Source of the DNA: Sorex araneus
Lineage: Eukaryota; Chordata; Mammalia; Eulipotyphla; Soricidae
Assembly (NCBI RefSeq): GCF_027595985.1
Contig: NC_073303.1
Coordinates: 190,894,972 to 190,958,971 of the forward strand
Reading direction: 5' to 3'
Length of the DNA: 64,000 bases
Shown here piece by piece: positions 1-64,000 of the stretch. The number at the start of each line of letters is the position of its first letter. Position 1 is the stretch's first letter. A program made the translations under genes and the position numbers. The notes under the pieces were generated by a model, which saw only the letters and a program-made list of their open reading frames with translations, was not told where the DNA came from and ran no database searches.

Positions 1-998
1 GGTATATTCAGGTTTTTGTTGGTATATTCAGTTTGTCATTCATTAAATATGGAGTGAAGTTCCATTAGAAGGTTAGCACAAACATCACTGGTTTATTTCA
101 GTAAACCCATCAACCAAAGTGGGGGGGAAAGTCCCCAAACTTCTATTTGCTGGAAAATTTGCTAATAAGCTTTTGGTTACTCAGGTCTTGCTCACAATGT
201 GGGATTTGAGGGTGGGGAGAGAAGACAGAATATAATAAACACAACAGAAACTCACTGGCATCAAACTGATTGGAGTGCGTTGGGCAAACAAGTTATGAGA
301 GAACTATGAAAACCAGCTTTGTACTTGAGAAAGTGGAACGTTTCAGAGATGCCTATTATAAAGATTGGAACTAATAGCTGTGCCCCAAAGCAAGGTTTCT
401 CTTTCAAGCTTGCGTAGGCACATTTTATTCTTCATTCATAAAGAAATCTTAGCTTGCAAACAGGATGTATACCAGACTCCTTAAGCGTCTAAGAATTTCA
501 TCAACATAGCAAATGACTGCAAACATATGTTCTTTTTTATAGAGTGAGAAAACCTAAGTTTAAATGAAACAAATGGCATGTAGCTTATCTGACTTTTTTT
601 TTAAAAAAAAAACCAAGGGTAAAAATGTATGAATGAAGAATCAGAGTTTTTATTAAAAGCATATTTTAGAATGCTTTCTTTTTTCAGGCATATTTATTTT
701 CTCCTTCCATTTGTTGACTCCACCATGAATTTCAATAAGTTCTTGGTTTATTTGACTTTTGATTTTAAAAAGCAAAAGGGATATATTTCAGTTTCTAAAG
801 TTGGAATAAAGTCTTTGAAATAAAACCCTCTTAGCTTCCTGGAAAAAAAATGGCAATTAAATTAACCCTTAGCAAGATGAGATTATTTGAATAACAAAAC
901 GAAATGTGAGGTTCTCCACATACAGGATATATGGAGTCTTGAGTACCAAATATGAGGATAAATTTGCTGCTCTGTGGATGAATCTGGGGAATATCTTG
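1..998. other. Intergenic, no gene seen
   Basis: AT-rich sequence with no recognisable coding region or clear repeat. Short reading frames are stop-rich and unlike any family I know. Confidence 0.6.
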
Positions 999-1175
999 TT
1001 GAATTAAGTCAGTAAGTCAGAGAGGGAGAGATACAGAATGATGTCTCTCATGTGTGGGATATTAAGAAATGTGGTAATGGAATTACAAACGCCCACAAGA
1101 AATAAAAATTGAGTACTCGTCGTTAGCAGTGATCTTAACCACAATATGGAGGATGGTGGGGATATTAAGGAGGTA
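999..1175 (+). mobile_element. Decayed L1 3' fragment
   Basis: 'gtcagtaagtcagagaggga' followed by 'atgtctctcatgtgtggga' matches the end of L1 ORF2 and start of its 3' UTR (compare the younger copy near 12050). It is heavily diverged. Confidence 0.55.
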
Positions 1176-1197
1176 CTGGAACAAAAAAAATATTATC

Positions 1198-1258
1198 TTT
1201 TTTTGCGTGGGTGTGTGTGCGGAGGAATCATCCCCAGTTGTGCTCAGGGCTTATGGAG
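1198..1258 (-). repeat. SOR-like SINE remnant
   Basis: A T run followed by 'cccagttgtgctcagggct', the antisense 3' part of the SOR SINE. Short and decayed. Confidence 0.4.
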
Positions 1259-1259
1259 G

Positions 1260-2339
1260 GAAAAGAATGCTGCAATGGAGAGTGTGATGCTGAAATGTCT
1301 TATGAATGAAACATTGCTGTTAACAGTACTGCCAATCAAGGTTCCTAAAGCAAAATAAATAATATTAAGGCATAAGCATTGAGAACCACATCATTTTGGA
1401 TGAAAGGCCTCAGGATATAAGATGAAAGCAAAGAGATAGGTAAAACAGGAAAATTAGGTTTGTGTCTACTTCAGGATGCTGAGACTGGAAGCTTAATTAG
1501 AACAACTGACACTTGGTGCACACTGACAGATTTGAGTAGAGCTCCATGAAAAGAGAATAGGGGACCTAGAAATGGAAAATAGACACCAGACGTTTAGATT
1601 CTATTTCTTTATTCCATATATCACAAAAGTACTTCAAGTTTTCTTCTGTATACATAGAAAAGCTGGAACTCAAAGATGTTGAGTACTCCTTTGGATGTAT
1701 AGACTGAGCGTTGTCAAAAATACCAATCTCAGCTATAAATGTGACAAGAGATAAGAGATGGATGCTTTAAAATGAAAAGACAAGACAAACTTGTCAGCAC
1801 TTTGTCATTGAGTATGGCATTCACTCCTGATGTTTATGGTTGCCTTCTACAAGATTAAGAAAAAACTCTTTATTCCTAGTTTAATAAATAATTTTATACT
1901 TTTTTCAATAATGAATGTTTCATAGGATGTTCTCTACCTATTCAGGTGATTTTTCACATCTATAGAGACTTTTATTACAATCTTTTACTTATTAATCCAC
2001 ATATGTATAGACATCTATACATATATCTATACTATAAAATTTTTTGACATAAAGTCTAATTTCCTCTTTTAAGATAATGCACAATTTTATATTCCTGTTC
2101 AGATTTCCCTTTAAACTTTCTTAGAGACTATTCACTCTTATTAAGTTTTATATTTGCAAGAGCTATCTATTAAATGTTTATTTAAATTGCAATCGCACTG
2201 AATTAGTTCTATATTTAATTTTAAAATATATATATCTACAAAATGAGAAAAGTAGGTTATTGGAAAAATATCTTTCAACTTATCATTGATTTCAAATTTT
2301 GTGGAATTTTAGGAGTTTAACTTTGATCATGTATATGAA
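1260..2339. other. Intergenic, no gene seen
   Basis: AT-rich, with no coding or repeat signature I can support. Contains small AT-rich simple sequence near 2030 and 2228. Confidence 0.55.
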
Positions 2340-2349
2340 TGTAGGTGTC

Positions 2350-2640
2350 ACCACTTCCACAATAAATAAAGGAAAAGGTCTCTCTCATATGTGGGATATG
2401 AAGAAACATAGTAAAGCACCAAGAAATGGCCAAAGTCATTGGAACTGAAGATTTTATACATAGAACTGCATTTTCATTGGTGAGAAGGGGATGGGTGGGA
2501 TACTTGGGACATTGGTGGAGGGAACTTGGCACTCTAGTGATGGGTGTAACCCTGGAAAGATTGATGCACATAAAGTATAATGAACATATTGTAAATCTTG
2601 GTAATTCAATTAAAATGGTAAGAAAAAAATAGAGAGTTGC
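2350..2640 (+). mobile_element. Decayed L1 3' UTR
   Basis: 'aggtctctctcatatgtggg', then 'ggtgagaaggggatgggtgg' and a GA-rich end. This is the order seen in the L1 3' end, but the lineage is older than the elements at 11.5 and 14.5 kb. Confidence 0.55.
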
Positions 2641-4427
2641 CATAAGACATAGAGATTGACAACAAGGTTTTTTAAACTACTTCCAGGTAAACCTCAGTCA
2701 TTTTCTCTTATAAAATGCAGGGGAAACACCAGTTTTTATTTATTTATTTTTCTGATTATTAAAATTAATTGGATTTCTGGGTGAGTGTCCTAGACATGCT
2801 TAATAATACACCTCATGTTAAAATTCCCCATGAACTACCCATAACGATGCACACAGTGGCAGAGGTACTTCAAGTTAAATACAAGGAGAGAACAAGGGGA
2901 GAATTTTCTCCAATTGCATCTCCGGTGTGGCAGATTTGAAAAGCCTATTTCTTGGGCTACCTACCTAGGTTCCAACCTCTGAACTTCAACAAGAAAGCAG
3001 CTACCCAAGCAAGTCAGCAAACATGTTTACCTCTCCACTACAGGTGCTGAATAGTAGATCAAAGGAGCTACTTTGCTCTGAACACAGCCATTGACCTTTG
3101 AGCTGCAAGCCAGTCAGTTCCAAAACTAATGAAATCCAGAGCCCAGTTCTTTCCCTGTCTGACTTCTACAAGCATCCACTTCTCACCTGACATTCGCTCA
3201 GAGATTGTAAGTCTCAATACACAAAAGGTAAAAGTTAGAGGGGGTTAAAGACAGATAGAGAAGGGAAAAAATAGTTCCCTATGAAGAAGAGCTGTGAAAG
3301 GCATCAAGCATCCTGATTCCAGCACCCTCTGAGCAACCCAATATCAATATTAGAGACTCAAGCTCAGTTTTCTGTGCTTGAGAAATCCTGACCACGTTTC
3401 TGTAGATAAGGGATGCCGCACCTCCTCTTGGCTTGTAAGTCTAGATGGGAAAATCTCCACAGTTCAAATGAATCACCAGGTGTGGAAGTCATATGCTTTA
3501 TTGAGAAAAATCATATTTCATAAGACTTCAAAGATTAGTAAATAAAACCTGAACAGAAGAGCACTATCAAAGGGACACAACATCAGAACTGAGAATGTCC
3601 GTGCAGAGACACGTAGAAATGCTTTACTCACCTGGCTTTGTTATGGGTCTCTGGAGGACATTAGAAAAATAACAACAACAAAACAACATCAGTGTCTGCA
3701 CCTCATCCCAGACCCGCTGATTTAATTGGTAGCCACTGGACCTGGGCATTGGAATTTTTAAGACGTGTCCCCAAATAACTCCAATACTGCCAAATAACCC
3801 CAATACAACTATTGACTTAGAGTAGGAACATTTTCCAACAAATATTTACCTGTCTGTCTCTTAGTCTACTTCCCTATCTGAGATCAAGAAACTTCCAATA
3901 AGGCACGGAATCACAGCATTTGTACCTTCTTGGAAATACTGCTACCTTTCTCTAATGCTTACACTATATCACCCTTAAAAAAGTATGTTCTGGTTAAACT
4001 TTGCAATAGGAAATGAGATAAGCCTAAATCTCATATAACCTAAATGTAGTTTAGTGCCTTCTTAGTTTAGCATACATTGTCATTCCAAGATCGGTTGTGT
4101 TGAGTTTAATAGAGTTTAATGCTAAGACACAGACCTGAAAATGGAGTTAGTGCTTTGGGAAACTATTGACTTTTTACATGATCATAGATCCCAACCAACC
4201 GTGGACAGGCTGTGTACTACCAACAAAAATGAAGCAAAAATCTGTTTCTGGATTGCTTTTATCTAAATTCCTTGATCTCCAGGTGCTTGGTGATATCATT
4301 TTAAACTTTGTAATCCATACATCCATTACTCTTATCCTATTTGTTTTTAAAGAGGCTGTGATTCCACTTGCATTGCTGACAAGACATAAAACAGTAGGCA
4401 CACTTCACTACTAATATCTAAACTAGT
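2641..4427. other. Intergenic, no gene seen
   Basis: No convincing coding region. Possible ancient repeat remnants, but none I can name. Confidence 0.5.
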
Positions 4428-4447
4428 TGGTTTAGATATTATGGATA

Positions 4448-4536
4448 TTCCACTAGTCAATTTGGAGAATTTCTGTTAATGGTGCCCACTCGAGCAAATC
4501 GATGAACAATGGGATGACAGTGCTACAGTGCTACAG
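4448..4536 (+). mobile_element. 5'-truncated type B SINE with 20-bp target duplication
   Basis: The 89-bp insert ends with the type B 3' body (gtgcccactcgagcaaatcg) and its tail (gatgacagtgctacagtg). It is flanked by an identical 20-bp duplication, tggtttagatattatggata, at 4428-4447 and 4537-4556. The first 30 bp do not match the SINE body. Confidence 0.85.
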
Positions 4537-4556
4537 TGGTTTAGATATTATGGATA

Positions 4557-5039
4557 CTCATGTTATCATGAGTGACCGACTCATGATAAAATGAGTAAAG
4601 AACCTACTTGTAGCACGAATTTGTGGTGGGAGGAGAGTACAAAAGACTCAATATAAAAGGTAATACCTGATGGCCCATTCAAAAATCAGAATTGATGAAA
4701 AAGTTCATGATGAATAAAATATACATAACAGAGATATGCAATGAATTTAAAATTTAGATATATTTATTATTATAAAGTAATTCTAATATATTTGTCCAAG
4801 CTAGTAGTCCAACAGATGTTCTTGCAATTATCTACATAATAAACTTATAGTGACTGCAAATACATAGATGTTGCATACACGACTTTTTCTTTTAAATGGC
4901 TAAATCATCCAGAGGAAGGTATTAAAGGCAGTATGGCAGAGGAAAATATGTGTGTGCAACCAATTTTGAGATTAGGTATAAACAGAGGAGAGTAATGATA
5001 TAGATATTCATAAGGTGGGATTTTTTAAAAAGGTGTTTT
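4557..5039. other. Intergenic, no gene seen
   Basis: AT-rich sequence with no supported feature. Confidence 0.5.
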
Positions 5040-5157
5040 TTCACACCCAGGGATGCTTAGTGGTTGCCCTTGGCAACTCCAGGCATGATATGGGGTACCG
5101 GAGACAGAACCCAAGTTGAATACATGAAGGTAAGTGCCCTGCCTGCTGTACCTAATA
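5040..5157 (-). mobile_element. Old SOR-type SINE
   Basis: 'cacacccagggatgcttagt' at the 3' side and 'ccctgcctgctgtacc' at the head mark an antisense SOR copy, strongly diverged. Confidence 0.6.
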
Positions 5158-5187
5158 AAGTTAGCTTTTTAAAGTCAAGGTAATCAA

Positions 5188-5220
5188 TGTGTGTGTGTGT
5201 GTGTGTGTATTTGTGTGTTT
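5188..5220. repeat. (GT)n microsatellite
   Basis: About ten uninterrupted GT units, then an imperfect stretch. Confidence 0.85.
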
Positions 5221-5250
5221 TAGGTCTAGGCACTCTTCCCAAAAATGTAA

Positions 5251-5422
5251 CATTTTTTATTTTTGGACCACACCCATCTGTACTCAGAATATACTTCTGG
5301 GTCTGCATTTAGGGTTGATTCCTGGTAAGGCTTGGGTGACCATATGGGGTGCTGGGATCAAACCTGGGTCTGCCACATGCAAAGCAAAAACTCTGCCCAG
5401 TGTGATATCTATTTGGTCCCCA
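5251..5422 (-). mobile_element. SOR type A SINE
   Basis: Antisense copy with T-rich 3' tail, 'ggaccacacccatctgtact', 'gaccatatggggtgctggga' and head 'ccacatgcaaagcaaaaact'. Confidence 0.75.
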
Positions 5423-5430
5423 ACTATGAA

Positions 5431-5470
5431 AGGGTGTGTGTGCGCGCGCGCAGGCATGCATGCATGCTTG

Positions 5471-5506
<36 letters not shown>
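5431..5506. repeat. Compound (GT)n/(GC)n microsatellite
   Basis: GT units, a GCGCGCGCGC core, CATG units and then about 15 GT units. The alternating purine-pyrimidine run could adopt Z-DNA. Confidence 0.85.
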
Positions 5507-5508
<2 letters not shown>

Positions 5509-5519
5509 GTTTTCAATCT

Positions 5520-6720
5520 GGGCAGTTCTCATAATAAATGAAACTTTTCAATTATGGAAAGTTTTTATAGGAGAGATGACAGGATAACAACCCATGCTAA
5601 CCCACTGGAACAAATGCAGAGACTGGCAGACGGAAGGAATTCAGGGTAGAGGTGTCATTCAACTGAGAGAGCACATGCCTTGTCTGTGAGGCTTTTGTCA
5701 TATGCCTGGCATTCTGTGTCCCTGATCAAAGCTGGGTATGGCCTTATCCTTGAGCACAGGCAGGTGGGTGAGCCGGGTGACTCCCCCTCCCTTTTCAGGA
5801 ACACCACCACCACCACAAAATTCAAGAAAGAAGTAGTATTTGTGGCAGAATCTTAAGTGTGGATGATGAGATCTGATAGCCAAATGTGTGGTGGCATAGT
5901 TGGCTGAACTCTGAGTATTCATCACCCATCTGTTAGACTCAGTCAGTTCCTCTGGGGTGAAGCATGGGGCTGTAAATAGGCTTCAAAGAGTGGAATCCCA
6001 ACGAATGAGAATCCACTATGCTTCTAAATGCAACAGTGTTTTGGAAGTTTGAAGCTCTGACCCAGTAAACTTAGCCAAGAAGGTTTAAACATTCGAGAAA
6101 ACATGCTTCCTGTCAAATGTAGTTTTGAACTGACAAAAGGAATTATTCACTCCTCATCTATGGCACACGACCAGTGAACTAGGACCAAGGTAATGTGTTT
6201 CTGGAGGTGACCCTCAGCTCTTTTAAGTCAACACACCAACGATTATGTGTCACATTCTGAATTGAGCAGAGCTGAACTCTCGTTCTTTACTTCTGTGGGA
6301 CAAAAAACACATCAAAGTGCAATCATTTTTCAAATTGCACACTTGCTTTTAGAGATATAGCATCTTTGGCCTTGGCTTGAAAGCTGTGGTGTTGAGTTTT
6401 TTAGGAGGTGGAAGTGAATGGCTTTAGACAGCAGAAATAAACTAGAACCTCAGGAATCCTTCTGATTTGGGCTAATGGAATCCAAGTGTATATAGGTAAC
6501 AATAATTTAATAACAAATCATAAAAATATAGCCAGAATATAATAGCATTTCTTCCTCTGATCCCACCTGTCTGAACCACAGAGCTTATTATCTGCTCTCT
6601 CTTTCTGTCTCATCCTCTATTTATATCTCTAGGATCTTTGGTATTCTGTTTCCTTGTCAGTTTTCACTATATAGTTAGCTATTGCATTATTTGTAATTTC
6701 CTTTCTATGTTAAGAAATTG
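5520..6720. other. Intergenic, no gene seen
   Basis: The stretch at 5650-5810 has weak similarity to an old SINE. The remainder shows no coding or repeat signature I can support. Confidence 0.5.
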
Positions 6721-6725
6721 GGGTT

Positions 6726-6899
6726 GGGGCTGGAGCGATAACACAGTGGGTAGGGCGTTTGCCTTGCATGTGGCCGACCTGGGTTCAATTCCCAGCATCC
6801 CATATGGTCCCCCAAGCACTACCAGGAGTAATTCCTGAATGCCTGAGCCAGGAGTAACTCCTGTGCATCACTGGCTGTGACCCAAAAAGAAAAAAAACA
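6726..6899 (+). mobile_element. SOR type A SINE
   Basis: Starts ggggctggagcgataacaca, has the B-box-like 'gggttcaattcccagc', the 'catatggtccccc' body and ends 'gtgacccaaaaagaaaaa'. Well preserved. Confidence 0.9.
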
Positions 6900-6900
6900 A

Positions 6901-7075
6901 ATTTGGGTTGGGCTACTAATGTGCTCATACAGTGTGTACTTGCTTGCCTGAACAGAATTCAATCCACAGCAAAACATATGGTCCTCTGAGCACTGTCAAA
7001 AGTGATCACTCAGCATAGATTCAGGCATGAGCCCCGAGAACAGTCAGATGTGGCTCAAAAATAAACCAAAAATAG
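6901..7075 (+). mobile_element. Old SOR-type SINE next to a younger copy
   Basis: Diverged head, then 'acatatggtcctctgagcac' and 'gtggctcaaaaataaacc'. It follows the younger copy directly, probably because that copy inserted at the older element's edge. Confidence 0.6.
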
Positions 7076-7231
7076 GAAACTGTGGTTGAAAAAAAAGAAA
7101 GAGAAAAAAATCCTTTTTAGTTGCCTAGAGTAGCTTCAGATCTATTCTAAATGACCAAACTTGAAAACATGTATTTTTGCACAATTTATATATAGATATA
7201 GATGTACATATATCTACATATATGTGCCTTT

Positions 7232-7404
7232 TTTTTTTTTTGCTTTTTTGGTCACACCTGGTGATGCACAAGGGTTCCTCCTGGCTCTGCACTCAGGAAT
7301 TACTCCTGGCAGTGCTCCGGGGACCATATGGGATGCTGGGAATTGAACCCAGGTCAGTCACATGCAAGGCAAACGCCCTACCCGCTGTACTATCACTTCA
7401 GCCC
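7232..7404 (-). mobile_element. SOR type A SINE with target duplication
   Basis: T tail, 'ggtcacacctggtgatgcac', 'gaccatatgggatgctggga' and head 'actatcacttcagccc'. An 11-bp duplication tatgtgccttt flanks it at 7221-7231 and 7405-7415. Confidence 0.92.
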
Positions 7405-7444
7405 TATGTGCCTTTCTGTAGCTGCTATTCTTGAAAAAATATTC

Positions 7445-7688
7445 TGTCACTGTCACTGTCATCCCGTTGCTCATCGATTTGTTCGAGCGGGCACCAGTAA
7501 CGTCTCTCATTGAGAGACTTATTATTACTGTTTTTGGCATATCCAATACACACGGGTAGCTTGCCAGGCTCTGCCACGCGGGCTCAATACTCTAGGTAGC
7601 TTGCCGGGCTCTCCTAGAGGGGTGGAGGAATGGAACTCGGGTCGGCCGTGTGAAAGGCAAACGCCCAACTGCTGTGCTATCAAATTCA
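7445..7688 (-). mobile_element. Type B SINE (shared head, different body)
   Basis: Antisense copy starting with the CACTGT tail, then 'cccgttgctcatcgatttgt', 'actgtttttggcatatccaa', 'gggtagcttgccaggctctg' and the SOR head 'gtgaaaggcaaacgcccaac'. Confidence 0.88.
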
Positions 7689-7870
7689 GTATTTAAAGCT
7701 AGTGACTCATGTTGAAAACTGAATTGGGATTGTCTGCTTTATTACAGTGGTTTTATGTTTCTAGAATCTTTCTTTAAAAAAAAAACTTTACTGAAAACTA
7801 AAATAGGTCCATTTATACTGTGAAAACTACTGCTTGAAAATATATGTCATTTTCACCTAAAAGGATATTT

Positions 7871-8883
7871 CATGATCACAATCACAAAATCCCGTTAATC
7901 ATCGATTTCTCGAGCGGGCTCAGTAACCTCTCCATTCGTCCTTTTCCTGAGATCTTAGAAATTTCTCTGGACTCGGCCCTCCCAATGATGTCACACTGGG
8001 GCCTCTTTCAGGGTCAGGGGAATGAGATCCAGCGTGTTACTGGCTTTACCATATGAATACACCATGGGAAGCTTGCAAGGCTGTCCCATGTGGTCAGGAA
8101 ACTATCAGAAGCTTGCCAGTTTCTCCCAGAGGGAGCTCGCTTTTAAGTCTCTGGATGTTGGCCGTTGATGGGATTACACATGCCTGGATTCCTCTGCCGG
8201 TACCTTCATGCATGAGGCCTGTCCAAACGTGTGGAGAGGGGCCTTGAGCATGACCGTGGCTAGGTCGAGAGCTCTGCTCGGGGCGGGGAGGAAAGCTGGA
8301 GCCCATCCCCTCTGAGGGGCCCCGGGGAAGACAGCCAGGCATGTGGGCATGAGACTCTGCCGGGTGAGCTGTCAGTGAGGGGGTCGAGGGAAGCGAGTTT
8401 CCTGCTGGCCAGTCCAAACCACAGCCCCCAAAAGGCGCATGCTCACAGAGCCAGGGTCTGACAGTGCCGTGGGGCTATTTTGGTAATTAGGTGTTTCACT
8501 AGGGACGCTTCCTGACTCTTTGTGCAGGAGGAATCAGTGGGGAGGGGGTGCCTGGGGGACTTTATGCATTGCTAGGGATTAAACTGGGGTTAGCTGCATG
8601 AAAGATGCTGTTGCCGAGGAGGCCTCTCCCACGCTGAACGGGCAGCATTGGAGATTGGGGAAGCCCAGCGACCAAGACAGAGCCCAGGAGGAGTCAGGTT
8701 CAATGTCAAGCGCTTGGCCACGTGTCAGGAGCCTGTCAGATACCCGGGGGTCGCAGCTGATGGGAAAAGACAAGCGTATATTTAGGACCCTGCCTGATGC
8801 CACATTCCCTGATCCTGTGCCCCCCGTCAACGTCACCTCCCAACGATCCTCCCAGGCAATCCAAGCGACAAGGCCAGAAGATG
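7871..8883 (-). mobile_element. Composite retroposon, copy 1 (longest)
   Basis: A 1013-bp unit is bounded by a 12-bp duplication aaaaggatattt at 7859-7870 and 8884-8895. Read in sense (minus strand) it has a GC-rich 5' part of about 460 bp containing a SOR-like stretch. A middle part follows ('ctggctgtcttccccggggc', 'caaggcccctctccacacgt'), then a 3' part homologous to the type B body. It ends gggattttgtgattgtgatc-atg rather than in a poly-A. No open reading frame of note. Related copies lie at 20567, 41795 and 59975. Confidence 0.8.
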
Positions 8884-8895
8884 AAAAGGATATTT

Positions 8896-10055
8896 ACTAA
8901 AATGATATTTTAGGAAAAAAAATTGATTTTTCTCAGTTCCTTTCATATGACTATGTGGGTAAAATTCCACTTTGCTCATTCAGCACATGTGCAAACCTTG
9001 CTTTGGGAACAATAAAATTTCTTAAATGGATAGGCCAGGGCTGGTTTCCAGACATTTCTTGCAATACGTTGCATGTAGCTGGAAGTCAGATTAATAGTGA
9101 TTTATAGTGATTGCTTGTCATCAGTCTGTGTCATGTTTGCCAGTGTAATCCATCAATTTCCCTAACAGTGCTTATGGCTCATCACGTACCTGGGGTTATT
9201 TGGTTCATGTATAAGAAGACACACCCAAGTGCCAGGGTTCCAAGAATGAAACAAACAATAACCCCCAGTACCTGCTCTTCAAACTTCCATAGCTGCAAAA
9301 GAAGCATAGCATGTCAACTCATGTTGGATTCGAAGGGAAGCAATACTTTTCTGAGAATATGTGTCGTGCAGAGTAGAATAGAATGAACTCACCTTCTTTG
9401 GCACTAATTTTGAACCCCAGCACCGTTGATCTTTTAGATGGGATAGTTCTTTGTTATGGGGGCTGGCCTGTGGTTATAATATCTTATGATTCTATTAACT
9501 AGATGCCAGTGCCATCTATCCACTGAATTGCAACCTACCAAAATATTACCAAATATTGCCAAATATCCTTGGCAGAGGGTGTAATGGAAATGACAAGCAC
9601 TGTATTTTTTTTCAAAAGTAAAGCTAGACTGCTGTCATTGGTGGACAGTGTAGAGTGAAAAACATTCTATAGGCAACAATAAAATAACACAAATATTTAT
9701 TTGAAATATTTTTAAAATGCATGTGTACAACACACACATACAAAGCATATGTAGACAGTTTTGGAAACCTTTTCAATACAAGAAGGAATGATAAATATAC
9801 CTTCTTAGCTATGGTATTTTTGAAACATATGTGTTTTGAAGTAAAGTTAGAGTGTGAGAAATGTCCTTTTTTTAGGAGTAGATTTGTTCTTTTTCTTTTT
9901 GACTTATTTATCAGTCTTCACTACACACTTTTGTTTATATATATTAATTGTGATATTTTTCCCTTTCACATGGTAGCCCATAAGTCACCTGAAAACACAT
10001 ACTATATTGTGTAAGCCTCTTCGTAATCCCTGTTACCATTCAAATTAGGGCAGAG
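8896..10055. other. Intergenic, no gene seen
   Basis: No supported gene. A CA-rich stretch at 9725-9745 is too short to call. Confidence 0.5.
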
Positions 10056-10059
10056 TTCC

Positions 10060-10215
10060 TCCCCATAGCTTTATTGAAACAAAGTTATTCATAATTGTTT
10101 AAGGTGTTTGATGTTCTAACACCCATCCAACCACCAGTGCGACCTTTCTTCCACAATTGTGCCCATTTTCCCTCCTACCTTGTAAACCTGCTCCCTTAGC
10201 AGACACAAAATAATT
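10060..10215 (-). mobile_element. Old L1 3' end
   Basis: 'ctttattgaaacaaagttat' and 'cacccatccaaccaccagtg' match the antisense L1 3' UTR seen better preserved near 17.9 and 44.8 kb. Confidence 0.55.
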
Positions 10216-10785
10216 TAGTTTATATTACTCACTACAATCAAACGGTAAATGGGATTATCAAAAAAAAATGATTCAGGAAAAAAGAAATTGTAGAACTCGC
10301 TATATCTCACAATAGGGAGTCATTGTCTGAGCCTTCTGCTATTGTTTTTGTTTATTGACCTTAGTGGGCTTCTACACTAATTTCCCATCTAATTTGCTGT
10401 GCTCCTTCTGGGCTGTCATTATTGTGGGACTCGGAGTATCCAGGAGCCATAGAACTGGTGCAAGTTATGACTTACTGTCTCTTCCAAGATCACTCATGAA
10501 GAGGTGTAGCTGGCTGTTCCAACACTGGAGGCTGTGAGGTGTGGGTGTGGCTGCTGGGTTTGAAGTCTTCCAACTGCCAGCCTCTTCCTCTGTGGGGGGG
10601 AGGGGAGGGGCTTCACTGTGTTTTTACTATTCTTAAATAAGGACTCCCAGGATGGAAGTGATTGTTTCAATCAGTTAGAGATGCTATTGCCCAAAAGAAG
10701 GAGAAAACCCAATAGGAATGTAAATCTTCAACAATTTGATCTTGCAAAACAAGAATTCCAGAGATGGTTGATGTTTTGCAGTGCT
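10216..10785. other. Intergenic, no gene seen
   Basis: No coding signature. A short G-rich tract sits near 10593. Confidence 0.5.
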
Positions 10786-10798
10786 TGAGCTGACAAGG

Positions 10799-11044
10799 GC
10801 TGGAGCGATAGCGCAGCGAGTAGGCATTTGCCTTGCATGCAGATGACCCAGGTTTGATTGCTCCGTCCCTCTTGGAGAGCCCGGCAAGCTACCGAGAGTA
10901 TCCCGCCTGCATGGCAGAGCCTGGCAAGCTACTGGTGGCATATTCGATATGCCAAAAACAGTAACAACAAATCTCACAATGGAGATGTTACTGGTGCCCG
11001 TTCGAGCAAACCAATGAGCAACAGGATGACAGTAACAGTGACAG
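10799..11044 (+). mobile_element. Type B SINE, near full length, with target duplication
   Basis: The head ggctggagcgatagcgcagc and B-box region are as in type A. After about 60 bp the body switches to 'ctcttggagagcccggcaag', 'gatatgccaaaaacagtaac' and 'gcccgttcgagcaaaccaat', with a CAGTGA tail. The 13-bp duplication tgagctgacaagg lies at 10786-10798 and 11045-11057. Confidence 0.93.
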
Positions 11045-11057
11045 TGAGCTGACAAGG

Positions 11058-11387
11058 ACTTAAATACCCCGTTTGAGCATCTGTTAGTGTGGGCTTGAGA
11101 GGAAGGGTGAATCTAGCACAGGCACTAGCCAAGTCTATAAGTTTGTCAATACAAAAATAGTAAGAGAATCATGGCATATAGCTGTATTAATATTTTAAAG
11201 CCTAATTACTCCTTTGATCACTATTTTTCATAGAGAGTCTTTCCCCCATAACATTTTTTTCAGAGATTATGTTTGTGACTTTAAGTTCTTGAATGATGGC
11301 ACTCATGATGTATTATTTATTATTATACCCAAATTACATAGACCAGATTATTAAGTAAATATAATATACATGTGTGTATACATATTT
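11058..11387. other. Intergenic, no gene seen
   Basis: AT-rich unique sequence with no supported feature. Confidence 0.5.
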
Positions 11388-11512
11388 AGTTTTTTGGGCA
11401 CACTTGGCTGTGCTCGGGATTTATTTTTTTCCTTGCTCTCAGGGATCATTCCTGGCAGTGCTCAAGGGACCATAGATTGTACTGTGGATTGAACCCTGGT
11501 GAGATGCGTGCA
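11388..11512 (-). mobile_element. Old SOR-type SINE interrupted by L1
   Basis: 'tttgggcacacttggctgtg' and 'tctcagggatcattcctggc' mark an antisense SOR copy. An L1 is inserted at its 3' side in the window and the SINE head is missing beyond it. Confidence 0.65.
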
Positions 11513-11528
11513 AGAAAGCTTTCATTTA

Positions 11529-12575
11529 CGAACAGAAACTTTCTCAAGGAAGAAATGGCAAAAAGGCACATGAAAAAATGCTCTTCATCACTAATCATCA
11601 GAGAAATGCAGATCAAAACAACTATGAGATACCACCTCACACCACAGAGACTGGCACACATCCAAAAGAACAAAAGCAACCACTGTTGGCATGGATGCGG
11701 GGAGAAAGGGACTCTCCTACCTTGCTAGTGGGAATGCCGACTGGTTCAGCCCTTTTGAAAAACAGTACAGACGCTTCTCAAAAAATTAGAAATTGAGCTC
11801 CCATTTGACCCAGCAATATCACCCCTAGGAATATATCTCAAAGAGGTAAAAAAAGTATAGTTTAAATGACATCTGCACTCGAATATTCATTGCAGCACTG
11901 TTTACAATAGCCAAAATCTGGAAAAAAGAACAGATGACTGGTTAAAGAAACTTTGGTACATCTACACAATGGAATACTATGCAGCTGTTAGAAAAGATAA
12001 AGTAATGACCTTTGCATATTAAGTGGATCAATATGGAAAGTATGCTAAGGGAAATGAGTCAGAAAGAGAGAGACAGACATAGAAAGATTGCACTCATCTG
12101 TGGAACATAAAGTTACAGAATGGGAGACTAGCACCCAAGAATAGTAGAGATAAGTACCAGGAGGTTGGCTCCACAGCTTGGAAGCTGGCCTCACACACTG
12201 GAGGTAAAAGCTGCTCAGATAGAGAAGGGAATCTTCTGAGATTAAAAATAAAGTGTGGCTCGAGGACACACTGGGGATGGGAGATGTGTGCTAAAAGTGG
12301 ACCATGGACCAAACAGGATGGCCACTCAATCCCTCTATTGAAAACCACAACACCCAAAAAGAGAGGAAAAAAGGGAATGTCCTGCCACAGAGAGGGGGGT
12401 GGGGGCGTGGGGGTGGTATGTGGGGGTGGGAGGGATACTGGGATCATCGGATCATTGGTGGTGGAGAATGGGCACTGGTGGGGGGATGGGTATTTGAGCA
12501 TTGTATGACTGAAACACAAGCACGAAAAGGTGTAAGTGTGTAACTGTACCTCACGGTGATTCACTAATTAAAAAA
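11529..12575 (+). mobile_element. 5'-truncated L1 (ORF2 C-terminus and 3' UTR)
   Basis: Encodes the C-terminal L1 ORF2 region ([32 protein letters not shown]) with stops and frame changes, then a G-rich 3' UTR and 'acggtgattcactaattaaa'. The 16-bp duplication agaaagctttcattta lies at 11513-11528 and 12576-12591. Dead copy, about 1 kb of a full L1. Confidence 0.93.
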
Positions 12576-12601
12576 AGAAAGCTTTCATTTATAACTTATT
12601 C

Positions 12602-12689
12602 ATAAATAAAATAAAACTATTAAACTTTATTTATTTATTATTTATATAAATAAAATAAAACTATTAAACTTTATTTATTTATTATTTAT
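12602..12689. repeat. Perfect 44-bp tandem duplication
   Basis: Two identical 44-bp units, 12602-12645 and 12646-12689, AT-rich, each with near-complementary ends (ataaataaaataaa and tttatttattatttat). Confidence 0.95.
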
Positions 12690-13104
12690 CCCATTTTATT
12701 TTATTGAAATTCCTTGTTTAGCTTCTGGAGGTCCATGATTCTCTAGAAATTGCGTATAACATTATGTGTGCATGTGCATTTATTAAGTGAAACGGCTTTA
12801 GTGAGGTTCTAGTAACGTTTGACTTGAGATATTTTAAACTCTAAGGCACTATAGTTTTCAGAAAAAGACTAAACGAGAGATCAAAGAAATACTTTAAGTG
12901 AATGATTACTAACTCTCAGTAAAATAGAATGCACAAAAAGGGCCTATTTTGGAGATACTTCTGTTTTATCTCTCCCCCTCCTCCATAAACCCAAAGAAAA
13001 AGAAAACATATCCCTACTGATACTGCTGGATTTCATGTCCAATTCTGTCTGTAAGCTCAAACAATGGAAACCAATTAGGACACACATTTAAATCAATGGT
13101 TTAC
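12690..13104. other. Intergenic, no gene seen
   Basis: No supported gene or repeat. Confidence 0.5.
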
Positions 13105-13272
13105 TTATGTATTTGATTTTGGGGGCATACTCAGTTCTGCTCACAAATTATAACTGACAGGTCACAGGTCACAGGGGCCATTCGCCGTTCTGGGCCTGAC
13201 TTGATCCAGTCATCCCTGTTCAAGCCAGGCTCTTCGTGCTGCTGCAATATCTAAACCACTACACCAGCCCTG
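13105..13272 (-). mobile_element. Old SOR-type SINE
   Basis: 'tttgggggcatactcagttc' and head 'aaccactacaccagccct'. Diverged, with a small internal duplication of 'ggtcaca'. Confidence 0.6.
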
Positions 13273-13680
13273 CTGTGGGCACTGGACCCAAACCACAATA
13301 ATTAAACTTTAAAATGTGTCTGTCAAGGAGTTAGATTTGGAGAATGAGAGGGATCTTGAGCAGAGGAACGGAGTTGAAAAAATTATAGTCCTGACACCCT
13401 AATGTCAAGGAATCTGCAAATCACAAGTGTCTACATGAAAATTGGGAGGAAGGGTGTTCTAAAAGTAGATTTTGCTGAACGTCTCTTGAACACAACGTTT
13501 ACCCTGTAAAAATCTGAACTTTTTTCAACACTTGATCTAACATATGTGATCTTTACAAAAACCAGATGAGTTTAGTTTGTTTTTTTTTTCTTTTATTGAA
13601 AGTATCAAGTGTAAAAAAAATCAAGTATATGTGTTTTCCCTAATTTGGAAAATGTATGAAAATTATTCAAATACATTTAT
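13273..13680. other. Intergenic, no gene seen
   Basis: No supported feature. Confidence 0.5.
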
Positions 13681-13683
13681 TTT

Positions 13684-13735
13684 TTGTAACTGTGCCCTCA
13701 TGGTGATTCACTAACTAAAAAAATTAAAATAAAAA
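13684..13735 (+). mobile_element. Extreme 3' end of an L1
   Basis: 'gtaactgtgccctcatggtg' followed by 'attcactaactaaaaaaatt' is the last ~50 bp of the L1 family at 12.5 kb. Very short 5'-truncated insertion. Confidence 0.75.
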
Positions 13736-13801
13736 CAAAACAAATACATTTAGTTTATTTGCCTCCAGAATAATTAAATTTCTGGAAAAACAATAAGTTC
13801 G

Positions 13802-13974
13802 AGGGCTGGAATGATAGTACAGCAGGGAGGGCGATTGCCTTGCACAAGGCTGACCCAGATTCAGTCTCCTTCATTCCATATGGTCCTCTGAGCACTGCCA
13901 GGAGTGATTCCTGAGTGTAGAGCCAGTAGTAACCCCTGAGCATCCCAGGGTGTGGCCCATACAGCCCCCAAAAA
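13802..13974 (+). mobile_element. SOR type A SINE
   Basis: gagggctggaatgatagtac head, 'ccatatggtcctctgagcac' body, 'gtggcccatacagcccccaa' end. Confidence 0.85.
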
Positions 13975-14489
13975 TTGGTTCAGAAGGTTAGTAGTTGGGG
14001 GAGGGAGGGGCGGGGAATTTCCCACATAGTGCTCAGGTGGTCTGGGTCCACTTTAGGGAATTCTTATCCAGTCAGTTCAGTGGTTTAATGCAGAGGCCAA
14101 TAGAGGTTGTGCTGGTCTGGACCTGTGGTGTTAGGGATAACCCAGCCACCCAAGGACTATATGGGGGGCAGCCTGGGGGATCATGTGGTGTGGAGATCAG
14201 AGGTTGGACACGTGCACTGTGCCTTAATTCTTGTCCTGTCTCTCCTGCCCCTGACTTAGAGCTGACTGCTATTAGAATATAGGGGTACAAACATTGGAGC
14301 CCAAAAACATTGTCAATATTTAAATGTTTTTTGTTTTTTTCAGTAAGAAACCAGTGCAATATAGATATTGTCCTCTCTGACCTGTTGATTCTCAGTAATG
14401 GATCTTTGAAAGTCTGTATGACAGATATATCAATTAAATCATAATGTTTTTCTAGCCCTTTGAAAGATGAATGGCAGAGTGAAATCTAT
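13975..14489. other. Intergenic, possible old SINE remnants
   Basis: 14005-14250 has patches like an eroded antisense SINE ('tgctcaggtggtctgggtcc', 'ggactatatggggggcag') but not enough to define one. No gene seen. Confidence 0.4.
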
Positions 14490-14494
14490 TACTT

Positions 14495-14694
14495 TAGGAA
14501 ACTGTAGTTTCAGTATGGTATTGGATGAGAAACAGACCCGCAGACCAATGGAACAGAGCTGAATATTCATTCTTTCATAGACTCTCAAATGTATGATCAC
14601 TTTAATCTTTGATAAACGAGCAAGAAATGTGAAGTGGAACAAGGAAAGCCTGTTTAACAACTGATGCTGGGAAAACTGGATAGCTATCAGCAAA

Positions 14695-14729
<35 letters not shown>

Positions 14730-16135
14730 ACTCTCATCTCTGTCTAATGCTAGGCACAAAAGTCAGATCAAAGTGGATTAAAGATCTCAATATCAGACCT
14801 GAATCCATAAGGTACATGGAGGAAAATATAGGCAGAACCCTCCATGACATTGAAGCTAAAAGCATTTTTAAGGATGAAACACCAGTGACCAAGCAAGTGG
14901 AAACAAACATAAACAAATGGGATTATGTTAAACTAAGAAGCTTCTGCACCTCAAAAGAAACAGTGACCAAAATACAGAGAGAGCCCATGGAATGGGAAAG
15001 AATATTTACCCAATGACAATCTGGTAAGGGGTCAATATCCAGGATATACAAGACACTAGTAGAATTGTACAAGAAACTAATCCTCCAACCCCATCAAAAA
15101 ATGGGGAGAAGAAATGAACAGAAGCTTCTTTAAAAAAGAAATACAAATGGCCAAAAGGCACATGAATAAATGCTCCACATTGCTAGTCATCAGAGAGATG
15201 CAGATCAAGACAACAAGGAGATATCATCTCACACCACAGAGACTGGCACACATCAAAAAGAACAAGAACAACCAATGTTTGTGTGGGTGTGGGGAGTAAG
15301 GGACTCTCTTTCATTGTTGGTAGAAATGCCGACTGGTCCAGCCTTTTTGGAAAACAATATGATTGTTCCTTAAAAAACTAGAAATTGAGCTTCCATATGA
15401 CCCATCAATACCACTTCTGAGAATATATCCCGAGAATGCAAAAAAGCACAGTAGAAATGACATCTGCACCTGTATATTCATTGTAGCACTGTTCACAATA
15501 GCCAGTATCTGGAAACAACCTGAGTGCCCGAGAACAGCTGGTTAAAGAAACTTTTGTATGTCTACACAATGGAATACTATGCAGCTATTAGGAGATATGA
15601 AATCATGAAATTCTCTTCTAAGTGGATAGACATGGAGAGTATCATGCTAAGTGAAACGAGTCAAAAAGAAAAGGACAGACATAGAATGACTGCACTCATT
15701 TGTAGAATATAAAATAGCATAATATGAGACTGAGACCCTAGAGACAGGGCCAGGAAGATTGCTCCATGGTTGGAAGTCTGCCTCATGAGCTGGGGGAGAA
15801 GGCAGCTGGGATAGAGAAGGGATCACTAAGTCATTGATGGTTGGAGGAATCATTCAGGATGGGAGATGTGTGCTTAAAGTTGATAAAGGAGCAAAAGTGA
15901 TAGCCTCTCAGTATCTGTATTGCAAACCATAATGCCCAAAAGTAGAGAGAGAGAGTATGGAGGAAATTGTCTGCCATAGAGGCAGGGGAGGGTTGGGATG
16001 TGGGGAGGATACTTGGGACATGGTGGTGGAAAATGTGCACTGGTGGAGGAACAGGGTTTTCGATCATGGTATGATTGAAACTCAAACATGAAAGCTTTCT
16101 AACTATATCACACGGTCATTCAATAAAAAATTAGA
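14495..16135 (+). mobile_element. 5'-truncated L1 (ORF2 C-terminal half and 3' UTR)
   Basis: Translated pieces match L1 ORF2 in order: [60 protein letters not shown] and VYTMEYYAAIRRYEIMKFSS. The 3' UTR with 'tcacacggtcattcaataaa' follows. Stops and frame shifts show it is dead. The 5' edge is approximate and no duplication was found. An (AAAT)n expansion interrupts it at 14694-14731. Confidence 0.9.
14694..14731. repeat. (AAAT)n microsatellite inside L1 ORF2
   Basis: About nine AAAT units replace the expected ORF2 sequence after 'aaactggatagctatcagc'. Confidence 0.9.
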
Positions 16136-17237
16136 AAATAATATTCCATAATAAAAGTACTTGGAAAAAAAATAAATTTGATTGTGGGGAAATTAAGAAT
16201 CGCTTCATTGTGTTAGACACATTTCCTAAATCCTATTTAAAAACCCTTTAAATAGGATAAAGATTTGTAGATGATCAAACAGTTAATTTTTTATTTTCTA
16301 GTTTAATTTATTTGGGAAGGTGAAGATACATTTATTCTTTATTTATTCTGCATACATTATTGTTACAGACAAGTTACTTTGCAAACTGAAATTTGGGTCC
16401 TTCTAAGCCTGCTCTATAGAATGACCTAATAACTTTTTAGACATGTTGAAATGTTTTTAGTCTTTTTTTCTTTTACAGAGAAAAGCATGCAGACTGGGAA
16501 AACAAAGCAGAACAAAACAAAACAAAACAAATGATACAAATAAATCCATCTTCCCCACCCAACTAGCAAGATTCCCTGGAGTCAGGGATGGTACCAAGTT
16601 AATTACAAGATGAGGTGATTTTCTGACTGTAGCTTGCTCACTTCATACCCAAATGAATGAATATTTACAGGGTAATGATTTTCACTTAATTGTTAAGTGA
16701 AGGCATAACTATTATGCCTTTGTAATCCTGAACATCTGCTGTTTCTCACATTTTTCTGTAAAAAAATGACATGTTAGGACAGAAAAATTAAATTGAAACG
16801 ATTGATGTGACAGACAATGGCTATTACACAGCCATTAAACCTTTGGAAGAATCAAAGAAAGATCTGTGTTGTTGAGTCATACATTGTGAAATTTTTCTTG
16901 TGTTGTGTTAAAAAGGGATATTCTTTGGCCTTTGAGTCTGTGATCAGATTCCACTTGGTTTTCTGGAAATGCCAATTCTGGGAACTGTAAGACTCATGGC
17001 AACTTTGAGTGAGGATCACAGAAAGCCCTAGAAAGAGGTGGGGTTGATCTGAACTACCTTCTAGTTGATCCTATTAGACAGCAGGCACATGAATGACCGT
17101 CTCTTGGATTCTCCCATTCAGTCTAGCTACCTGCAGAGACCAGCCAAATCACCTCTCTCTGAGTAGAGAAAACAGAGAGCCTAAATGGATTCTGACACCC
17201 AGAGCCATGAATTTAAATTGTCTCAACTACACAGCTG
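16136..17237. other. Intergenic, no gene seen
   Basis: Unique-looking sequence. An (AAAAC)n stretch near 16505-16530 is the only simple repeat. No coding region supported. Confidence 0.5.
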
Positions 17238-17715
<478 letters not shown>

Positions 17716-17860
17716 GAATGAACTGCTCTATTCATTAACTCCTATAATTTTGGACCTGCTTCTTTTTATTCACATTATTGTTACTCATTTGACACCAGTA
17801 TTTTAGTTAACGGTTCAGATAGGGTATATGTGAGTACACCTTATCGAACAGACAGCTTAA

Positions 17861-18070
17861 AATTTTTAAAATTTTATTGAATCACCGTGAGATAGTTACG
17901 AGCTTTCATGTTTGGGTTACAATCTCACAATGATAAAACACCCATCCCTCCACCAGTGCACATTTACCACCACCAATATCCCGGGTATACCCCCATTTCC
18001 CACCCTCCCACTACCTCTAAGGCAGACAGTATTCTCCATACTCTCTCTCTCCTTTTGGGCATTATAACAG
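17861..18070 (-). mobile_element. L1 3' end, 5' truncated
   Basis: Antisense L1 3' UTR: 'ttattgaatcaccgtgagat', 'ccatccctccaccagtgcac', 'actctctctctccttttggg'. Confidence 0.85.
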
Positions 18071-18977
18071 TCTAAAATTTTATATGAAGGTCTTATCCCA
18101 AGTTTTGTAATAACTATATTTATCCTGATTCTGTGTTTTTCTTGTTCTCTGTTGTAATACAGCTCTTCCAGTAACTGGGAGATATCCTTGCTCATTCTGA
18201 TTAAGGCTCAAGTCAAAAGCTTATCTAATACTCAGCTCTACACTGAATCCTCCCCTGTTTTCACATTTTTTAAGTATAGCAAACTACCTTTCTTCAGTGT
18301 CCTAAAGCATCACCAATGCATATCCTTGTGCTTCAATAAGTTTCTAGCTAAGGAAGAATGAGAAAGTCTTTGTTCTACATTTCAACAGATTGCATTCAAG
18401 GTGTCAAGATTTGTTTCTTTCTGCAGGGATAAGCTGAACCAGATCCCAAGCTTCTATATGCTTTTGGTTGAATCCATTATTTTATAGTTAGTTTTAAAAT
18501 CGAGTCAATTGTTTTGATGGTAGTCAAAGGAAGGTCATTCTCAGTTTCTAGAAGCTATCTGCCTTCCTAACTCATGGCTCAACTTCTCTATCTTGAAAGC
18601 TAGCAATGGCATTAAGCAACCCCTAAGAAGTTTAGAATTTCTCTCCGGACCTCTGTCATTTTCTTTTGCCTTTCCAAGATCATGAGTCTATGCTGCTCTA
18701 CTGCCCCAGTTGGCCAACCACACAGTTAATCCCAGACCGTCTTCCAATTTTAATGTTTATTGGTTAGTAACGTGAATTCCATGCATAAAATTCATTCATA
18801 GCAATTAACGGGTTACCATTTGATTGCATTTATCAGGGGACTGGAATTGTGGCGGTATCTCTTTAGAACTCTGCCTTTTCCAAGACTTCAAGAACTGCAT
18901 GTCTTTCCATCGAGGAACTGTATTCTTACTACTACCTTCATTCTACTTCTCTACCCCAATTCTAGCCTTCCTGTTTT
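18071..18977. other. Intergenic, no gene seen
   Basis: No supported gene or clear repeat. Confidence 0.5.
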
Positions 18978-19146
18978 CTGGACAGGAGCACACAACTGGT
19001 GGTGTTTCCTAGAATGGCAACTCTCAGTTCTGTGTTTAGGAGTCACACCTGGGCATACTTTAGGGACCATATAGTTTCACGAATCGAACCCAGACTCTAG
19101 CATGCAAAGCATGCACTCAGCCTCTTGAATTATCTCTCTGGATCCA
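18978..19146 (-). mobile_element. Old SOR-type SINE
   Basis: 'aggagtcacacctgggcata', 'tagggaccatatagtttcac' and head 'gaattatctctctggatcc'. Confidence 0.65.
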
Positions 19147-19403
19147 GCCTGCCTTTTCTCCAAAATGTCAGTGCTACCTCTTCTAAATATTTTCATAACT
19201 AACATTTTGGCTTGTTAAAACATTGCTAAATTGCTGTTTCCTAAATTCCCTACAGTAATGATTACTTACATAGAAAATTGGTCTCCATGCATTTATTCAT
19301 TCATTCGTTTAACAAGTAACCATTGAGTTTTTTGTAGATGGCACAGTTCTAGGACTTGTTTTATTATATGGCATAGTTCCAGATGATGATGATGATCAAT
19401 TCA

Positions 19404-19549
19404 GGATCCCCACAGTGGAGCCTGGCAAGCTACCTGTGGCGTATTAGATATGCCAAAAACAGTAACAAGTCTCACAATGGAGACGTTAACTGGTGCCCGC
19501 TCGGGCAAATCAATGAGCAACGAGATAACAGTGATACAGTGACACAGTG
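19404..19549 (+). mobile_element. 5'-truncated type B SINE
   Basis: Starts inside the body ('agcctggcaagctacctgtg'), then 'gatatgccaaaaacagtaac' and the tail 'gtgatacagtgacacagtga'. A near-identical flank (aattcaggat / aattccaggat) suggests a target duplication. Confidence 0.85.
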
Positions 19550-19690
19550 AATTCCAGGATATGATAGTGGGAAAAAATAGACATTTCTTTCAACATTTTT
19601 GAAAATTATGTAGGGTTGCATATATAGATACAAATTGGTATATAATGTAATTTTAAGACTTACTGAGTTCCATGAGGAAAAGTGAAAGAT

Positions 19691-19867
19691 CGGGGCTAGA
19701 GAGAGAGAGCATAGCAGCTAAGGCCTAGCAATCAGCCGGCATGGGTTTGATCCAAGGCATCTCATTTGGTCTCCTGAGCACCACGAAGCATGATTGCTGA
19801 GTGCAGAGCCAGAGGAAGTCCTGAGCATAGTCAGGTGTGACCCCAAACCAAAAAAGTAAAAATAAAA
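19691..19867 (+). mobile_element. SOR type A SINE
   Basis: ggggctagagagagagagca head, 'atctcatttggtctcctgag' body, 'gtgaccccaaaccaaaaaag' end. Confidence 0.8.
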
Positions 19868-20456
19868 ATGGAAGATGAATAGCTGTATTTGAGTTTAGGT
19901 GGTCAAAGATGGTCTTCCCAAAAGATAACATGTAAGCTGAGACTTCTAGGACGAGCGCCAGCCTCTGTCTGCTGAGAGGATTCTAAGCAAGGGGTTCTTT
20001 CTGGGCAAGGCCCATCCTTCTTGCTGTGCTGAAGAACAATGGGGTATAAAGCAGCTATAACAATGAACTAGGGACGATGAAATAAGCGAGGAAATCAAAT
20101 TAGAGGCGGGGACAAAATTCCAGACCTTGAGGTCTTGGAAAAGACACACATTTTTCCCTTGAGTAAGAGAGGAAAGCACTGGAGAAATTTCAGTAAAGGA
20201 GTAAAGTGATATAACTTGTGGCGATGTGTGGTCAGCCTTGATGCTGGAAGGAGCAGAGGTCCTACTAGGAGAACGTTGCTGTCATTCAGAGTGGTGGAGA
20301 GTGGTCATACTTGGTCATGGTGTAGACACTTCTTAGCATCTCATCTCTATCAGCTTATGTCTTTTGTAGCTTCTGCTATACTCTGAGCTCTCATCTTGAA
20401 ACTGTTCACAGCCATACAAATAAGATCCAAGGTGCAATAGAAAAATCTCTTTGAAT
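19868..20456. other. Intergenic, no gene seen
   Basis: No supported feature. Confidence 0.5.
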
Positions 20457-20491
20457 AAATTGATCACCAAAGAGCTCAAGAGTAAAGAAAT
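20457..20491. repeat. 35-bp perfect direct repeat, copy 1
   Basis: Identical over 35 bases to 21582-21616, 1125 bp away. It is not part of a recognised SINE or L1 body. Confidence 0.95.
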
Positions 20492-20566
20492 ATCTAGTTG
20501 AGTTTAATATAATGTCTAGTAGGTTCCAGACTTATTTGGAAGAATTAATCCCAATAGGTAGATGTA

Positions 20567-21102
20567 GTCTCTTGCCTGCAAGCCTGGCTGTCTTCCCCGG
20601 GGCCCCCCCGAGGGGATGGGCTCCAGCTTCCCTCCCAGCCCCAAGCAGAGCTCCCAGCGACCGAAGACCTCCGGAACCTAGCCACAGCCATGCTCAAGGC
20701 CCCTCTCCACACATTCAGACAGGCCTCACACATGAAGGTACCGGCAGAGGAACCCAGGCATGTGTAATCCCATCAATGCCAACATCCAGAGACTTAAAAG
20801 CAAGTGCCCAGAAGCGATATCTTATAACCAACTTTTCCCTCCTGGAGAAACTAGCAAGCTACTGAGAGCTTCCTGCCCACATGGGACAGCCTTGCAAGCT
20901 TCCCATAGCGTATCTATATGCCAAAGCCAGTAACCAGCTGAATATCATTCTCCTGACCCTGAAAGAGCCTCCAATGCAGCATCATTGGGAAGTCCGAGAA
21001 GAGAGAGGCTTCCAAAATCTCAGGGATAGGACATATGGAGAGGTTACTGAGATGGCTTGAGCAACTCGATGATCAACAGGATTTCGTGATCATGATGCAT
21101 TT
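20567..21102 (+). mobile_element. Composite retroposon, copy 2
   Basis: Sense copy starting near 'gtctcttgcctgcaagcctg'. It has the 'gctgtcttccccggggcccc' middle, the type B-like 3' body ('cccacatgggacagccttgc', 'tatatgccaaagccagtaac') and a tail 'gatttcgtgatcatgatgca'. The flanks taggtagatgta (20555) and taggtatattta (21103) agree at 10 of 12 positions, a possible eroded duplication. It lacks the 5' 460 bp of copy 1. Confidence 0.8.
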
Positions 21103-21173
21103 TAGGTATATTTACAACTCATATTTTGATGGGCTCTAAAATTTATCTGAAAATTAACTTTGCGCAGCAACGT

Positions 21174-21200
21174 TGGTGTGTGTGTGTGTGTGTGTGTGTG

Positions 21201-21245
<45 letters not shown>
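21174..21245. repeat. (GT)n microsatellite
   Basis: About 34 GT units with one interruption, directly abutting an antisense SINE. Confidence 0.95.
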
Positions 21246-21246
<1 letters not shown>

Positions 21247-21385
21247 TGGTCACACCCAACAGTGATCAAGGTGATCTCTTGACTCTATGCTCAAGGATCT
21301 CTTCTACTAGAGCTCAGGGGACTATATGCAGTTCCAGGGAGACAAGGCAAGCTCTATATCTGCTGTACTATCTCTCCACTCATAT
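21246..21385 (-). mobile_element. Old SOR-type SINE
   Basis: 'tggtcacacccaacagtgat', 'caggggactatatgcagttc' and head 'tgctgtactatctctccac'. Confidence 0.7.
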
Positions 21386-21581
21386 GTTTATCATTGTTAA
21401 TTGTATGAAGATATAATATTAGTAAGTATATGTTATGTATAGATTTGGTAAAGCAGAATGTTCTTCATTCATTAATCACCTAAAATATTTTGCGTTAGCA
21501 TTATACTTGAACACATTTAATTTGTTTTATTTTTTTTATAGTGCTAGAGATAAAATTCAGAGCCTCAACCATGCAAAGTAC

Positions 21582-21616
21582 AAATTGATCACCAAAGAGC
21601 TCAAGAGTAAAGAAAT
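21582..21616. repeat. 35-bp perfect direct repeat, copy 2
   Basis: See 20457-20491. It lies after a SINE fragment ('agcctcaaccatgcaaagta') and 22 bp before a type B SINE. Confidence 0.95.
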
Positions 21617-21638
21617 TCGTGATCGTGAGGTAGATGTA

Positions 21639-21887
21639 GGGGCTGAAGCAATAGCACAGCGGGTAGGATGTTTGCCTTGCATGCGGCCGTCCTGGGTTGG
21701 AGTCCTCCGTCCCTCTTGGAGAGCTCGGCAAGCTACCGAGAGTATCCCTCTCGCAGGGCAGAGCCTGGCAAACTACTCGTGGCATATTGGATATGCCCAA
21801 AACAGTAACAACAAGTCTCACAATGGAGACGTTACTGGTGTCCTCTAGAGCAAATTGAGCAATGAGACGACAGTGCTACGGTGCTAC
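21639..21887 (+). mobile_element. Type B SINE with target duplication
   Basis: Shared head ggggctgaagcaatagcaca, then 'ccctcttggagagctcggca', 'gatatgcccaaaacagtaac' and tail 'cagtgctacggtgctac'. The 11-bp duplication aggtagatgta lies at 21628-21638 and 21888-21898. Confidence 0.92.
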
Positions 21888-22018
21888 AGGTAGATGTAGA
21901 ATTCCTCTTAATTCAAAAGGATAATAATAAGTGACTCCTTTTTGAATTAATATATTTATAAGAAATGCAGATTATTTCCTCTTTTCCACCAATCAATGAT
22001 TTTAGATATGGAGGAATT

Positions 22019-22189
22019 TTTTTTCTTTATAGGTCACACCTGGTGGGTTTTTGAGTTACACTCCCGGTTGTGTACTCAGGAATTACTCCAGGCAGTGCAC
22101 CAGAGACTGTATGGGATGCTGAAGGATTGAAACCAGGTCAGCTGTATGCAAAGCAAGCACCCTCCCTGCTGTACTATCACTCTGACCTC
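22019..22189 (-). mobile_element. SOR type A SINE
   Basis: 'ataggtcacacctggtgggt', 'gactgtatgggatgctgaag', head 'gctgtactatcactctgacc'. Confidence 0.82.
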
Positions 22190-22318
22190 CTACATGATGT
22201 AAATAATAAGCAAAAACACCCTCGATAAAAGAACTGTGTCTCTAATTCATGGTAAGCTCCTATGAATGTTAGAGTCACACAGCTTTGGGCTCTAGAATGG
22301 AAAAAGAAGAGATTTTTT

Positions 22319-22491
22319 GAGGCTGGAGCAATAGCACATTGGGTAAGGCGTTTGCTTTGCACGCAGCCTACCCGGGTTCGATTCCCAGCATCCCATATGG
22401 TCCCCTGAGCACCGCCAGGGGTGGTTCCTGAGTGCAGAGCCAGGAGTAATCCCTGTGCATTGCCAGGTGTGACCCAAAAAGAAAAAAAAAA
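22319..22491 (+). mobile_element. SOR type A SINE, well preserved
   Basis: The A box region is 'tagcacattgggtaagg' and the B box is a perfect ggttcgattcc. The body is 'catatggtcccctgagcacc' and the end 'gtgacccaaaaagaaaaaaa'. One of the youngest copies in the window. Confidence 0.93.
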
Positions 22492-23867
22492 GATGTTGTA
22501 AAGTCAATTTGATAAATTCATACTAGATTACTTGCTTTTCTCCTTCCAGGAAGTGGGTATGATTTGTAATTCTGGGATAACATTTACTTCAAGCTACATC
22601 ATGGAAGTGGAGAGAGACTGATGGCAGAATTGCATCTCTACCTTTCGGTCCATATTAGCAAAATAATTGATTTGGGAATTCAACTGAGTATATAAAACAA
22701 TAATATCCCAAGAAAGACCTCTTAGAGCTTAGCAAGTAAAGATGGTTTGGACTTTTCAGATGTCTTTCAGTTCCCTTGCTAATCATGATCTTGGTGCATT
22801 TTACTTCTACTCTCAAAACTACCACCAACGCCATTTTTGAGCTATTCACCTTGTCTGAACTAACTCATTATTAGTTGTGAAAGATTTTGTAAGGTTAAAT
22901 GCCAGAGGGTTTTTTTTCAACCTACCCAGGCAATTTATTAGTTTTCTGAATCAAATTCTTTTCCTTCAAACAACACTCCTTTGTACACTCTTAAGGATTT
23001 GTGTCTACTCCTGTTACTTGCCTGATTTTAACCAGTTTTCTTGACATTTTAACTGGAATTTTAGAACCCTTACTGTTTTTCAGAGAATCCACACATTTAG
23101 GCATTTGAACACTCTTCCCTTCCCCCCTCCCCCACCCTGTCTGATTTCAAACTCTCCCAAATACCCTGCCATCTCTTCTGCAGACTTCCAGGCCATATGA
23201 ATTCAAGATTCTCTGTGCTCCAAGATGCCAATCACTTATAGTGTTTCTAAGGTACTCCTAATGGGGGCTGGTGACAGCTATTAATCATTAGCAGTGATAG
23301 AGATGTGATAGTCTCCTGTAATATTGAGATCTTAAGACCGACCTAAGGAAGGTTATAATGACATACAAATGGAAAAAGTGTGAAAGGTGTTTAAGATAGG
23401 CTCTGACCCAAGGAGATATTTCAAAACACAAACCATATAATCATGGTCAAGTTAAAAATATATATCATATACATTTTATACACTTAAATGTGTCTAATCA
23501 TTTTCTTGGAACGTATACATCCCCCTAAGGAAAACATGTAAGTGCAATTCTGAAATATTGTTTCATGTGAGAAAAACATCCAAGTTTTGCAGTGTCTATT
23601 AAGTAACAATTGTTTCAGAGTTTGAAAGAATTGATGGGTTAGCTTAATACCTATATATGTTAGCAAATGAGTGTAATTTTGATGGTAAATTTCTATTTTT
23701 TAAATTCAATTTATATAATCTTGAGTCATATTTCCTATCCAGAAAATTAAAGTTTTAACTTTAAAAAAATAAAAATGAAGTGGGCAGAATTATATTGCTT
23801 GCTGTTTATAGTTTAATGGTAAAAAAAAATTAATGCTAGTAAGAAGTAGATGAAGAAATAAATCTAT
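22492..23867. other. Intergenic, no gene seen
   Basis: No supported gene. A C-rich run lies near 23113. Confidence 0.5.
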
Positions 23868-24031
23868 AGGATTGGAGAGATAGTAAAGTGGGTATGGTGC
23901 TTGCCTAACGTTTAGCTGACTTTGGTTCTAAGTCACAACCCCATATGGACCCCTGAGCACCTCCAGGATTGCTTCTTGAGCCCAGAGTCAGAATATAGTG
24001 TGATGGGAATGGGCCCCCCAAACAAAAAACA
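23868..24031 (+). mobile_element. Old SOR-type SINE just beyond the ADAMTS5 3' end
   Basis: 'ggattggagagatagtaaag', 'ccatatggacccctgagcac', then an A-rich end. Marks the edge of the SINE-poor block taken as the 3' UTR. Confidence 0.7.
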
Positions 24032-24228
24032 AGAACTATAATCTTTTCACAAAGATAGAAAAACTATTTATACCAAAGTGGATGAGGAATGATAGAAATT
24101 AGAGATCTGTAGGCCTCCTAAAGATTATTTGGTCTTACTGCTCTGAGAAAATTAAAAATTCGAGGACCATCAGTTCAAATCTAAAACATTATATACAGTA
24201 CATACTATAGCCTAGTTTACAATTTACA

Positions 24229-24234
24229 TTTATT
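24229..24234 (-). promoter_or_regulatory. Candidate distal poly(A) signal of ADAMTS5
   Basis: TTTATT on the plus strand reads AATAAA on the gene strand. It lies about 6.3 kb after the stop, with T/GT-rich sequence (tgtactgtatataatgtttt) following within 60 nt. A decayed SINE starts about 200 bp further on, where the transcript should already have ended. Other AATAAA motifs occur (for example 24650-24655, 25458-25463, 29676-29681), so this choice rests on position. Confidence 0.5.
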
Positions 24235-24356
24235 ATGTCCACAAAACCAATGTTTAATTGTACAGTTAAAGTCACACATAGGGAAATGCTTTACAAAATA
24301 GGATATTGTTCCTCAATGAAAAATATTACAGTATAGGTCCCAAATGACTTAGTTCA

Positions 24357-24368
24357 AGTGGTTTTACC
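24357..24368 (-). promoter_or_regulatory. miR-140-5p target site in ADAMTS5 3' UTR
   Basis: The transcript strand reads GGTAAAACCACT, which pairs without mismatch to nucleotides 2-13 of miR-140-5p. miR-140 is a cartilage microRNA reported to repress ADAMTS5. Twelve contiguous pairs is far more than a seed match, so chance is unlikely in 6 kb. It also shows that the 3' UTR reaches at least this far. Confidence 0.75.
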
Positions 24369-25469
24369 TGAATAACAGAGTTGCTGTGGAATGCAGGCTA
24401 TGAGACACAATAATGTTCCCAATAGTTAATTTACCTTTAATGCACCAAAGCTAAAGAGATTTTTAAAATAAGACCCGTCTTATATTTTCAAGATTTTTGT
24501 ATTTTCAATGACATTCTAATGACTGAAAAATGCTATCACTTCTTGAAATTGTAGCAAGCAATTTTCCACTTATAGATAGCATGTAAATCTTGAATATTTT
24601 ACTCTGCCTCCATAGCACATTTTAAAGATCTCAATTACATTGACATAGGTTTATTACCTGACTTTATGCACAGACTCTAAAATGGAAATCAAAGGCTTGT
24701 ATCACTGCTTACAACAAATTGAGTTTTCCTAAATCTGCTATCTACAGTCTATTTACAAAGCATGCACATGATTTTCTCGGGCTAACATTTCAACCTAAAA
24801 TGTAAGCAGTACTTGTCAACTCCTACCTGAGTGCGCAATGCCAATATACCACGGAGACCATGTACATCTTGTAATCAAAAGTCTAGCTTCGCAAACTCAC
24901 ATTGTATGATTTTCTAGTCTTGTATAGACTCTCAATATTAAGTAGTTCTAATAGGGTATGAAATAATTCATAAAGAAAAGACCAAGATACTTGTAGCCAT
25001 GTGTTTTTTTAGTAAACTAAAACATCGCAAAGCTTTAAATCAGGCCAAGTACACACAAACATTTGTGTATATGAAATAAAATAATTGTTTGCAAGGAAGG
25101 TTCAGAACAAATGTTAATGGCTTACTAGGTGATGAATAATGACTCATCTAAGAGTGTGCTACTTGAACTAATATAGTTCAAGTCTTGGTGTCACATTAAA
25201 CATGTTTGATGCCCATACAGCTTATGTCACTGAACACTGCTGATTAGAAAGTCTATTAGATGTTATTTGCCAAACTGAGCGTAGTGACGCACTCAGCCTT
25301 GATGAAAAATGTAGATCTTTCTTGCTAATTGAAAAATCATGACAAATAAAACAGTAACTCTGAAATGCCACATTTGATCACTGAAGATATTAGCACCTTG
25401 GTAAAAATGTAACTTCATTGATTGTGCCAAAGGAAATGGGGAGAAAAAATGCCCTGTTTTATTTACAAA

Positions 25470-25476
25470 TCACAGT
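25470..25476 (-). promoter_or_regulatory. Possible miR-27 seed site in ADAMTS5 3' UTR
   Basis: The transcript strand reads ACTGTGA, a 7-mer match to miR-27 nucleotides 2-8. miR-27 has been linked to ADAMTS5 in cartilage. A 7-mer arises by chance every few kilobases, so this is only a candidate. Confidence 0.35.
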
Positions 25477-26214
25477 TTTCCTTACAGTGTCAGACTTTGG
25501 GTCATTCTGATGTGGCAGTGCTCTGTAGGATGATGAATCTTATTGATTTATTTTCATTTGATCTATGGCAGTCTTCATGGACAAGTTAGTAGAGCTACGG
25601 GAGAAGGACCACAGAGAATAAACCTAGTGTCAGCATGCTAGTATTTCAGAAGGCGCAGTTAATTGAGCTAAGTAATATGTACAGTTCAGCTCTGTTCTCC
25701 TTTAAAAGCAGTATCCTATACAGAGTCTCTTATTTTTTTCCTACGAAATATGCATGGAATATTATACTATCATCGCACCAGAAAGAAATTTGCCAGATTG
25801 AATGCTTTTCTGATTGGAGCACCATGTACAGTCCCTTAGGGGGCCGACTAATGTTTGAGTTACCATCCCAATGATTCCCCATATAATAATGAAGTAGAAC
25901 AGAATTATAAATTACAGACAAGTGTTTCATGATGACATAACTGGAGAAGTCATTCTTTTTTAGTTCTTATAGTGGGGTTATTTATAAAAACTTTCCCCCT
26001 CTACCCTCCAGTGGTCTAGTGAGTTAAATGCTTGACAATCTAAAACTACAGGTTATTGGCACAGGAAATATATGTATTGAAAACATATGTACCTTTCTAT
26101 GTGCTTAATGATACAGCCCCTTGGCATTGCACTTGGTTCTAGTATAGTTTTGGGTGACTATTACTGTGGCCATCGTTCATTTACTTTGCTGTTTTCAAAT
26201 CTTCAAAAGTATAA

Positions 26215-26420
26215 CACATCATCTCATTTAGTTCTAGATATATTCATCATATTCGCCAATACTGCCATGGAGATAGCAAACTCAGCCATAAACCATTAGC
26301 AACAATTTGGTGACTTAAATTCTGGAATTTCATAATCTGTGTATAAGTCAAAGGATAAACCAGGACTCAAATCTGGGTGCTGTCTTCCCTGGAACCATGA
26401 TAATGACTTTGTTACTAAGG
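26215..26420 (-). repeat. Possible ancient MIR in the 3' UTR
   Basis: 'catctcatttagttctagat' and 'aaccaggactcaaatctggg' fit the order of an antisense MIR. Weak. Confidence 0.35.
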
Positions 26421-28759
26421 AGAATCAACAGAAGCATCAAAACCAGAGTATGAATTTGTCAACAGTACCTTTAAGGGTTCTTTGTCTTAGCGGTGTTTGC
26501 AGTCTGTGAAATCACAGTCAGAGGCAAGGCAAATCTATCAGAGGTGCCCCAGCTGGTCACCCCAATTCTATTCACACCCAGTGAGTAATAATCACTAGTT
26601 TTGAGATTTTTTGTAAGACCACACCTTATCTAAAGTAGTCTATATTTGAAGGAAGCATTATGACTACTAACATTTGACTAATTTACACACAGACTGTTAA
26701 CCTTCTATAAACTTCTGGAAACATTAAATATTAAGGGATATCAATTTTAAGGAGTATTTTTAAAGCATCAAAAGACTATGTTTGGTGTTATTGCTATACT
26801 GATATAATTCATAACAACTTTGGTATATCACATGAAAGCTGGGTATATTTCATACACAGCTTATATAATATACCAACAGTTTCTTGGCGGGTGAATGGAT
26901 AACCTTATTATTTTCTCATGTCTTAGGTTCCCAGTAAAGTTTCTAAGTGATTTATTAACACAAGTTTAAAACCTGGACCTTATTTACTTGAATAACTTTT
27001 TTAGAAAAAAAATCATGGAACTTAAAAGACCATAACTGCAAGAACCAAACACTAACAGAAAATATTAAATTTAAAAATACTCAGAAGGGAAATATAGCAT
27101 CAGAATAAGAATACATGAAGGTTATATACATGTACACCTGTTTTACACAGAAAGTTTTCTGCAAAAAAATACAAAAGCAACCAGTGCTGAATATTCTGTA
27201 AACTCACAAAGTGTACTTTATACACAAACATGAAGCATAAATTAAAAAGTAGGACAATAGCAAAACATTTAAATAGAAAAGAATTTGCACATATTTTTGT
27301 TAAATAAGAATAAATAATTTTATCACACAAATTCACATACCAGTTGCAAAAATACAATAAATTATTTCTTTTTTTCAGTGCTGCAACTTTTTGTTTTTGT
27401 TTGCAATTTATCCCTTAATTCTTAGTTAATGGGATAAAACTGTTTCCACAGGAAGGCAAATGAAGTTGAATTTATTGAATTTAAATTAAAACAAGGCCCT
27501 TATATGCCACTCAGCAACAAAGCAGGGCTTAATTTGACCTTTTCTGTTCTAGAAGGAAAAATATTCATTCCTAGAGGACTCCGCATTTGCATTTATACTC
27601 AATTTAGAGTGCTTCTTAGTTCTGTAATTTAGATTTAGATTCTTATTAACCTGAGCATTTTCAGACATTTTTTTTAAAGGATAGAATCCATAGCATCCCA
27701 AATTCTAGACTCCTTTTATTCAAGATAAACATAAAAATCATAACCCCAGTTTAAATTGCATTGAATTCAATAATATTTTTCTCTTATTCATCAATTTTTA
27801 TATTGATTGACCACTCTCTTTTTTGAACTTTCTTTTTCCAGTCTCTAATTTTTTTAGTTAGACATACATACATACATATGTTAGTCAGTCAATATTTATA
27901 AAAAAAAATCCATGACCTAAAGAAAAGTTTTTTAGAATATAAAATATTGGTCTATTTGCTCTAAACTTTCTAAGACTGCTTTGTGAGGAACATAAAACTT
28001 TTCTATTGGCTTTGAGAAATATGTTAATTCATGCTAAAAATCTATGAATATAAATATAGAGAAACAGATTACAAGATTATTATGTATGCCCTCCAATTAT
28101 GTTTAATTGCTGTCAACATAATTATAAAAGGTAAAATTAGATTTCTCTCATAGTTAAGTTTCTTCATTAAAATTATTCTCACATTTCCAAAAATGTAATG
28201 TTGGCCTCACTAGTAATTGTCTCTGACTAGCCAAATAGTATGATTTTTAATAATTTTATTGACTGATTCAACTAGCTTTATTTCTTACCCCAGATACCGA
28301 GTGATCTCTAATAAATATAGGGAGGTTGCTATATTTTATGTGCCTCATTCCTCTACTTGATAATATACTGAAAAAAAAAGACAATATCCGAAGAAAGCTA
28401 GTCTGTGAAAAAAACAATAGATTAGAATCAGTTTTGTAAAACAGTTCTTTTACCAAATAATTTCTTAGTACTTTGCACTGTGAGACATTTACTCTCCTGA
28501 TCCACTAAAATGAATGTGATAAGAGCAAGACGTAATTCTCTTTTGCTAACGTATCTTATAATAAATATAAACTCTTGTAACTTTAAGGGAATTCAAACAA
28601 TGGTTTCTTAACATCCTTATTTACAAATCTTTAACAATAAACCCATTTAATATGACCAATATAAATATTCATGAGAGCTACTGACTTTGAAATATTTCCC
28701 AAATAAAAGCAAACCTTAATGAAGTGGAACATTTTATATATTTTGATGTGTGGGGGCAG

Positions 28760-29052
28760 GTGGATGCAGTTATGCTTTTGCTTCCTTGTTTTTTGTTTCA
28801 AGGGGTGCTCTAGAAGTTTGGGGGTGCCCTCTTGGTGATTCTTGACCCAATTGGCCAGGATTCGGTCTGAGAACCCACAGATGCCCTACTCTGGGGCCTT
28901 GTACTGCTAGGAATTACTCAGGTCACCTGGGGGTATTTGTGGTCTCTACGGTTTTAGCCAGTGATGCTAGGATAACCTGATACCAGAGAACAAACCAGTT
29001 CAGCCACATACAAGGCATAGGGTTAAACATGCACTATCTCTCAAGTCCTGCA
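28760..29052 (-). mobile_element. Decayed SINE-like repeat in the 3' UTR
   Basis: 'gataccagagaacaaaccag' and 'cacatacaaggcatagggtt' followed by 'actatctctcaagtcctg' resemble an antisense SOR-like head, and the rest is eroded or rearranged. The only visible insertion inside the 3' UTR. Confidence 0.45.
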
Positions 29053-30551
29053 GTTTAACTGTTTTTATGCATGATCGTAAATTTTTTCCCATGCATTACT
29101 ATTTAAACCTATAAACTTACCTAGATAACCTCTCAGGAGAAAACCGACAATCATCACAAAAATGGTCACATTTCACCACTTTAGCGCTGCTAGTACAACC
29201 AACTATTGTTCAACTGGAAAAACTCTGAAGCACATTGTGTACTTAAAAAATTTTTGTAATGCAAGGAATTATTGCCTATGGTGTGGAAACAGTCTTATGA
29301 TTACTAACCCTGCTTAATTTTTTATATAAATTACAGCCACTGAAAGATGTGGCTAAATACAACTGATTTTCCATATCCTATTATACTTAGACAACAAGAA
29401 GTACAAAATATTGTAGGTTTTATAGCAGTCTTGAACAAAACAATCAAGCGAAAACAAATGCATTTTGGAGGCTTGCTGGTAAGAGGTATACCAATGTTGA
29501 AGGTGTTCAATGATGGCAACTTAGCTGTGTTTTTGTGTTAGTATGACATGGTACGAGTTATCAGAAGCAAGCCATAGAAAGAGAAAGCAGTTGTGAAAAT
29601 AGAACTAGAAAATATGAAGTGTCTTTTTTTTTCCTCTTAAATTCTTACACTAAGGAAAAATGAGAGAAAAACAATTTTATTTTTGTTGTAAAATACGTTT
29701 TGAAAGTAAGGACACTGATTTGTAGACTCTTGAATACCAATGATGTACACAAGCCCCAACACTACCTTTACATCCTACATCTGCATTAATATGACTGTCT
29801 GCCTGAAGAAAAGTACACTCAAAGGTTTAAATAAATGGATCCATTCATGCTCTTTAATGACTAGATATACTGCAGTCCTTTTCCTTTGCAGGATTTCTCA
29901 GAAGATGCTTGCTGTTAAAGGTTTCTGACTAAATTTTTTTAATCTCCTGTAGTCTGAAAATACACTCTAGCTCAGGGAAAGAGCAGCACGTTGTTAATCT
30001 CCAGTAAAACATCCACAGCTCTTTCTGGAAACTGGAAGAAGTTGAAATAGCTGCAGACCTACTTTGGTCGATCACTTTTTTTTATAGAAATATATATCTA
30101 TAATCTCTCTATATATAATTTTAATAGAACTGAGTGCTATAAAGTGACATACCAAGGGAAGAACATATCTACAAACAGTAAAAATCAGCTACCATGTATT
30201 ATGGGTGAGAACAACTATAATGCCTTTGAAGACATTCTTTTAGAGGTAGATGACAAGGGGAGAGTGCACTGCCATCTTCAAATGTCCCCTGATTCTACAT
30301 TCATCGGTGTCTTTTCATTCGGGTCAGATTGGGGATGGTCAATAAGTCCCAAGTTTGTCTATATCCAAGGTCACCTTTGTCCAGGAAATAATCACGCTGC
30401 TTCGTTTGGTAACCCAGAGCAGACTCTGGCCCGACTTGGGGTTCCCTTTGACCATGACGTTGGTACGTTGACTGTCTGTGCTTTAGGTAGATATCTTTGT
30501 CACCGTGACTGATCCATTCGTGATCCCTCTGGATAAGATCCGCGCCACTGG

Positions 30552-31119
30552 CTAACACTTCTTTAGCAAACACTGCTTAAACGCAGAAGGCCTCTGAGCA
30601 AGAAGACATCCCTTGGCTAACTTCCGGTTTCCATCCTGGCACTGCACTGTCCTGGTGTGCCAGCCTGTGTCACAGGTCCTCGAACAGGCCAGCCAGGGCC
30701 CCGTCACCCACTGCAGCTGGGGAGGATGTGATCCCACTTTATTGCCTCCATGGCCCGTGACAGAGTTTATTTTTTGAGTGTATTTTTTGGGAACAAAAAA
30801 ACTGTAACGGACGTCTAGTGCTTTCGAAGGATCTGTGGCAAGAATCTGCACAATCAGAATTTCCCTGGTGGCCGCGTAGCCCATCCCGTGCAGAAAGTCA
30901 TCCCGGTGGCTCCAACCGCTGTAGTTCATGACGGTGCCATTGATGTCGATGATGGTCTCAGAGGTGGAGATCATGTACTTCCCATTGATAAGGTACTCAC
31001 CATTTTTCTTCTTCAGGGCCAAGTAGGCAGAGAATCGAGTCTGGTCTTTGGCTTTGAATTGTCGAACTTTTATATGGGTTGCCCCTTCTGGGATCCTTAC
31101 GACATCAGTATAACCCTTG
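30552..31119 (-). CDS. ADAMTS5: ADAMTS5 exon 8: spacer, C-terminal TSR and stop
   Basis: This is the last coding exon. The acceptor is atttatgctttcag, and one base completes Ser742, followed by 188 codons and a TAG stop at 30552-30554. It encodes the spacer domain from KGYTDVVRIPEGATHIKVRQ onwards, with GTVMNYSGWSHRDDF and DVRYSFFVPKK. The second thrombospondin repeat follows (QWVTGPWLACSRTCDTGWH, TRTVQCQDGNRKLAKGC) and the protein ends QCLLKKC. ADAMTS5 is short at its C terminus (one TSR after the spacer), and this architecture separates it from ADAMTS1. Counting from His410 the protein ends at residue 930, the human length. The stop is directly followed by the long 3' UTR. Confidence 0.96.
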
Positions 31120-32261
31120 CTGAAAGCATAAATATCCACAGTGGAAGGTAAAGGGTGGGAAGAAGAGAATAAAGCAGGAAGGCAGGGGTGAAGAAAAAAG
31201 TTAATAAACACACACAAAAAAAAATCGCTAAATCAACAGCATTTAAACAAAAGTTTCTTTACAAAATGTTTGGATGTGTTGAGTAGATCCTCTTGAAATT
31301 GACATTGAAATTAATTTTCTCACAAAACAAAATCTTCACTAGGTTGCTGTAAACATATTTTTTATGATGATGTTCAAAAATGAGAATGCAGCTAACAACC
31401 AACCTGAGTTTATACTGACTTGACAGATTCCCAGCCAGTTTAAATCCTGCCATCTTTGCAAAGCTAGTTGGTGTTCTTCCTGGCACTAAATAGGATCTTA
31501 AGCATAAATGCAGACTAATAAAGGCCTTCCCTCAGTGAATCCCATAGAAATCTGTAAGGTTCCTCAAACTCTTTTTACCCAAGAATTTCATGATGGTTTT
31601 GACTGTCTAAAAACTTTAATCTCCAGATTTGAGGTGAATCAAGTGCTCCGGCTTTCAGGTTAGTGTACAAATAACTATTCTATGGAGCTCCACGTGTGGT
31701 TCCAGTGGACAAATTAGTTGGGAAAACACATATTTCATTCTTTATTGGACTATAAAGTGGGGTTCTTTCCATTTTGACCAGGACTTTTGATTTTTTTACC
31801 TGGGAAGAACACAAAATGAAGAAGCAAGTTTGGAAGTGTATAATCCCAAATGACTAGTGTCATCAACAGTCAAAAAAAGAAAAAGAAGTTTCTAGTATTG
31901 TAGCAAAATTTCTGGAATACATCTGTGAAGTTCCATGATGAGGCTTTATGGAGAGTGACAAATAGGTCTCTGGTGATCCATTATCCGCTCAGGAAAAAAA
32001 AATGAGAAAAGGCAGAAATGGGTACTGTATCTGAAGACTCTCCAAAAATGCTAGTATAAAAATGCCAGTTAAACACCAAGGAAAAAGGTGTTTCAGGAAA
32101 AATGTTCAACCAAAATTGCCTCTATCAGTAATTATGTAATATGCTCCACTCAGATATACTTTGGAACTTATTTAACAAGAAATATGGAAGTGACCAGTAC
32201 AAGCTGATGGATATGTATGAAATATCTACCCGCAAAGTCTTACTCTTAGAGGTAATAGACA
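31120..32261. other. ADAMTS5 intron 7, part
   Basis: Intron between exons 7 and 8. No repeat or regulatory site I can support in this part. Confidence 0.7.
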
Positions 32262-32507
32262 ATTGTAGCATTGTAGCACTGTTTTCCCGTTGTTCATCAA
32301 TTTGCTTGAGCGGGCACCAGTAACATCTCCGTTGTGAGACTTGTTGTTACTGTTTTTGGCATATCGAATACGCCATAGGGAGCTTGCCAGGCTCTGCCAT
32401 GAGGACGGGATACTTTTGGTAGCTTGCTGGGCTCTTTGAGAGGGACAGAGGAATCTAACCAGGGTCGGCCGCGTGCAAGGCAAATGCCCAACCCACTGTG
32501 CTCCAGT
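32262..32507 (-). mobile_element. Type B SINE in ADAMTS5 intron 7
   Basis: Tail 'gtagcattgtagcactgt', body 'gttactgtttttggcatatc', 'gggagcttgccaggctctgc' and head 'gtgcaaggcaaatgcccaac'. Sense relative to the ADAMTS5 transcript. Confidence 0.9.
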
Positions 32508-33008
32508 CCAATTAGACACTGAAAATCTTGCTGTGTTTCAAAAACTTCCTCTGAATCAAAGAGGCAAGAAGAAGCCTTTTGTCTGCTGAATAGTTGACCT
32601 GCAGTGTCTGTACAAACCAGGAACGTCCACTATAAAATAGTTTGTACATACCACCCTGCAAACCCCAAACTAATCATTTTTGCAACAAGATCATATTTTC
32701 CAAAATTATGGTTGATTAATCACAGATCTGCAAGTTATCTTTAAAGTGGAAGGCTTAAGATTTTTGCTTTTCCATTTCAGCACCCTGCAAACCTTGGTCC
32801 TATAAATAGTGCAGTTTACCTGCTTTCAGAGGTGCCAAACGTTTTCTCAGTTACTCAGAACCTTTATCATTCCTCCCCTCCCCTTTTCAAACGGGCTTGC
32901 TAGATCCATGCTAGACCTCTGCCTCGAGAGAGCTTATGAGGAAATGTATCCACTGTCAAATGTAAGACTTTGGTCAATTCATACAAGGCAATTGTACTTT
33001 CAAGTTAC
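32508..33008. other. ADAMTS5 intron 7, part next to exon 7
   Basis: Unique sequence with the exon 7 donor GTAACT at its right edge on the gene strand. Confidence 0.7.
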
Positions 33009-33184
33009 CTTTTCTTATTGAAGGTGCCCACAACCTTTGTACAGCTGGAGTTGTCTCCTCCGCATATCCCACACTTGTCATACTGCAGCTTGGACCCGAT
33101 GATACCATCACAGCCAGTTCGCACACACTTCCCCCGCACGCAGACAGAATTACTGTATGGCCTACACTCAGTTCCATCCGTCAC
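33009..33184 (-). CDS. ADAMTS5: ADAMTS5 exon 7: second half of cysteine-rich domain
   Basis: This 176-nt exon has acceptor tctctccctgtccag and donor GTAACT, starts in phase 0 and leaves two bases (AG) of a Ser codon that exon 8 completes. It encodes residues 684-741: VTDGTECRPYSNSVCVRGKC, then GCDGIIGSKLQYDKCGICGG and DNSSCTKVVGTFNKK. The CVRGKC and CGxCGGDNSSC motifs are typical of the ADAMTS cysteine-rich domain. DNSS is a possible N-glycosylation site. No break was seen. Confidence 0.96.
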
Positions 33185-34154
33185 CTGGACAGGGAGAGAC
33201 ACATCAGGAAGAGGAAATCCTTGTGCCTAGTTATTTGGATTGTTTTTTGTTTTGTTTTGTTTTGTTTATTGTGAAAAGTCAAGTTCTAATCTGTGAGGTT
33301 TGAATTTGACTGGAAGAACAGGAAGAGACTGTACAGAGAGAAATCAACAATCAAGTCATCAATTCCAGGTGTTCTTAACAACAACAAAATCCTTTGGATA
33401 GAGGCAGGAAAAAGGTATGATAACTGGGGATCATGTACTTAGCCCCTTAAACTTGATCCAATGGGTCAGGGATCCTAAAATATTCATCTTCGTTACTGTG
33501 TGCTTAATATATTCCTGTGGTATTGTCTGGATATTTTGCAGTGATAAATACAGGATTTTTCAGTTAGTGCATGGAGTTGTGACTTGCATGGAGACTAGAG
33601 TATTCTCAAGCTCAAGGATGCAGAGATTTTATTTTGGCTGCCCAATTTTTATTATAACAAGCATTGGAAACTATGAAACTGATGTGCAAAATCCTGTCAC
33701 AGATGAAACGCTTTCCCTTCTATGCATTGAAATGCTCAATATACAAATAAGAAAAATTAGTAGAAAAGAATGGAATCTGATGCAGTCAGTGAAATGTATG
33801 TACTGGATAAGACATAAATGTATACAATTATGTTTAAATGTATGTACATAATTTGAATGTAATTTGAATAACAGGTTTAGTAGTTATTTATAAAATAGTA
33901 TGTATATGAACTGTCTGTGACTTGTGTATAGGTATGTACGGGTAATGTGTGCAATCATATATGTATATAAGTATCATATTTTGCATCATTTTTTCTCCTA
34001 TGAGTATATGTGAACTATGCATATATTAAATTGGTGATATACTTCACTGAGTTAAGGATTCTTTAGATGGTTGTATCTGCAGCTATTTTAATTTTTCTAC
34101 AATATTAAAAATATGAAATACAGCATGTTGCAATTGAAAACAAAAAACATTTCA
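33185..34154. other. ADAMTS5 intron 6, part
   Basis: Unique sequence with a short (GTTTT)n run near 33243. A 144-codon plus-strand frame at 33417-33851 has no family resemblance. Confidence 0.65.
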
Positions 34155-34319
34155 GGGGCTGGAGAGGTAGTTCAGCAGGTAGAGTGCTTGCCTTGCACTT
34201 GGCTGACCCAAATTTGATCCTCAACCAACCAAATGATCCCTGCAGCACCATCAAAAGTCATCCCTGAGCATGTACCAATGAGTAAGTCCTGGGCACTGCT
34301 CGGTGTACTCCAAAAATAA
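34155..34319 (+). mobile_element. Old SOR type A SINE (intron 6)
   Basis: ggggctggagaggtagttca head, diverged body, 'ggtgtactccaaaaataaaa' end. Antisense to ADAMTS5. Confidence 0.75.
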
Positions 34320-34421
34320 AACAGACAAACCATTTCAAAGTTTATCTAAGCCAGACATTAACTTAATTTTCAGTACTATGTCGTCAGTCTCTTAAAGGCA
34401 GTTTTCAGGGGGTAATTTAAT

Positions 34422-34597
34422 TTATTTTTGGGGGGTGTACATGTGCCACATTCAGTGATGCTCAGAACTTACTACTAGCTGACTGGTTAGAGATCTCTCC
34501 TACTGGTGCTCAAGGGGTCATATATGATGCCAGGGATGAAGCTGGAACCAGATGCAGTTGAGGCAAGTCCCTAACCACTACACTCTCTCTCCAGTCC
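34422..34597 (-). mobile_element. Old SOR-type SINE (intron 6)
   Basis: 'ggggggtgtacatgtgccac', 'gatgccagggatgaagctgg' and head 'actacactctctctccagtc'. Confidence 0.65.
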
Positions 34598-35182
34598 TAC
34601 AGATGGTTTTCAAGGTGGCACTCCTTTGCAAATTTGCTAGACAGTATTTATAATGACTATATGACATTGTGATGAAAGAAACTGCAACAATTTACTAAAG
34701 GTCCTTCTGTAGAAAAAAAAAGAGTAATTTCACAAAAATGTATTATAATGTGTCTGATAAGTAGAATGACATTGATTCATTTTAGTGGTGCATTGAAAAG
34801 TCTGAACCAGAGATGTTGGTTTTGAAAGAGGCTTTTTTTTCCTGAATCATCCAAAGATTTTCTAAATAAAAATCAATAATATTTTGCTTGATAGTTCCTT
34901 TCACAAACGGGCCTAGGAAATGGTCAGGGTTTCACAGCCGTTTTGAAGTTAAAATTGTGCTCCACTTTTCATGACAGCTACACTTTTCAAAAATAGCTTT
35001 GAAACCATTTACTGCTTCTATTTACAAAATGAATTCTGGTTGAAAAGTTTGCAAGTGTAGAACTAACAGAGTTGAAAATAAAATCCTGCCGTACCCAACC
35101 GTTCTCTAAATAATCGCTATTTCTGCTCAGTAGCCACAAACTTCATTGGACAAAATATGGTTTCCACAGGCTTTGCAGTTAC
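34598..35182. other. ADAMTS5 intron 6, part next to exon 6
   Basis: Unique sequence. No repeat recognised. Confidence 0.65.
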
Positions 35183-35358
35183 CTTTGGGGAGAAGACCAC
35201 ATAGTAACCGGTACCCTTAGCTCTGCAGGTTAGTTTGCACACGTCTGCCGGCAGGACGCCCGCATATTTGGGGACCCATTCTACAAAAGTTTTCACTCCT
35301 TTTGTATCAGACTGATAGCCATTTTTCGCTTCACATTGCTCCTGACGAAATGATTTAC
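35183..35358 (-). CDS. ADAMTS5: ADAMTS5 exon 6: first half of cysteine-rich domain
   Basis: This 176-nt exon has acceptor tgtttgtcttctag and donor GTAACT, opens with two bases of the split Gly625 codon and ends in phase 0. It encodes residues 626-683, reading KSFRQEQCEAKNGYQSDTKG, TFVEWVPKYAGVLPADVCKL and TGYYVVFSPK. This is the start of the ADAMTS cysteine-rich domain, which helps position the substrate. The reading frame is intact and joins exon 5 and exon 7 without a gap. Confidence 0.96.
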
Positions 35359-35439
35359 CTAGAAGACAAACAGGGTACTTATGTTGCATAATCTGTTCTA
35401 AAGCTTAAATAAGGAATCTTAATATAGATAATTATTTAC

Positions 35440-35618
35440 TTATTTCTTTTTTGTGTTTTGGTTTTGGGGCCACCCAAGGATGGTCAGGGCTTGCTTCTGG
35501 ATCTGCACTCAGTGATCGGTCTTGGTGTGGTATGGAAGACCTTCTAGGATACTGAGAATTGAACTGTTTGGCTCTTTGCAACACAGAGCCTCTACCTGCT
35601 GTACTATCTTATGGGCTC
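35440..35618 (-). mobile_element. Old SOR-type SINE (intron 5)
   Basis: 'ttttggggccacccaaggat', 'gatactgagaattgaactgt' and head 'ctacctgctgtactatctta'. Confidence 0.7.
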
Positions 35619-35642
35619 TGTTCATTAACTTATTTGCTTCAT

Positions 35643-35818
35643 TTTGGTTTGGGGGGGGGGAGCACGCCTGGTATTGCTCAGGGCTTCCCCTAGCTCAGTG
35701 CTCAGGGATCACTTCTGGTAGGACTCAGGAGACAATATGGGGTACCAGGATTGAACTAGATGGGCCACAGGTAAGACAAAGTATCTTACCTATTGTCTTA
35801 CTATCTCTACGGCCGACT
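35643..35818 (-). mobile_element. Old SOR-type SINE (intron 5)
   Basis: 'gagcacgcctggtattgctc', 'caatatggggtaccaggatt' and head 'cttactatctctacggccg'. Confidence 0.7.
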
Positions 35819-35869
35819 ACAGTAACTATTTAGTATTTAGAGTTAACTTTAGGATTTTTTTAATTTTAA

Positions 35870-36035
35870 TTTTTTTTGTTTGGGGGCACACCCAGCAGTG
35901 CCTAGGATTTATTCATGGCTCTGTGCTCAGGGATCACTCCTGGAGGTACTTGGAGGACCACATAAATTGCTAGAAATTAAACTGGGGGTGGCCGCATGGA
36001 AGGCTAACTACCCTCGTAGGATCTCTCCTACCCCG
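35870..36035 (-). mobile_element. Old SOR-type SINE (intron 5)
   Basis: 'tgggggcacacccagcagtg', 'gctcagggatcactcctgga' and head 'ggatctctcctacccc'. Third of three in a row. Confidence 0.75.
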
Positions 36036-36312
36036 TAAGACTTCTTTTTGCATACTAAGGTTGCAAGGTTGAGGAATTTCTTATGTATGAGTTGAAAGCA
36101 GTATTTATTTTCTTCTGACACCCTGAATATCAATTACTTTTTAACTTTTTAACAATTTTAACTTTCAAAATCAATCAGTCGTTGGTTTATACACTGAACT
36201 GGAGAATACAATCATATTAACAGGCTATTTCTCCAGCCTTCCCTCCTAATATCTGCAAGATAGAGAACGATACAGAAACCACAGTGGTGGCCGACACTGG
36301 GGTGTAGCCTAC

Positions 36313-36496
36313 CATTAGGCGGGCAGGGGACGACGCTGCAGGACCGGTAGATGGCCCTCTTCCCTGTGCAGTAGCGCCCACTGTTTCTGGGGGCTGGGTT
36401 ATTGCAGTGGCGATAGGCAAACTGGACTCCTCCTCCACACGAGCGAGAGCACTGACCCCACGGTCCCCAGGAACCCCAGTTACCGTGACTTGATGT
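36313..36496 (-). CDS. ADAMTS5: ADAMTS5 exon 5: central thrombospondin type 1 repeat
   Basis: This 184-nt exon has acceptor ctttgtatttcag and donor GTAGGC, starts in phase 0 and ends one base into Gly625. It encodes residues 564-624 with the TSR1 signature [20 protein letters not shown], then [11 protein letters not shown] and [13 protein letters not shown]. The WxxWxxW tryptophans and the six-cysteine pattern are present. TSR1 binds sulfated glycosaminoglycans and is needed for efficient aggrecan cleavage in this family. Three SINEs in a row lie between this exon and exon 6, the nearest about 280 bp from this exon's donor. Confidence 0.96.
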
Positions 36497-36659
36497 CTGA
36501 AATACAAAGAAGAAGATATTGAAACTCCAGGCAGAGGCAAACATCTCAAATGTTCAAAAGGTCTATTTGGATAGTACTTCGCCTTCGAATCTACGGTGGA
36601 AATTCCATCAAATGATAATTGAGTGGTCACTGTGGGGAGTTATGGAACCACAGTTCTAT

Positions 36660-36836
36660 TGGGGGGAGCTGGGGAGTGTTGGGTCATACCTGGTTATGGG
36701 TGGTGTGTAGTTCCCTTTTGTGTTCAGGAGTCACTCCTGGTAGGGCACAGGGGACCCTATGTGGCACTAAAGATCCAAACTGGGTCAGGTGCATATAAGG
36801 CAAGTGTCTTATTTGTTGTATTATCTCTCCTGACCT
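36660..36836 (-). mobile_element. Old SOR-type SINE (intron 4)
   Basis: 'tgggtcatacctggttatgg', 'ggggaccctatgtggcacta' and head 'gtattatctctcctgacc'. Confidence 0.7.
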
Positions 36837-37018
36837 ACCATTCTTTTCTAATTCTAAGCAATTCAGCCGTTTCCCCCTCTCTCTTCACCCCAGCATTAAA
36901 ATCACCTTGATGGCTCACCCTAAGTATTGAATGATCTACCAATATTGTTTTGTCTGGGCCTTCTGAAGATATATTATTTTACCAATAACCGTTGAATCAT
37001 GCTTACATTGTCATTCTT

Positions 37019-37190
37019 TTTTTTTCTTTTTGGGTCACACCCGGCGATGCACAGGGGTTACTCCTGGCTCTCTGCACAAAGGATTTACTCCTGGCAGTGC
37101 TCGGGGGACCCTATGGGATGCTGAGAATTGAACCCGGGTTGGCCGTGTGCAAGGCAAACGCCCTACCTGCTGTGCTATCACTCCAGCCCC
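37019..37190 (-). mobile_element. SOR type A SINE with target duplication (intron 4)
   Basis: Young copy: 'tgggtcacacccggcgatgc', 'ccctatgggatgctgagaat' and head 'gctatcactccagcccc'. The 16-bp duplication ttacattgtcattctt lies at 37003-37018 and 37191-37206. Confidence 0.94.
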
Positions 37191-37595
37191 TTACATTGTC
37201 ATTCTTATCATGAATATTTAACAAAATGTGTTGATCAGTGCTTAAAGACACTGCATATTCTAGGCATTGACTAGGCTTGCGTTGTTCTTTTCCCCCTTCA
37301 GTGGCTGAGTTTCAGTCTGTGTTTTGACATCCCCATCTTGTCTAAGACAGAACTCTGTGATAGATACAAATGCACTTGACCTGGACTTGACTTCATTTCT
37401 ATTTACACTTGAGTCTTATTCCACAGAGAAGTGGGTCAGATATCAAAGTGTACTTCCCCACTGTGCAGAGAGAACTCATGGAGAATCCTGACAGGGCTGC
37501 AACAGGGAGCTGAGGGACTCCCAAAGAATCCTGTAAACTCCTCTGCCAAGGGAATGAGTGAAGAACTTCCCTTGCTACCCGTGTGGGGTTAGTTG
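37191..37595. other. ADAMTS5 intron 4, part
   Basis: Unique sequence, no supported feature. Confidence 0.6.
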
Positions 37596-37607
37596 AAAAG
37601 GAACAGT

Positions 37608-37962
<355 letters not shown>

Positions 37963-37966
37963 CAGT

Positions 37967-38630
37967 TATGTGATCCTTCTGAGAGATACTAGGAACGGCA
38001 TGATTCTACCTGGTTTCCTAGAGACTTGAGTCTTGAAAATGAAGTTGATGGTTGCTGGTTGGAAGATAGGATAGTTATGGAAAGACAGGAAGGGTATCCC
38101 TGGCCTAGATATGAGTTAGACTTTAGCTCCTGAAATTGGATGAGCTTGCCGGGGGAGAATAGATGATCATCTGATGTTCGCCAATGTTGCAAAAGGACTA
38201 CAGGCCAATTCTTCTACTACTACTACTACTTTTTTTCAGAATCTAAATAAATGATTTCTGAAAGCTATATTTCAGAAAATTTGAATGTAAATTTTCCTAA
38301 GGTCACTGGGCATTAGATGAGGAGAAGGAAGGTTTCCACTGAGGATTTCCAGTAGGTAGAGTCTGGGCTATCTACTTGTTAAAGTACCAGACAGAGAAAG
38401 GATAGGTATGATTTGCACTTTTCATCAGTGCTGGATGACATAGATTGGACTCTGTGGGTTAAGGAGGAAGCTGTAAAGAAATATCTAATGGGATTTCCAA
38501 AGGGAAATTATTCTAACTAGGCAATGAAACCACCTGGGTGCAACAATCTCACTCAACCCCACAATAATGACATCATAATGTATTTAATAACACAGGTCTC
38601 TCGATAAAGCAGGATAAGAAAAGAACTCAC
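37967..38630. other. ADAMTS5 intron 4, part next to exon 4
   Basis: Unique sequence with a short (CTA)n run near 38214-38231. Confidence 0.65.
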
Positions 38631-38914
38631 TGAATAATATTTTTTCTTGGTTTTGTCCACACACTTGCCCTGCAGGCAAATCCTCCCTTTCCCGCAGGGG
38701 GTCCCCTCAACAGCTGGCAGCTTCTTGGTCAGACACACCATCTGGCCTTGGCGCACCACCGCACACCAGAGGCGGGCACACACATCCATGCCAGGGCACA
38801 CAGAGTACTCGGGGCCGAAGGTCAGGTTGCACTGCTGGGTGGCGTCATAGGTCTGACCTGGAAGTTCTTCGGGACCCAGGATCTGCTTCCGAGGGAGGTC
38901 CAGCAAACAGTTGC
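38631..38914 (-). CDS. ADAMTS5: ADAMTS5 exon 4: disintegrin-like domain
   Basis: This 284-nt exon has acceptor ttcctttag and donor GTGAGT, starts with two bases of a Gly codon and ends in phase 0. It encodes about residues 470-563, from NCLLDLPRKQILGPEELPG through the cysteine-rich disintegrin-like module (YSVCPGMDVCARLWC, GTPCGKGRICLQGKC) to KKKYYS. The cysteine pattern is complete and there is no stop or frameshift. The disintegrin-like module packs against the catalytic domain and takes part in aggrecan recognition in this family. Intron 4, downstream of it in the transcript, contains an antisense SINE with an expanded tail. Confidence 0.96.
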
Positions 38915-40244
38915 CTAAAGGAACACAGATGATGGTGCAGAGGTATCAGCACTCAAAGTCTGAGTCCGAAAGGGAAATCCTACAGCTGATATTGAAGCAA
39001 AAGCCACCCTTTGATTCTCAGGCTGAAAGCCTGAGGGACTTCCTGAGTGACAAGGAGAAAAGGGGTTTTCTCTTCCCACTTATGACCACAGTCCAGAACT
39101 TTCAGTGGAAGACTCTGTAGATAGTGCTCTGGACTATCTACAGGGGAGGAGTGTGGCTGCTGGTAGTTGTATTACTAACTACATCATTTTGTGCTAAAGC
39201 TAGCCATTGGGCTGAGGCATCAGGATGAACCAAGAGGAAAACAGATCACTTATTTAATAAACAATTAATGATAGTATTTTTATATAATCATGATAACAAT
39301 CCTACCATCAATAATAATAATGAAAACCAAGCATTTCTCAACTGAGGATGCCCAGGATATTCCAAGGGGACTGCAGTGAAATATGCAGTGACTGCAATGA
39401 AAAGTGAATAAATGGTTCCCACCACATGAAATCAGCTTAGTAGGATGGGATCAGGGACACAGTGTTACAGACAGGAAACGAGGTCAGAGAGAGGCCATGG
39501 TCATTAAAAGGTGGAGAAACTCGGCTGCATCTTAGAGACAGGAGTTTGATCTTGGCACTCTATATCTTAATTACCTCCTCTTCAAATCTTATTCATCTCT
39601 TCCTCAAATGCCCATCCATGCCCATTAGTGTTGACTATTTCCATAATAATAAACAAGGTGCCAGCTCAGTCCTTTCTGCACCCACTCAGAAGCTTTATCC
39701 CAGTGCAGGAAATGTTCTAGCAAACACACAAGGTATCTGTGAATACAAAATCATGAGCCGATCTAACCCCCTAAAGGCATCCCGAGAAAGTGAAAGCAGG
39801 AGACTCAATAGAGTGTTCTTCCCAAGCTAATAAAGTATTTCAGTCATAAGTTTTCAAGAGTCACAGATAACAGGAGCTGTGAGAGAGAAAGAAATGATCT
39901 GATAATTTGGGGGAAGCCCATCTGTCTACACTTTCTTTTCTACTGTTATCTTTGATCTCACACAACTGGCATTTTTTGGGAATATGAGGGCACATCTGCC
40001 ATAAACTCACTGGCGTTTGCCCTGCCTAGGAATATGGAGAATATCAGGGAGTGAGAGGAGGACCCATGGAAGCTTTCCAGGACAATGCACACCCAGAAGG
40101 GGCCTCAGCTCCCCCAAAGCTTCCCTGACCAGAGAATTAGAATCATTTTTTCTTTCTCTTTGTATAGGCCCATGCATGCCCAACAGTGTCTATAATATTT
40201 TTGTTTACTTAATTTTAATATAAAGTCTATTAAACATTTCACAG
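38915..40244. other. ADAMTS5 intron 3, part next to exon 4
   Basis: Mostly unique. 39462-39560 faintly resembles an antisense MIR ('gaaacgaggtcagagagagg'). Confidence 0.55.
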
Positions 40245-40425
40245 TAAACTCAGATCATTCAGTGCTTAGCTTATTTTGTCCTCACAAGAACCCTAGAATC
40301 TGCCCCTTTAGTCATATTTTTTTTTTAGATAAAGAAATCAGAGCAATCAGAGTTTAACAGCTCTTAGCCTGACTTCCTCATCCAACACTACCCTGACTCT
40401 GTTTACATGTGGAAAGATTTCTTGT
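40245..40425 (-). repeat. Ancient MIR (intron 3)
   Basis: 'gtcctcacaagaaccctaga', then 'agataaagaaatcagagcaa', follows the antisense MIR order (CCTCACAACAACCCT, then AGATGAGGAAACTGAGG). Confidence 0.6.
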
Positions 40426-40484
40426 CCTATTACTGCAAGGCAAGGTGTGTGGGGATTCTTTACAAGGTGGACATCACACGTCAT

Positions 40485-40690
40485 GGTAGAAACTTCGGTC
40501 TAAAGTCTAATTCTGGCAAGCGCTAAGCGGTTGAGTGTTCTTGGCCATGTTAACTGACCTCTCCCTAATTTACTTTCAAGATCTGTGAAATATTTCTTTT
40601 TTTCACTGAAACATTATAAGGGCAAAATGAGCTAAGGAAGCCTCCAGCAAAGTCCAAAAATGACAGTGTTATGCCCAATATACTAAATGA
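40485..40690 (+). repeat. Ancient MIR (intron 3)
   Basis: 'ttcttggccatgttaactga', 'cctctccctaatttactttc' and 'agatctgtgaaat' fit the sense MIR core and 3' half. Confidence 0.6.
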
Positions 40691-41601
40691 CCTTTAAAAG
40701 GTGTTCAAGTTATTCTTTGCACTCCACAGAAGAAAACCATATTCGAGGTCTTCTTTCTACTGAGAAAGAATATTCAATACAGTTTAAGAATCTGTAAATG
40801 TTTTGACAACTGCATTCAAGTTTGTTCAAAGTGAATATCTTAGAATTGGTCAATCTATGATGGAGGTATTATATGAAAATGAATAAGAAGCAAAGTTCCT
40901 ATTTAACGTCTGAGCCAGAACTTTTGAAGTGGTAAGGTTTCTTAAAACAAGCCAGAAAAAAAAAGTATTAAAAATAAGAGTACTGCCAAAGAGAACTTTG
41001 GGAGGAAAACATCAAGCAAAAGAGAGAAAAAAGTTCACATCAAGTCAATAGGAAAGAATGATAGTAAAACCTCAGTAAGCTTTGTTTAGAAAATAAAGCA
41101 AAGATTAGGTACTTTGGAACTCCATGAAAAATACTATCTTTATTACCACATAATAAAGAGCGTTGTGCAAACTAGGGAATGTTTAGCAGATTGCTGGTGC
41201 TACAAGACAGTCAACAGATCTTTTAGACAGCAAGAATGCTTTCTAATTCTTCAAAAGTGCTGTTTTAGGGATCACCTTTTCCTTTTAAATTAAAAGCACA
41301 GAGTGTACGATAGAGTAACTAAATATCAACTGGGAAGTCCTTAGTCTGTGTGGGCACATGTAGTATGCATCTACGTAATCTATCTTGGACCTAAATAATG
41401 CATCACCTCTTTGTAGCTTTGATGACTGGTTCTACCCTATTAAGTAGATGATCCGTCAAAACAAATGGATAACGTTTCAGTTTCAGATCAGCATGCAACA
41501 AGGAGAATTCAAGAGGGGGCATCTCTTTACAAAGATAAATATCAAAGCCTATTTCAAAACCTTCTTACACATTGGCTTTGCTACTAATAGTACAGTGTTT
41601 G
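40691..41601. other. ADAMTS5 intron 3, part
   Basis: AT-rich unique sequence with no supported feature. Confidence 0.6.
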
Positions 41602-41761
41602 GGGGCTGAAAGGTAGTAGAGCTGGCAGGGCACTTGCCTTGCATGTGGCTGACTTGGGTTCGATCCCTGGTACTCCATATGGTATCCTGAGCTCACCAGG
41701 ACTGAACTCTGAGTATAAATCCAGGAGTTAGCTTGGAGCATAGCCAGGTGTGACCCTAACT
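41602..41761 (+). mobile_element. SOR type A SINE (intron 3)
   Basis: gggggctgaaaggtagtaga head, 'ggttcgatccctggtactcc' and 'ccaggtgtgaccctaacta'. Confidence 0.82.
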
Positions 41762-41794
41762 ACCCTTCCCACCAAATCTCAGTTCAATGATTTC

Positions 41795-42534
41795 AGCAGA
41801 GAGTCTCTTGCCCATGCTCCTGGCTGTCTTCCCCAGGGCCCCTCAAAGGGGGTGGGCTCCAGCTTCCCTCCCCGCCTCAAGCAGAGCTCCCACAGCCAAA
41901 GACCACCGGAGCCAAGCCACAGCCATACTCAAGGCCCCTCTCCACATGTTCGGAGGAACCTCACGCATGAAGGCACCGGCAGAGGAACCCAGGTGTCTGG
42001 GACCCAGGGCTGAGACCTCCAAGCTTGCTCGGATCGAGACTGGGCCTTTTCTGCCCAGATTTCCCATTTTCCAGTAGCTATGCAGTCACACCCAGGGACT
42101 GCCCCCCAGCGTGGTGTAATCCCACCAATGGCCAACATCCAGAGACTTAAAACCAAGCTTGGAGGCTGGCCTCATGTTCCGGGGAAAGGTCAACTCAGAG
42201 AAGCGATCACCAACTACATTGTAGTCGAAGGCCATGTGGGGGAAGGGAGTTGCGGGCTGAATGAGGGCTAGAGACTGAGCACAGCGGCCACTCAACACCT
42301 TTATTGCAAACCACAACAGCTAGTTAGAGAGAGAAAACAGAAGGGAATGCCTTGCCACAGTGGCAGGGTGGGGTGGGGGGGAGATGGGATTGGGGAGGGT
42401 GGGAGGGACACTGGGTTTACGGGTGGTGGAGAATGGGCACTGGTGAAGGGATGGGTTCCCAAACTTTGTATGAGGGAAGTATAAGCACAAAAGTGTATAA
42501 ATCTGTAACTGTACCCTCACGGTGATTCTCTAAT

Positions 42535-42575
<41 letters not shown>

Positions 42576-42877
42576 AAACCAAGCTCCCGGAAGACATTTT
42601 ATAGTCTACTTCTCCCTCTGGGAGAACCTGGCAAGCTACGGAGAGTTTCCTGCCACATGGGAGAGCCTCGCAAACTCCCCATGTCGTATTCATATGCCAA
42701 AACCAGTAACAATGCTGGGTCTCATTCCTCTGACCCTGAAAGAGCCTTCAATGCGGCATCGTTGGGAAGGACGAGTAAAGAGAGGCTTCTAAAATCTTAG
42801 GGCTGGGACGAAGTGAGACATTACTGAGACCGCTTGAGAAATTTGATGACCAATGGGATGATGATGATGATGATGAT
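41795..42877 (+). mobile_element. Composite retroposon, copy 3, split by an L1
   Basis: The outer 13-bp duplication gttcaatgatttc lies at 41782-41794 and 42878-42890. Sense copy: 'ctggctgtcttccccagggc', 'ctcaaggcccctctccacat', then after the nested L1 'cctgccacatgggagagcct' and 'ccgcttgagaaatttgatga', ending in a (GAT)n tail. Removing the L1 leaves about 670 bp. It carries about 118 bp (41994-42113) that copies 1 and 2 lack. Confidence 0.88.
42160..42574 (+). mobile_element. L1 3' UTR nested in composite copy 3
   Basis: L1 3' end from 'ggaggctggcctcatgttcc' to 'acggtgattctctaattaaa' plus an (AAAT)n tail. The inner 11-bp duplication aaaaccaagct lies at 42149-42159 and 42575-42585. It inserted after the host element. 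Confidence 0.93.
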
Positions 42878-42890
42878 GTTCAATGATTTC

Positions 42891-44054
42891 CGCCTTAAAG
42901 GATATCTTAGATCATTCCCTTTTCTGCTTATTACCCCAGAATTTTCAGCATTAATATGGGGAGGGCGGAGCATCAGTTTATGTACTCTGAAATACAGTCT
43001 ATAAGTGTTATCTCTTTATTGAATTATGTCCTTATGCAACAATATATGTTCTGTCACATCTTTATCAAGTACAGACTTGAACAAGGAAAGAACCATAAAG
43101 GAATCTATATCCTAATGATGAATCAAATGGTACAAAATATTAAAATATAAAGAACAGTGGATTAGATACACATTTCTGATGTTAAATAAAGTGTAAAACT
43201 TGAGGAAGAGGGGAAAGAGAGAAAAAATCTTTTGCTATCATTTATACTGACCTCTAAGGACCCCCAGGATACTAAGGATCTCCAAATACTAATATTTCTT
43301 CAATGGATCTACCTCAATTCTCAGTGCTTTACATCTACCATATATATATTTAAATTCATATTAGCCTGAAATTCTGATGTTCTGCAACTATTGTGTCTAC
43401 TCTATGTCATAAATTGCTAAGTTCCATTCCGCCTTAGAAACATTTTGTGTATATAAATGATAGTTTACAAAAGATAGACAATAGAAATATGAGCAAAGAA
43501 CATACTGGTTCTTACCAACTACATTGCATCAAATCTTTAAAGTGATGTGAAACAATAAAGAAATAAAACATAGTGGTTTGAATGGAAAAACAAAGGAAAA
43601 ATGTTGTAGTCTTTCCATGGCCACAAAGCCATGGCATTGTTGATGGAAGGTATGTCAGGCCACTGGGAAATAAGACAGGAAAATATTCTATTCTTTGTAT
43701 CTGGTATCTGGTATTTCCTATCTCTCATATTTATGGACAACGGAAATTATTGAGTTAAATTTGATGCTTTTCATCCTAAATGCTCTTAGGTTGTTCTCTT
43801 ATTTTTAAGACTTCTTTTTTTAACTTGTCTTAATTTTTTTTCACCATTGTCATGACTGCCATCTTCTCTTCCTCGTTAATATACAGGCATGAAATTGAGC
43901 ATTGATTCCAATAAAAGGCACAGGCCAGACGAATTAATACTCTTGATGAAGCCATCCTGAAAAGCTTAACAGCACAGCAAACTCGATCCTTTTCCTTCAA
44001 ATCAGCATTATATTGAAACTTTTTTACTATATGTGTATTTTAAGGTCTGACACT
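42891..44054. other. ADAMTS5 intron 3, part
   Basis: No supported feature. Confidence 0.6.
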
Positions 44055-44237
44055 AAAAAAAAAGAAAAGAGAAAGGAAGGAAGGAAGGAAGGAAGGAAGG
44101 AAGGAAGGAAGGAAGGAAGGAAGGAAGGAAGGAAGGAAGGAAGGAAGGAAGGAAGGAAGGGAGGGAGGGAGGGAGGGAGGAAGGGAGGGAGGGAGGGAGG
44201 GAGGGAGGGAGGGAGGGAGGGAGGGAGGGAGGGAGGG
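44055..44237. repeat. 183-nt homopurine tract (GGAA)n/(GGGA)n
   Basis: A-rich start, about 95 bp of GGAA units, then about 78 bp of GGGA units with one variant. No pyrimidine inside. Confidence 0.96.
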
Positions 44238-44486
44238 CAGGCAAGCTGGTAAACGTGCCTGCTCTTTGATGAATCATTATCTCTATGGGCCCAGTAACAG
44301 AGAAACTCACAAGTCTATTAACCAAGGCACAGACAACTTCTGCTGAAAAAGAAGCTCAAGGGGTCTTGTGTGAAACTGTCCGAGGCACTAGATGTAAAAC
44401 AAGGAAAAGCAGTGAAAGATTTTACAGGCTAAAGAATTATTAAGCTTCCTGGTCTTGAAACCTGTCTGATTTGCAGAATTTTTATT

Positions 44487-44696
44487 TACTGTTCTGGGGA
44501 GGGGCTTGGTTTAGGCCATACTCAGAAATGTTGAGGAACTAATCCTGGCTCTGTGCCCAGGAGCGATCTTCAACCCTGCTTCTGGACAAATACTGGCTCT
44601 GTGCACCAAATGAATCCCTGGCAGAGCTGGGGATCAAAGAGGGGTTGGTTACATCTAAAGCAAAACATCCCAAACCCTATACTATCTCTTTGGGCC
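44487..44696 (-). mobile_element. Old SOR-type SINE (intron 3)
   Basis: 'ggccatactcagaaatgttg', 'gcagagctggggatcaaaga' and head 'ctatactatctctttgggcc'. Slightly longer than usual; the 'ctggctctgtgc' segment occurs twice. Confidence 0.65.
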
Positions 44697-44711
44697 TTTG
44701 CAGCACTTTTT

Positions 44712-45396
44712 TTTATTCTTTAATTAGTGAATCACTGTGAGGGTACAGATACAGATTTACACATTTTCGAGCTTGTTTTTCCCTCATACAATGTTCGAAA
44801 ACACATCCCTCCACCAGTGTCCAATTCTCCTCCACCAATAAAGCCAGTATCCATCCCACCCCCCAATTCCATCTCCCCCCACCCCACCCCGCTTCTGTGG
44901 CAGGGCATTCCCTTTTGTTATCTCTCTCCAATTGGGTGTTGTGGTTTGCAATAGGGGTATTGAGTGGCCATTGTGTTCCGTCTCTAGTCTACTTTCAGCA
45001 TCTCCCTTCTCGAGCGTGGCCTTCAACCACATTTTACTTGGTGTTCCCTTCTCTATCTGAGCTGCCTTTTCCCCCAGCATGTGAGACCAGCTTCCAAGCC
45101 ATGGAGTCAACCTCCTGGTACTTATTTCTACTATTCTTGGATATTAGTCTCCTACTCTGTTATTTTATATTCCACAGATAAGTGCAATCTTTCTATGTTT
45201 GTCTCTCTCTTTCTGACTCATTTCACTTAGCATGATACTTTCCATGTTGATCCACTTATATGCAAAGTTCATGACTTCATCTTTTCTAACAGCTCCATAG
45301 TATTCCATTGTATAGATGTACCAGAGTTTCTTTAACCAATCATTTGTTCTCGGGCTCTCAGGTTTTTTCCAGATTCTGGCTATTGTAAACAGTGCT
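44712..45396 (-). mobile_element. 5'-truncated L1 with target duplication (intron 3)
   Basis: Antisense L1 3' UTR and ORF2 end: 'taattagtgaatcactgtga', 'acatccctccaccagtgtcc', 'ctgactcatttcacttagca', 'tagtattccattgtatagat'. The 15-bp duplication tttgcagcacttttt lies at 44697-44711 and 45397-45411. Confidence 0.94.
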
Positions 45397-45504
45397 TTTG
45401 CAGCACTTTTTAAAGAGTCTATTCATTGAAATACAGGAAATAATATTAAGATACTACTAGAATGACCCTTGAATGTTCTGATTATGACCACACTACACAG
45501 CTCT

Positions 45505-45895
45505 AAGAACAAAATCATGCAATTTGCAGCAATATGGATGGGATGCTAGAATATCATGTTGAGTGAAGTCAGAGGAAAAGCAATAAGTGCACTCTCCTAT
45601 GTGGAACTTAGAGATACATAGATGTAGATATGTATATCTATAGATATCTCTAAGATAGAGATATCTTAGAGATACATAGCAAGGTAACAGAAAAGGGCCA
45701 AAGAAACATTTTGGGAGAGCTGATTTCATGCAATTGAGTTCGGGTGTGGGGGATGGGAGGGAAGGGCACTGGGGTCCTTGAGAGAGAGAGGGAGGGGGCT
45801 ACACTGGTGAACAGTGTTGGAATGAGGTGCATTCAAAGCCATTATTATAGCACTGTAAATCTATAAAGAATCTCAGTATTTTTTTTTTTATCTTG
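45505..45895 (+). mobile_element. Old L1 3' fragment (intron 3)
   Basis: 'gcaatttgcagcaatatgga', 'atcatgttgagtgaagtcag' and 'ctcctatgtggaacttagag' follow the ORF2 end to 3' UTR order of an older L1 subfamily. Confidence 0.65.
45645..45674. repeat. 13-bp perfect hairpin in L1 remnant
   Basis: Arms TATCTCTAAGATA and TATCTTAGAGATA with a 4-nt GAGA loop. A 15-bp direct repeat (cttagagatacatag) occurs at 45607 and 45665. Confidence 0.9.
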
Positions 45896-46920
45896 AACAT
45901 TAAGTTCATGTGGCTAGTTTTAGGGTACACACTTAGCAAGGATTGTAAGTGGTTTTCTAATCCCTTAGGTTTTATTTTATCTTCAAAGCCTGTGTTCAGT
46001 AGGTGTCTGTAAACCTAGCTCTTTAAATAGTTGCCCATGTTGATTTTTCAGAGCCGTCTATAGATTTTCCGTAACAGCTGCGCCCGTAAGCTATATCAGA
46101 GGTAATGGACTTTCTCATCACTTGGTCTAGTGAATAAGGATCTAGCAGACACAGCTATCTCTTTGGGCTTCAAGGTCATTAAGTGCTTGAGAAAGGTAAT
46201 TCAATAACTTGCTCTCGCTGCACAATTTCTCTGCCAGTGCTTACCTTTATTTTCAAAGATCACAGTCCCCAGTAACTTGACTAGAGCTAACTTGTATAAA
46301 CACTGCAGAAGGTCTACGCGTATCTTGGTCAGCCTGGCACTGAGAGAAGGGGGGTAAGGGGTGCTTCCCTTGGACGCAACTTCTCTCTGAATCACAAATC
46401 TGCCGGCACCGTGATTTTAGACTGATTTTTCAACCATAACCTAATTGTTACATATTTTTTTGTTGGAACTAAATCAGGAAACACTCAGCATTAATGAATT
46501 TAAATTTGGCAATGGCCAAGTGCTTACACATGTTAAGCTACTTACGTCTAATAATTTAAAAAAAAACAAATCAAGTGATTTGAATTTGATTGTACTGTAA
46601 GATCACTTCTCTGGGACTGGGAGCTGAGGGGGAGTGGAGGTTGTGGGGGGTGAGACAGACAGATGCTAGAACACATAAGTGGATTTTCCAGTTCATGTGC
46701 CCTTTAGTAACCATCTGAAAGTTGTATAAAACTTTGTGAGGCACTCCACTTAAAATAGCAACTGCTCTGCTGTCTATATATTGAGATCACAATTCAGTCT
46801 TCGAAAATAACTAAAAATCATCTCCTGTAAAAATACACCCATTATTGTATTGTAGAGAGATACCTAGAGGAATCACGCAGATAATTTGTTGTTTTTGGCT
46901 TTTCCAAACCATTTCAGTTT
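45896..46920. other. ADAMTS5 intron 3, part
   Basis: Unique-looking. No supported feature. Confidence 0.6.
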
Positions 46921-46930
46921 CTCAAGTTAT

Positions 46931-47115
46931 CATTATTATTATTTCTTGTTTTTCGGGGTCACACCCGGCGATGACCAGGGACAGGTTACTCCTGGCTCTG
47001 CACTCAGGACTTACTCCTGGTGTTGCTCGGTGGACCATATGGGATGCTGGGGATCAAACTCAGGATGGCTTCATATAAGGCAAATGCCCTCCCTGCTATA
47101 CTGTCACTCTGGCCC
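46931..47115 (-). mobile_element. SOR type A SINE with target duplication (intron 3)
   Basis: 'ggggtcacacccggcgatga', 'gaccatatgggatgctgggg' and head 'actgtcactctggccc'. The 10-bp duplication ctcaagttat lies at 46921-46930 and 47116-47125. Confidence 0.9.
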
Positions 47116-47224
47116 CTCAAGTTATTGTTGAAGTAATTCTAGCTCTATGTGAAGTATTCCGTCTTTTATTGATTAAAATTGTTAGTGGTCTAGAAAATTA
47201 GAGAAGAAAAATAGGACTGTAAAA

Positions 47225-47610
47225 TAGAAAGAAATGAACAGTAAACAGAAGTCTGAGGGGTTCCTTAAAAGTCAGGACAGATACAGGGTGGTCTCACTCA
47301 CCCTTAGTACAGGCTCCGGACATTACCAATGGGCTATAAGCCTCGGAATCCAGACTATAGATCTGAGTTTGTCAGGCTTGGGGATAAGGGGACCAGGAAC
47401 AAACAGGCTGCTGAGAAGTGACATGGGAACATAAGTGGAGGTTTTTGAGCACTAGAGCAGTGCCAGGGGAGGTAACAATATGAACTAAAATCGTAACTGA
47501 CAGCGAGTCACAAATAATGGGGGAAGGAGGGTGGTCTATGGCACTTGGGTGGGGGGGGTGCACAGTAACTTTGAACACCAAAGAACTGAAACAAACACTT
47601 TGGAATTTAA
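47225..47610 (+). mobile_element. Possible old L1 3' fragment (intron 3)
   Basis: 'caggacagatacagggtggt' and a G-rich 3' stretch 'gcacttgggtggggggggtg' resemble an old L1 3' UTR. Confidence 0.4.
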
Positions 47611-47689
47611 TTACCTAAAGTATTATAAGCATAATTTTTAATTAAAATTTTAAATTAAAATTTTTCCTTTAAAATAAAAAGAGAGAAAA

Positions 47690-47812
47690 TAAAGAGCCAG
47701 AAGATAGTTCAAAGGACTACAGTACAAGCTTGGCATGTGAGACCCCTGGGGTCCATCTCTGACACCATACAGTCCCCCAGAATCGCCAGGTATAGCCCAG
47801 AACCGCCCCACC
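47690..47812 (+). mobile_element. Old SOR-type SINE (intron 3)
   Basis: 'agagccagaagatagttcaa', 'catacagtcccccagaatcg' and 'gccaggtatagcccagaacc'. Confidence 0.6.
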
Positions 47813-47957
47813 CTCATATATACATACCTAAAAGAATACATGGAAATGTTTTTATGATAGGATTTGATTATATCAGATTTATTATTCTAACTAGGATGCA
47901 TCTGTTTCTCTGTTATCTTTGACTATGCGTTTCTTCTTACTTTTTCTCTGAATTTTA

Positions 47958-48153
47958 TTTTATTTTATTCTATCTTTTGCTTTTTGGGTCACACCCGGCT
48001 ATGCTCAGGAGTTACTCCTGGCTCTGCACTCAGGAATTACTCCTGGTGCTTCTCAGGGGACCATATGGGATGCTGGGAATCAAACCTGGGTCAGCCGTGT
48101 GCAAGGCAAACGCCTTACCATGTGCAAGGCAAACGTACTATTGCTCCAATCCC
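47958..48153 (-). mobile_element. SOR type A SINE with internal head duplication (intron 3)
   Basis: 'tttttgggtcacacccggct' and 'ccatatgggatgctgggaat', then the segment 'gtgcaaggcaaacg' twice. The 13-bp duplication tctctgaatttta lies at 47945-47957 and 48154-48166. Confidence 0.92.
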
Positions 48154-48166
48154 TCTCTGAATTTTA

Positions 48167-50315
48167 GAGGTCATTACCTCAACCCTTGCAATAATTTTAC
48201 ATGCTACATCCTGTGGCCACACTTTCACTATAGTATAGCTATTTTGAGGAGCACCAATAAATACTACTAAATTTTTGAATTCATGTTATACATTCACTTA
48301 GTCACTTGGATTCATTTCCACATTTAAACGCTAGTGTTATAGATGGTGACCCTTAACTCTGTATTGGGAAAGCTATTTCAAAAGTAACTCAGTTGACAGA
48401 TGTCATTCTGTTTTTCCTCACTTACTGTTCTCTTAGAATTGCTCTATTCATTATCTGCTACTGATGACATTTGCTGTAATTCTATAAAAGAAATTCTGAC
48501 AATGGACTTTTTAAAAAAATTGAATATAATATGAAAAGCATATTTACTGCACCGAAAGTAAGATCACAAATTCCACAAACATGAAATAAATGAATCATTC
48601 CAAAATTATGGCAATAAGGAACAAAATTTTGCACAGCATTGTAATTAGCTGACCTAATACTTGCATAGGGAAAAAAGAAGTTGATCCCATTTTAGCCATA
48701 AGTATTTGCTGCCTTAGCAACTAAATCTGTTCATCTAGTGATTCAAAGTTTAGCTCAACCTTTTGGAATGTGTAACATGTCTAAAATAAAAAATATTGTG
48801 TTCAGAAAACCTGAGAAAGAGCAAAAGCAATTTTAAGTATAGGAACTAATATTCCACGTAAAGGGGATCTTATTCGATATTATTTTGATCATGGTGAAAT
48901 GAAGATAATGAAGTGACTGTTTATTTCAGGATTATGATCATGTTATCAGTATCATAAATTGAGATGAAATACTTATTATGTATTAAGAAAAAAATAAACA
49001 GTTGAGTATGGATTGTTTTTATGAACAGAATTTTAAGTAGCCAAAGTTGTCAAAGGATTATCAATTCATAAAAATGAATTAATAAGCAAAAAATGAACTA
49101 ATAAAGCAGATATGGGGAGAAGTACAAGGATTTATGCAGTGGAATTTCTTTTTTAAAGAAATTAAAGAGGTTTTAAGGAACATACTTATAATTATTTACT
49201 TTTGAAGTTATGAAGCTGAATTTTATGATAGCCAACTTACTAAGGAATGACAAAAATAACAAACAATAAGCTTTGTGGAGTGAGTATAAGTCATTTTCAA
49301 ATAGTCTCTTTACCCAACTTTGAATTCTATCCCATGACATAACTGCAGAAAATTATAAAGCATTAGAATTTCTGTCATTTTCAAATCAACAAACAGTTTT
49401 AGAGGAAGACACATTTATGAGAAAAGGGAAAAAAACGAGAATCCATCCTCTTCAATATGAAAAATTTGAACTGTGATCTCTAAAGATCTGTTCCAATTCT
49501 TAGGAGTCTAATGTCCTGCTATGTTTCTAATATTTGAAAGCAATAAGGAACACTAAGAATGTTTGCAATAGCTTGTTTTAGGGATTATTTTAGGGGCAGA
49601 ATTTATTATTCCTGAAAACTGTGACTTCCTTAAAACTTTTATGATTGACAACTCTAATCCTAGATTTATGGAACCTAATAAAATATGTTATGCTCTTGAA
49701 GTGTATTTAAAAATGAATCCCAAAGATTTCCTTTTGAAGTTCTTAAAAAAGTGTTTTCTCACCATTCAGACTGAACTTCTATTTTTGGTCCTACAGTTTT
49801 GACTCTGTTCTCAGGAGAACCTGCTCTCTGGAAGAAACCAAATTCTTGCAGCCAATCCCCAAAGCTTCCTTTCCTGGCTTGATGTTGCCATAAAGAGAAT
49901 CTAACAGAATTGTCACCTACATCGTCACCACGCCCCTCTAATAGGCATGTAACAAATAATTCTAAAAGTCATATTAATAGCAGGGAATCAAGATGTCTGC
50001 CAACTTCTCACAGGAAGCTGGTGGTGAAAGAGGGAATAAAAGCCAGGCTTGTAGGGCACTAGCTAGGCATTCTGTGTGGTCTCCCACACTGCTTCTCTTT
50101 TGAACTTTTCAATTCAAAAGCGAAAACAAAATACCATAGCTACAATGCCACCAAGGACGTTGGCATTACATACCAACCAACCATGCCCTCACTCTTGTTT
50201 CTGACACTAACCCGACACTGGAGGAGAGGGTAAGGTGAATGCCAGAGGATATCATGAAATACGATTCATTCCCACGCTTTGTGGCTGACCCTGTGTCGTC
50301 TTTCAGGATACATAC
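48167..50315. other. ADAMTS5 intron 3, part next to exon 3
   Basis: About 2.1 kb without a young repeat. No coding sequence beyond exon 3 itself. Confidence 0.6.
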
Positions 50316-50483
50316 CATGGCCATCGTCCAGGAATTCTGTGATGGTGGCTGAGGTGCATTTGGACCAGGGTTTGGATGCATCAATGCTGGTCAGGATGGA
50401 AGACATTAAGCGCTTATCTTCTGTGGAACCAAAATTCTCTTCACAAAATTTGGAATCATCGTGGGACAGGCCAAGGAGATGCC
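50316..50483 (-). CDS. ADAMTS5: ADAMTS5 exon 3: zinc-site completion and Met-turn
   Basis: This 168-nt exon has acceptor tattttcttag and donor GTATGT. It contributes two bases to the split Gly413 codon, 55 whole codons (His414-His468) and one base of Gly469. It reads HLLGLSHDDSKFC, then EENFGSTEDKRLMSSILTS and continues to TEFLDDGH. His414 and His420 complete the HExxHxxGxxH zinc site, and the Met-turn methionine is in RLMSS. All catalytic residues expected here are intact. It sits between two introns of about 11 kb each. Confidence 0.96.
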
Positions 50484-53400
50484 CTAAGAAAATATAGGAA
50501 GCGCAAATAATGAGTGATTCTGTATTTAGACTTTTCTATAACGATTAGGTTAGCACTTGATTTCTCCCGCTGTAACTACACATTAGGTTCACTGTAATTG
50601 CCTTCTTCTGTGGTGAGGGACCTCTCCAAGGAAATTAAAATCTGTAAGTGGTTAAAGCCAGTCACTTTTGGTGACCATTGAAAGGAAAATTAAAAAAAAT
50701 GAATAGATGCATGCTCCCATAATCCATCTGGATCACACATGCCCTATGAAAAGCAGAAAGGAGGCATGATTTAACCTAAAATTTAAAAGCTAACTGAAGG
50801 ATATCTCAGCACTCTCTATACGTATCATTTTGATTTCTTATCTAAGTTTCCTCTTTCTCTGATTAGCCATAAGTCTGATAGAATCAGAGAGTATCTTCCC
50901 TCATCCATGATGGAAACCTCTGAATTTTATTCAATGCTCTGCAAGTTGTAAAATACTTAATTTTTCAATCAGTCATTTCTAATGTCTTGCCCAAGAAAAT
51001 AGGTTAACTGTAGCAGAGATTACTAGGGGAGCTAAAGAAAGAGAAACAAATGTAAGTTCACCTCCCCTTTCAGTGACTGAAGACTGACCCTATATTGATC
51101 TTATGAGCAAATGGGATATTTTGAAAATATACATCATTTACACTTGACTATTGTCTAAAATATCCAGATGGTCATCATGGAATGTTAGAAATTGAAGAGA
51201 AACAAATGTTGAGAAGGTAAATGATTATCCCAAACCACTCAGCAAGGTGATGCTTGCAGTATGCCAAACAAATGTGTTCTCTGCCACCCATCATGTCATT
51301 TCTATTCTACCAAACTAGGGATTCTTTCACAGCGTACCTAACCACATTCTTATCATCTGACAACCTTGTTTTTCATTACATCAGTTTATAGTGGTCTAAG
51401 GAGAAAATGACATTCTCTAATAAATCCAAGATACTGTTGTTAAAAATCCAGCACAACAGTTTATAGAAACTCTAAAACAGTAGACAATGAATCATCCTAG
51501 TAGTTTGCTTGTTCAAAGATTCACGGAGTCATATACAAGGCAGTGGAGGACAATGTAGAATACACCATAGACAAGGGAACACTACCACATTCTCTGTGGG
51601 TTTCCTGAAGCCAAAGAAGGAATTGTGGCCATGCCAACAAAAAAATTCAGTGTGCATCAGTAAAAACCTAACAAAGATGCAATTTTTCATGCTGCATTCC
51701 AACCAGTTTTGGTCAACTTGTCAAATCACTAGCACCTCATAAGGAAATTGTCCTCTGAGCAGGTGGTCACTATTGTTGGTTGCCATTGAGGCTAGACTTA
51801 AGTGGTTGAGTCTTGGTGAGCTTCTAAGGCCCTCAATTTTTCATGTTTCTTCTGCAACTATTTACTGTATCAGTTTTTACTAGATTCGCAAGTTTCCTTC
51901 GATAAGCACACCACTCTTTTTTTATTTGGTCAGTATAATGAATCTCCATCATATGCCAATTACCACACAAAATGAAGTCCAATTTGGGGTGGAATGTCGA
52001 GGTTTTTTTCCAAAAACTCAGTGCTAACAAAAAATTCGAACATTTTACTCACAACATATTCAAAATTGCTAGTGCATTAAGCACTTACTGAGAATGTTCT
52101 GTGCATTATAAAAAACTGTTCTTGGTAGAATCTTTACTAACACTATGGGGTTTATGCAGCACTTGAATTATTTTATTTATTTGAATCCTGGTTTTGTAAT
52201 TTTCAAGATGATATTTTTCATTCAACTTCATAAAATATTTATATTGAACAGTATTAGTCTTTTCCATCCAAATCCATGTAAAGAAATAACATTTCTCACG
52301 TGTGTTTATTTCTAATACAGCATCATGGAATTTTCAATTCATTTGGAGTGTAGATTTAGATTTCTGATTTCAAATGTCAGCCATGTGGCAAACACTGGAT
52401 TTGCTTTTAGGGGCCCAGGATATCACATCATTTTTTTCTTTCATTCAGTGTTTTAAAAATTGTCAATTTTGTAGGTAAAGCAATTATGTTTACCATGCAG
52501 TGAGTTAATATAGTATTAAGACTTTTTACCTGTTTAGTTGGAAAATATTGTGAATTTTATGCTACCTCAATTTACTAATATACTCACATAACTTTGTGAA
52601 GATACACATAATTTGTGAAGATACAAAAATATTCAAAGCAATATGAAATGGCTATTTCATACATAGCCATTCCATGTATAAAAATATTATAATTGCACTT
52701 CAGAAAGAGATAACAGAGATATGAATTTTGTAAAATCTCCAAGAATTGATTGCAAAAGGGCTACTTGACCCTTTCAAGTAATTCAGAGAGATGGATTCTT
52801 TGAAGGGCATATGCACATCTGGCCTTAACTAATATATTTTGTGTTTGCTCTTAGAAAGGTGCTAGTAGAGAGCAACGAGAATGGTTAAGGTCTCAAATAA
52901 ATAAGCAACCAGTTCCCCTGTAGTTGGAACCAGTGCCCACGTGACTACCTTCCTGGATCTCAACAGCAATTGAAATGAAAGATCAATATGAAGGATATTT
53001 GGACGTTCTTCAGGAAAGATGTGACAGACATACTAAGGCAGTAAACAGCAAAAGAAGTGATATTTTTAAATATGGGTCTTCCCAATCATTTATTCTCTGC
53101 CATCTAATGTCAGTCTTAAATTTGTTGATTAGATTTGAGCCCTGAAATGGCAAGGTACATATCAAGGCATAGATGATTCCAAAGGGCAATTCACATCACA
53201 GACAACACACTATACTACCAAATACAGTGTTCAGTAAGATACTCTATTAGTGTAATAATACACTACATTTAGTATCCACACACTTGACTGGTAAGCATAT
53301 TAGTAAAGAAACACTTAGGATCTAGGAAACTTAAAATATGCTGCTAGCTAACATTGTTATATTTCAAGTAGATGTGGTGAAGGAAAATCATAACTTATCA

Positions 53401-54252
53401 CTCCACTGATTACCTATGTCACCCCTTAGCTCCTCAGATACTGGCCTTTTCTGGTGAAAGCTTATTCATAAAGAACCCACAGAGAGGTTTAAAATTATTG
53501 GTATGAAATGGAGACAAAGGTTTTCTCTCAATCACAGCCTTCTGCAAGATTAGCACAAGTAGGATTTAAACCTACGTGCCCTAAAGAGCAAGAGAATAAA
53601 TAAAGAAGAGTAGGAGAGAATGTTTGTAGCTCGAAAGTAATTTGGTTTTGTTTTTATCAAAATGTCAATGACTTTTTGAGCAGCAAAGTTACTCAAAGAG
53701 GGAAATTTTAGACAAGGGTGGGGGATCCAGAATCCCACAGGGAAAGGCAATACTTAAGCTTGGAAAAACAAAGAGCTTTTTCTTCCTTAAGTCACAGTAG
53801 GAAAGTAAAGCCAAGAGGATTCAAGACATTTTGAAGATAAAAAGATATTTAAAGAAGCATAACCAACTTCTCTTGTAAACCTGGATCTGGATATGACTTT
53901 CCTGGTGAGAGATATCAGCAAATTGGGATATCATATGATGATTCATCACCAGGGTTTTAAGTAGATTCCAAAGTCTCTTTTAAGAATTTTTATCTGTGTT
54001 TGGAACCATCTGCTATCAGCAGACATGCAACATGTATAATATGAAGAGTAGAGTTTGGTTTAACTAAATTAGGTCATCTTGCTTAGAATACTGTCTTTAG
54101 TATTCCTTAATCTTTGATTTGATGCAATGGAAACTTCTCAAAATTTGGAAACATTTAAAGAGTAGGAACATGAATTCATGGGCCCGTCTTTAACAGATTT
54201 TGTAATATGTACTAAATAAGGAAAACCAGGGTTACTAAGCAGAGGTAAAACA
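50484..54252. other. ADAMTS5 intron 2, SINE-free part
   Basis: 3.8 kb with no young SINE or L1. 51185-51300 resembles an antisense MIR ('gaagagaaacaaatgttgag'). 51500-52050 has a 65-codon minus-strand frame of unknown meaning. Possibly conserved intronic sequence, but I cannot test that. Confidence 0.5.
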
Positions 54253-54262
54253 AAATTTTAAG

Positions 54263-54435
54263 GGGCTGGAGCAATACTACAGCGGGTAAGGCGTTTGCCG
54301 TGCACGCGGTCAACCCAGGTTCGATTCCCAGCATCCCATATGGTTCCCTGAGCACCACCAGGGGTAATTCCTGAGTGCAGAGCCAGGAGTAACCCCTGTG
54401 CATCACCGGTTGTGACCCAAAAAGAAAAAAAAAAG
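54263..54435 (+). mobile_element. SOR type A SINE with target duplication (intron 2)
   Basis: Young copy: gggctggagcaatactacag head, ggttcgattcc B box, end 'gtgacccaaaaagaaaaaaa'. The 10-bp duplication aaattttaag lies at 54253-54262 and 54436-54445. Confidence 0.94.
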
Positions 54436-54445
54436 AAATTTTAAG

Positions 54446-57113
54446 AGACTAATCAACTATGGAATTTAGTATGTTCCCAAGTCATACTGATTTCAAAATT
54501 TTCTTGCTGTTTGAAATCATTAAGAGAGCAAATTGCGAAATTTAAGTGCTTTGGTAGAAAATTCTGCTCTTTTCTTCACAGATATCAAATCACATCAGAT
54601 ATAGAACAGTGTAGCTACATCACATGAAATAACATCATGAAGCAGTTTATTGGAATTCTACTAGGGAAACAAATTTCATGTCAAATTATGTAAAAAAAAT
54701 CTATGATATCTTAAGTTATGCTATTAACTCAGAAAGAGCAGCTAGTGAAAAAATGATAATTTTAATAGTATGATATATTTTAAATGATAAAATGGGTGAT
54801 TTTTATTCAGTAAAATAAAATCTTTTGATTTTATTTAAAAATGTCAATTAAAAAATTGTCAACTTTACTTCTCAAGTGAATCTGCATTTAGAAAGTATGG
54901 GATAGAAAATCTCTATTGACTTTACAGCCTAAATGAGGAAGACACATTATTTTAAAGGAAAATATTGCTTCAGCTTCTTATTCTACTCGGGTATTACTCT
55001 ACAACTCAGGTTGGCTTATAACATGAACCTCAGGAAGGAAATAGGTGTTTTTCTAAACTTTAGTCTGCAAATTAAACAGAATTTCAAGCTCCTGTATCCT
55101 GACCCCAAACTGACCAATGGACAAAGGATACAGACTATATCTGTATAGTCTTAAAAAAAGAAAAGAAAAAAAAGGCACAAAAAGCTCTGTAATGTGTTTA
55201 CCTAAAGAACACACAACTCAATTGAAGCATGTATTTTAGTGAAAACATGCTTTAATTTTACCTAATTTTCCAGGGGGGATTACATTAATGCCTTGTGTTC
55301 TATAGGTTAGGTAGTTCGCATGAAAGACACCAATTTTTGCTCCTCGCTATTAGCTGTGTCAATATTAATGAATCGTAGAACAACCATTCAAGACTCTGCA
55401 GTCAGATGAGCTGGGTTCAATGTTTACTCTAAGAAGATATTGGCTTCAGATTGGTTTTGAGATCTTTTTGTATGGTCTTGGGTAATCTAATCCTAACAAT
55501 TGTCCTGTGGCATTTTGTGAGCATTGAATGATATAAAAGATGCAAAATACCTTAAAATATATGCTTGACAACTCTCAAATACCTGATGATAATAAGCTAA
55601 TTTAATTATTCTAAATTTTGTACTTGTTTTATTTTTATTTCTAGGTTTTTTCATCCACTCATTTTGATAAATTTCGGTATTACTGAATACTCCTTTTGAG
55701 GAAAAGGGAAATTTTATAATCAAAAGAGGAAAAATTCACATACTAGATGCATGATATCTGTATTTTATTAATGATCCTTCTAAAATGTGGTTTTCTACAC
55801 CTGTTCAAGGCAATCCTTTGTCTTCTGTGAAAGAAATATAAACTGAAATTTGACTTAATCCCTCCCCCCAAAATGCCCAAACCAGAATCTCTCAGCATGA
55901 ATTGACATAATAAAAAGGACTCCTTGTTATCTTTTAATTGAGGGCCAAGACAGACACAGGGTAGCATTGGTCCAGACTAGAAAGAAAAATTGCTCAGTTC
56001 ACGTTGATTAAAACTATGGGTTTGGGAGCAAATATCTAGTTAAATCCCAACTTCCTTTCACTCCAATCTCTCGGTCAGTCCTGTCATCTAATTCTGTGCA
56101 CTTGGCCTTGGTCTCTGGTGTTTCAAGGGCTTCTCTAACTTTTCAAAACAGGACCTTGTTTAATCTAATCATCTCTGGGAGCAGCTCAGCTCAGCGCAAG
56201 CAGAGAACTCCCTCCAACCACAGCAAAACACAGGCGACCATGCTGTCGTGTCTCAACCACTTCCTAAGCTTCCAGCTGAATATTTGGCATTCATGCTTTC
56301 AGTTGCCTGATTTTTAGCTTAGGAAGCGTTTTTGGAGTCCTGCGTGGTGAAGAAATTCACTTAGCACATTTCTGATGAACTACTATGAAGCTTTCGCATG
56401 TTTGCAAATTATGGATTTCATCAGTCTTAAATAAAGTCAGATTGTTCCTCCTAGCATATTAGGAGCTGGCTCAACATCAATGAAGTTGTCATTTTGAAGA
56501 GGCATGTGTGCGGCAGGTGAAATCTTTATTATTACAAGCTGAAAACATAATAAGCTTGGCCAGTTCAAAATATAAACTCAAAATGAAAACTTAGATTCAC
56601 TGGAAATTTTCTCCAGTTTATATTTGGGTCGTAAATGGCCTACGACCACACCCCCTCTCTCTCTTTCTCTCTCTCTCCATGCAAAGCCCAGGATGGGAAC
56701 TGGGTGCTCAATATTGAAAAGCAACTTTCTAAAATGACATAATAATGTAGTCACTAGTCTACATGTGTGCAACACATAACAGCGACAAAGAAAGCAACTA
56801 GTGTGTACCTGAGCCTACACTCATTAAAAAATAAAACCCTATTTTTCATAAATCTGTATAGTTATTATTTCACTATATATATCCCTTTAAAAATTACCAG
56901 GGAAGGGTAAATATCCCAATTAATCCATGGTACACTTTTCAAAATTGTTCATTAAATTCACTTCAGTCTGACTTCAATACCAGGGTTAGAAGAGGTTTGG
57001 GTGGAAAATTATAATTTGCCCCTACTTATTTTATATACTTAATCTCAGTGTTGAACATTTTGTAGATGAAGGAGATAGGAGAATGATGGGTATCAGGATC
57101 CAAATTCAGTGAC
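54446..57113. other. ADAMTS5 intron 2, part
   Basis: Mostly unique, with one probable MIR (listed separately) and a (CT)n patch at 56653-56678. Confidence 0.55.
55370..55600 (+). repeat. Ancient MIR (intron 2)
   Basis: 'cagatgagctgggttcaatg', 'tatggtcttgggtaatctaa', 'gtgagcattgaatgatataa' and 'atgcttgacaactctcaaat' follow the sense MIR from core to 3' end. Confidence 0.6.
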
Positions 57114-57192
57114 TAATTAATGTATTTAATTATATTAATGTATTATATTAATGTATTATAAATAAATTCATTAATAAATTAATGTATTTATT
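57114..57192. repeat. AT-rich short tandem repeats
   Basis: Repeated 'ttaatgtatta' type units. Confidence 0.75.
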
Positions 57193-57240
57193 TCTGTAAA
57201 GCTGCTTTGCAACTTTTTAATTTTTAATTATTTATTCATT

Positions 57241-57405
57241 TTAGCTTTGGAGCCACACATGGTTGTGTTCAGTACTTACTCTTGGCTCTGCACTCAGGGA
57301 TCACTCCTGGCAGGGTTCAGGGGACCATACAGAATGCTGAGGATAGAACCCAATAGACCAAAAGCAAGGCAAGTACTTTATCTGCTGTACCATCACTCCA
57401 GTTCC
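57241..57405 (-). mobile_element. SOR-type SINE (intron 2)
   Basis: 'ggagccacacatggttgtgt', 'gaccatacagaatgctgagg' and head 'taccatcactccagttcc'. Confidence 0.8.
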
Positions 57406-58054
57406 TCCAATGACTATTTTATTAAACCATTGTTTAGAAAAGTGAAGTAGTATAGCATCCTATAAGGATTTCTTGTTCATAATTAGAATGAAATTCTTGA
57501 TCAAAACATTTTTTTTACTCTTTCTAGAAGAAATAAATGAGAAAATCTAAGCAAACAGGTTGAACTTTTCTTGAGAGCTTATGTTTTTAGGACTATTCCA
57601 CATTTAAAATACCTGTGTACATGGAGCTAACTGCATATTTTGGGATGGACTCAAACAAATTCAGAACACTCTAGCAAAAGCTAGGGTCATCACACCATTT
57701 AATCATCACACTTAGCCTGTGCTCTTGGTATCTGGAAAGAAGCAAATGTCTAATACTAAGGGACGGAAGAATATTTGAGAAGATTTAAATGAGAAGCTTA
57801 CCGCAGAGAACTAAGAGCATGTTTAATTTAAACTAATGGCTTCATGTACCAATCAGCAAATAAAGAATTGAAAAGATCACTCATCTGAGTTATCCATGAT
57901 CACACCAGCAGTGAAGGCCAGACTCTATAATCACCTATAGATTATTTGGGAATACTTTGTAAAGTTATCAGAAAGACATACTTAATAACAGTTGTAAGCA
58001 ATAGTCGGGGAAAAGGTGAAATTAAAGAATATCAAAGCAATTTATGGTAATGCG
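57406..58054. other. ADAMTS5 intron 2, part
   Basis: No supported feature. Confidence 0.55.
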
Positions 58055-58220
58055 AATGCACTGGAGAGATAATACAGGAGTTTAGGTGCTTGCCTTGCCC
58101 TCTGGTTAGGTCCCCAGCAATGCAAATGGTACCCTAGATACTACTAGAAGTAATCCCTGAGCATAGAGCAAGTAGCCCTGAACATTGCTGAGTATGACCC
58201 AACTCCGTATCCCCCAAAAT
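58055..58220 (+). mobile_element. Old SOR-type SINE (intron 2)
   Basis: 'actggagagataatacagga', 'ctgagcatagagcaagtagc' and 'gagtatgacccaactccg'. Confidence 0.65.
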
Positions 58221-58587
58221 GTGAATGGAACCCAGACGCCATTATGAAAGGAAGATTAAATCCTTATTACATGAGTTTCAGACCTCCCTTAAATTTCCCA
58301 GAATTGACCATATGTAACATTCAGGGGAAATTAAGTAGGTGGTATATGAATGAGAATGAATCATAGAGAATCATACTAAGAAGTAAATAAAGTTGATCCA
58401 ATAAGAAATGAAAAGGGACTCAAAGGCACAGTCTTATATCAAAGATGCGAATTTGCATTTTTTCTTAAAGAGGCCCACATTTCTTCTCCACTGGTCTCTC
58501 ATAAAACTATGTCTTGCCCTACTATTTTTGTACCATTGAGTAAAGTTCTTATATATGTTCCACTTTATTCCTTATAAATAGAATACT

Positions 58588-58706
58588 CAGAAACTACTTT
58601 GGCTCTGTACTCAGGAGTAATTCCTGTGGTGCTCAGGGACCACATCTTGTCAGATCAGACGAAAAGCCTCGTACTGACCTGCAGTCTTGTACTATCTCTC
58701 CAGCTC
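58588..58706 (-). mobile_element. SOR-type SINE fragment (intron 2)
   Basis: 'ggctctgtactcaggagtaa' and head 'gtactatctctccagctc'; the middle is shortened. Confidence 0.7.
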
Positions 58707-58862
58707 ACCAATTTCACTGAAACATTCCTTTGTCATCAACATCTGGCTCCCTACCTCTTTCTATCCCCCATGAAGCTGCATTCCCTGCTACCTTCTTCCA
58801 GGGAAACTTCCAAGAATACTGCAAATGTGTGAAACAGCTCTTCCCAAAAAATCTGCAATTTT

Positions 58863-59015
58863 GCCACACGCCAGCTGTGCTCATGGTTGACTCCTAACTC
58901 TGCATGCAGAGATCACTTCTGGTGGGCTCAGGGGACCATATAGGGTGTTGGAGGATGAAATCCAGGTCACTGCTTGCAAGGCAAGAGCGCTACTCACTGT
59001 TTCACCTCTCTAGTC
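58863..59015 (-). mobile_element. Old SOR-type SINE (intron 2)
   Basis: 'gccacacgccagctgtgctc', 'aggggaccatatagggtgtt' and head 'ctgtttcacctctctagtc'. Confidence 0.72.
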
Positions 59016-59324
59016 ACTGTAATTTCTTGGTTTAGGGTTCTCTAAATTTATGGATGGAGGATGCCAAATAGTCCATGCTGTAGATTATTTATTGCTACCC
59101 CTCAGTCTGAAGTGAACCTGTCTCTGCTCAATCAGAAGCTTAGAATGATTCTCTGGAACTTCTCTCATTCTGAATGATGGTGTGCTTGGAAAATATCTTC
59201 TACTTAATGATCATCCTCTCTAATACCTGGACTCCTAGTATTTTCTCTTAGTTTCCACAGCAAAATCAAAACACAACTTTGGGCAACTCTAGTGTTTATT
59301 TCAGGTCCTCCCTTATGTACACAT

Positions 59325-59353
59325 TACACACACACACACATACACACACACAC
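59325..59353. repeat. (CA)n microsatellite
   Basis: Two CA runs separated by a single T, followed by CGTGTGTG. Confidence 0.85.
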
Positions 59354-59414
59354 GTGTGTGCACGTAACAAATACTGAGGATCAGGATCAGTATTTATATA
59401 ATTTGGTTTAAGTT

Positions 59415-59580
59415 GAGGGCTGGAGCAATGGCACAGTAGGTGGGGCATTTGCCTCGCATGCGGCCAACCCGGGATCGATTCCCAGCATCTCATATGGTCC
59501 CCCCAGCACCGCCAGGAGTCATTCCTGAGTGCAGAGCCAGGAGTAACCCCTGAGCATCGCTGAGTGTGACCCAAAAAAGA
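59415..59580 (+). mobile_element. SOR type A SINE (intron 2)
   Basis: gagggctggagcaatggcac head, 'gggatcgattcccagcatct', end 'gtgtgacccaaaaaagaagt'. Well preserved. Confidence 0.92.
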
Positions 59581-59664
59581 AGTTGGTGTAATGTTTAAGA
59601 GGAATAGACAGGTAAAGACATAACTTTGAGCCTGAAGTATATATGTTTTAAAAACACTTTCAGC

Positions 59665-59815
59665 TCTTAGGTGAGACTGATAGTGAGTAGTGGAGTGTTT
59701 GTTGTTCATGCAAGCAACTGGGATTTGATCCCCATGGTCTTTCAGGCTCACCAGGAGTGATTCCTGAGCACAGTCATGAGTAAGCCCTGAGCACATATAG
59801 GTATGGCCCCAAACA
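59665..59815 (+). mobile_element. Old SOR-type SINE (intron 2)
   Basis: 'tgggatttgatccccatggt', 'agtgattcctgagcacagtc' and 'ggtatggccccaaacagaac'. Confidence 0.65.
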
Positions 59816-59974
59816 GAACCAGAACACTCTTGGCTGTTTTAGAGCGGCACTCAGAAGCCGATTCTCATCATTGGCCTTCATTACCTTTAAAAGATAAAAT
59901 AAAACATGAATACGGAGCTAATGCCCTGTCTCACATTCTGACACAAAAGATCCCCAGTTAGTCTCACTGTATCA

Positions 59975-60262
59975 CTGTCAATCTATTGATTTGCTCATGC
60001 GGGCACCAGTAACGTCTCCATTCGTCCTAGCCCTGGGATTTCATTAGCCTCTCTTTACTCGTTCTTCCCAGCGGTACCTCATTGGAGGCTCTGTTTGGGT
60101 ACGGCAAATGAGACCCATCTTTGTTATTGTATTTGGTATATCAAATATATATATATCAAATATATCAAGCTTGCCAGGCTCTGCCATGTGGGCAGGATGC
60201 TCTTCATACTTGCCAGGTTCTTGGAGAGGGAGAAGTAGACTTGACAACAATGTATTAGGCAA
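59975..60262 (-). mobile_element. Composite retroposon, copy 4 (3' part)
   Basis: Antisense 3' body: 'gatttgctcatgcgggcacc', 'gtctccattcgtcctagccc' and 'ctcattggaggctctgtttg'. This spacer is found in copies 1-3 but not in type B SINEs. The 5' end is truncated near 'ggagagggagaagtagactt', and an AT repeat lies inside. Confidence 0.75.
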
Positions 60263-61552
60263 ATGTTAATGTTTCTTACCATTGCTTAGATGGTAAGAAG
60301 AGTGTCAGCTAAGAAGGCTGAGAGCGAAATTAATAATTAATTGAAATTTAACTGCTGATTTCTATTTTACTACTTCCATATTCCGTGCCCATTAGTTTAT
60401 TATGTGAAATTACATATATGAAATTATTTTATCTCCCCAAAGGAAAGAGCAGCTAGAAATGAGCATCTTATGAGATTTTCACACCCTACCAGGATTGTGA
60501 AAAAAAAAAAAGTTTTAATTTCTACATCAAACTAAATTTTTCTACATCAAAACGAAAATGTTTCACTTAAAAAATTAAACATGTTTAAGATACAGCATTA
60601 GTACACTAATGTTTAAATCATAACTAAACCCCAATGAATGATTCTAACCTATGAGATACACATGGAAAAGTAAATAAACTATTATCTAAAAAAGCAAAAC
60701 AGTAGGGTACGTAGACAAAAATAACAGCTGGTATCTATAACCTACCCAATTTAGACCCTAGAATAACCACATGAAAGAGGCACTATTACTTCTATATTTC
60801 AGATATGAAAATGGGGTTAGGTAATTTAAATAATAAGACCAATATGATATGGTTAGTATGTGAGTTCAGCAAGTATTGAGCACAGATGTGTCTCATTTTA
60901 ATATATAATGCTAAGTATTAAATTAACTTCTTGTATACTTAGTAGCCTAGACCCATGCATAAGAACACATATTTCTAGTAGCTGAAAAATATTTTTAACA
61001 AAATACTCCCTCCTAAATTTGTAGTTTTGAGATTTAGAGATGTTTCTAATGACAAACAAATCAGGTAACATTTGAATGGGTTCCATATTCATTGTTATTA
61101 GAAGTGAGATGGGTATCTTTTTCATACGTCTCTGATTACCTCTGACAGTCTCAGACTATTTATTGTCGCTCACAGTGGAATAAACGTGACACATTTTTGT
61201 GCAAACTGATTAGCCAGGAATGAATCGATATGGTTCTGAGTCACTTGAAGGCACATCTCTGCATTCCCAGTTTAACTGTGACAAATTTAGTCCAAGCCAC
61301 TTATGGATACTTAAAAAGACAATAGCCAGTAGCAAATTTCTCTTAAACTTTTAAACGATGCCATCAGACAGGAAGCATCTGCCGTGCCTTGGATATTAGT
61401 TAACCCTGAACTTGCAAATAGAAACACACTTAATCCCCAGCAGTACCTCTGAACCAGGAGAAATCTGGAATTAATTGCCAAGTGTTTGGGTTTCTCTTGC
61501 AGCTGGTGCAAGTGTTTGATTTGGCCAGGGAAGAGCCAAAGGCACTGCATAC
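60263..61552. other. ADAMTS5 intron 2, part next to exon 2
   Basis: 60765-60900 resembles an antisense MIR ('atttcagatatgaaaatggg'). The rest is unique. Confidence 0.55.
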
Positions 61553-61685
61553 CAATTTCGTGAGCCACCGTGAAAGCTGCATGCAGACCGTCATCTTCAA
61601 TGACAGCACAGCTGCGCTCTGGAGAACATATGGTCCCCACGTCTGCCATCCCCAGGGTGTCACATGAATGATGCCCACATAAATC
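61553..61685 (-). CDS. ADAMTS5: ADAMTS5 exon 2: end of metalloprotease domain with HEIG
   Basis: ADAMTS5 is a secreted zinc metalloprotease that cleaves aggrecan and versican in extracellular matrix. This exon is 133 nt, with acceptor ctcctggcag and donor GTATGC, starts in phase 0 and ends after the first base of a Gly codon. It reads [17 protein letters not shown], then the cysteine-rich run up to AFTVAHEIG, which opens the zinc site (His410, Glu411 by human numbering). Exon 3 continues the motif with HLLGLSHDD, confirming the join. By that numbering the exon covers residues 369 to 412/413. Exon 1 is not in the window, so the gene is partial at its 5' end. The high similarity to the ADAMTS5 I know, rather than to ADAMTS1 or ADAMTS4, makes the assignment firm. 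Confidence 0.96.
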
Positions 61686-62032
61686 CTGCCAGGAGAAAGA
61701 GAGAAATCATTAAAACCAAGCCACCTCCAGAAAGACCACCTTGTAAAGTCACTTGATGACTCCAAACAGCGAGATTGGAGTATGTTGCTGGTGTCACCTT
61801 TTCAATTTCGGAAATGTTCCAAAGGTGACCTAATAGCATGGACCTTTCTCAGCCTTACTGGACCCCAGAAGTACTTAACAATGGGGGGACCCAGATCCAC
61901 TTAAAAACTTTGTTGCTTGTCAGTTGTCGTGGAAGCTGCAGTCTTCAGAAAGGTGACACCTGAGGAGATTCCCGGTAAGCTGAAGACCTTCATTCCTATT
62001 TCAATTTTGGGGAAATGTGAAGAAAAATCACT
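61686..62032. other. ADAMTS5 intron 1, next to exon 2
   Basis: Unique sequence holding the exon 2 acceptor and its pyrimidine tract (tttctctctttctcctggcag). Confidence 0.7.
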
Positions 62033-62165
62033 TTTTTTTCTTTTTATTTTTTTTGAGGGTCACACCTGGTAGGGCTGGGAGACCAAGTAGTGCCAGCGAT
62101 GGAAAATTGGTCCCTTGCATGCAAGCATGTGCTCCAGCCTATGAATTACCTTACACCTTGTCCAG
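62033..62165 (-). mobile_element. SOR-type SINE fragment (intron 1)
   Basis: T tail, 'gagggtcacacctggtaggg' and a shortened head. Confidence 0.65.
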
Positions 62166-62267
62166 CTTTGGGCATTTTTTTTATAGTTTTTCCCAGATGA
62201 TAAAGTAATCTGAGAACATATGTGAAAGGGAACTACTAAATCAGTGTTCTTAATATTGTGATATTAT

Positions 62268-62430
62268 GGGCGAAAGAAAGTATGGTGGGTCAGGCCTCTG
62301 CCTTGCACGTGGCTGACCTGGTCCCTGACACCCTATATAGTCCCCTGAGTTTACTAGAAGTAACCCCTGAGCACTCCTAGGTGTGGCTCTAAAACCCAAA
62401 CCAAAACAAACCAAAACCCAAACCAAAAAT
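62268..62430 (+). mobile_element. Old SOR-type SINE (intron 1)
   Basis: 'ctgccttgcacgtggctgac', 'gtaacccctgagcactccta' and an A/C-rich tail of 'aaaccca' units. Confidence 0.68.
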
Positions 62431-63398
62431 TACCCCAGAAAAAAGCCACAAACCAATGTTTTTATATTACTTATCAGGCTTTTGAAATCACTCTTCATTG
62501 ACAAACTACAACTGGAAGACTTGTACAATAGCTTTGGCAACGTGTTTGAATTTTAAAGGAAAATATTAACTTCATATAGTTGTATACCACAGAAATGAAG
62601 TGAACAGATATCATTTTTCAGAAAATGTGTATAGCACATATATAGGCACATATATCAATCACCACATTCATGCATAGTCATGTTTAGAAAGCCCCCCCCC
62701 CAAATTCTAACCTAAATTTACGATAAATTTTGCCACAAGTCTGGCTTATCAATGCCCTCCAACTCGCTCCCATCATAGGGGCAAACTACAAATGCTTATT
62801 TGTGGTGAAATACACAAGATCAGTAACTGGAATAGGGAACTACATTTTCATTTAAGTATAATACCTTGGAAGAGCACCTTAATTTCCAAATAGAGTTGTA
62901 CTTCATAGTCTGTGGCTTCAGAAATGCATGAACTCTTCCTCCTAGCACTTAATCTAGTGTCTCTCAATCTGCTTCATCTTCCCAAAGTGTATGTAATATA
63001 TGTTGCTTCTGTGAGTGTATGCATTGCTCTTTTTTTAGAGTTGCATAGCTTTTAAGAAAGTCTCCAAAAAAAAGAGAGAGAGTCTCCAAAAGGGAGCATG
63101 ATTATTGCACTCCATAAATGATTAGACATGGTCAATTGGGAGAAAAGTGACATCAGCAAGATTTCAAAGACATGAAGCATAAAAAGAAAACATAAGTCAA
63201 ATTATTTGACAGTTCTATAATAAGAAACCTTCCCTGGACTGCTACTGGAGAACTGCAAGATATTAGAATTTCTTTTGCCTTACTATTAGTTTGAGTGAAA
63301 ATTAATTAAAAACAGATATTCATTTATATTCACAAAAGGCGCTAGGATTCTACCAAGTCATGGGTTGACTGTACTTCCTTTTAAAATGTTTCTCCAGA
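62431..63398. other. ADAMTS5 intron 1, part
   Basis: No supported feature apart from a short C run near 62692. Confidence 0.6.
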
Positions 63399-63555
63399 GG
63401 GACAGGAGCAATAGCATAATGGGTAAGGCACTTTGCCTTGCATGTGGCCAACCCGGTTTGATTTCCCGAGCACCACCAGGAGTAAGTCCTCAGTGCAGAG
63501 TCAGGAGTAAGCCCTGAGCATCGCTGAGTGTGACCCCAAAAGCCAAAAATACAAT
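63399..63555 (+). mobile_element. SOR type A SINE (intron 1)
   Basis: gagggacaggagcaatagca head, 'gccttgcatgtggccaaccc', end 'gagtgtgaccccaaaagcca'. Lacks the 'catatggtcc' part of the body. Confidence 0.85.
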
Positions 63556-64000
63556 AAAATAAAAAAGTTTAAAAAATATATATATTATTATAAAAGTTAG
63601 AATTTACAAATTTAAAGTGTGTTGTTTCTCTCATTCAGAGCTATCATCTTGGTAATCTCTGATACTGAGCTGGCAGGAACACAATAAACATTGGAGCCAT
63701 TGGGGCGGCTGTGACTTATTGTCAGACATCACGGAGACCCCATATGCCTTTAATACACTGTGCGTCAGCAGAACCTCAACAGATTTCAGAAAATGAGGCA
63801 ACACAGTCAGTGCCATCTACTCAATGGCGACATTTTTTTTTCACCTCTTCTCCATTTTGCTGATAAAAATTCAGTGATGGTAATAATGAAGACTTTGGGG
63901 ATATACCCTGTGGTCTCTTTAATACATTTCCAAGTCCCTGTTGTGTTTTTGAACATGCCTGTGAGATTGCAGCTGCAGGAATAAGCTAACGGCCATCATG
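63556..64000. other. ADAMTS5 intron 1, window end
   Basis: No exon 1 sequence is visible before the window ends, so intron 1 is at least 2.3 kb long. Confidence 0.65.

Follow-up and report, generated by a model that had tools for sequence, protein, structure and literature searches.

The locus and its mobile elements

The window analysed here – the whole 64-kb stretch of Sorex araneus DNA – contains coding pieces of an ADAMTS-family protease at 30555-31232 and 38556-38945, both on the minus strand, in which Pfam recognises the ADAMTS spacer, thrombospondin type 1 and ADAMTS cysteine-rich domain 2; given these minus-strand coding pieces, the window covers an ADAMTS locus. Two fragments of L1 ORF2, at 14726-15013 (+) and 45168-45422 (-), match solved L1 ORF2 proteins strongly, with no Pfam match. 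An A-tailed SINE is abundant, and ARAGORN calls tRNA-Ala in two of its copies, at 6731-6803 (+) and 7328-7400 (-), which by this measure are still tRNA-Ala genes with the anticodon tgc.

Alongside these we find ten elements with short-repeat tails (Table 1): four copies of a retroposon family (A to D) and six copies of a SINE that shares the family's 3' end (S1 to S6). Copy A, the main subject of this analysis, is a GC-rich block of 1013 bp: a mobile element of ordinary kind whose form here is unusual and apparently one-off.

Table 1. Coordinates of copy A, its parts and the related elements in the window.
Feature	Position	Strand	Basis or remark
Copy A, whole retroposed unit	7871..8883	-	1013 bp; 5' end 8883, 3' end 7871
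Target-site duplication of A, left copy	7859..7870	.	aaaaggatattt
Target-site duplication of A, right copy	8884..8895	.	aaaaggatattt; near-copy follows
Standard family element forming the 3' part of A, 488 bp	7871..8358	-	aligns with B, C and D; nhmmer E 1.2e-169 (A is itself part of the model)
5' part of A, putative captured sequence	8359..8883	-	525 bp, 57.7% GC
Old SINE relic in the 5' part of A (abundant A-tailed, tRNA-derived kind)	8501..8604	-	sense with the element; nhmmer E 1.2e-10
Copy B, standard length, 536 bp	20567..21102	+	family alignment
Copy C	41795..42878	+	family alignment; extra ~120 bp and nested L1 3' fragment
5'-truncated L1 3' end nested in C	42160..42574	+	own duplication, A-rich tail
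Copy D, 5'-truncated, more diverged relative	~59965..60262	-	nhmmer E 1e-76 (D is itself part of the model)
S1, tRNA-headed SINE with the family's 3' end and a short-repeat tail	7444..7682	-	model matches
S2, tRNA-headed SINE with the family's 3' end	10797..11046	+	13-bp duplication
S3, tRNA-headed SINE with the family's 3' end	32256..32504	-	model matches
S4, tRNA-headed SINE with the family's 3' end	21634..21889	+	12-bp duplication
S5, 5'-truncated SINE member, headless	19418..19549	+	tail-model match
S6, 5'-truncated tail fragment	4463..4540	+	20-bp duplication

Copy A and its family

Three features delimit copy A: a perfect 12-bp duplication on both flanks, a step in GC content near one edge and an edge of homology at the other. 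The left edge is where homology with copy C ends, position 7871 aligning to 42878 in C. On the other side, a search of 8359-9500 for a GC change-point places it at 8877, 7 bp short of the right duplication, with 58% GC to its left and 38% to its right. The window holds two exact copies of the 12-mer and no more, both directly outside A. Within the window, a complex random 12-mer recurs 100-1500 bp downstream with a frequency of 0.002 (0.006 for any 12-mer), and none of 200 flank shuffles equalled the match (p ~0.005, the floor of the test).

The right flank also holds an 11/12 near-copy of the 12-mer at 8899, so the target of A is slightly repetitive. Such words are thus not rare there, which lends something to the idea that GC-rich DNA already present received a standard 488-bp copy and that the flanking 12-mer is coincidental – a weakness that the initial annotation had foreseen for its own account. 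The near-copy is a caveat, yet it offers no explanation for a copy of the 12-mer 1 kb away. The recurrence frequency and the shuffles speak against coincidence, as do the position of the exact duplication at an edge defined by homology, the GC step near its other copy and the want of an alternative duplication at 8359: around the family's 5' edge in A (starts at 8350-8375) there is no duplication-like match, the best reaching 4/12. A chance 12-mer is accordingly extremely improbable. The 5' part of A was also considered as a separate, second insertion; no duplication marks one (the longest shared word is 4), and this candidate was rejected. The stretch 7871-8883 is best read as a single insertion in minus-strand orientation, in keeping with the earlier proposal that it moved as one unit bounded by a 12-bp duplication.

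Within A, family membership is shown for the 3' 488 bp alone. The initial annotation had grouped A with 20567-21102, 41795-42877 and 59975-60262, and these copies – B, C and D – are real, but the kinship stops at the boundary between the two parts of A. Relative to B and C, the 3' part of A has two small internal deletions. The flanks of B (20555-20566 / 21103-21114) match at 10/12 positions by eye, which an ungapped test does not find significant (p 0.67), whereas C has a perfect 12-13-bp duplication, ttcaatgatttc, at 41783-41794 / 42879-42890; the flank test gives no duplication for D (p 0.96). Two subfamilies of the element are suggested by ~120 bp at 41994-42113 (+), which are present in C and missing from A and B. 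The L1 fragment nested in C has its own duplication, aaaaccaagct, at 42149-42159 / 42575-42585, and is 79% identical to 45096-44708, a segment that lies a short way downstream of a frame for the C-terminal end of L1 ORF2.

Of A, B and C, which all extend to the family's 5' end, A and B are the closest pair: they differ by 15.1% (73/484), against 17.7% (87/492) for A and C and 17.9% (95/530) for B and C, while D differs from the others by 27-30%. The columns common to A, B and C number 483 (the truncated and more diverged D was left out of the count); in these, A has 35 private changes (7.2%), B 33 and C 45, and all three differ at 4.

In the alignment, the starts of B and C are separated by 8 bp, at the point where the extra part of A begins, and this point therefore looks like the real 5' end of the family. 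A standard element is ~0.5-0.66 kb long and has no recognised coding sequence. That the family is probably non-coding, as had been supposed, is suggested mainly by the shortness of its frames (the longest over A spans 126 aa), because Pfam, which gave no family match in nine frames of A to D, is a weak test here, having also missed the two L1 ORF2 frames. A scan for pol III boxes in the family part found none in B and imperfect candidates in C. Presumably, then, as first thought, the family depends on the enzymes of another element.

A shared 3' end without poly-A

None of the ten elements has a poly-A tail, as had been noted for A; instead, they end in short repeats, namely GTGATTGTGATCATG in A, CGTGATCATGATG in B and (GAT)n in C. 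The last ~60 bp of A to D, together with a region ~100-270 bp from the end, are common to S1-S6, and a single tail model has ten matches in the window, which are exactly A to D and S1 to S6 (nine of them were used to build it). An alignment of the last ~70-100 nt reveals no conserved 3' hairpin; upstream of this, a consensus fold of -4.8 kcal/mol, with two-sided changes in 4 of 18 pairs, is weak and is not relied on here.

S1-S4 carry heads that match the one on the abundant A-tailed SINE, with no tRNA call by ARAGORN in S1-S4 themselves. A model of that SINE has 42 matches in the window, including the heads of S1-S4 and the relic in A; the family parts of A, B and C are not among them. One and the same tRNA-type head thus apparently occurs with two kinds of tail, short-repeat and A-rich, in a single genome.

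Duplications bear on the enzyme that these tails may have recruited. They were sought around 24 elements: A to D, S1 to S6, the L1 in C and 13 SINE copies chosen as the youngest of the 42 matches. Significant ones (p up to 0.025) flank five of the ten short-repeat-tailed elements (A, C, S2, S4 and S6) and seven of the 14 that are A-tailed or L1. The duplication starts with AA, the start that L1 produces, in six of the latter seven and in one of the former five (Fisher p 0.045). This contrast suggests a second, non-L1 enzyme, as supporting evidence only, since the sample is small, the classes and cut-off were chosen post hoc and A-rich tails themselves favour AA starts.

The sole AA start among the significant short-repeat-tailed copies is that of A, whose duplication begins AAA and could also have been made by L1. 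L1 might then have moved A in trans, as it does A-tailed SINEs and mRNAs, and the L1 ORF2 fragments in the window would fit; against this, an A-tail is absent from A, B and C alike, and, of the five significant duplications around short-repeat-tailed elements, four begin with something other than AA. We consider mobilisation by L1 very unlikely.

The alternative enzyme most readily suggested by such tails is of the RTE clade. None of the 20 window frames (of 310) given to Pfam produced an RTE-type match, in a set where two L1 frames were missed too. A link to Bov-B had seemed visible by eye in an AGCCTGG motif within a CATGG hairpin; it was dropped, as the tails show no significant alignment with cattle-type copies. 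The tails of two such copies, compared with the window tails, gave nothing significant in 16 comparisons (p 0.07-0.94), and nhmmer gave no match at E 10. Both copies come from a contaminant contig, L001: at 1900-2600 this bacterial-project contig carries cattle-type SINE sequence, and its record title points to contamination. A viral collection scanned with a Bov-B motif and with the window's tail motif gave no match.

Origin of copy A and its place among known retroposons

What sets A apart is the 525 bp upstream of its family part. The initial annotation had put the segment found only here at 460 bp; it is longer (8359-8883), and its singularity in the window holds, apart from the SINE relic that it encloses. 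An inner 121 bp has one match in the window, at chance level (E 0.79). The 5' part of A is absent from the 700 bp before B and C: upstream of C there are two weak matches, the better of which (E 0.014) lies over an ordinary SINE. This SINE, at 41608-41755 (+), is in sense orientation just upstream of C and outside its duplication, an arrangement that could itself yield a chimera like A.

The relic had been described as a SOR-like stretch. The likeness is real, but what lies there is an old relic of the abundant A-tailed SINE, which we take to be probably of Sor descent; the element as a whole is no copy of Sor. It is 33% diverged from a general SINE consensus (32 of 96 sites); at non-CpG sites it lies 29.0% from a consensus of old copies (93 sites) and 29.9% from one of young copies, the members of the old set being 21-35% from their own consensus. 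In gapped pairwise comparisons with copies that have more than 70 aligned sites, the median distance is 29.2% and the minimum 16.4%, and because this one SINE copy is so close over its 73 sites, the age of the relic is approximate. Set beside the ~7% private change of A, a divergence of ~29% means that the 5' part was already old when it was copied, and the relic had probably diverged by ~20% when A was formed.

The preceding observations can be weighed against a reading close to the one with which the analysis began, namely that A shows the full length of a ~1-kb composite family, B and C having both lost their 5' parts at nearly one point. The composition of the 5' part is to its credit: its GC content is as high as that of the family part (0.577 and 0.541) and it has an observed/expected CpG ratio of 0.44, against 0.24 for the window, and random flanking DNA of this kind would be unusual, as only 2 of 2477 other 525-bp windows reach its GC content. 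Yet such GC-richness fits a GC-rich transcribed source and a true family module alike. Truncation at random of a 1-kb element would bring the starts of B and C so close together with a probability of only ~0.017. Stalling of the reverse transcriptase at the family's 5' end was rejected as an explanation, since the RNA there folds no better than shuffled sequence, and indeed more weakly, in the three copies tested (z +1.3 to +1.5). The window holds no second copy of the 5' part, and the insertion has diverged far less than the relic. A composite family is therefore unlikely. By parsimony, the extension is derived in A, because B, its closest relative, has none. Since only three copies reach the family's 5' end, we infer rather than observe that the extension is private to A; judged from the sequence, it looks like a one-off capture and not like a module of the family.

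Our preferred reading, to which we give somewhat better than even odds (roughly 0.55), is that copy A represents one retroposition, by RTE-type machinery, of a chimeric RNA that included a 5' transduction, and that its 5' part is private to it. Some 525 nt of older GC-rich DNA with an old SINE relic would have lain directly before a standard, non-coding family retroposon, and a transcript starting upstream would have run through both. The shared 3' end, which is not poly-A, would have recruited a LINE reverse transcriptase, most likely of the RTE clade, and cDNA made at the nicked target would have left the 12-bp duplication. The same machinery may also serve the tRNA-headed SINEs with the same 3' end.

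A chimera could alternatively have arisen by template switching, whereby a complete family RNA was copied before the enzyme jumped to another cellular RNA, represented by the 5' part. The junction does sit at the family's 5' end, and chimeras of U6 with an RTE-like LINE of Anolis, RTEX-2, are described in PMC4476161. On the other hand, there is no poly-A at the junction, Rfam gives no family match in the window at the gathering threshold, and the acceptor RNA would need to have been joined by its 3' end; taken together, a jump between templates seems quite unlikely.

Whichever way A acquired its 5' part, the family is an element of a familiar, known type. RTE-type short-repeat tails like those seen here are carried by Bov-A2, RTESINE1, MAR4 and RTE1-N1_LA. 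These belong to a set of mammalian elements that combine an RTE tail with a tRNA promoter or an RTE 5' end – Bov-tA/Bov-A2, AFRO/RTE1-N1_LA, RTESINE1 and MAR4 – discussed in PMC3747384, the main text of which does not contain the words shrew, araneus, insectivore or Eulipotyphla. As in the descriptions given there for Bov-A2, RTESINE1, MAR4 and RTE1-N1_LA, our family has a 5' part not derived from tRNA, and its 3' end also occurs on tRNA-headed SINEs of the same genome. Unlike it, they have a known partner LINE, and their 5' part is an RTE or BovB 5' end (PMC3747384); the extra 525 bp of A go beyond their layout. As far as tested, S1-S4 share the layout, described in the same paper, of Bov-tA, AFRO and SINE2-1_EC, in which a tRNA head precedes an RTE tail, whereas the family itself has no tRNA-type head.

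The family thus most likely works like these RTE-tail elements and is a candidate member of the RTE-dependent ones. According to PMC6542046, in whose main text the word SINE does not occur, the RTE named RTE1_Sar is highly abundant in the common shrew, Sorex araneus, and horizontally shared with nematodes; its abundance makes it a candidate donor of the enzyme. Sor is classed in PMC8466645 and PMC11240701, where these papers treat it, as a shrew SINE of the T-minus class. For the present family itself, no title or abstract opening among the open-licence papers listed describes it.

The SVA elements of apes, to which A had initially been likened, are composite retroposons dependent on the enzymes of another element, and copy A shares these traits. 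The likeness goes no further: A has neither poly-A nor a tandem-repeat part, and the composite order occurs in one of the three window copies that reach the family's 5' end (D, being truncated, is uninformative). The notion of an SVA-like composite family is likewise not supported, with B and C beginning at the junction, the 5' part single in the window and its relic more diverged than the insertion.

A broader conjecture would make A one of a recurring class of shrew hybrids, in which RTE-type machinery, perhaps of the RTE1_Sar lineage, repeatedly carries host sequence upstream of a non-coding partner, a counterpart, free of poly-A, to SVA or to L1 5' transduction; we regard this as improbable. 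The carriage of upstream sequence is usually discussed for L1 and SVA. If the preferred reading of A as a 5' transduction is true, a retroposon recognised by a specific 3' end can, in mammalian DNA, carry half a kilobase of unrelated upstream sequence. With a single copy and a familiar type of family, the finding is at present a modest one, and the shared 3' end that defines the family provides a handle for seeking the partner LINE in shrew assemblies.
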